Assembly: GCA_030950365.1 (NCBI GenBank)
Contig: JAUZRQ010000121.1
Coordinates: forward strand, 1-34,265
Length of the DNA stretch: 34,265 bases
Reading direction: 5' to 3'
Source of the DNA: Candidatus Zhuqueibacterota bacterium
Lineage (GTDB): Bacteria; Zhuqueibacterota; Zhuqueibacteria; Zhuqueibacterales; Geothermadaptataceae
The notes under the pieces were generated by a model. That model worked only from the letters and a program-made list of their open reading frames with translations. It was not told where the DNA came from and made no database searches. Each line of letters begins with the position of its first letter. Position 1 is the stretch's first letter. The translations under genes and the position numbers were made by a program. Below are positions 1 to 34,265 of this stretch, piece after piece.

Positions 1-411
1 CTGAACATCCGTGTGGATGTAGCGCCGGAACAGGAGGGCAACAACCAGAGCGTGGTCGGGCGGCTGAAAACGGACAATTTCAGCGCGCCATTGCTCATGC
101 GCGTGGGCCTGGCCTGGGACGCCTTTGCCAGTGAAAGCCACAGGCTGACACTGGCCCTCGAAGGCCTGAACCCGAACGACAATACGCAAAGTGTGAACGT
201 AGGCGCAGAGTATGCCATGCTCAATAACATGCTGGTGCTGCGGGGCGGCCTGAGCGAGCTGTTTCTGGATGAGCGTGAACGTAATTTTTCGCTGGGCATT
301 GGCGTGAATTTCAGCATGCAAACCGGGGTGGCCATTGCGGCCAGCTACTCGTACCAGGATTTTGTGCATTTGAATTCGATCAGTAAATTCACCCTCGAGG
401 TGCAGTTTTAA
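1..411 (+). CDS. C-terminal end of an outer-membrane beta-barrel protein (PorV/PorQ-like), partial
   Basis: The reading frame is open from base 1 and stops with TAA at 409-411, so only the last 136 residues are present. The visible part is a run of amphipathic strands with alternating aromatic and small residues (LTLALEG, VNVGAEYAM, LVLRGGLSE, FSLGIGVNF, GVAIAASYSY) and ends in the aromatic-terminated strand FTLEVQF, the usual end of an outer-membrane barrel. The strand pattern and the phrase 'GAEYAMLNNMLVLRGG' resemble PorV/PorQ-family barrels that accompany type IX secretion in FCB bacteria, which fits the T9SS-sorted protein just downstream. The family call is inference from pattern memory; barrel membership is better supported than the exact family. 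Confidence 0.55.
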   Translation: MNIRVDVAPEQEGNNQSVVGRLKTDNFSAPLLMRVGLAWDAFASESHRLTLALEGLNPNDNTQSVNVGAEYAMLNNMLVLRGGLSELFLDERERNFSLGIGVNFSMQTGVAIAASYSYQDFVHLNSISKFTLEVQF

Positions 412-612
412 GAAAGCCCATGCGCGGTTTGCGGAAGCATCCTCAGAATGGCCGTGCATTCATTGGATTCCATACGATTTGGTCAAATCAGGATAAAATT
501 AGGAAATGCAACTTGTTAACCCAATTTTCACGAAAGGAGGTCGATAGGCGGAAAATAGGTATAGTGCAAATCCCTAAGTGATCAACAATTCAACTTTTAA
601 ACGGGAGGGAAC

Positions 613-2712
613 ATGAAACACCGATTCAATGTTCCAGTCTGGAGTTTGTTAATTTTGCTCCTGACCTTTGGTGTCACGTCTCTGGCTTTAGGGCAGAACA
701 CTATCAAGGTCACGTTTAACTTGAACACCTCAACGAACCTGGATACGCTGAACGAAAACCATTTTGTAGAGATCCGAGGGGCGTTGAATTGGAAAACGGG
801 TGCCATTTTACCAGGCGGCAAGACCATCGACTGGAATAGCAGTTCGGATCTGGAGATGACCAATGTCGGCGGCGACTACTGGACCATCACGTTCGAAATG
901 GAACCGGACGATACGCTGTATTACAAATTCTGGACGGGGTTTGATCCCGATAATGGCACTCATCCGAACGGTGGCTGGGAAGGCCCTTTTAATCAGGCCA
1001 TCAATGCCGATACGCGTGTTTTTATCTCCGGCAACACCGATACGGTGGTCGCCTTACAATTTTACCATCCGGATATCGGTGGGCAAAAGGTCGATCAGTA
1101 TTGGCGACCGTTTGAGACCAAGCAAGATTCCGTGGCCATTTTCTTCCGCGTGAACATGGGCGGAGTCACTGAATCCGAACGCTTCAATCCAGACGTAAAT
1201 GGCCCCGTGGGTGTCCGGGGGGAACCAAGTACCTCAAACGGTGCGCTCGATTGGGGAAGCACCAAAGTCATTCTGACCCGCGAAACCGACAGTGTTAACG
1301 GTGGTTCGTTCTGGTCTGGAGTGGTGTATATCCACAAAGATTCGCTCAAAGTCGGTGATGTTCAGAATTACAAGTTCTTCATCGAAAATGATACCGATAA
1401 TGGCTGGGAAAATAGTGTCCCCAACCGTACCTTCACTTACACAGCCACCCTGGTAACCAGCGGCGGTGATACTACGCTACATTGGCGCTATTTCGATGAT
1501 CTGAAACCCACGGGCAAGCAGCCGGTGGAGAGCACGGTCACCTTCCGTGTCAATCTTGAAGCGCTGGAAAAAGTGGGGCTGTTCGATCGTGGCGCCGGTG
1601 ATAAAGTCGCCGTGATTGGCGCCAAGGGCTGGAACCGCCCAGACGATTTGATCATGATGAACTTCATCCCGGCCTTGCAGGAATGGGCGGTTTCCGAGCC
1701 GTTCCGCGAAATTCCTGGATCGATGATTCCTTACAAGTATTTCATCATCTGGGATTCTTCCCGGGTGGACACCAATAGCAGCAATTACATTGCTGGACTG
1801 GATATCAATGATGGCTGGGAAGAGCCGGGTGTGACGGGCGGCGGCAACCGTGTGTTCGAATATCAGAATGCCCCACAGCAGACGCCTCCGGGTGACCTTG
1901 GAAAAGACCTGCAATTCTATGATTCGGTGCCGGTGCAGGGCGTGATTGAAACACCAATCACCGTGACCTTCAATGTGGATATGCGCCCGGCCGCCGATGC
2001 CGCGACCAATCCCAAAACGTTGTTCCGGCCAGGCCAAGATAGTGTTTATGTCCAATTTGATGGCTCGTTGTTTGCATTGACCCAGGGCATGCCTAAGGGC
2101 GGTGAAAATGCCCGCATTCTACTCACCGATGATGATGGCGACGGGATTTATTCAGGGGCCATGCAGCTCAATGTGCCGACCCTGTACATGGTCAGTTATA
2201 TTATTGCCTATTCCACCGATACCGGCTTCGAAACCAACGGTGGCGGTTTCGATAAGGGACGGCGCTATTATCAGTACATCCGTCCGACCCGGGTGAACAG
2301 CGACGGTACCATCGAGTGGCCGAGCGAATACAGTTTCCCAACGGTGGTCTGGAAAGAGAAGGATCTTGATGTGGAAGATCCGCCGGACCTGTTCACCCCC
2401 ACAGGTATTGCCGATGAGCGTGCGGGCCTGCCGAAATCGTTCCGCCTCGAGCAGAACTTCCCGAATCCCTTCAACCCCGAAACGGAAATTCGCTATGAGT
2501 TGCCGGTAGCCAGCCATGTGAATATTTCCGTGTACAACCTGATGGGGCAACTGGTCAAGACCCTGGTGGATGCGCGTCAGGATCAGGGCGTGTATTCCAT
2601 CAAGTGGAACGGCCAGAACGAGCACGGCCGGACCGTGGCCACGGGCGTGTATCTGCTCAAGATGCGTGCCGGTGATTTCTTGCAGGTGCGCAAGATGGCC
2701 TTTGTGCGGTAA
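613..2712 (+). CDS. Secreted protein of four tandem beta-sandwich (CBM48/E-set-like) modules with a T9SS type A sorting domain
   Basis: A 699-residue exported protein. Residues 1-28 form a signal peptide (MKHR, hydrophobic core, SLALG). Four modules of about 110-130 residues follow, beginning near residues 31, 173, 309 and 450. Each opens with a strand such as VTFNLN, IFFRVN, VTFRVN or VTFNVD; the first three contain a Y-K-F/Y strand and a NGWE or DGWE turn, as in starch-binding E-set/CBM48-like folds. No catalytic motif is visible. Residues about 609-699 are a T9SS type A sorting domain (NFPNPFNPETEI, then NISVYNLMGQ and GVYLLKM), expected to be cleaved when the protein is anchored at the surface. 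GGGAGG at 603-608 supports the ATG. Two hairpins follow the gene. Binding of alpha-glucan is inferred from module type and the nearby GH13 gene. Confidence 0.75.
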   Translation: MKHRFNVPVWSLLILLLTFGVTSLALGQNTIKVTFNLNTSTNLDTLNENHFVEIRGALNWKTGAILPGGKTIDWNSSSDLEMTNVGGDYWTITFEMEPDDTLYYKFWTGFDPDNGTHPNGGWEGPFNQAINADTRVFISGNTDTVVALQFYHPDIGGQKVDQYWRPFETKQDSVAIFFRVNMGGVTESERFNPDVNGPVGVRGEPSTSNGALDWGSTKVILTRETDSVNGGSFWSGVVYIHKDSLKVGDVQNYKFFIENDTDNGWENSVPNRTFTYTATLVTSGGDTTLHWRYFDDLKPTGKQPVESTVTFRVNLEALEKVGLFDRGAGDKVAVIGAKGWNRPDDLIMMNFIPALQEWAVSEPFREIPGSMIPYKYFIIWDSSRVDTNSSNYIAGLDINDGWEEPGVTGGGNRVFEYQNAPQQTPPGDLGKDLQFYDSVPVQGVIETPITVTFNVDMRPAADAATNPKTLFRPGQDSVYVQFDGSLFALTQGMPKGGENARILLTDDDGDGIYSGAMQLNVPTLYMVSYIIAYSTDTGFETNGGGFDKGRRYYQYIRPTRVNSDGTIEWPSEYSFPTVVWKEKDLDVEDPPDLFTPTGIADERAGLPKSFRLEQNFPNPFNPETEIRYELPVASHVNISVYNLMGQLVKTLVDARQDQGVYSIKWNGQNEHGRTVATGVYLLKMRAGDFLQVRKMAFVR

Positions 2713-2722
2713 CCGCAGCTTT

Positions 2723-2759
2723 TTAATCCTGGCAGGGGTTCATGCCCTGCCAGGATTAA
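2723..2759 (+). terminator. Long perfect hairpin after the T9SS-sorted gene
   Basis: A 15-bp perfect stem (2723-2737 with 2745-2759) and a 7-nt loop lie 11 bases past the stop. No T-run follows, so it may act as an mRNA 3'-end stabiliser or a weak terminator ahead of the stronger hairpin at 2774. Confidence 0.6.
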
Positions 2760-2773
2760 GGTGTACGACGATC

Positions 2774-2805
2774 AAGGGCATGCGCCCCAACGCATGCCCT
2801 TTTCC
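2774..2805 (+). terminator. Rho-independent terminator
   Basis: An 11-bp perfect stem AAGGGCATGCG (2774-2784) pairs with 2791-2801 across a 6-nt loop, followed by a T-rich stretch. It is the second of two hairpins in tandem and probably ends the transcript of the T9SS-sorted gene. Confidence 0.7.
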
Positions 2806-3001
2806 TTTGTTTCGGAATAGGTAGCGCCAACATCCTGTCCGGCAAAAAGGCAGAACGTGGATGCGGGCATGTTAATTCGCGGTCAAGGACCGCTTTTAGC
2901 CGGGCTAATTTTTTATTAAATGGGATAGAGGCCGTCTCTGACGGCCGGATAAATCGGATATGTTTTTCGATTAATTCGCAATTCGTTTTCCATTTGACCT
3001 C

Positions 3002-5026
3002 ATGAAAAACAAAAACAAACCCCTCACCGAAAAACAAAAGAAATTCATCCGCAAGCATCAGCATGAACTGTCGGTCGACGCCATCGCCAAACGGCTGAGC
3101 GTCTCGCCGGAACAGGTGCGTCGCTATCTTGAGGCTGGCGGCGCACGATTGAGCCGCAAAAAGTTGCTGCTGTTCCGGATCGCGATGGTTTTGCTACCGG
3201 TGCTGTTTTTTCTCTTGCTCGAAGCCATCCTGCGGCTGAGCAACTACGGCGGCAATCTGTCCCTGTTCATCGAAGCGCCCGGAGAATATTCCGATTATTA
3301 CATGTGCAATCCCAATGTGGGCCGGCGCTACTTTTTCATGCAATCCACCATTCCGGATCCTCCTCTGGAGCTGTTTTTGAAACAGAAGCCCACCAACGGT
3401 TACCGCATTTTTGTGCTCGGCGGCTCCACTGCGGCCGGCTATCCGTACGGCAACAACATCATGTTTACGCGCGTGCTGCAAAAGCGGTTGGCAGACGCCT
3501 TTCCGGAGCGATACATCGAAGTCATCAACACGGCCATCCCGGCGATCAATTCTTACACACTGCTGGATTTCATGGATGAAATTCTGGAACAGCAGCCCGA
3601 CATGCTGCTCATTTATGCCGGGCACAACGAATTTTACGGCGCCCTGGGCGTCGGTTCCAACGAATCCATGGGCAAATTTCGTGGCTTCGTGAAATTTTAT
3701 CTTAAGTTGGAGCGGTACAAAACGTTTCTATTTCTGCGTGACATCCTTGCGAAAGTCACCAAACAGACCAGCGAGTGGCTGTTCGGCGGTAGCCCGGCGA
3801 AACCTTCGGGCACGCTGATGGAACGCATGGTGGCCGAGCAAACCATCCCGTATGGCAGTCCGCTGTACCAACTGGGCCGGCGGCAATTTGCCGGCAATCT
3901 GGAAGATATTTTGCGCCAGGCGAAGAAAGCCGGGGTGCCTGTGGTGCTCAGCGAGCTGGTGAGCAACATTCGCGACATGAAGCCGTTTGTTTCCGTGGCC
4001 GCGGACAGTCTGCCGCCTGCCGGGGATGTATTCCGCCAGGCGCGTGTCGCCGAGCAGGCCGGCGAATACGACACGGCCCGGCAACTGTACTACCGCGCCA
4101 AAGACCTTGACGCGCTGCGGTTTCGAGCCACTGAAGATTTCAACGCGGTCATTCATGAACTGGCGCGGCGATATAACGTGCCCGTGGTGCCCTTGCGGCG
4201 GTTTTTCGAGCAGAAATCGCCGCACGGATTGATGGGGGACAACCTGTTTCTCGAGCATCTGCATCCAAATGTGGACGGCTATTTTTTAATGGCAGACGCA
4301 TTTTTTGAGACGTTGCGGCAACATCGCATGATTTCCCGGGAATGGAAACCGGACCGGCTGCGACCGGCCGCCTACTACCGCGAAACCTGGGGACTGACGG
4401 AACTGGATACGATCTATGCCAACCTGCGCATCCGCATCCTGAAAGGCAACTGGCCGTTCAAACCCCGCTGGCAGAAAAACATGGCCATGGCGAATTACCA
4501 TCCGACCACCTTGGCCGAGTCGTTGGCGGTGAAGATTATCCTGAATGATAAATACACTGCGGAAATGGCGCACGTTGATCTGGCCAAACGCTACGAACGC
4601 CTGGGGCAGTATGTGAATGCGTTCCGCGAGTATTATGCCAACCTGTATGCGACGCCGCAGAATATTTCGCCATACATTCACGCGGCCAACATGCTGATCA
4701 AGGCACGGCAGTTTGCCCGCGCCCTGCCGATCTTGTACCAATCGCTCAAGGTGGAAGAAACCGCGTTCGCCTACAAGTGGATCGGACAGATTTTGCTGGA
4801 TCGCGGTAATCTCGACGAAGCGATACCGTTTCTGGAGAAAGCCCTCAACGTGATACCCAACGATGCACAATTACTGTATAACCTCGCCGGCGCACGCGCC
4901 CTGCAAAACGAATTTGAGCAGGCGCTGGCGTTGCTTCAGAAACTTGAAACCATTCAGCCCGGATTCCCGGGAGCCCGGGATTTAATGCAGCAAATCAAAA
5001 AGGTGATATATGATCAGAAAAAGTAA
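3002..5026 (+). CDS. Membrane-anchored SGNH/GDSL-type hydrolase with N-terminal HTH-like segment and C-terminal TPRs
   Basis: A 674-residue protein. Residues 22-46 (LSVDAIAKRLSVSPEQVRRYL) look like a helix-turn-helix and precede one transmembrane segment at about 56-76. The SGNH hydrolase domain follows: the serine block is GGSTAAG with S142, the asparagine block is AGHNEFYG with N209, and the histidine block is EHLHPNVDGY with H421. A lipase, esterase or deacylase acting outside the cytoplasmic membrane is expected. Residues about 341-395 contain a TPR-like helical insertion, and about 519-670 are tetratricopeptide repeats. No clear Shine-Dalgarno precedes the ATG at 3002, but the next in-frame ATG would lose the HTH-like part. 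The 3' end overlaps the GH13 gene by 17 bases, so the two are probably co-translated. Substrate unknown. Confidence 0.75.
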   Translation: MKNKNKPLTEKQKKFIRKHQHELSVDAIAKRLSVSPEQVRRYLEAGGARLSRKKLLLFRIAMVLLPVLFFLLLEAILRLSNYGGNLSLFIEAPGEYSDYYMCNPNVGRRYFFMQSTIPDPPLELFLKQKPTNGYRIFVLGGSTAAGYPYGNNIMFTRVLQKRLADAFPERYIEVINTAIPAINSYTLLDFMDEILEQQPDMLLIYAGHNEFYGALGVGSNESMGKFRGFVKFYLKLERYKTFLFLRDILAKVTKQTSEWLFGGSPAKPSGTLMERMVAEQTIPYGSPLYQLGRRQFAGNLEDILRQAKKAGVPVVLSELVSNIRDMKPFVSVAADSLPPAGDVFRQARVAEQAGEYDTARQLYYRAKDLDALRFRATEDFNAVIHELARRYNVPVVPLRRFFEQKSPHGLMGDNLFLEHLHPNVDGYFLMADAFFETLRQHRMISREWKPDRLRPAAYYRETWGLTELDTIYANLRIRILKGNWPFKPRWQKNMAMANYHPTTLAESLAVKIILNDKYTAEMAHVDLAKRYERLGQYVNAFREYYANLYATPQNISPYIHAANMLIKARQFARALPILYQSLKVEETAFAYKWIGQILLDRGNLDEAIPFLEKALNVIPNDAQLLYNLAGARALQNEFEQALALLQKLETIQPGFPGARDLMQQIKKVIYDQKK

Positions 5027-6878
5027 CCGGCTTTTGCGAAACTTTGGATGCGCGTTATTGTTGACTTTCTTTCTGGCACAGTCGCTGTTAGCGCAAAAAG
5101 AAAAATCCTTGCACCACGTGCCGGAATGGGCCAAGGATGCCGTGTGGTATCAAATTTTCCCTGAACGGTTCCGCAACGGCGATCCGTCCAACGATCCGAC
5201 CGTGGATGACATCATGGGCGGCTGGCCATGGTCGCGCCCGAAACAATGGCGCATTCATCCGTGGACATCGGACTGGTACAAACTTCAGCCGTGGGAGAAT
5301 AACACCGGTAAGGGGTTTTACTGGGAAACCGGCCTGCGGCGCTATGGCGGTGATTTGCAGGGCGTGCTGGATAAGCTGGATTATTTGCAGGAACTGGGCA
5401 TCAATGCCATTTATTTCAATCCGCTGTTCGAAAGCCCATCGCTGCACAAATACGATGCGGCGATGTACCATCACATCGACAACAATTTTGGGCCGAATCC
5501 GGAGCTCGATCGCCGCATCTGGGCAGAGGAAGACCCGACACAGCCGTCCACCTGGAAATGGACCTCAGCCGACAGCCTGTTTTTGAAGCTGATCCGCGAG
5601 TGCCATGCGCGAGGCATCCGGGTGATCATCGATGGCGTGTTCAATCATGTCGGCAACACCTTCTGGGCGTTTCAGGATGTGGTCCGCCGGCAGCAGGCAT
5701 CCCCCTTCAAAGACTGGTTCATCATCAAGCGCTGGGACGATCCGAAGACGCCGCAAAACGAGTTCGATTATCAGGGCTGGTACGGCGTGCGCGATCTGCC
5801 GGAAATCCGCGAAAACGAGCAAGGGCCGGTGGCCGAGAGTTTTCGCGAACACATCCGCGCCATTTTGCGGCGCTGGATGGACCCCGATGGCGACGGTGAT
5901 CCGTCGGACGGCATCGACGGCTGGCGGCTGGATGTGGCAGAGATGGTAAGCATCGAGTTTTGGCGAGATTTTCGCCGCTGGGTGCGCGACATCAATCCCG
6001 ATGCCTATCTCACCGGCGAGGTGTGGTGGGAAGATTGGAACCGCAACAAAATGTTCAATGCCGCGCCGTGGCTGCAGGGCGACGTGTTCGATGCGGTGAT
6101 GAACTACCGGTTTGCCCGTGCGGTGAAAAAACTTGTCATCGATCGCCGCACGCAAATTTCGCCTCGGGCGTTCGCCGATTCGATTCTGGCACTGTTCCGC
6201 GACTATCCGCGCGACAATGTGTATGTGCTGCAAAACCTGATGGATAGCCACGACGTGGATCGCGTGTCGTCGCAAATCGTCAATCCGGATCGCTGGTACG
6301 ATCACGCCGCCCGTCCCGGACACAATCCCGACTATGACATCCGCAAACCCAATGCTGAAGAGCGGCAAAAACAGCGGTTGATCGTCGGCCTGCAAATGAC
6401 GCTGCCCGGCGCGCCCATGATCTATTACGGTGATGAAGCCGGCATGTGGGGCGGCGATGATCCCGATTGTCGCAAGCCCATGGTGTGGCCGGAATTCCAG
6501 TACGAGCAGGAAGCCTCGCACCCGTTCGGCAGGCCGCGCCCGGTGGACAGCGTGGCATTCGATACCGAACTATTCGAGTGGTACAAAACCCTGATCCACA
6601 TCCGCCGGCAGGAAAGAGCCTTGCGTCGTGGCGATCTGCTGTTTCTCATCGCGCCAGAAAACGAGCCGGTGCTGGCCTTCTCTCGTTTTCTGGCTGGCGA
6701 CACCCTGTGGATCGCGCTGAACAATTCTCCCCAAAACCGCATCCTCCAATTTCGCCATGAGCAAATCGCGGCATCGACGCTAAAGGATCGCATCACCGGG
6801 CGCGTTTTTCATCCCCACGATCGGCTGTATGCCTTCCGACTGAAGCCGTATCAGATATTGATACTCAAGTCCCAATAA
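5010..6878 (+). CDS. Secreted GH13 alpha-amylase-family glycoside hydrolase
   Basis: A 622-residue enzyme with a signal peptide (residues 1-29, core ALLLTFFLAQSLLAQ). The catalytic barrel starts at AVWYQIFPERFRNGDP. The four GH13 regions are present: DGVFNH (208-213), GWRLDVAEM with nucleophile D308, YLTGEVWWE with acid/base E337, and MDSHDVDR with D415. The stretch IYYGDEAGMWGGDDPDCRKPM (418 onward to about 490) is typical of neopullulanase/cyclomaltodextrinase-type members, so short-chain alpha-glucan or pullulan-type hydrolysis is likely. There is no T9SS sorting domain, so it is probably periplasmic or outer-membrane associated rather than surface anchored. AGGTGA at 5001-5006 lies inside the upstream SGNH gene, whose end overlaps this start by 17 bases. 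Confidence 0.9.
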   Translation: MIRKSNRLLRNFGCALLLTFFLAQSLLAQKEKSLHHVPEWAKDAVWYQIFPERFRNGDPSNDPTVDDIMGGWPWSRPKQWRIHPWTSDWYKLQPWENNTGKGFYWETGLRRYGGDLQGVLDKLDYLQELGINAIYFNPLFESPSLHKYDAAMYHHIDNNFGPNPELDRRIWAEEDPTQPSTWKWTSADSLFLKLIRECHARGIRVIIDGVFNHVGNTFWAFQDVVRRQQASPFKDWFIIKRWDDPKTPQNEFDYQGWYGVRDLPEIRENEQGPVAESFREHIRAILRRWMDPDGDGDPSDGIDGWRLDVAEMVSIEFWRDFRRWVRDINPDAYLTGEVWWEDWNRNKMFNAAPWLQGDVFDAVMNYRFARAVKKLVIDRRTQISPRAFADSILALFRDYPRDNVYVLQNLMDSHDVDRVSSQIVNPDRWYDHAARPGHNPDYDIRKPNAEERQKQRLIVGLQMTLPGAPMIYYGDEAGMWGGDDPDCRKPMVWPEFQYEQEASHPFGRPRPVDSVAFDTELFEWYKTLIHIRRQERALRRGDLLFLIAPENEPVLAFSRFLAGDTLWIALNNSPQNRILQFRHEQIAASTLKDRITGRVFHPHDRLYAFRLKPYQILILKSQ

Positions 6879-7246
6879 GGCTGTCCCCGGAATGGCCTGT
6901 GGCAAGAAGGCAAGAATTGTGACGCTTCAGTCATAAACCCGGCGCCGAACAAGTCGATATACAGATTAGGCGACGAATTGCCATTCGGGCTGTTCCGGGA
7001 ATTGGTTCGCCGGCATTTCAGACGCGCAAGGATGCCATTTCCCCATCAAAGCTCCTCCTCCCGCAGCGGAGCCTGTGGGCCCCGAACAGCCATCCTTTTC
7101 TAGATGAAATGAGGGCGCTTGCTGATGTCGTCTTGCCAAAACGAGGACATACCGGTCGCAGGATTCCTGAGTTTTTCTTCGCAAACTGGACAGGCGAGGG
7201 TATAATAATGAGACTGCGGACGCGGCAACTATTCAGGGAGGTTTGT
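6879..7246. other. Intergenic region before the second T9SS-sorted gene
   Basis: No gene or recognisable repeat is seen in 368 bases, apart from the promoter at 7178-7206. No clear terminator follows the GH13 gene. Confidence 0.6.
7178..7206 (+). promoter_or_regulatory. Sigma70-type promoter
   Basis: TTCGCA (7178-7183), a 17-base spacer and a perfect TATAAT (7201-7206). A start of transcription near 7213 would leave about 34 bases before the ATG at 7247, and excludes earlier in-frame starts at 7109 and 7209. Confidence 0.6.
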
Positions 7247-9415
7247 ATGCTACTTCAGAAACAGGTAGGATTGCGGATGCTGGGCATGTTCGCTGGTGGG
7301 GCGCTTTTGCTTTTTTGCATGAAAGCCGCAGTGGCCGAAAAATTGGGCACCAATCCGGTGACCTTCCAGGTGAACATGTCCATCCAGATTCTGGAGCAGA
7401 AGTTTGATCCAACGACCGATTTTGTGCTGGTGCGCGGCAGCTTCAATCAGTGGACCACGGTCGATACCCTGGTGGATTCGGATGGCGATAGCCTGTACAC
7501 CAAAATCATTACGTTTTCCGACAGTCTGGTTGGCCAGATGATCGAATTCAAATATTATTACCAGCACAATGGCGTGGAGGTGTGGGAAAGCGATCCGCGG
7601 CGGACGTATGTGGTGCCGGCGGGCGGCGGCTCGGTGCCGCTGGATTATTTTGATCGCGATAGCCAGTACAACTCGCCGTTTGTGAAAGTCACTTTTCAAG
7701 TGAACATGCGCATCCAGATGCTGGAAGGGCGCTTCGATGCCCAAAACGACGGCGTGTTTGTGCGTGGCTCGTTCAACAACTGGGCGGATGAAGCCCTGTA
7801 CGACACCGATGGCGATAGCATTTACACCCGCACGCTGTCGCTGCCGGATTCGCTGGTGGGCAAAACCATTGCCTATAAATTTGGCTATTCGCGCGCTGGC
7901 GGGCAGGTGATCGAAGCCGATCCGAATCGCATGTATACGGTGCCGACAGGGGGTGGATCCGTGCCTGTGGACTATTTCGACCGGGATGCCATTTATGATC
8001 CGATTTATGTGGATGTGAATTTTTCCGTCAATATGTCGGTGAAGATGCTAGAAAAGCAGTTTGTCCTCCCCGGAGATGTAGCCTTCCTCGAACCCGTCAA
8101 TGGCAACTGGGCCGCGAGAACCAACCTGAATGATGCTGATGGTGATAGCATCTATTCCACCACCGTGCAAATCGAGAGCAAATATATCGGCCATGCCATC
8201 GAGTACAGGTTTGGTTTCACACATAACGGCTCGGAGGTCCTCGAAGCCGATCCGGCACGCGTGTTTATCGTGCCGTTCGGGGGCGGCGCTGCACCGGTGG
8301 ATTACTTCGATCGCGATGCCACGGTGGATGCGCCACAGCCGGAAATGAAAACGGCGACAGTGACATTCCGCGTGAATATCAAGCCATACCGTGATAGCGG
8401 ACTGTTTTCGCAGAACGACGCGCTTTTTGCCAAAGGCGATTTCAATCAGTGGCAAAGCGAACAGGATGTGTTTCAGACCGACGCTGGCAATCCAGATGTG
8501 CTGGTGCTGCAGAAATTGATCACAGCAGCGGTGGACAGCTTGCTTGAGTTTATCCTGGTGTTGAAAATCGATGGGGCGTATGAAGTGGAAGATTGGCTTG
8601 GGCACCGCCAGTTTCGGTTCACCGGAGACGATCTCATCCTGCCGGAGGTCACCCCGATTTTCACCGATCCGCGTCCCATCACAGCGCAGGTGCAGCGGGT
8701 GTTTGTGGTCAATGTCAAGCCCCTGCTGCGCAAGCTGGCCGCCGAGGGGCGCGCCATTGGCGAGCTGGACACGGTCACACAGGTGCAAACCATTACGATT
8801 CTCGGGCCAGACCGAAATAACTGGCGCGGTGTCAACACGGCTTACTGGCAGCTTTGGGACGACGGCAGCCATGGCGACGCCGTTGCCGGCGATTCGCTGT
8901 TTACGGCCAGTTTCACCTTTTCGGCGAGCTGGCCGCGTGAAACGGTGTACAAATACCGGGTCAACGGCAAGGATGTGGAGGCGCGGCGCGGCCTGTTTCA
9001 TTATCTGAAAATCGATGCGCAAACCGCTGTGGATACGGTGTACGATGTGTTCGGCAGTCCGGACACGCTGTATGCCGATTACACCCGCGATGCCGATTAC
9101 GTGGTCTCCGTGCGTCTGGCCGATGCAGCCGCACCGCGCGAATATCAATTGCTGCGCAACTACCCGAATCCGTTCAATCCAGAAACGGTGATCCCGTTCG
9201 AGGTGGCGCAGCCACAGCATGTGGTGATTGCGATCTACAATGTGGTTGGGCAGGAGGTCGTGCGGCTGGTGGATGACGAATTGGCTCCCGGCCGGTATCG
9301 AGTCACCTGGAACGGCCGGGACGCGCAGAGGCGGAGGGTGCCGTCCGGCGTGTACCTGTACCGCATGCAGGCCGGGCCGTACCAGAAAACCATGAAAATG
9401 CTGCTGGTGCAGTGA
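7247..9415 (+). CDS. Secreted tandem CBM48/E-set-like protein with T9SS type A sorting domain
   Basis: A 722-residue exported protein. The ATG at 7247 is chosen because AGGGAGG (7235-7241) precedes it and the promoter lies just upstream; it gives a signal peptide of about 30 residues ending AAVA. Four related modules begin near residues 38, 148, 257 and 372 with VTFQVNM, VTFQVNM, VNFSVNM and VTFRVNI. Modules 1-3 carry an F/G-N-x-W turn, a D-x-DGDS-(I/L)Y turn and end in a G-G-G-(S/A) ... DYFDRD motif. A fifth, more divergent segment starts near 484. Residues about 633-722 are a T9SS sorting domain (NYPNPFNPETVI). No catalytic residues are evident, so a carbohydrate-binding or surface-display role is inferred. 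Its 3' end converges on the kinase gene with only 6 bases between stop codons. Confidence 0.75.
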   Translation: MLLQKQVGLRMLGMFAGGALLLFCMKAAVAEKLGTNPVTFQVNMSIQILEQKFDPTTDFVLVRGSFNQWTTVDTLVDSDGDSLYTKIITFSDSLVGQMIEFKYYYQHNGVEVWESDPRRTYVVPAGGGSVPLDYFDRDSQYNSPFVKVTFQVNMRIQMLEGRFDAQNDGVFVRGSFNNWADEALYDTDGDSIYTRTLSLPDSLVGKTIAYKFGYSRAGGQVIEADPNRMYTVPTGGGSVPVDYFDRDAIYDPIYVDVNFSVNMSVKMLEKQFVLPGDVAFLEPVNGNWAARTNLNDADGDSIYSTTVQIESKYIGHAIEYRFGFTHNGSEVLEADPARVFIVPFGGGAAPVDYFDRDATVDAPQPEMKTATVTFRVNIKPYRDSGLFSQNDALFAKGDFNQWQSEQDVFQTDAGNPDVLVLQKLITAAVDSLLEFILVLKIDGAYEVEDWLGHRQFRFTGDDLILPEVTPIFTDPRPITAQVQRVFVVNVKPLLRKLAAEGRAIGELDTVTQVQTITILGPDRNNWRGVNTAYWQLWDDGSHGDAVAGDSLFTASFTFSASWPRETVYKYRVNGKDVEARRGLFHYLKIDAQTAVDTVYDVFGSPDTLYADYTRDADYVVSVRLADAAAPREYQLLRNYPNPFNPETVIPFEVAQPQHVVIAIYNVVGQEVVRLVDDELAPGRYRVTWNGRDAQRRRVPSGVYLYRMQAGPYQKTMKMLLVQ

Positions 9416-9421
9416 TGTGCT

Positions 9422-10552
9422 TCATTGCTCGCGGGGCGCTGGAAGGGACCACGTGCGAATGAATTCGGCCAGTTGCTGGAGATCCGGCGATAGAGCCGTG
9501 CGCACGTAGTAACCCGAGGTGCCCACCCCCGTGAACAGCGCTCCAGTCAGGTCGAGGCCGAGCAGCATCCCGAGACAAAACCCCGCGTTGAAATGATCAC
9601 CGCCGCCGGTGGAAATGGTCGGATGTTCGATATATGAGCCATGCACACCGGCGGTGGCGTTTTCGGAAGCGGCCACCGCCAGTTTCACCGGATGAATCAC
9701 AACGGTCTGGATGTTCAGATGCTGTCGGATGTCGGCCGCGCGCCGCTGCAGCCCATCGAGGTCTGCCGGTCCCGCCGAAATGCCCAGCACTTCGGCGATT
9801 TCCATGCTTTCCTTTTCGTTCATGCCCAGAATGACATGGTAAAAACGCGCAAACCGGGACAGGGTGTCCAGCGCTTCCCGGATATCGTCTGCAGTGCGTT
9901 TTTCCGGATCGGCCAGGTCGAAAAACAGCGTTTTCTCTGGCGCCGGCTGGCAGTGCTTTTGCAGCAACTCCCGCCAGATATCGGTCATGTGCTGAATCAT
10001 GGTCCAGTTCACCAGGGCATAAAACCGGCTTTCGTTCCACAGGCGGCTGAACTCATCGGTGCCCACACTCTGGACGATGCGCGCGTAATCGATCTCGTCC
10101 AGAGCCTGATATTTGCCCAGCATGATTTTGCCATCGGAAAATTCCAGCGCGTCGGTATGGCCGGGTTCGGCGATGCTGTACACCCGGGCGCGGCTGGCAA
10201 AATCGCGGAATACCGGATGCAGGTCTGGATAGCCCAGATTGCCAATGTAGGTTACGCGCAGTCCGAATTGCAGCATGGCGTTGGCCATAATGGGGCCATT
10301 GCCGCCAAGCTTGATCGTATCCACACGCATTTCCACATTGGCGCTTTTGCCGGCGGCCCGGGACAGCCGTTCGGCGAAAGCCGAGATGGTGGGAATAAAG
10401 GTATATTGATCGCGATTCTGCTTTTTGTCCACCAGCCTGACGATTTCATCCACAAAACCGTCGAATCCCATCAGGGCCGGCAGGTTTTGAACGGCCTCTC
10501 GTTTTTGAAAAATCTGGTTGGCAACGTCCTCACGCAGGGCTTGCTCGTTCAT
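9422..10552 (-). CDS. PfkB/ribokinase-family carbohydrate kinase
   Basis: A 376-residue cytoplasmic kinase. The N-terminal part has GFDGFVDEI and the glycine-rich GGNGPIMANAM with GNLG after it, as in PfkB sugar-binding lobes. The C-terminal signature is STGGGDHFNAGF, where the usual GAGD is GGGD; the aspartate is the expected catalytic base. The start at 10552 is preceded by AGGAAGGAGA on the minus strand and by a promoter at 10587-10615; the longer frame to 10678 would cross that promoter. It is transcribed alone, convergent to the T9SS-sorted gene. The substrate (sugar, nucleoside or sugar phosphate) cannot be told from sequence; the neighbouring glycan genes are on the other strand and give only weak guidance. 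Confidence 0.8.
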   Translation of the reverse strand: MNEQALREDVANQIFQKREAVQNLPALMGFDGFVDEIVRLVDKKQNRDQYTFIPTISAFAERLSRAAGKSANVEMRVDTIKLGGNGPIMANAMLQFGLRVTYIGNLGYPDLHPVFRDFASRARVYSIAEPGHTDALEFSDGKIMLGKYQALDEIDYARIVQSVGTDEFSRLWNESRFYALVNWTMIQHMTDIWRELLQKHCQPAPEKTLFFDLADPEKRTADDIREALDTLSRFARFYHVILGMNEKESMEIAEVLGISAGPADLDGLQRRAADIRQHLNIQTVVIHPVKLAVAASENATAGVHGSYIEHPTISTGGGDHFNAGFCLGMLLGLDLTGALFTGVGTSGYYVRTALSPDLQQLAEFIRTWSLPAPREQ

Positions 10553-10586
10553 GCGCGCGCTCTCCTTCCTGAAAAGTTCAATCTCA

Positions 10587-10615
10587 AATATAATATGGAT
10601 TTGTGCCGGTAACAA
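10587..10615 (-). promoter_or_regulatory. Sigma70-type promoter of the PfkB kinase gene
   Basis: On the minus strand TTGTTA (10615-10610), 17 bases, TATATT (10592-10587). Transcription would begin near 10580, about 28 bases before the chosen ATG at 10552. Confidence 0.6.
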
Positions 10616-11075
10616 ATTGTTTTTTCGTAACGTGGCCTTTCTCGAATATCTGCTGTTCCGAAAAAGCAAGAAGGCCATAAATGCGATTTTTAAGCCACGG
10701 ATTGATGCGGATGATATCTGCCGGGCTTTTCTTTGCTGAATCCAACTTTCTTTTGGTGTGAGCGGTCGTAATAATTATGTTTAAGAGGAGGGAAAAACAC
10801 TCCGGGGTCTCGGCCAGATCTGCGAGAAATTTTCTTTTCTCGATTCTGAACAAATACGTAATAATCGGAAGAGAAAGGCCATTATGTTTTGCATCTTTGC
10901 GACTTAGCGCCGTTGCGTGAGAAGCATAGCTATAGAGTCGGTTATGATCAGTTTTTCAATTTTTATCTGTAAAATTTCAAGAAATGCCCCATTGGACACT
11001 TCAAGCTTGATCGAATGGCCGGGATTGTTAAATTTAAGGTTCGTTTAAATTCTGATCATATTTCTTCGCAAAGAA

Positions 11076-11104
11076 TTGCCATATCCGGTACTTGATTCTA
11101 AGAT
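11076..11104 (+). promoter_or_regulatory. Sigma70-type promoter
   Basis: TTGCCA (11076-11081), 17-base spacer, TAAGAT (11099-11104). The predicted transcript start near 11111 suits the ATG at 11150. Confidence 0.5.
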
Positions 11105-11149
11105 AGGATCGGTCTAGCTCGGATGCACCAACAATGCAAGGAAGGAGCA

Positions 11150-12187
11150 ATGCCTAAATATTCGTTCAGGATTTTCTTCGTTTCTCTCATCATAGGATTT
11201 GCCTTTTGCGCGGATGTTCTTGCGCAACTGCAGTATGAAATCATTGCAGTCAAAGGCAAAGTCGGCATCATCCGTACGCCATTGGATCGTCCATTGCAGG
11301 TCGGAGAAATCTTCACCGTGGTGCGCTACCGCAGCGGGCAACGGATCAAGGTGGCGCGCGTCAAGATTGCACTGGTGGAGAAGAAATTCACCGGTATCAA
11401 AATAATCGAGCCGCTGAAGGATACGCGGCTGCGCAAAGGAGACCTGCTGGAAGTCGAAGCCGTTTCGCTCGAAGAGCGTCTACAGGAACTGGAAAATCAC
11501 GCCACCGAGCCGGAAGATGAACAACTGGCTTTGAAAGGAGTACCGCCGACCGGATCCTCGCCGCATGCAACTCCTGAACCGGAGGAGCCGGTACAGAGCC
11601 AGCCTGCCGAAATGCACGATCAACCTGCTGCACAGAGTCGCACGGACATGAGCGATCGTTTCATTTATTCCGGTCCGCTGCATGTGGTTCGACAAAACCG
11701 GCCGTTTGTGGGGCCGCTGGTGGCGGTATTTGCGCCCATCAACTCCCTTGCCGATGAAATGGATTTCAGTGGACTGGCCGGCGTGCAAGTTACCGCGCTG
11801 CTGCGCAACCAGATGCATTTGCGCTTTGGGCTGGAATACGCGCCACTGCGGTTGAGTCCTGAACTGCAGGACCGGTTGCGCCAGTTGGGAATATCGCAAA
11901 CCTCGTATTTTATCATGCTAACGGCCTCGCTGCAGCAGTATTTCACCCGCCGCTTTTTTTGGAACGTGGGCGGCGGCATCTATCGCCTCACCGATATCCA
12001 GAATATCGGCGGTGAGCAACTGCAGGTGTCCAATAATTATTTTGGCCTGCATGCCGGAGCCGGCTTCAATGTGATTTCCGCATCATCTTCGAAATTGATT
12101 TTCGCCACCAACGGCCATATGTATTTTCCGGTTAATTCCTATCGCATGTTCCTGTCCATACTCCTGTCCTGGGTCTATGCGCTGTAG
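11150..12187 (+). CDS. Exported protein of unknown function with a C-terminal barrel-like region
   Basis: A 345-residue protein that I do not recognise. The ATG at 11150 follows AAGGAAGGAG and gives a signal peptide (IFFVSLIIGFAFCADVLAQ). Residues about 27-95 form a small beta-rich, SH3-like segment (VGEIFTVVRY, KVARVKIALVEKKFTGIKII, LRKGDLLE) like those in some cell-envelope and FlgT-like proteins. Residues about 100-175 are a proline- and glutamate-rich, low-complexity linker. From about 190 the sequence alternates in outer-membrane-strand style (GPLVAVFAPINSL, VQVTALL, HLRFGLEYAPL, FFWNVGGGIYRL, FGLHAGAGFNVI) and ends ILLSWVYAL. Two envelope domains joined by a linker, possibly linking barrel and periplasm, is an inference. 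It has its own promoter and no obvious operon partner. Confidence 0.65.
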   Translation: MPKYSFRIFFVSLIIGFAFCADVLAQLQYEIIAVKGKVGIIRTPLDRPLQVGEIFTVVRYRSGQRIKVARVKIALVEKKFTGIKIIEPLKDTRLRKGDLLEVEAVSLEERLQELENHATEPEDEQLALKGVPPTGSSPHATPEPEEPVQSQPAEMHDQPAAQSRTDMSDRFIYSGPLHVVRQNRPFVGPLVAVFAPINSLADEMDFSGLAGVQVTALLRNQMHLRFGLEYAPLRLSPELQDRLRQLGISQTSYFIMLTASLQQYFTRRFFWNVGGGIYRLTDIQNIGGEQLQVSNNYFGLHAGAGFNVISASSSKLIFATNGHMYFPVNSYRMFLSILLSWVYAL

Positions 12188-12385
12188 CCGCACCTCTGCC
12201 GTATCGCCATGCTCACTGATGCTTTTAAATCGGCAGAAAGAGGATCATGGTCCATCTTGCCAGTGTCGACTGCGCCGCCATGCCGATTTGGATTCTTTTA
12301 TATGAAATTTTGATAAGCCCTTTGCGCTTTGCTCTGAAATTTATTATTTTATACGCTTGAATTGGCCGAAATTGAGCGATCCAAA

Positions 12386-12414
12386 TTGAACATTTGCACG
12401 CTTGATGCGATAAA
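12386..12414 (+). promoter_or_regulatory. Possible promoter of the phosphofructokinase gene
   Basis: TTGAAC (12386-12391), 17 bases, GATAAA (12409-12414). Each box matches consensus at four of six positions. Confidence 0.35.
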
Positions 12415-12468
12415 TTAGAGGGCGCAACACATAAGAAAAACATTACGGTTAGTTAGAATAGGAGTATC

Positions 12469-13830
12469 ATGACCATGCAGCCGAAGAAATTAGGAATCCT
12501 GGTTGGGGGCGGACCGGCTCCCGGTATCAACAGTGTGATTGGCGCCGCCACCATTCGCAGCATTATCCAGGGAACGGAGGTTCTCGGCATTCTGGATGGC
12601 TTCAAATGGATCATGCGCGGCGACATCTCGCATGTAAAGGAGCTGACCATCCAGAATGTGAGTCGAATCCATTTCCGCGGCGGATCGTACATCGGCATTT
12701 CGCGGGACAACCCGACGAAAAATCCCAGGGACCTGGAGACGGCGGTTACGTCGCTGTTGCGCCTGAATATCGATAAATTGATCACCATCGGCGGGGATGA
12801 CACCGCCTATTCTGCCATGAAACTGGAAGAAATGGCCAACGGCCGCATCCGTGTGGTGCATGTGCCCAAAACCATCGACAACGATTTGGAGCTGCCGCAC
12901 GGCATCAACACGTTCGGGTTTCAAACCGCCCGGCATCTCGGTGTGGAGATCGTCAAAAACCTCATGGTCGATGCGCAGACCACCTCGCGCTGGTATTTTG
13001 TGATTACCATGGGGCGCAAGGCCGGCCATCTGGCGCTAGGCATTGGCAAGGCGGCCGGTGCCACGCTGACCATAATTCCCGAAGAGTTCACCGATAAAAA
13101 TCCAATCACGCTGAAAAAATTGGTGGATATTCTGGTCGGTGCGATCATCAAGCGATTGAGCTACGGCCGCCCGGATGGCGTGGCCGTTCTGGCCGAGGGA
13201 TTGGTGGAAAAAATGTCACCTGAGGATATCCAGTCGCTTGTGAACGTGGAACGCGACGAGCACGATAACATCCGGCTGGCGGAAATCAATTTCGGGGAGA
13301 TTTTGAAGAGGCAGGTGCAACAGCGGCTGGCGGAATTCGGGCTGAAGACCACCATCGTGGCTAAAAACATCGGCTACGAGCTTCGTTGCGCCGATCCGAT
13401 TCCATTTGATATGGAGTACACGCGCGATCTGGGCTTCTGTGCGGCCAAATTCATACTGGATGGCGAAAATGCCGCCATGGTGTCCATCCAGAACGGGAAA
13501 TTTGTGCCGCTGTTTTTCAAGGATATCATCGATAAAAAGACCGGCCGTACACGCGTGCGTATGGTGGACATCAACGCAGAAAGCTACCAGATCGCCCGGC
13601 GATACATGATCCGACTGTCGCTGGAAGATTTTCAGGATCCGCATGAGCTGGCCAAGTATGCGGCTACGGCGAACATTTCCCTTGAGGAGTTCAAAAAGCA
13701 GTTCTATTATCTGGTGGAAAACGATGTCTCCTATGAGCCGTTTGATGGGTTGCAGATAGTACAGGGAATTCGCGAAAACGACCACGGCAAGGCGAAGAAG
13801 CCGGCCAAGGCGGCGGCTGAGAAAGCATAG
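12469..13830 (+). CDS. 6-phosphofructokinase, PfkA superfamily, pyrophosphate-type signature
   Basis: A 453-residue glycolytic enzyme interconverting fructose 6-phosphate and fructose 1,6-bisphosphate. The N-terminus has GGGPAPGINSVI. The phosphoryl-donor loop is GGDDT with D110-D111, and the next motif is PKTIDND with K134 and catalytic D137. In this superfamily, Asp in place of Gly in GGDGS and Lys in place of Gly in PGTIDND mark pyrophosphate-dependent enzymes, because they block ATP; this gene has both. MGRKAGHLALG (substrate site) follows. The length suits longer PPi-type forms rather than the roughly 320-residue bacterial ATP enzyme. AGGAG at 12460-12464 precedes two in-frame ATGs (12469, 12475); the second has the better spacing. 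The C-terminus is Lys/Ala rich (KAKKPAKAAAEKA). It stands alone. Confidence 0.88.
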   Translation: MTMQPKKLGILVGGGPAPGINSVIGAATIRSIIQGTEVLGILDGFKWIMRGDISHVKELTIQNVSRIHFRGGSYIGISRDNPTKNPRDLETAVTSLLRLNIDKLITIGGDDTAYSAMKLEEMANGRIRVVHVPKTIDNDLELPHGINTFGFQTARHLGVEIVKNLMVDAQTTSRWYFVITMGRKAGHLALGIGKAAGATLTIIPEEFTDKNPITLKKLVDILVGAIIKRLSYGRPDGVAVLAEGLVEKMSPEDIQSLVNVERDEHDNIRLAEINFGEILKRQVQQRLAEFGLKTTIVAKNIGYELRCADPIPFDMEYTRDLGFCAAKFILDGENAAMVSIQNGKFVPLFFKDIIDKKTGRTRVRMVDINAESYQIARRYMIRLSLEDFQDPHELAKYAATANISLEEFKKQFYYLVENDVSYEPFDGLQIVQGIRENDHGKAKKPAKAAAEKA

Positions 13831-14011
13831 CGTTCTGGACGTCAGGTTTCGGCTGCTTACGGTGTGAAATTTCAAAGCCCTGGATGGCTACGGACGGTCG
13901 CCGGAGCAGCGGGTTTTGCGACGGCTATCCTTCCCGGGCTGCAGCGGATGCTGGCTGAAAATCCGGCATATTCCTCCGTGAATCGTTTCCATGGATGAGA
14001 AAGTCCAAAAT

Positions 14012-14042
14012 AAAAAAGCCTGTTCGTGCAACAGGCTTTTTT
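14012..14042. terminator. Bidirectional rho-independent terminator
   Basis: A 13-bp perfect stem (14012-14024 with 14030-14042), 5-nt loop CGTGC, with A6 on the left and T6 on the right, so it can end both the phosphofructokinase transcript (rightward) and the rpmB transcript (leftward). Confidence 0.85.
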
Positions 14043-14097
14043 ATTGTTTCAAAAGGGGATTGTCGTTATGCAAGCATTTCTGGCGATGGTTTCGCCA

Positions 14098-14295
14098 TCA
14101 ATGCAGGGCGGGCTTGACAACCTTGCCGGCTTTGATGCACTTGGTGCAGACCCGAATGCGCTTGACGCGGCCATTCACCACGGCGCGCACCCGCTGCAGA
14201 TTGGGCAGCCAGCGACGTTTGGTCAGATTGTGCGCGTGGCTCACATTGTGACCGTAGCCCGGTTTCTTGCCACAAATTTCACAAACTCTTGCCAT
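14098..14295 (-). CDS. rpmB: 50S ribosomal protein L28 (bL28)
   Basis: A 65-residue protein with the family's typical opening ([21 protein letters not shown]), the [12 protein letters not shown] segment and [14 protein letters not shown]. Two CxxC pairs (CEIC near residue 5 and CTKC near residue 50) make it the zinc-binding form. AGGAGA lies upstream of the ATG on the minus strand. It is a single-gene unit with its own promoter at 14341-14369 and the terminator at 14012-14042; it is not paired with rpmG here. Confidence 0.97.
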
Positions 14296-14340
14296 CTTTA
14301 TTCTCCTGTCGATCCTATTGGCCTCAAAAAATCAGCACAA

Positions 14341-14369
14341 ATTATAATGAAATCAGGGGTAAAAATCAA
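14341..14369 (-). promoter_or_regulatory. Sigma70-type promoter of rpmB
   Basis: On the minus strand TTGATT (14369-14364), 17 bases, perfect TATAAT (14346-14341), about 45 bases before the rpmB ATG. Confidence 0.75.
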
Positions 14370-14412
14370 GAAAATCTTTGGAGTTGCGCAAAAAATATGG
14401 TATTGTGGGGGG

Positions 14413-14451
14413 CGCAAACCTCAGGGACCTCACAGGTCCCTGAGGTTTGCG
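14413..14451. repeat. Perfect 18-bp inverted repeat with 3-nt loop
   Basis: 14413-14430 is the exact reverse complement of 14434-14451, with CAC between. It is not behind a gene on either strand and has no T-run, so it is more like a mobile or dispersed intergenic palindrome than a terminator. Confidence 0.75.
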
Positions 14452-15170
14452 TTGCAGCGGATGTAGCGAGGCTCTATGATGAACTGCATGGGTTGTTTAT
14501 TGCTTGACAGGATTGAAAGGATGAACAGGAAAAATTCATGGTAAAGATAGAGGAATTATCATGGATAAGAATTCTCCTGACAGTCATCGGGAAATCCCGG
14601 CATTCTGGCTTTTTCATGCTATTGCGAGAGCAAAAGGATGAAAAAGGCTGGAATCGCTTACTGCGGATCAATTTGGGGCCAGAATGACGTAATAAATCAA
14701 TTTTGGATAAATCGCAAAATGTAACAATTCAGCGCAAATCGAGCACTGCCATTTTGAATAGCCAAGAAACGCCTTGTTAATGAATTTGAATGTTGACTCC
14801 AAAAGACCACAGATTTCACAGATTGGCACTGATTTTCGGGGAGCCACGGATGCACACGGATCGACGCGGCTGGGCTCCCTGAAACTTTGAAAGGATTGAA
14901 TTCGTTTTTCCGAAATCCTCAAAATTAAACCTCAGCGACCTCGGCGCCACTGCGAGGGGTTTGCTTTTCTTACTTATGAGTTTTTCACCATTCGGTGAAT
15001 CGTTACCGCAAAATTTCTAAATCTACAAGAATAGAAAGGGATCCCCGTCTTTTTCGCCATCCCCCATTCGCGAAAGTGCGAACAAACAGAATCACAAGCA
15101 AATATTGAAATCGCCGGCGTGGCTGATCCATGACCAGCCGAGTCAGATTACTCCATGTTTTTAAATTCGC

Positions 15171-15199
15171 TTGCAAGTGATTGGTTGAAGTCCTATATT
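15171..15199 (+). promoter_or_regulatory. Sigma70-type promoter of the larB unit
   Basis: TTGCAA (15171-15176), 17 bases, TATATT (15194-15199). A transcript start near 15206 leaves about 37 bases before the ATG at 15243 and argues against in-frame starts at 15213 and 15219. Confidence 0.65.
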
Positions 15200-15242
15200 C
15201 TCGGTTGTCAATTTGCAGATGATTTTTGGGCGGAATCTCAGG

Positions 15243-16022
15243 ATGGATGAACGGCAACTCAGGTCCTTGTTACGACAATTTCGGCAGGGCGAGGTCAGTG
15301 AGGCGGAGGCCCTCGAGCAGTTCAAACGCCTGCCCTACGAAGCGCTCGGCTTCGCCACCCTGGATCACCACCGGCATTTGCGGCAGGGATTTCCCGAGGT
15401 GGTTTTCGCGCAGGGCAAAACCGTGAACCAGCTATTGGAAATCACTGACCGCATCCTGCGAAGGCATCAAAGATTGCTCATTACCCGTATTGCTGAAGAT
15501 GCCGCCCAAACCATCCTGCAGACGTTTCCCAAACTTTACCACAATCCCACGGCACACACCCTGGCCACACCAATTGATGAATCCAAACTTCAATCCACAT
15601 ATCGCCTGTTTATCCTGACCGCCGGCACTACCGACATTCCGGTTGCCGAAGAGGCGCGGGAAACCCTGCGCGTCCTCCACCTGGATGCGCAGATGGTGTA
15701 CGATGTCGGCGTGGCCGGCATGCACCGGCTTGCAGCGCACCTACCGGATTTGCAAAACGCGCACGGCATCATCGTTGTGGCCGGGATGGAAGGCGCATTG
15801 GCCAGCGTCATTGGCGGCGCGGTGGCCTGCCCGGTGATCGCCGTTCCCACGTCGGTGGGCTACGGTGCCAGCTTCGGCGGAGTATCGGCATTGCTGACCA
15901 TGCTGAACAGTTGCGCCGCCGGGGTCACCGTGGTGAATATCGACAATGGTTTTGGAGCCGCCTTTGCTATGGCCAGAATGATACAGGCGTTTGACGGCAA
16001 GCAGCAACAGGAGAACCAATAA
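15243..16022 (+). CDS. larB: Nickel-pincer cofactor biosynthesis protein LarB (PurE-like)
   Basis: A 259-residue protein. The N-terminal part (MDERQLRSLLRQFRQGEVS, then LDHHRHLRQGFPEVVFAQGKT) is characteristic of LarB, and residues from about 120 form the PurE/AIR-carboxylase-like domain (LTAGTTDIPVAEEA, GVAGMHRL, VVAGMEGALASVIGG, VPTSVGYGASFGG). LarB carboxylates and hydrolyses nicotinic acid adenine dinucleotide to give pyridinium-3,5-biscarboxylate mononucleotide, the first step to the nickel-pincer nucleotide of lactate racemase and related LarA enzymes. LarC, LarE and LarA are not in this window. The start is set by homology and by the promoter; the upstream SD (TCAGG) is weak. The next gene follows after 14 bases. 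Confidence 0.9.
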   Translation: MDERQLRSLLRQFRQGEVSEAEALEQFKRLPYEALGFATLDHHRHLRQGFPEVVFAQGKTVNQLLEITDRILRRHQRLLITRIAEDAAQTILQTFPKLYHNPTAHTLATPIDESKLQSTYRLFILTAGTTDIPVAEEARETLRVLHLDAQMVYDVGVAGMHRLAAHLPDLQNAHGIIVVAGMEGALASVIGGAVACPVIAVPTSVGYGASFGGVSALLTMLNSCAAGVTVVNIDNGFGAAFAMARMIQAFDGKQQQENQ

Positions 16023-16036
16023 AAAGGGACTGAGGC

Positions 16037-17359
16037 ATGAAACGACGCAAAGTGATCATCATGGGTGCAGCCGGACGCGATTTTCATAATTTCAACGTTC
16101 GCTATCGCGATAATGAGGCGTACGAGGTGGTGGCGTTTACGGCCACGCAGATTCCCGATATCGAAGGCCGCGTTTATCCCGCCAGCCTGGCAGGCAAGCT
16201 GTATCCCAATGGGATTCCCATTCACGATGAAAAAGAGCTGAGCGATTTGATTCGCAAACATGACGTGGATGAAGTCGTGTTTGCCTACAGCGACGTGTCG
16301 CACGAATACGTGATGCACCGGGCGAGTCTTGCCAACGCGGTCGGTGCGGATTTTGTATTGCTGGGCACGCGCGATACCATGTTGCCCAGTCGCAAACCAG
16401 TGGTCTCGGTATGTGCGGTACGCACGGGCTGCGGCAAAAGCCAGACCACCCGCCGGGTGGCGCAGATTCTACGCGACGCCGGTCAAAAGGTTGTGGTGGT
16501 GCGGCATCCCATGCCATACGGCGATCTCGAAAAGCAGGTGGTGCAGCGTTTCGCCACGTATGAAGACATGGACCGTTACGAATGCACCATCGAAGAGCGC
16601 GAGGAGTACGAGCCGCACATTCGCAAAAATACGGTGGTGTATGCCGGCGTGGATTATCAGGCCATTCTGAATCAGGCGCAAGAAGAAGCCGATGTGATTT
16701 TGTGGGACGGCGGCAACAACGATACGCCGTTTTTCAAACCGGACCTGGCGATTGTGGTGGTGGACCCGCTGCGCGCCGGGCATGAGGAACGCTACTATCC
16801 GGGCGAGGCCAACCTGCGCATGGCCGACGTGGTGGTGATCAACAAGGTGGATTCCGCGGCCCCGGAGCATGTGGAGGCCCTGCGCGAGACCATCAACCGG
16901 TTGAAGCCGTCCGCTGAGGTGGTTGAAGCGGCGTCGCCAATATTTGTCGAAGACCCGGAGATGATCCGCGGCAAGCGTGTGCTGGTGGTTGAAGATGGCC
17001 CGACGCTGACGCACGGCGAAATGCTGTACGGCGCCGGCGTGGTGGCCTCGCGAAAATACGGCGCCCGCGAGTTGATCGATCCGCGGCCGTATCTGCAGGG
17101 CACGCTGAAAGAGACGTTTCAAATCTATCCCAACATTCAGAACCTGCTGCCGGCCATGGGCTACGGCGAGCAGCAGATGCGCGATCTCGAGGCGACCATC
17201 AACGCCGCCGAGTGCGATGCGGTGGTGATCGGCACCCCCATCGACCTGCGGCGGCTGCTGAAGCTCAACAAACCGGCCACGCGGGTGACCTATGAATTGC
17301 AGGAAATCGGCTATCCGGGGTTGGACGTCATTTTAAAGGAAAAACTTCAGATCGGCTGA
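16037..17359 (+). CDS. Cyclic 2,3-diphosphoglycerate synthetase-family P-loop protein (COG2403 type)
   Basis: A 440-residue cytoplasmic protein. The first part is a Rossmann-like domain (KVIIMGAAGRDFHNFNVRYRDN). A P-loop RTGCGKS (129-135, K134) follows, then VVVVRHPMPYGDL, ILWDGGNNDTPFFKPDL and VVINKVDSA, which look like switch and NKxD GTPase-style motifs. The family is named after archaeal cDPG synthetase, which joins the phosphates of 2,3-diphosphoglycerate at the cost of ATP, but bacterial members also occur next to carbamate and purine genes. Here it lies between larB and carbamate kinase, so a role other than cDPG formation is quite possible. The ATG is preceded by only a weak GGGACTGAGG. 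Family membership is firm; function is not. Confidence 0.8.
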   Translation: MKRRKVIIMGAAGRDFHNFNVRYRDNEAYEVVAFTATQIPDIEGRVYPASLAGKLYPNGIPIHDEKELSDLIRKHDVDEVVFAYSDVSHEYVMHRASLANAVGADFVLLGTRDTMLPSRKPVVSVCAVRTGCGKSQTTRRVAQILRDAGQKVVVVRHPMPYGDLEKQVVQRFATYEDMDRYECTIEEREEYEPHIRKNTVVYAGVDYQAILNQAQEEADVILWDGGNNDTPFFKPDLAIVVVDPLRAGHEERYYPGEANLRMADVVVINKVDSAAPEHVEALRETINRLKPSAEVVEAASPIFVEDPEMIRGKRVLVVEDGPTLTHGEMLYGAGVVASRKYGARELIDPRPYLQGTLKETFQIYPNIQNLLPAMGYGEQQMRDLEATINAAECDAVVIGTPIDLRRLLKLNKPATRVTYELQEIGYPGLDVILKEKLQIG

Positions 17360-17662
17360 GCCGGAAAGGCTGCGTAACGAGCGCGGCAACCCGGGATTGA
17401 AGACGAATGACCGAAAATCAAAAGGCAAGTCCGCCCGTTTGCCGCGCAGGGCTAAGCGTCGCGCGAGCATCCGCGGAAAACAAAATGGTTGGCAGTTCAA
17501 ATCAACCAGCCGGGGTGATTTCGCAACTCCCGGAAGTTCGCCGCAGGCCATTCCTCTGCAAATGATATCGGGGTGGGGGAATGGCCGCTACGTTTTTTGT
17601 TCACCCCAAAACCGACACAGATGCAAGCCCGAAGACGAGAACACAGCAACCGGAAGGAAGCC
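17360..17662. other. Intergenic region before carbamate kinase
   Basis: 303 bases with no recognisable gene, terminator or consensus promoter. The in-frame upstream extension of the next gene lacks homologous sequence and a ribosome binding site. Confidence 0.5.
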
Positions 17663-18610
17663 ATGAGTCATTCCAAAACGCTGGTGATTGCTCTTGGGGG
17701 AAATGCCATTACACGCGATTCGGAAGAAGGATTCATCGAGCAGCAATTTGCCAACACCCGGCGGGCATTGAAGAGCGTTGCCACGCTGGCCGCGGAGGGT
17801 TTCAATATCGCCCTGACGCACGGCAACGGCCCGCAGGTGGGCAATTATCTGATTCGCATCGAAGAGTCGCGGCATCTGGTGCCGCCGCTGCCACTGAATA
17901 TCATCGTGGCGGATTTGCAGGGCGGCATGGGCTATATGCTGCAGCAGACGCTGCAAAACCAGTTGTGGAGCCGACATATCCAGCGGCAGGTGATCACCGT
18001 GGTGACCCAGGTGCTGGTGGATAAAAACGATCCGTCCATGAGCAATCCCACCAAGTTTGTGGGACCGGCCTTTCCGAAAGACGCCGTGCCGAAATTGCAG
18101 CGCGAACGCGGCTGGCAAATGAAGGAAGATGTCGGGCGCGGATGGCGCCGGGTGGTGCCGTCGCCGCATCCATTGGCGGTGATCGAGCGGGACATCATCC
18201 GTGATCTGGTGCACAACGGCATCATTGCCATTGCCTGTGGCGGGGGCGGCATTCCGGTGATCGAAACCGAAAACGGCCAGTACGAGGGCGTGGAGGGGGT
18301 GATCGACAAGGACCTGGCCTCGGCGGTGCTGGCCAAAGCCATCGATGCCGATGCGCTGTACATCCTGACCGCCGTGGAGCGGGTGGCGCTGAACTACGCC
18401 ACCCCGGAGCAGGTGGAGCTGTCCAGCATGACCCTCGCCGATGCGCGCCAATGGCTGACCGAAGGCCAATTCCCACCGGGCAGCATGGGGCCCAAAATCG
18501 AAGCCGCCATTCAGTTCATCGAGCAGGGCGGCCGGGAATGCGTGATTACCAGCACCGACCGGCTGCTGGAGGCGATTCAGGGCAAGACCGGCACGCGCAT
18601 CAGGGCGTGA
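17663..18610 (+). CDS. arcC: Carbamate kinase
   Basis: A 315-residue amino-acid-kinase-fold enzyme, the normal length. It shows IALGGNAI at the N-terminus, THGNGPQVGNYLIR (substrate/nucleotide loop), ADLQGGMGYMLQQ, the carbamate-kinase-specific SNPTKFVGPAF and GWRRVVPSP, IACGGGGIPVIE, GVIDKDLASAVLA and FPPGSMGPKIEAA. It interconverts ATP plus carbamate with ADP plus carbamoyl phosphate. GGAAGGAAG just before 17663 sets the ATG. No ornithine carbamoyltransferase or arginine deiminase is nearby, so the classical arginine deiminase operon is not indicated. The upstream neighbour, about 300 bases away on the same strand, is the cDPG-synthetase-family gene. Confidence 0.95.
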   Translation: MSHSKTLVIALGGNAITRDSEEGFIEQQFANTRRALKSVATLAAEGFNIALTHGNGPQVGNYLIRIEESRHLVPPLPLNIIVADLQGGMGYMLQQTLQNQLWSRHIQRQVITVVTQVLVDKNDPSMSNPTKFVGPAFPKDAVPKLQRERGWQMKEDVGRGWRRVVPSPHPLAVIERDIIRDLVHNGIIAIACGGGGIPVIETENGQYEGVEGVIDKDLASAVLAKAIDADALYILTAVERVALNYATPEQVELSSMTLADARQWLTEGQFPPGSMGPKIEAAIQFIEQGGRECVITSTDRLLEAIQGKTGTRIRA

Positions 18611-18992
18611 GGCGGTGGGTTGCCTTGGAATAGATGGCTTTGAATCCGATCCCTGCTCGTGGAGTCATGGCGTCAAATCACCCCGAATGGCCTGAATCTT
18701 TGCCGTAAAAATCGTTACCAAAAATTTTGATCGATTTACTTGCGATAATAGCGAAAAGTTTTAAATTATAAAACTTACTTATTGTCGATGGGGCAGGAAT
18801 CAGCAGGACTTACGTTCAAATATTCTTATACGGCTGAATCAGCACGGACCCTAATTTTGGCCGTCTCACCAGGTGCTACAGCCCGACTGGTAAACACGTT
18901 CCGAGCTTGTATGACGTTGCCCGATGCTTTCTCTATTATATGTGTATAAAAAAGCGGTTGGATGCCACTGAACATCAATCGAGGAGGTCGTC
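18611..18992. other. Intergenic region before sucC
   Basis: No gene is seen. An AT-rich inverted repeat (AAGTTTTA 18756-18763, TAAAACTT 18769-18776, 5-base gap) could be an operator, but nothing else supports this. A TATAAA at 18945-18950 has no well-placed -35 partner. Confidence 0.4.
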
Positions 18993-20153
18993 TTGAAGAT
19001 TCATGAATATCAGGCCAAGGAGATTCTGAAGAAATACGGAGTGGCCGTTCCGGAAGGCAAGATTGCCCGCACCCCGGAAGAAGCCGAGGCCATTGCCCGT
19101 GAACTGGGCACGAGCGTTGTGGTGGTCAAAGCGCAGATTCACGCCGGCGGCCGCGGCAAAGCCGGAGGCGTCAAGCTGGCCAAAAGTCCGGAAGAGGCCC
19201 GCGACATCGCCGCCAACATGCTGGGCTCGAAACTGGTAACGCATCAGACCGGGCCGGAAGGCAAGGAAGTGCGGCAGGTGCTGGTGGAGCAGGGATTGGA
19301 CATTGCGAAAGAGTATTACCTCGGTATCGTGCTCGATCGCTCGCGCAGCCAGTTGGTGATCATGGCCAGCACCGAGGGCGGTGTGGAAATCGAAAAAGTG
19401 GCCGCCGAAACGCCGGAAAAAATCATCAAGGAATGGATCGATCCGCTGACCGGTTTGCGGCCGGCCCAGGCGCGCAAGATCGCCTTTGCGCTGGGACTGT
19501 CCGGCGCCACGTTCAAAAATGCGGTGAAATTTTTGCAGGCGCTGTATGAAGCCTATGTGCAGACCGACGCCTCACTGGCGGAAATCAATCCCCTGGTGGA
19601 GACCACCGACGGCCACGTGCTGGCGCTGGACGCCAAAATCAACTTCGATGACAACGCGCTGTTCCGTCATCCGGATTACGCCGAGCTGCGCGATCTGAAT
19701 GAAGAAGAGCCGCTGGAAGTGGAAGCGTCGAAGTACAATTTGAATTACATCAAGCTGGACGGCAATGTGGGCTGCATGGTGAACGGTGCCGGACTGGCCA
19801 TGGCCACCATGGACATCATCAAGCTTGCCGGCGGCGAACCGGCCAACTTTCTGGATGTGGGCGGTGGCGCCAGCGCCGAGACGGTCGAAAACGGCTTCCG
19901 GATCATCCTGTCCGATCCCAATGTGAAAGCCGTGCTGATCAACATCTTCGGCGGCATCGTCCGCTGCGACCGCGTGGCGCGCGGTGTGATCGAAGCGGCC
20001 AAGAATGTGGATATTCACGTGCCGCTGGTGGTGCGGCTGGAAGGGACCAATGCCGAAGAAGCCGCCCGCCTGCTGGATGAATCCGGCCTCGAGTTGCAGG
20101 TGGCCAATTCTCTGGAAGATGCGGCGCAGAAGGTGGTCGCATCGCTGGCGTAA
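18993..20153 (+). CDS. sucC: Succinyl-CoA synthetase (ADP-forming) beta subunit
   Basis: A 386-residue TCA-cycle enzyme subunit, full length. It begins [20 protein letters not shown], has the ATP-grasp motif [21 protein letters not shown], the LAEINPLVE metal/nucleotide segment, [15 protein letters not shown] and [11 protein letters not shown] of the C-terminal domain. The start is TTG at 18993, set by GAGGAGG (18981-18987) and by alignment to the family N-terminus. With SucD it makes succinate and ATP from succinyl-CoA. sucD follows after 66 bases on the same strand. Confidence 0.97.
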
Positions 20154-20219
20154 ATGGAGCCGTTCATGAAATCAGGTGTGCACAGGAAATCGAGCAAATA
20201 AACATCGCAGGAGGTTATC

Positions 20220-21098
20220 TTGAGCGTTTTAGCCGATAAAAACACGCGACTTCTGGTGCAGGGGATCACCGGCGGTGAAGGTTCGTTTCACACCCGTCAG
20301 ATGATGGAATACGGCACGCGGGTGGTGGCCGGCGTAACCCCCGGCAAGGGCGGCCAGACATTCGACAACAAAGTGCCCATTTTCAATACCGTGGAAGAAG
20401 CCGTGCGCGAAACCGGCGCCAACGCTTCGGTGATTTTCGTGCCGCCGCCGTTTGCGGCCGATGCCATCATGGAAGCCGCGGATGCCGGCGTGAGCCTGAT
20501 CGTGACCATCACAGAAGGCATCCCCACCCGCGACATGATCACCGTAAAAGCGTTTCTGGATAAAAAGGAAACCCGCATGATCGGTCCTAACTGTCCGGGC
20601 ATCATTTCTCCTGGGCAGTGCAAAATCGGCATCATGCCGGGATTCATACACCGCGAAGGCCGCGTGGGCGTGATTTCGCGTTCCGGCACGCTGACCTACG
20701 AAGCCGTGAAGCAGTTGAGCGATCTTGGCATCGGCCAGTCCACCTGCATCGGCATTGGCGGCGATCCGGTTATCGGCACCACGTTTACCGATGCGCTGAA
20801 GCTGTTCAACGAAGACCCGGATACGGACGCGGTGGTGCTGATCGGCGAGATCGGCGGCACGGCTGAGCAGGAGGCCGCGTCGTACATCAAAAGCGAATTC
20901 AAGAAAGCGGTGGTGGCGTTCATCGCCGGACAGACCGCGCCTCCGGGCCGCCGCATGGGCCATGCTGGCGCGATCATTTCCGGCGGCGAGGGCACGGCTG
21001 CGGAAAAGATGGCCGCGCTGAAAGACGCCGGCGCGCATGTCTGCGAAAGTCCGGCGGTCATCGGCAGGACCATGCAGAAGGCGCTGGGCCTGGCCTGA
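20220..21098 (+). CDS. sucD: Succinyl-CoA synthetase alpha subunit
   Basis: A 292-residue subunit of normal length. It shows [21 protein letters not shown] (CoA-binding start), [54 protein letters not shown] and [10 protein letters not shown], whose H248 is the residue phosphorylated during catalysis. The start is TTG at 20220 with AGGAGGT at 20208-20214. It forms an operon with sucC. Confidence 0.97.
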
Positions 21099-21125
21099 TC
21101 CAAAAATCGAAAAAGAGAACCCTCA

Positions 21126-21160
21126 GATCCCGGCCGGCTGGGTGTACCGAAGGCCGGATC
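21126..21160 (+). terminator. Possible terminator or processing hairpin after sucD
   Basis: GATCC plus GGCC (21126-21135, one bulged C) pairs with 21152-21160 across a 16-base loop. What follows is AT-rich (ATTATTAATT) but not a T-run. Confidence 0.4.
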
Positions 21161-21221
21161 ATTATTAATTAGGAAGCTGGAAGGAATGATTCACCCCGAT
21201 CAACCAACACAGGAGGCGACA

Positions 21222-21644
21222 TTGGAGCGTACACTGGCTATTTTGAAACCGGATTGCGTGAGTGCTAATAAAATAGGCCGCGTTCTGGATCGCATCGAGC
21301 ACGCGGGATTCAAAATCATCGGCATGAAGATGGTGCGGCTGAACGCCGCGACTGCCGGCAAATTCTATGAGGTGCACAAGGAGCGTCCGTTCTATCTGGA
21401 CCTGGTGCAGTTCATGTCCAGCGATCGCTGCGTGGCGCTGGTTCTGGAGAAAGAGAACGCCGTGGCCGATTTCCGCAAACTCATCGGCGCGACCGACCCG
21501 GCCGAGGCCGAACCCGGCACCATCCGCAAGGAATTTGCCACCAGCAAACAAAACAACATCGTGCATGGCTCGGATTCGCCGGAAAATGCAAAAATCGAAA
21601 TCGGCTTCTTCTTTTCCGAGTGCGAGCTGGTCGAAAACGGCTGA
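21222..21644 (+). CDS. ndk: Nucleoside diphosphate kinase
   Basis: A 140-residue enzyme that moves the gamma-phosphate between nucleoside triphosphates and diphosphates. It opens with [12 protein letters not shown] and has the active-site segment [13 protein letters not shown] with H115, then EIGFFF. The start is TTG at 21222: AGGAGG at 21211-21216 is correctly spaced and the length then matches the family. The longer frame from the ATG at 21186 adds 12 residues with no family counterpart. It lies about 120 bases after sucD; SucCD produces the ATP that NDK distributes, and the two are often close. Confidence 0.96.
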
Positions 21645-21651
21645 GTGAGTG

Positions 21652-21683
21652 GGGCCAGGGCGCATGCCGTCTGGCCCTTTTTT
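21652..21683 (+). terminator. Rho-independent terminator of ndk
   Basis: GGGCCAG (21652-21658) pairs with CTGGCCC (21671-21677), with extra GGC/GCC pairing inside, followed by TTTTTT (21678-21683). It begins 7 bases after the stop codon. Confidence 0.85.
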
Positions 21684-22017
21684 CTGGCTTTAAAATGAAT
21701 GGGATTCAGTTTGCTCGGCAATATTGGCCCTGCGAAGGGAACTTTTGGTCGTGGCTGTCGTATGAGTTTGGATTTTATAAAATATGTGCAGCAGCCAATT
21801 CGGTTGCCAGACACGCCGTTGTTTTTGGTCTCAAAATCATTGTTAACCTTCTGAAAAATCACTAAATTATTTTTGTGTATTCGGATAAAACCGCTTCCTG
21901 ATATGATTGCAAAGGGTAAAGAAACTGTACGGTCTCTCATCAAAATGAACACCGTAGCGGTGAATTTCGTTTGTAGTGGCCGGCTTTTCAGGAGCGAGGC
22001 GCTGGCAGGAATTTTAC

Positions 22018-22046
22018 TTGACTTGAATTTCATTTGCTTTTATATT
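22018..22046 (+). promoter_or_regulatory. Strong sigma70-type promoter of the DUF177-rpmF-plsX-fab operon
   Basis: TTGACT (22018-22023), 17 bases, TATATT (22041-22046). The predicted transcript start near 22053 lies past the ATG at 22048, so the ATG at 22078 is taken as the start of the first gene. Confidence 0.75.
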
Positions 22047-22077
22047 CATGACTAATTTTGTCTGTGGTGTTAAGGCC

Positions 22078-22572
22078 ATGAAAATTCGTATCTCTCAGAT
22101 GGAAGAAGGTCACCATACCTTCGTTGAAAGCGAAAACCCGCAAGCCATCGGGCTGGACGATACCAACCGTTTTAGCCGCGATGTGAATATCCGCGTAGAG
22201 GTGGATAAGCGGGGACGCAATTTCTACATTCGGGAAATCATTCACACCAGGGCGCGGTTCGAATGCGATCGCTGCCTGGAGCCATTTGTGCGGGACCTGG
22301 ATGCCGAGTACCGGGTTGTGTACACTTCGGACTCCGAATTTTTGGAACTGGACGAAGATATTCGCTATGTGGCGCCGGACCAGTCGGAAATTGATATCAC
22401 CGAGGATATTCGCGAGTCGGTACTTTTGGCCATTCCCATCAAGCTATTGTGCAAGCAGGACTGCAAGGGGCTGTGTCCCCGCTGCGGTGCAAATCTGAAT
22501 GTGGAATCCTGCACCTGTGCCGAGGATATGATTGATCCGCGGTGGGAAGCTTTGAAGAAACTGTTGCGTTGA
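22078..22572 (+). CDS. yceD: DUF177/YceD-family protein
   Basis: A 164-residue protein of the family encoded before rpmF in most bacteria and linked to ribosome assembly (23S rRNA metabolism). It has FECDRCLEPF (CxxC) in the middle, the acidic DIRYVAPDQSEIDITEDIRE segment, and a second cysteine cluster near the end (CKQDCKGLCPRCGANLN, then CTC), probably binding zinc. The start at 22078 (MKIRISQME) is preferred over 22048 because of the promoter. It is the first gene of the operon; rpmF follows after 53 bases. Confidence 0.92.
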   Translation: MKIRISQMEEGHHTFVESENPQAIGLDDTNRFSRDVNIRVEVDKRGRNFYIREIIHTRARFECDRCLEPFVRDLDAEYRVVYTSDSEFLELDEDIRYVAPDQSEIDITEDIRESVLLAIPIKLLCKQDCKGLCPRCGANLNVESCTCAEDMIDPRWEALKKLLR

Positions 22573-22625
22573 GATAAATCATTGAACGGGTGAACCGCTG
22601 AACGTGAAAGCAAAGGAGTGGAATC

Positions 22626-22808
22626 GTGGCTTTACCAAAACGCAAACAATCACGCTCTCGCAGGAATAAACGCCGTACTCACTGGAAATTGTCACCGTCG
22701 GCTTTATCCGTTTGCAGCAATTGTCGTCAGCCCAAGCTGCCGCACCGGGCGTGTCCGAATTGCGGATACTATGCCGGTCGATCCGTGTTTATTCCGAAGG
22801 AAGCCTGA
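22626..22808 (+). CDS. rpmF: 50S ribosomal protein L32 (bL32)
   Basis: A 60-residue protein with the typical basic start ALPKRKQSRSRRNKRRTHWKL and two CxxC pairs (CSNC, CPNC) for zinc. The start is GTG at 22626, set by AAAGGAG (22612-22618). It sits in its usual place between the DUF177 gene and plsX. Confidence 0.97.
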   Translation: MALPKRKQSRSRRNKRRTHWKLSPSALSVCSNCRQPKLPHRACPNCGYYAGRSVFIPKEA

Positions 22809-23079
22809 TCGGTATTGACTGAGTGACAGGGCTGGCATGCTATCTGCAAAACCTGTGCAAGGTCTGGCAATCTAATCCATTTCCCGCCAATTTGTACTCA
22901 TAATTTTTCGTAACCGATTCCAACAAGCGCAAAAGCCGTTTTTATTTTGGATCGCAACTTTCGCAACGGAATGCAGGCTGAATTTTTTGCGCTGGACGGG
23001 AAATGAGAGGTGGATTTTTTATTTTTGCTGCATCCCTTTTGCGAGGGCTCTGCAGAATTTTAATTGGAGTTGGTTTGAA

Positions 23080-24111
23080 ATGAAAATTGCAGTCGATGCA
23101 ATGGGCGGAGATCACGCGCCTGCCGCCATCGTTCAGGGAGGGCTAGATGCGGCCCGGGTTGCCAACGGAGACTTCGAGGTGGTCTTCGTTGGTGATCAAA
23201 AGCTCATTGAGGAAGAAATTTCGCATCATCACTTCGTCAGCCATTTGCCAATCTCGATCGTCCACGCCCCGGAAAAGATCGAAATGGGGGAATCCCCGGC
23301 GGCAGCGTTGAAGCGCAAACCGGATGCGTCCATTCTGGTATGCCAGCGCTTGCAGCGCGAAGGCAAAGTGCAGGCGGTGGTCAGTGCCGGACACACCGGA
23401 GCGGCCATGGCATCCGCTTTGTTCATTCTGGGACGGTTGCCCGGGGTGCATCGTCCGGCCATCGGCACAGTGTTGCCGGCCAGCCATGGCTTGGTATTCA
23501 TGATCGATGTCGGCGCTAATGTGGATTCCAAACCCAAAAACCTGCAGCAGTTTGCCATCATGGGTTCCATTTTTGTCTCCAAGGTTCTGGGGATTGAAAA
23601 ACCACGTGTCGGGTTATTGAGCATTGGCGAGGAGCCCGGCAAGGGCAACGAATTGGTTCAAGCTTCGTATGAATTGCTTAAGCAAAGCCCGGTGAATTTT
23701 GTGGGCAATGTCGAAGGCCGGGATATTCTAAAAAGCGTTGCCGATGTGGTGGTGTGTGATGGATTCGTAGGAAATATCCTGCTGAAATTTGCCGAAAGCG
23801 TGGGCGGCATCTATAGTTTGTACATGCGCCGTCAAATCGGCAAGAAGATCCTTTCCAATATTGGGGCATTTCTTTTGAAACCTACGTTTAGAGGATTGAA
23901 GAAAATCTGGAGTTATGAGGAATATGGAGGTGCTCCGCTTCTGGGTGTGAACGGTGTGGTGATTATCGGGCATGGAAGTTCCACGCCGAGGGCCATCATG
24001 AACGCCATTCTGGAAGCGGCAAAAATGGCCCAGAGTCAGATGAACGAAGAAATCAAACGGGAGATGCAACAATTAAATGGAGTCAAAGTTGTCGCCCAAG
24101 AAACCGAATAG
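23080..24111 (+). CDS. plsX: Phosphate acyltransferase PlsX
   Basis: A 343-residue enzyme making acyl-phosphate from acyl-ACP for phospholipid synthesis. It begins MKIAVDAMGGDHAPAAIVQG and has SAGHTGAAMASALFILGR, DVGANVDSKPKNLQQFA, LLSIGEEPGKGNEL, DVVVCDGFVGNILLKF and the C-terminal YGGAPLLGVNGVVIIGHG. The ATG at 23080 is chosen by homology, with GGAG at 23065-23068; the in-frame extension to 22987 has no family counterpart. Its end overlaps fabH by 35 bases. The 271-base gap before it shows no clear terminator, so read-through from rpmF is likely. Confidence 0.96.
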   Translation: MKIAVDAMGGDHAPAAIVQGGLDAARVANGDFEVVFVGDQKLIEEEISHHHFVSHLPISIVHAPEKIEMGESPAAALKRKPDASILVCQRLQREGKVQAVVSAGHTGAAMASALFILGRLPGVHRPAIGTVLPASHGLVFMIDVGANVDSKPKNLQQFAIMGSIFVSKVLGIEKPRVGLLSIGEEPGKGNELVQASYELLKQSPVNFVGNVEGRDILKSVADVVVCDGFVGNILLKFAESVGGIYSLYMRRQIGKKILSNIGAFLLKPTFRGLKKIWSYEEYGGAPLLGVNGVVIIGHGSSTPRAIMNAILEAAKMAQSQMNEEIKREMQQLNGVKVVAQETE

Positions 24112-25078
24112 CATGATTCTTGGAACGGGGAAGGCGGTTCCAGAGCGGATTTTGACCAACCACGATCTGGAAAAGCTTGTTGATACCAGCGATGAATGGA
24201 TTCGCACCCGAACCGGAATTGAACGCCGCCATATTGCCGATGATCATATAAAAAATTCCGACCTGGCGTCCCAGGCGGCACGCGAGGCGCTACGGGATGC
24301 CGGGATGTCCGCCGAAGACATTGATGTCATTTTGCTGGCCACCGTTACCGGCGATGCCACGTTTCCCGCCACGGCCTGCTACGTGCAGGAGAAAATTGGC
24401 GCCGTGAATGCCGCAGCCATGGACCTGTCCGCCGCATGCAGTGGCTTTCTCTATGGCATGACTCTGGCCGACAGTCTGATTACCGCTGGCAAGGCCAGAC
24501 ACGTCCTGGTGGTCGGCGTTGAGCTGCTGAGCCGTATTACCGACTGGACCGACCGCTCCACCTGCGTGCTGTTCGGCGATGGCGCCGGCGCGGCCGTTAT
24601 TGGTCCGGCCCAAAACGGCGCCGGTATCATCGATACGTATATGAAAAGCGACGGCCGCCTCACGCATCTGCTATGCATGCTGGGTGGGGGGACCAGCGTT
24701 CCGATGCAGGTGGCCATTGAGGAAAAGCTGAATTATTTGAAAATGGAAGGCCCCGAAGTGTTCAAAGCCGCTGTAACGGCCATGGGCGATGCGGCGGCAC
24801 GCATCCTCGAAGCCAACGGCATGACTGGCGACGACGTCGATTTGCTCATCCCGCATCAGGCCAATATCCGCATCATTAAAGCCACGTCCAAACGGCTGGG
24901 GTTGGATGACGCCAAAGTGTACATCAACGTGCAGGAATATGGCAACACCTCGGCGGCATCCATTCCCATTGCCATCGCGGAAGCGCGGGAGAAAGGCATC
25001 CTCAAACCCGGGATGACCACCCTGCTTGTGGCTTTCGGTGGCGGATTTACCTGGGGGTCGGCCATCGTCAAATTTTGA
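24077..25078 (+). CDS. fabH: 3-oxoacyl-ACP synthase III (KAS III)
   Basis: A 333-residue condensing enzyme that starts fatty acid synthesis from acetyl-CoA (or another acyl-CoA) and malonyl-ACP. The triad is visible: C121 in DLSAACSGF, H260 in IPHQANIRI and N290 in EYGNTSAASIP; SDEWIRTRTGIERR and the C-terminal GGGFTWGSAIVKF are typical. The start is uncertain: ATG 24077 overlaps plsX by 35 bases, while ATG 24113 would begin at MILGTGKAVPERI just after the plsX stop. The longer form is listed because KAS III proteins usually have a few residues before the I-x-G-T-G strand. Confidence 0.95.
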   Translation: MESKLSPKKPNSMILGTGKAVPERILTNHDLEKLVDTSDEWIRTRTGIERRHIADDHIKNSDLASQAAREALRDAGMSAEDIDVILLATVTGDATFPATACYVQEKIGAVNAAAMDLSAACSGFLYGMTLADSLITAGKARHVLVVGVELLSRITDWTDRSTCVLFGDGAGAAVIGPAQNGAGIIDTYMKSDGRLTHLLCMLGGGTSVPMQVAIEEKLNYLKMEGPEVFKAAVTAMGDAAARILEANGMTGDDVDLLIPHQANIRIIKATSKRLGLDDAKVYINVQEYGNTSAASIPIAIAEAREKGILKPGMTTLLVAFGGGFTWGSAIVKF

Positions 25079-25132
25079 CCCAAAAGCCGCCCGCAAACAA
25101 GGGCTGTAAGACGCAACGGAGTCGGAGGAAAA

Positions 25133-26068
25133 ATGGAATTGAAAATCGGTTTTCTCTATCCCGGCCAGGGGTCTCAGTACGTCGGGATGATGCAGGACTG
25201 GTACGAGACGTTTCCGCGTGCCGCTGAAATCCTGGATCAGGCCGGCGAGATCCTCGGCTTTCCGCTCAAAGACATCTGTTTTGAGGGACCCGAAGAAAAA
25301 CTGAAACAAACGTACATCACCCAGCCGGCGATTTTTGTTCATAGCTATATCGTTACTGAATTTCTGGCCGAGCGCCATCTGCATCCCAATGTGGTGGCCG
25401 GGCACAGTCTCGGCGAGTACTCGGCGCTTGTGGCGGCCGGCGTGCTGGATTTTGCCGATGCGCTGCGCCTGGTGAAGTTGCGCGGTGAGGCCATGCAGGA
25501 AGCCGGCGAGGCCAATCCCGGCACCATGGCGGCCATCATCGGGCTGGAGGCCGAACAGGTGAAGCAGTTGTGCGAACAGGCCAGTGTCAAAGGCGTGGTA
25601 CAGCCGGCCAATTTCAATTCGCCTGAGCAGATTGTCATTTCCGGCAGCGTGGAAGGCGTGCATGTGGCCATGGAGCTGGCGCGCGAACAGGGTGCCAAGC
25701 GCGTGGTGGAGCTGGTGGTCGGCGGCGCGTTTCATTCGCCGCTGATGGAGCCGGCCCGCGAAAAATTGAAAGCCGCGCTGGACGAGACCCCGTTTCGGGA
25801 TGCGCGCATTCCGGTGCTCACCAATGTCAATGCGCAGCCCGAAACCCGTGGCGGCGCGTTGAAGGAATTGCTGGAACTGCAGTTGATCCGGCCGGTGCGC
25901 TGGGTGGAAATCATCTCCGGAATGCTGGACGATGGCGTGAACGCGTTTTACGAAGTGGGCCCGGGCAAAGTGCTGACCGGGCTGGTGCGGCGCATTTCCC
26001 GAGACGTGCGCCCCACGCCCATTGATAAAGTCGCCGAGCTGGACAAGGCGGTAACCCCGCAGACCTGA
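25133..26068 (+). CDS. fabD: Malonyl-CoA:ACP transacylase
   Basis: A 311-residue enzyme loading malonyl groups onto ACP. It shows IGFLYPGQGSQYVGM at the start, the nucleophile elbow GHSLGEYSALVAAG with S92, and GGAFHSPLM with H201. The arginine of LVKLRGEAMQ, which binds the malonyl carboxylate, is present. GGAGGAA precedes the ATG. Same strand and operon as fabH and fabG. Confidence 0.96.
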   Translation: MELKIGFLYPGQGSQYVGMMQDWYETFPRAAEILDQAGEILGFPLKDICFEGPEEKLKQTYITQPAIFVHSYIVTEFLAERHLHPNVVAGHSLGEYSALVAAGVLDFADALRLVKLRGEAMQEAGEANPGTMAAIIGLEAEQVKQLCEQASVKGVVQPANFNSPEQIVISGSVEGVHVAMELAREQGAKRVVELVVGGAFHSPLMEPAREKLKAALDETPFRDARIPVLTNVNAQPETRGGALKELLELQLIRPVRWVEIISGMLDDGVNAFYEVGPGKVLTGLVRRISRDVRPTPIDKVAELDKAVTPQT

Positions 26069-26108
26069 TCAGAGAAGGGCTATTGAAGTCGGGAGGATGC
26101 CTGATATC

Positions 26109-26852
26109 ATGGTTAATTTGAAAGACAAAGTGGCTGTGGTCACCGGCGCCTCGCGCGGCATCGGGCGCGCCATCGCCCTTCGACTGGCTGAAACAGGCGC
26201 TCGGGTGGTGGTCACTGCCACCACGATTGAAGGTGCGCAAAAAACCGCCGAGACCATTCAACAGAATGGCGGTGAAACCCTGCCCGTGCAGGTGAACGTG
26301 GCCGATGCCGAAAGCGTGGCCAATTTGTTCAAGACGGTTCTGGAGCAGTACGGCCGCGTGGATATTCTGGTGAACAATGCCGGCATAACGCGTGACAACC
26401 TGCTGGTGCGCATGTCATACGAGGAATGGCAGGCGGTGCTGGATGTCAACCTGACCGGTGTGTTCAACTGCATCAAGGCGGTGACGCGCACGATGATGAA
26501 GCAACGCGCCGGCAAAATCATCAATATTTCCTCGGTGGTGGGCGAGATTGGCAATGCGGGACAGGCCAATTACAGCGCCGCCAAAGCGGGAATCATCGGA
26601 TTGACAAAATCGGTGGCCAAGGAACTGGCCAGCCGGAATATCCAGGTCAATTGCGTGGCGCCTGGATACATCCAGACGGACATGACGGAGCAGATACCGG
26701 AATCGGCCAGGGAGCAGTTGTTGAACGCCATTCCGGCCGGACGCATGGGCACGCCAGAGGAAGTCGCAGCTCTGGTGGTTTTTCTTGCCAGCAGCGATTC
26801 GGATTACATCACCGGCCAGGTAATGAACGTGGATGGTGGCATGGTTATGTAA
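26109..26852 (+). CDS. fabG: 3-oxoacyl-ACP reductase
   Basis: A 247-residue short-chain dehydrogenase that reduces 3-oxoacyl-ACP with NADPH. The cofactor motif is TGASRGIG; NNAG follows, and the catalytic residues are S142 (NISSVVGE), Y155 and K159 (YSAAKAG). The ending VDGGMVM is typical of FabG. Two starts are possible: ATG 26097 directly abuts GGGAGG and so cannot use it, whereas ATG 26109 lies 12 bases after it and begins MVNLKDKVAVVTG as in the family; the second is chosen. Confidence 0.95.
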   Translation: MVNLKDKVAVVTGASRGIGRAIALRLAETGARVVVTATTIEGAQKTAETIQQNGGETLPVQVNVADAESVANLFKTVLEQYGRVDILVNNAGITRDNLLVRMSYEEWQAVLDVNLTGVFNCIKAVTRTMMKQRAGKIINISSVVGEIGNAGQANYSAAKAGIIGLTKSVAKELASRNIQVNCVAPGYIQTDMTEQIPESAREQLLNAIPAGRMGTPEEVAALVVFLASSDSDYITGQVMNVDGGMVM

Positions 26853-26890
26853 CAAACCCGGTAGTCACAGGCCCGTCTGTGAAAAAATAG

Positions 26891-26920
26891 TTGAAGGGTA
26901 TGTGCTGAAAGTGCTATATT
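26891..26920 (+). promoter_or_regulatory. Probable acpP promoter
   Basis: TTGAAG (26891-26896), 18 bases, TATATT (26915-26920), about 40 bases before the acpP ATG. Confidence 0.6.
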
Positions 26921-26961
26921 TCCATTCAAAATTCTAACTTTATAGAGGAGGTAGATTTAGA

Positions 26962-27195
26962 ATGGCTATCGAAGACAAAGTTAAACAAATCATTGTTGAG
27001 CAGTTGGGCGTAGATGAAAGCGAAGTCACTCCGGAAGCGTCCTTTATTGACGATCTGGGGGCTGATTCTTTGGATACGGTGGAGCTGGTCATGGCGTTTG
27101 AGGAGGAATTTGATATCGAAATCCCGGATGAGGATGCCGAGAAAATGACCACGGTGGGAGACGCCATCGAGTATCTCAAAAAAAAGCTGGGCTAA
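26962..27195 (+). CDS. acpP: Acyl carrier protein
   Basis: A 77-residue acidic protein, the usual length. The phosphopantetheine site is [14 protein letters not shown] with S36. A strong GAGGAGGT at 26945-26952 lies upstream. It carries growing acyl chains for the enzymes encoded around it. It has its own promoter in front and a hairpin behind, which would allow it to be made in excess over the flanking enzymes. Confidence 0.98.
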
Positions 27196-27200
27196 ATTCG

Positions 27201-27228
27201 ATGCCCTGCCTGATGCGGCAGGGCATTT
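27201..27228 (+). terminator. Hairpin between acpP and fabF (partial terminator)
   Basis: A 10-bp perfect stem ATGCCCTGCC (27201-27210) with GGCAGGGCAT (27217-27226), 6-nt loop, then a very short T-run. It should give partial termination or protect the acpP mRNA. Confidence 0.6.
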
Positions 27229-27258
27229 CCATTATCTATCAAGGAAACGCATAGAAGC

Positions 27259-28512
27259 ATGGCTGAGATGAACGGAAATCGTGTCGTTGTTACGGGCATC
27301 GGAGCAATTACGCCACTGGCCCTGAATGCGGAAGAAACCTGGCAGAAGCTGCTGGCTGGGCAATCCGGCATCGGCTATATTCGTCATTTCGATACAACCG
27401 ATTTCGATACCAAGATTGCCGGCGAGGTCACGGATTTTGATCCGAAAGCGGTGCTGGATACCAAGGAAGCGCGCCGCATGGATCGGTTTTGCCAGTTCGC
27501 CGTGGCCGCGGCCGATCAGGCTATTGAGGATGCCGGCCTGGATGTGGAAAAGCTGGATCGTGAACGCATTGGAGTAGTGGTTAGTTCGGGCATCGGCGGC
27601 ATGGGCACGTTCGAAACCGAGACGCGCAAGCTGATCGAACGGGGCCCGGGTCGCGTGAGCCCGTTTTTTATTCCCATGATGATTGCCGATATTGCCGCCG
27701 GTCACATTTCCATGCGGTACGGCTTCCGCGGGCCAAATTACGCCATTGTGTCGGCCTGTGCTTCGGCAGCCAATGCCATTGCCGATGCACTACAGTTGAT
27801 TCGGCGCGGCGTGGCTGATATTGTCATTGCCGGCGGAGCAGAAGCGACCATCACGCCGCTGGGCGTGGCCGGATTTAACAGCATGAAAGCGCTATCTACT
27901 CGCAACGATGAACCGCAAAAGGCCAGCCGGCCGTTCGATGCAAAACGCGATGGATTTGTGATGGGCGAGGGAGGTGGCATTTTGGTATTTGAGAATCTGG
28001 ACCATGCACGCGCGCGCGGGGCGAGGATTTATGGTGAGCTGGCCGGAGCAGGCCTATCGGCCGATGCTTATCACATCACCGCGCCGGCGCCCGATGGCGT
28101 GGGGGCACAGCGGGCCATGCGCCAGGCACTTGAAGATGCCAAACTGCAGCCGCAAGATGTGCAGTACGTCAACGCCCACGGTACCTCCACCGAAGCCAAC
28201 GATAAAAATGAAACCATTGCCATCGCTAAAGTTTTTGGCGAGGCTGCGGAAACATTAAATATAAACTCCACCAAATCCATGATTGGCCATTTGTTGGGAG
28301 CCAGCGGCGCCGTCGAAGCCATCGTTACCCTGATGACCATTCGTGACGGACAGATTCATCCGACCATCAATCAGGAACATCCGGATCCGGATTGTTTCCT
28401 GAATTATACCCCGAACGAGGCTCAAACGCGCGAGGTACAGGCAGCGGTGTCCAACTCCTTCGGTTTTGGCGGTCATAACGTTTGTCTGGTATTTAAAAAA
28501 TACGATGGCTAA
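27259..28512 (+). CDS. fabF: 3-oxoacyl-ACP synthase II (KAS II)
   Basis: A 417-residue elongating condensing enzyme, normal length. It starts NRVVVTGIGAITPLALNAEETW, and the Cys-His-His triad is C167 (SACASA), H307 (NAHGTSTEAND) and H344 (MIGHLLGASG). GFGGHNVCLVFKK near the end is typical. The ribosome binding site is weak (AAGGA 14 bases upstream of ATG 27259), and the ATG at 27268 is possible. Confidence 0.97.
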   Translation: MAEMNGNRVVVTGIGAITPLALNAEETWQKLLAGQSGIGYIRHFDTTDFDTKIAGEVTDFDPKAVLDTKEARRMDRFCQFAVAAADQAIEDAGLDVEKLDRERIGVVVSSGIGGMGTFETETRKLIERGPGRVSPFFIPMMIADIAAGHISMRYGFRGPNYAIVSACASAANAIADALQLIRRGVADIVIAGGAEATITPLGVAGFNSMKALSTRNDEPQKASRPFDAKRDGFVMGEGGGILVFENLDHARARGARIYGELAGAGLSADAYHITAPAPDGVGAQRAMRQALEDAKLQPQDVQYVNAHGTSTEANDKNETIAIAKVFGEAAETLNINSTKSMIGHLLGASGAVEAIVTLMTIRDGQIHPTINQEHPDPDCFLNYTPNEAQTREVQAAVSNSFGFGGHNVCLVFKKYDG

Positions 28513-28801
28513 TTGGCGCACGGTTGGATTGCGTATACGCGGTCCACGTTTGAAGATCAAAAAATTCGAGAAGGCGTGATCGATATCTGATTTAAGCGAA
28601 GTGCCCTTTTAAAGATGTCAATTGCATGGACGTTGTTTGGTAATCAGAGGGGTGTGATATTGATTGGGTAGTGCCGTAGCGCAATTAGTGAGATGGGATG
28701 GACCAAATTCAAACACAGTGCATTTTTTCTGTGGCAGATTTAAATCGTGCGAAACTCGGAGGGGGAGACGAAAAGACGGAACGACTCTGCTCCTGGATGC
28801 T

Positions 28802-29554
28802 ATGCTTCAGTGGTTGAAACACGTTTTTCGTAAAGCTCACGAAGCCCAAAATGGCTCGACCATCGCTATTGATCTCGATGGACTTTTTAGACGGATCGGC
28901 TATCGTTTTCGTGATCCCCACCTGGTTGAGCAGGCCCTGAAACACCGCTCCATCCTGCCAGTATTGCAGCAAGAACGTGTGGCGTCGAATGAGCGGTTGG
29001 AACTACTTGGTGATGCGGTGCTTGGCCTGATCGTCACCGAATTTTTATATCACCGCTATCCTAAAAAAGAAGAAGGCGAGCTCACCGCCATGAAATCGTT
29101 GTTAGTGAGCCGTAAGATTCTGGCCGGTATTGCCCGCGATATGGACCTGGGCTCGTTTCTGTTGCTCAGCGAGTCTGAGATTAAAACCGGCGGCCGTAAG
29201 CGCCAATCCATCATTGCCGATGCTCTGGAGGCATTGATCGGTGCTATCTATCTGGATGGCGGCCTGGATGCTGCCCGTTCGTTTATTTTGAAGAAGCTGC
29301 TGAAGGACTACGAACGTATTTTGAACGCAGAACAGCACAAGAATTTCAAAAGCATTTTGCTGGAATATGCTCAAAGCCGAAATCTGGGGACTCCATTTTA
29401 CCTGATCCGCTCTGAAAAAGGCCCGGACCACAATAAAATTTTTACCGTAGAGGTACGGATTCAGAACAAAACGTTGGGCGTAGGGGTTGGCAATAGCAAA
29501 AAACGCGCCGAACAAAAAGCAGCACAGGATGCGCTAGAAAGACTTGAGATTTAG
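28802..29554 (+). CDS. rnc: Ribonuclease III
   Basis: A 250-residue double-strand-specific endoribonuclease. The catalytic domain has the signature NERLELLGDAVLG and the second acidic segment DALEALIGAIYLDGG; the C-terminal dsRNA-binding domain runs through FKSILLEYAQSRNLGTPFYL to KKRAEQKAAQDALERL. It processes rRNA and structured mRNAs. The ATG at 28802 is the last start before the conserved domain; no good SD is visible, and the open frame upstream to 28664 has unrelated, arginine-rich sequence. rnc commonly follows fabF/acpP. The PilZ gene starts 2 bases after its stop. Confidence 0.94.
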   Translation: MLQWLKHVFRKAHEAQNGSTIAIDLDGLFRRIGYRFRDPHLVEQALKHRSILPVLQQERVASNERLELLGDAVLGLIVTEFLYHRYPKKEEGELTAMKSLLVSRKILAGIARDMDLGSFLLLSESEIKTGGRKRQSIIADALEALIGAIYLDGGLDAARSFILKKLLKDYERILNAEQHKNFKSILLEYAQSRNLGTPFYLIRSEKGPDHNKIFTVEVRIQNKTLGVGVGNSKKRAEQKAAQDALERLEI

Positions 29555-29556
29555 CC

Positions 29557-30213
29557 ATGCCTCTATTTTTCAAAGATCAAATTCTCGATATCCATCTTGC
29601 CGGCGAAAGTTCCGACGTTTTACAACGTACGCACATCATTCACGTGGATGATGAAAACGAGACCATTACTGTTTCTGCTTATGACCATAAAGGCAATCTG
29701 TTGCAATTTCCAATCAGTGCCGAAGTGGAATTTTTCTTTGTCCGGCCTGATGCAATCTATTCCGTGGATGCAGAAGTCATTGATAAGGTGGTTCGGCCTG
29801 ACCCCGGCCTGATTCTGCGCCCTGATCAGCAAGATATTCGGCGGATTCAGCGGCGTCAGTATTTTCGCGTGGTTGCCAGTGTCAAAGTGGTGTTCATTTT
29901 CACCGATAGGGAAACCGGCGAAACGCGTTTTCAGGAGGAGACCACCTACACCCGAAATTTGAGTGCCGGAGGATTGCTGTGTCCGGTGAAAACCCGCTGC
30001 CAGCGGGGCATGCCCGTGAAGATCCAGCTCTTCTTGCCATCGGAACCCACGCCCATCGAAGCTGTGGGAAAAGTGGTGCGTGTGCAGGAGATGGAAGACG
30101 ATCAGGAATACCCATTCCGTATCGGCGTGGAGTTTGAAGATATCCAGGAGAGCGATCGGTCTCGGCTGACGCGATTCCTGTTCAAAGTTCAGGCGAAGAA
30201 AGCAGGAAAATGA
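29557..30213 (+). CDS. PilZ-domain (YcgR-like) c-di-GMP-binding protein
   Basis: A 218-residue cytoplasmic protein. Residues 1-90 form a beta-rich N-terminal domain like the YcgR/PilZN domain. The PilZ domain begins at RRIQRRQYFRV, where R100 and R104 match the RxxxR loop that clamps cyclic di-GMP, and continues with N134-L-S-A-G-G139, matching (D/N)xSxxG, and FRIGVEFEDI near the end. All binding residues are present, so c-di-GMP binding is expected. YcgR-type proteins usually control flagellar motors or surface behaviour; no motility genes are in the window, so the target is unknown. It follows rnc by 2 bases and its stop overlaps the next start (ATGA). Confidence 0.88.
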   Translation: MPLFFKDQILDIHLAGESSDVLQRTHIIHVDDENETITVSAYDHKGNLLQFPISAEVEFFFVRPDAIYSVDAEVIDKVVRPDPGLILRPDQQDIRRIQRRQYFRVVASVKVVFIFTDRETGETRFQEETTYTRNLSAGGLLCPVKTRCQRGMPVKIQLFLPSEPTPIEAVGKVVRVQEMEDDQEYPFRIGVEFEDIQESDRSRLTRFLFKVQAKKAGK

Positions 30214-30818
30214 GGGAGGAAGAATCCTACTTCACCGTCGCTGCTCCCGTCACCGTTGAATATCGCGCAAAAGATAGCCGCTTTATTGCCCGACTACAGG
30301 GAGTTTCCAGTCGCGATCAGGCCGAGGCGGCGGTGCACGATATTGCACAAACCCATCCCGATGCCACCCATCATTGTTATGCATACCGCCTGGGCGCGGG
30401 CGATCGTTGCATCTTTCGCGCGGATGATGCCGGCGAGCCAGCCGGCACGGCAGGCCGGCCGATTTTGCAGGCGCTGGAAACACGCAAGGTGAGCGATGCG
30501 GTCCTGGTGGTCACGCGTTATTTCGGCGGCACCAAACTGGGCATCGGCGGGTTGATCCGCGCCTACGGTGCCGCCGCTTTCGCCGCGCTGGATGCCGCCC
30601 GGCTCGTTCACGTCATCCCCAAAATCGAACTCGACATGATCTTTGATTATCAGGAAACAGGGATGGTGCACCACGTGTTAAACCAATTTCGGGCTAAAGT
30701 GCTGTCACAAGACTTTTCCGAACAAACCCGTATGCGCATTTCCATCCAGGCAACTAGAGCCGAGCAACTGATGTCCGCGCTTAAAAATGCCACACGAGGA
30801 AAAATTCAGTTTACATGA
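30210..30818 (+). CDS. YigZ/IMPACT-family protein
   Basis: A 202-residue protein of the UPF0029/IMPACT family. It contains DDAGEPAGTAGRPIL and VTRYFGGTKLGIGGLIRAYG, the two conserved blocks, and a ferredoxin-like C-terminal domain from about 135. Eukaryotic IMPACT affects translational control through GCN1; the bacterial role is not established. The start overlaps the PilZ stop as ATGA (30210-30213). Confidence 0.92.
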   Translation: MREEESYFTVAAPVTVEYRAKDSRFIARLQGVSSRDQAEAAVHDIAQTHPDATHHCYAYRLGAGDRCIFRADDAGEPAGTAGRPILQALETRKVSDAVLVVTRYFGGTKLGIGGLIRAYGAAAFAALDAARLVHVIPKIELDMIFDYQETGMVHHVLNQFRAKVLSQDFSEQTRMRISIQATRAEQLMSALKNATRGKIQFT

Positions 30819-32032
30819 CAGGTGAATTGCAAATTGCGTTTCTCGCGCTCATTTTGTCCATCCTGTATTCCGGCAGCGAGGCCATTTTCTATTCCATCAA
30901 CAGGTTGAAAATTGAGGTGCTGCAGCGCAAAAAAGCCCGCGGCGCCGACGCCGTGCTGCACTATCTCAATAATCCGGAAAAATATCTCTCCACTATTCTC
31001 GTCGGCAACAACATCGCCAATGTGCTGTTCGGCTCGTTTGCTGCGATTTACCTGAGCCGTTTTGTCAACGAAGCCGTGGTTTCGTTGATATCCACCGGGA
31101 TTGTGCTCCTGTTCGGCGAGATCATTCCGAAATCGCTGCTGCGCGCCGTGGCCGAACCCGCCTCGCTGCGTATGGTGCGGTTTGTGAAGATGTCTGAGAG
31201 GTTATTTGCGCCACTGATTTTACTGCTCACGCTGTTTGCCCGTTGGGTTACCCGACGGTTTAAGCGCACCCGCGAGGCGGGCAACCAGACCCTGTCCAAA
31301 GAGGATATTCGTTTATTGTTTCGGGAAAGCCGCTATCTGGGACACATCCATTATCAGGATGAGGAGTTCGTTCGTCGCATCTTGAAGCTGGGCACGCACA
31401 AAGTACGCCAGATCATGATTCCGCGCACGGAAATTGAAGCCGTGCCCGAAAGCGCCAGTATCGAGGAAATCAAACAGAGCTTTATCCGCACGCATTTTTC
31501 GCGGTTGCCGGTGTATAAGGATTCCATTGATCACATCGTGGGGGCGGTGTATGCCCGCGATTTTTTCATCAATCCCGATGCGCCGCAGAAAATTATCCAT
31601 CGGCTTCCTTTTGTGCCGGAAACCAAATCGGTGCTATCGCTGTTAAATGAATTGCGTCGAGCCCAGGCTAGCATAGCCATCGTCATCGACGAATACGGCG
31701 GTACCGCTGGATTGGTGACGCTGGAAGACATTATTGAGGAAATATTCGGTGAAATTGCCGACGAATATGATTTTGAAGGAGTGGGCATCGAACGAGTCAG
31801 TCCGGACGAGGCCATTGCCCGCGGCCGGGCGGAAATCGAAGCTGTAAATGCGGAGCTGGGCTTAAATTTGCCCGAAGGCGATTACGAGACACTGGCCGGC
31901 TACATCATTCACGAGTTGGGACGCATCCCCAAGCCCGGCGAGAGTCTGGAAGTAGGAGACTGGCTGATGATCATCACGCACGCCAGTCCACAAAAGATCG
32001 ATCGCGTAAAAATCCTCAAGAAAAAAGGTTGA
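30815..32032 (+). CDS. CNNM/CorC (HlyC)-type membrane protein with CBS pair
   Basis: A 405-residue protein. Residues about 1-150 are the DUF21/CNNM transmembrane domain (AFLALILSILYSGSEAIFYSI, NPEKYLSTILVGNNIANVLFG, GIVLLFGEIIPKSL). A pair of CBS domains follows (IMIPRTEIEAVPESAS to FFIN, and SVLSLLNELRRAQASIAIVIDEYGGTAGLVTLEDI), then a CorC_HlyC domain ending the protein. Such proteins are linked to magnesium (or cobalt) export; the older name hemolysin is misleading. The ATG overlaps the previous stop (ATGA at 30815-30818). It is the last gene before the tRNA and defence region. Confidence 0.92.
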   Translation: MTGELQIAFLALILSILYSGSEAIFYSINRLKIEVLQRKKARGADAVLHYLNNPEKYLSTILVGNNIANVLFGSFAAIYLSRFVNEAVVSLISTGIVLLFGEIIPKSLLRAVAEPASLRMVRFVKMSERLFAPLILLLTLFARWVTRRFKRTREAGNQTLSKEDIRLLFRESRYLGHIHYQDEEFVRRILKLGTHKVRQIMIPRTEIEAVPESASIEEIKQSFIRTHFSRLPVYKDSIDHIVGAVYARDFFINPDAPQKIIHRLPFVPETKSVLSLLNELRRAQASIAIVIDEYGGTAGLVTLEDIIEEIFGEIADEYDFEGVGIERVSPDEAIARGRAEIEAVNAELGLNLPEGDYETLAGYIIHELGRIPKPGESLEVGDWLMIITHASPQKIDRVKILKKKG

Positions 32033-32056
32033 TTTTTTGAAAAATTGAATTATATT
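32029..32056 (+). promoter_or_regulatory. Promoter ahead of the tRNA-Met region
   Basis: TTGATT (32029-32034, overlapping the preceding stop codon), 16 bases, TATATT (32051-32056). Transcription would start about 10 bases before the broken tRNA copy at 32073. A weaker candidate, TTGACT-N17-TTGAAT (32148-32176), precedes the intact tRNA. Confidence 0.5.
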
Positions 32057-32072
32057 ATGGTTTGTAAATGAT

Positions 32073-32141
32073 CGCGGGGTGGAGCAGTCTGGTAGCTCGT
32101 TGGGCTCATATCCGCCAGCCGGCGGACGCAGGTTCAAATCC
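32073..32141 (+). pseudogene. Broken initiator tRNA-Met copy with a hairpin in the anticodon arm
   Basis: Bases 32073-32110 are identical to the first 38 bases of the intact tRNA (32181-32218), through the CAT anticodon. The next 16 bases (32111-32126, TCCGCCAGCCGGCGGA, a 6-bp stem with 4-nt loop) replace the 10 bases that complete the anticodon stem and variable loop. Bases 32127-32141 again match the T-arm (32229-32243), and the 3' acceptor strand is missing. It cannot fold as a tRNA. Confidence 0.8.
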
Positions 32142-32180
32142 AGTACATTGACTTTGAAAATCAGATAGCATTGAATACAT

Positions 32181-32254
<74 letters not shown>

Positions 32255-32265
32255 CTACTAAAAAA

Positions 32266-32289
32266 GGGAGCAAAAAGGCTCCCTTTTTT
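32266..32289 (+). terminator. Rho-independent terminator of tRNA-fMet
   Basis: GGGAGC (32266-32271), loop AAAAAG, GCTCCC (32278-32283), then TTTTTT (32284-32289); A-runs on the left extend the stem. Confidence 0.9.
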
Positions 32290-32292
32290 ATT

Positions 32293-32322
32293 TGGAGCAG
32301 TCTGGTAGCTCGTTGGGCTCAT
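32293..32322 (+). repeat. Second partial copy of tRNA-fMet (30 bases)
   Basis: Bases 32293-32322 are identical to 32188-32217 of the intact tRNA (position 8 through the anticodon) and begin 4 bases after the terminator T-run. The following CCAACAGCCGGCG is unlike the intact tRNA but shares CAGCCGGCG with the broken copy at 32073. Confidence 0.85.
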
Positions 32323-32502
32323 CCAACAGCCGGCGAATGTCGGTTTGTAGCCAGCCGCGACACCGAAGGAGCAGCATGCACTCCGATTATTTCATTTCAT
32401 GAAGATTTAGCCTCCAAATTTTCCAAATTTCGGGAAAAGAAGGGCATTTTTCTCCCTTAATGGAGTGAAAAGGGAAAATTGGGATTAATTTTGGGGGAAG
32501 CC

Positions 32503-32775
32503 ATGTACACCGTGTATGTCCTGTATTCTCGTCGATACAATAAAATCTATATCGGCTATACCTCCAATCTGGAGCAACGCCTCCTTTCGCACAACGAACT
32601 CTCAAATAAAGGCTGGACAGCTCGATACCGGCCGTGGCACCTCATATATACCGAAGAATACGAGGAAAAGGGAAAAGCCATGCAACGCGAGCGGGCATTA
32701 AAAAGCGCCCGGGGGCGAGAATTCATCTGGCGTCTCATTGCCGCAAAATTCCAGAATGTGCCCAGGCGACAATAA
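32503..32775 (+). CDS. GIY-YIG nuclease-superfamily small protein
   Basis: A 90-residue single-domain protein. The GIY-YIG core reads YTVYVLYSRRYNKIYIGYTSNL, followed by EQRLLSHNE, WHLIYTEEYEEKGKAMQRERALKS and REFIWRLIA, where the conserved Arg, His and Glu positions of small YhbQ/UPF0213-type members can be seen. GGGGGAAG (32493-32500) sets ATG 32503. Such genes are common in Bacteroidota and related phyla near tRNAs and repeats; they are thought to be DNA endonucleases, but single-domain members are poorly characterised. It sits between the tRNA copies and the BREX-like genes. Confidence 0.9.
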   Translation: MYTVYVLYSRRYNKIYIGYTSNLEQRLLSHNELSNKGWTARYRPWHLIYTEEYEEKGKAMQRERALKSARGREFIWRLIAAKFQNVPRRQ

Positions 32776-32815
32776 CTACCCCTCCCCTAAATCCTCCGCT
32801 TTCGGCTCAAATTGG

Positions 32816-32844
32816 TTGAAATGTTGTTTACTTTTTTCTATCTT
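32816..32844 (+). promoter_or_regulatory. Possible promoter of the BREX-like operon
   Basis: TTGAAA (32816-32821), 17 bases, TATCTT (32839-32844). A transcript start near 32852 would precede the TTG at 32896 by about 44 bases. Confidence 0.45.
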
Positions 32845-32895
32845 TATCGCTACACTACTCTTGAATGTTGCATAAAGAAAACACGGGGGCAAATC

Positions 32896-33408
32896 TTGGA
32901 AATCGCAACCTATCTTTTGGATCAACTCAATCGCATGGCGGGGGAGTATTATCATTTGTTTCTCCTGATCGCTCCTCCTGGGGCTGGAAAGACAACTTTG
33001 ATAAATTACCTCGGTCAAGAATTGGGTCTGCCTATAATAAATTTAAATCTTGCTTTATCAAAGCAATTATTAGAACTCAGTGACCGACAAAGGGCATTAA
33101 AAGCGTCACAAATCACACAAGATATTATCCGTTCTCATGAATATGCTATAACTCTCATTGATAATAATGAACTTTTATTTGATCCCGCATTACAGCAGGA
33201 TCCTTTAAAGCTGATGAAAATTTCATCAAGGGATAAAAACATTGTTTCTACCTGGAATGGGAAGATTAAGAATGGCAAATTAATATATTCCGAACCCGGC
33301 CATCCAGAGTTTCGACAATATCATCTCCATGAAATAAAAGGATTTTATTGGCAAAGTAAAGACGAGATTAAAAAAATAATTCAAAGGCCCCATGCGTATG
33401 AAATATAA
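32896..33408 (+). CDS. brxF: BREX type 3 P-loop protein BrxF
   Basis: A small P-loop protein, 170 residues from the TTG at 32896, which has GGGGG six bases upstream; an ATG at 32821 in the same frame gives an odd, cysteine-bearing N-terminus and lies inside the putative promoter. The Walker A is APPGAGKT (26-33, K32) and the Walker B-like strand ends [13 protein letters not shown] (D89). The C-terminal segment with [14 protein letters not shown] and [12 protein letters not shown] matches my memory of BrxF proteins of type 3 BREX phage-resistance systems, where brxF is the first gene and brxC the second, exactly as here. The gene is clearly more AT-rich than the chromosome to its left. It overlaps the next gene by 17 bases. 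Its biochemical role in BREX is not established. Confidence 0.8.
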
Positions 33409-34265
33409 TGAGCTTATTCACTTCGAGCCCATCGAGTCCGTTGTGCAACTGCGGGACGCTGATGAGACCACAAACGCCAAACACCTAGTCAGCACCTACG
33501 TCATCTCTGATGAAATGGCAGAACGGCTGATCCATCTTGTTTTTCCTAACCTCCAGTTTGAACACCCTGCTGATAATAAGGGAGTGCTCGTTGTTGGAAA
33601 CTACGGCACTGGAAAGTCACACCTGATGTCTGTCATTTCAGCCATAGCCGAGTATGATGGGTTTGTAAATGACCTTACGCATGAAGGGGTAGCTAAAGCG
33701 GCAAGTGCAATTGCTGGCAAATTTAAAGTGGTCCGCACCGAGATCGGGGCCACCACCATGTCGCTGCGGGACATCCTCGTCGGCGAGCTGGAGGAAGCGC
33801 TCACCGCCATGGGCGTGACCTACACCTTCCCTGATGCCAGCCAGGTCCCCAACAACAAGCGGGCCTTCGAGGAGATGATGGCCGCGTTCCACCAGGAGTA
33901 TCCAGACCAAGGCCTGCTCCTGGTCGTGGATGAGCTGCTGGACTATCTCCGTAGTCGCAAGGACCTGGAATTGATCCTCGATCTTAACTTCCTTCGTGAA
34001 ATGGGCGAGGTCTGCAAAGATCTGCGTTTTCGGTTCATTGCCGGGGTGCAAGAGGCCATCTTCGATTCTGCCCACTTTCAGTTCGTAGCCGATACATTAC
34101 GTCGCGTGAAAGACCGTTTCGAACAGGTGCTCATTGCCCGCAAAGATGTGAAGTTCGTCGTCGCCGAGCGCCTGCTCAAGAAGACCGGCGAGCAGCAGGC
34201 CAAGATCCGCGAGTACCTCACACCGTTCGCCAAGTTCTACGGCCACATGAACGAGCGGATGGACG
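33392..34265 (+). CDS. brxC: BrxC-like (DUF6079) BREX ATPase, N-terminal part, cut by the window edge
   Basis: The frame stays open to the last base, so only the first 291 residues of a protein expected to be about 1,200 are present. It begins [20 protein letters not shown], has the Walker [13 protein letters not shown] near residues 70-81 and a Walker [17 protein letters not shown] near 179-194, then [13 protein letters not shown] and [15 protein letters not shown]. This pattern matches DUF6079 proteins, the BrxC/PglY-type AAA+ ATPases of type 3 BREX. ATG 33392 or 33398 overlaps the brxF stop, so translation is probably coupled. Base composition rises sharply near 33720 within the gene. In type 3 systems the methyltransferase PglXI, helicase BrxHII, phosphatase PglZ and BrxA would follow; they lie outside the window. 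Confidence 0.82.

Follow-up and report, generated by a model that had tools for sequence, protein, structure and literature searches.

Introduction

The Sus system of Bacteroides thetaiotaomicron (SusCDEF, SusG and SusA) combines a TonB-dependent importer, tandem starch-binding surface proteins, a secreted GH13 enzyme and a regulator. In the part of the bacterial tree considered here, polysaccharide loci have mostly been located through their SusC/SusD pairs. A SusCDE operon has been described in Melioribacter roseus (PMC3534657), and Caldithrix abyssi is able to grow on starch (PMC5317091).

The type IX secretion system (T9SS) of Flavobacterium uses PorV as its type A carrier; PorV docks on SprA, and SprA has a PPIase bound to it as well (PMC10994853). 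F. johnsoniae has ten PorP-like barrels, presumed to handle cognate type B cargo; SprF and PorP bind their cargo (SprB and PG1035), and proteins with a type B C-terminal sorting domain (CTD) are anchored by cognate PorP-like barrels (PMC9143113). Within the open-licence papers searched, we found no description of a TonB-dependent importer (TBDR) paired with a PorV/T9SS cassette.

Here we analyze a stretch of 34,265 nucleotides from Candidatus Zhuqueibacterota bacterium (GCA_030950365.1, contig JAUZRQ010000121.1), referred to as the window. From the window alone, it had been proposed to hold an alpha-glucan locus in which two T9SS-sorted surface proteins work in the manner of SusE and SusF. We report that these genes belong to a larger cassette, apparently a so far undescribed relative of the Bacteroides starch system, which recurs across the phylum and beyond.

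Results

Gene content of the window

The features of the locus that lie within the window are listed below.

1-411, + strand: PorV/PorQ-family outer-membrane barrel, C-terminal 136 residues (NF033709 match and contig overlap)
613-2712, + strand: protein A, 699 aa, with signal peptide, four E-set/CBM20-like modules and T9SS type A CTD
700-1116, + strand: A module 1 (A1), Trp74/Trp122 invariant in 13 orthologues
1120-1512, + strand: A module 2 (A2), Trp214/Trp265; the A1-A2 type is fused to GH53 in relatives
1528-1938, + strand: A module 3 (A3), Trp340/Trp402
1948-2412, + strand: A module 4 (A4), resembling B1-3 (HHalign), without Trp pair
2422-2709, + strand: T9SS type A sorting domain of A
2723-2801, + strand: two strong hairpins 3′ of A, candidate terminator or attenuator ahead of the SGNH gene
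3002-5026, + strand: SGNH/GDSL hydrolase, membrane-anchored, 674 aa, C-terminal TPRs (TM and SGNH motifs by eye)
5010-6878, + strand: GH13 enzyme, neopullulanase/cyclomaltodextrinase type, 622 aa, secreted, with signal peptide and without CTD
7247-9415, + strand: protein B, with signal peptide, CBM20-like modules, choice-of-anchor-X-type module and T9SS CTD
7340-7666, + strand: B module 1 (B1), full CBM20 site-1 Trp pair Trp115/Trp159
7676-8344, + strand: B modules 2 and 3 (B2, B3), second Trp lost
8348-9112, + strand: B module 4 (weaker) and choice-of-anchor-X-type module
9125-9412, + strand: T9SS type A sorting domain of B

The original prediction was borne out in part by this gene content. 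Reading frames confirmed a membrane SGNH hydrolase, additionally equipped with C-terminal TPRs, and a secreted GH13 enzyme between A and B, and the barrel at the edge is a PorV-family C-terminus. Both module proteins exceed the NCBIfam cut-off for T9SS type A sorting (TIGR04183; A 33.2 bits and B 29.2 bits against 23). Read by eye, neither A nor B has a lipobox cysteine at the end of its signal peptide; they carry C-terminal T9SS domains instead. The listed reading frame of B spans 7109-9415 (768 aa), and its true start is probably near 7247 because the signal peptide begins at residue 47 of that frame.

The catalytic domain of the GH13 enzyme is present (PF00128, E 2e-55) and its catalytic Asp/Glu/Asp residues are in place (GWRLDVAE, TGEVWW and DSHDVDR align to neopullulanase 2 / alpha-amylase II), with neopullulanase-type enzymes as its closest matches. 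The hairpins downstream of A have stems of 15 and 11 bp and a stability far above that of shuffled sequences (z -6.4), and a T-rich stretch lies directly 3′ of the second. Because of these strong hairpins the SGNH, GH13 and B genes may have a separate transcript, and the hairpins could set array expression high and enzyme expression low.

Several further observations concern the neighboring genes. The N-terminal ~50 residues of the SGNH/TPR protein, ahead of the TM, are HTH-like and cytoplasmic, with weak sigma-region matches. A gene of the prokaryotic ketohexokinase family (window 9422-10678, - strand) converges on B and also adjoins B in a genome of the same genus (G001), and a diphosphate-dependent phosphofructokinase (window 12469-13830, + strand) scores above its NCBIfam cut-off.

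The locus extends across the contig edge

The window is one contig (C26) of its genome (G000) and begins inside porV. The first 258 PorV residues were found on a second contig of the same genome (C99), which shares an exact 141-bp overlap with the window start, and the other end of C99 overlaps a third contig (C52), again by exactly 141 bp, at the end where C52 carries a TBDR gene. Both overlaps fall within reading frames (TBDR and PorV) that run across the joints. C99 also encodes a protein of ~1180 aa, here called BIG, so that the rebuilt order is PPIase, TBDR, BIG, PorV, A, SGNH, GH13, B. In G001, the genes directly upstream of porV are BIG, TBDR, PPIase and a LacI regulator.

These joins change how the window is read. 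The predicted lack of a SusC/SusD pair stands as regards SusD, while the importer whose absence it implied lies directly upstream on C52; the reading without an importer was an artefact of the contig edge. The idea of surface arrays feeding a periplasmic amylase without an outer-membrane importer was accordingly abandoned, TBDR and BIG preceding porV here and in nearly every relative.

A small GIY-YIG endonuclease-like reading frame, identified by eye, lies between TBDR and BIG on C99 (L103, reverse complement 170-860) and is bordered on both sides by inverted palindromic repeats (CATTCCGGTTTTTTCGCGATCATG... / ...CGGTGAAAAAACCGGAATG); together they look like a mobile unit. The corresponding TBDR-BIG gap in G001 is only ~190 bp.

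Identity of TBDR, BIG and PorV

The TBDR was assessed through its 92% identical G001 orthologue, which contains CarbopepD_reg_2 and Plug domains (Pfam). Its N-terminal part matches the SusC/RagA family TIGR04056 (E 4.8e-24) with 84.8 bits, short of the cut-off of 368. No SusD_RagB match was found on C26 or C99; the genome's own SusD matches are on C101, C58, C75 and at 13 kb of C52, far from the TBDR at 67-70 kb of C52. BIG produced zero Pfam matches, SusD included. Its last 105 residues match a T9SS CTD profile (HHalign 97.4%, E 1.2e-11), and its C-terminus scores under the TIGR04183 cut-off. An AlphaFold2 model of BIG from the Caldithrix-labelled L194 (five sequences) was strand-rich and, at pLDDT 41, too poor to assign a fold or complex. 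The complete G001 orthologue places the barrel in the PorV family (NF033709, 189 bits; cut-off 90), with 155 bits for the C99 part of the window's own PorV and 44.7 bits (E 1.3e-11) for the window fragment.

SprA was found in 59 of 60 relatives, own genome included. The own genome also encodes two C25 PorU-like proteins, which score above the Pfam cut-off and below that of the PorU equivalog family NF033707, and it contains ~60 matches to T9SS sorting domains and 26 to the PorV family.

Tandem CBM20-like modules in A and B

With 39.7 bits, protein B exceeds the cut-off of 23.3 for Pfam CBM_20. Ten of the 13 A orthologues also yielded a CBM_20 match (E <= 0.1; best E 1.4e-10), the window's own A giving no match to this Pfam family. 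When a profile of B-type arrays was compared with solved structures, it matched the CBM20 domains of CGTase (E 2.9e-7) and glucoamylase (E 6.7e-7) with both site-1 tryptophans aligned. Profile-profile comparison interlinked A1, A2 and A3, and linked A2 and A4 to B1-3. All 13 A orthologues keep the pairs Trp74/122, Trp214/265 and Trp340/402, a small alignment shift being needed for Trp214 in four of them, and the aligned positions are those of site 1 in the CBM20 family. In the search for aromatic platforms suggested in the original prediction, tryptophan pairs like that of CBM20 site 1 turned up in A1, A2, A3 and B1.

On the strength of the Pfam, orthologue and profile matches, the CBM48 label first given to the modules was replaced by CBM20. 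Of the description of A and B as consisting only of tandem CBM48/E-set-like modules, the tandem arrangement remains, and B contains in addition the choice-of-anchor-X-type module. The arrays resemble the CBM20 of glucoamylase and the E domain of CGTase in their profile match and in having both site-1 tryptophans. They differ from these domains in forming strings of three to four modules with no catalytic domain, and in that the tryptophan pair is missing from A4 and from parts of B. Judged by homology, A and B would share with SusE and SusF the property of carrying tandem starch-binding modules without a catalytic domain. An AlphaFold2 model of A (four sequences) had low confidence (pLDDT 53) and was uninformative on module folds, and Foldseek hits of A, which were generic beta-sandwich strings and PorU, were not taken as evidence.

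Enzymes linked to A-type modules

In nine of the genomes that have an A orthologue, own included, the enzyme linked to it is a GH13, and some of these relatives encode a second GH13 (GH13_2) and an SSF symporter downstream; the second GH13 of G034 has a glucodextranase-type C-terminal domain. In five other genomes the cassette is followed by a protein that carries, toward its C-terminus, two A-type modules 42-56% identical to A1-A2, a galactan version of the cassette:

L080:12240-14507 and L078:7679-10012: proteins with two A-type modules
L079:10111-12330, L077:5370-7607 and L082:7049-9319: proteins with two A-type modules

An N-terminal GH53 domain (endo-beta-1,4-galactanase family) and a T9SS tail were confirmed with Pfam in L080 and L078, and the L079, L077 and L082 proteins are assigned to GH53 by homology. 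Genes for GH2, or for GH42 and lacto-N-biose phosphorylase, adjoin the GH53-type protein in four of the five genomes. GH13-linked and GH53-linked A proteins fall mostly into separate clades, with one exception (G022).

Because the A1-A2 type is fused to catalytic GH53 in relatives, there is good evidence, at the level of homology, that A-type modules are carbohydrate-binding modules. Their occurrence in beta-galactan loci also means that the arrays alone do not prove starch. The designation as an alpha-glucan locus, which could not have been read from the arrays alone, is nevertheless likely to be correct here because of the GH13 enzyme and the CBM20 modules of B.

The cassette recurs and diverges as a unit

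Conservation of the neighborhood, another check suggested for the locus, was found in relatives. Among 47 PorV-family genes whose loci were read, a set for which resemblance to A or B was one selection criterion, so that the count is not unbiased, 28 are immediately preceded by a TBDR-BIG pair, and a further 10 have BIG upstream without a visible TBDR, mostly at a contig end. Complete TBDR-BIG-PorV(-array) cassettes number 27, including some from Marinimicrobia and ‘Bacteroidetes’ MAGs. The TBDR-BIG-PorV order is present in Bacteroidetes-/Marinimicrobia-labelled MAGs (L141, L142, L158), the only full-length hits of a contig scan with A1 that otherwise returned mostly sorting-domain motif matches, and it is kept without the array in a Caldithrix-labelled one (L194). 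Of 82 genomes from the phylum, 76 encode BIG, as a rule with several copies each.

For TBDR, BIG and PorV, the distance matrices computed from the 27 cassettes correlate with one another at r 0.90-0.96. Among seven paralogous cassettes of the own genome the correlation persists (Mantel r 0.83-0.88, P <= 0.0025), and since species descent cannot explain correlation among paralogues within one genome, TBDR, BIG and PorV duplicate and diverge as a unit. This joint divergence argues that the cassette PorV is dedicated to its own cassette and is not part of the general secretion machinery. The binding array is absent from several of the paralogous cassettes, so glycan capture is not the sole task of BIG and PorV.

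The further TBDR-BIG-PorV cassettes of the own genome are located on contigs C28, C69 (two), C80, C108 and C111, with variants on C63 and C87. Several have no CAZyme nearby, and their neighbors include FG-GAP proteins, a PIG-L deacetylase and GH57.

Discussion

The locus shares with the B. thetaiotaomicron Sus a TonB-dependent importer, tandem-module surface proteins, a secreted GH13 enzyme and a local regulator. In contrast to Sus, it is without SusD and its TBDR falls under the SusC cut-off; A and B lack a lipobox and have T9SS CTDs; the locus has its own PorV-family barrel and BIG; and the regulator is of the LacI type rather than the SusR type. The locus works like Sus with SusE/SusF and is not a member of that system, given the missing SusD, the failed SusC cut-off and the T9SS tags. 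The predicted SusE/SusF-like mode of working is retained in so far as T9SS-tagged tandem arrays, putatively glycan-binding, adjoin a secreted GH13 enzyme.

We consider it probable that the locus takes up glycan without SusD and relies on T9SS to export its binding proteins. In the proposed mechanism, T9SS would export BIG and the CBM20-type arrays A and B, with the cassette PorV-family barrel acting as their dedicated carrier or anchor. BIG, A and B would then sit on the surface around the TBDR, perhaps in a physical complex, where A and B may capture glycan. Flow would be inward, the TBDR (with its SusC-like N-terminal extension and plug) importing oligosaccharides, a periplasmic GH13 cutting the imported maltodextrins, and the SSF symporter, adjacent in some relatives, taking up the products. 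More tentatively, and with a probability that we would put below even, BIG may be a T9SS-delivered replacement for SusD, a large surface protein that is carried by the cassette PorV and caps or scaffolds the TBDR. If so, the cassette would represent a second, independently assembled route for surface import of glycans and other nutrients, and a whole FCB-type phylum would be using TBDR-BIG-PorV in many copies.

The same genes could belong to an ordinary Sus-type PUL, with the TBDR and BIG being divergent forms of SusC and SusD, the latter with fused domains, in which case T9SS in place of lipoprotein export would be the sole departure from the Bacteroidota scheme. The N-terminal TIGR04056 match of the TBDR (E 4.8e-24) and a TBDR-then-BIG order that resembles susC-susD agree with this reading. 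However, the score of 84.8 bits stays below the cut-off of 368, and BIG, at 1180 aa, strand-rich (in a poor model) and ending in a T9SS-like CTD, matches no Pfam family, SusD included; we regard this explanation as unlikely. Alternatively, the locus could serve adhesion or biofilm formation, A and B binding the cell's own glycogen-like or surface polysaccharide, GH13 remodelling it and the TBDR being an unrelated neighbor. In favor of this, T9SS arrays may function as adhesins, the SGNH/TPR protein is similar to enzymes that modify polysaccharides, and CAZymes are missing from several cassettes. Catabolism is nevertheless indicated by the LacI regulator upstream, by the SSF symporter and second GH13 downstream in relatives, and by the occurrence of these modules on GH53, a degradative enzyme, as fusions, which leaves an adhesion role quite improbable.

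The substrate itself might be different or mixed. Uptake of beta-galactan would have A binding beta-1,4-galactan-like chains, with GH13 a recent swap and the window's A retaining an older specificity, as the A1-A2 type modules (42-56% identical) on GH53 proteins beside GH2, GH42 or lacto-N-biose phosphorylase might suggest. Yet B is clearly CBM20-like, GH13 is linked in nine genomes including the own, and GH13-linked and GH53-linked A proteins occupy mostly different clades, G022 excepted, and among the alternatives we find this one the hardest to credit. Uptake of an alpha-glucan by a SusD-less, T9SS-served system is the reading that we prefer.

With respect to secretion, the cassette is like the cognate pairs of PorP/SprF and type B CTD proteins (PMC9143113) in that the gene of a FadL-type barrel stands beside CTD cargo and that several paralogues occur per genome; by analogy, a cassette-specific PorV next to CTD proteins would fit the logic of cognate PorP-type barrels. 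It differs from those pairs in that the barrel is of the PorV family, the tags are of type A (in BIG, T9SS-like) and a TBDR is bound up with the unit. It likewise resembles the PorV/PPI system of the SprA translocon (PMC10994853) in that its genes include those of a PorV-family barrel and a PPIase, but the barrel is one of 26 matches and diverges with TBDR and BIG instead of serving all cargo. The cassette offers a reason for the numerous PorV paralogues in these genomes and a direct tie between type IX secretion and nutrient import. Used as a marker, TBDR-BIG-PorV would reveal missed loci in KSB1-, Marinimicrobia- and Calditrichota-labelled genomes.

SusCD-like loci coexist with the cassettes in the own genome, where SusD-type genes on C101 (L129) and C58 (L130) adjoin TBDRs of their own. 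In one relative, a single 1260-aa reading frame (L075:1125-4907, G006:C379) contains two A copies in a head-to-tail fusion.
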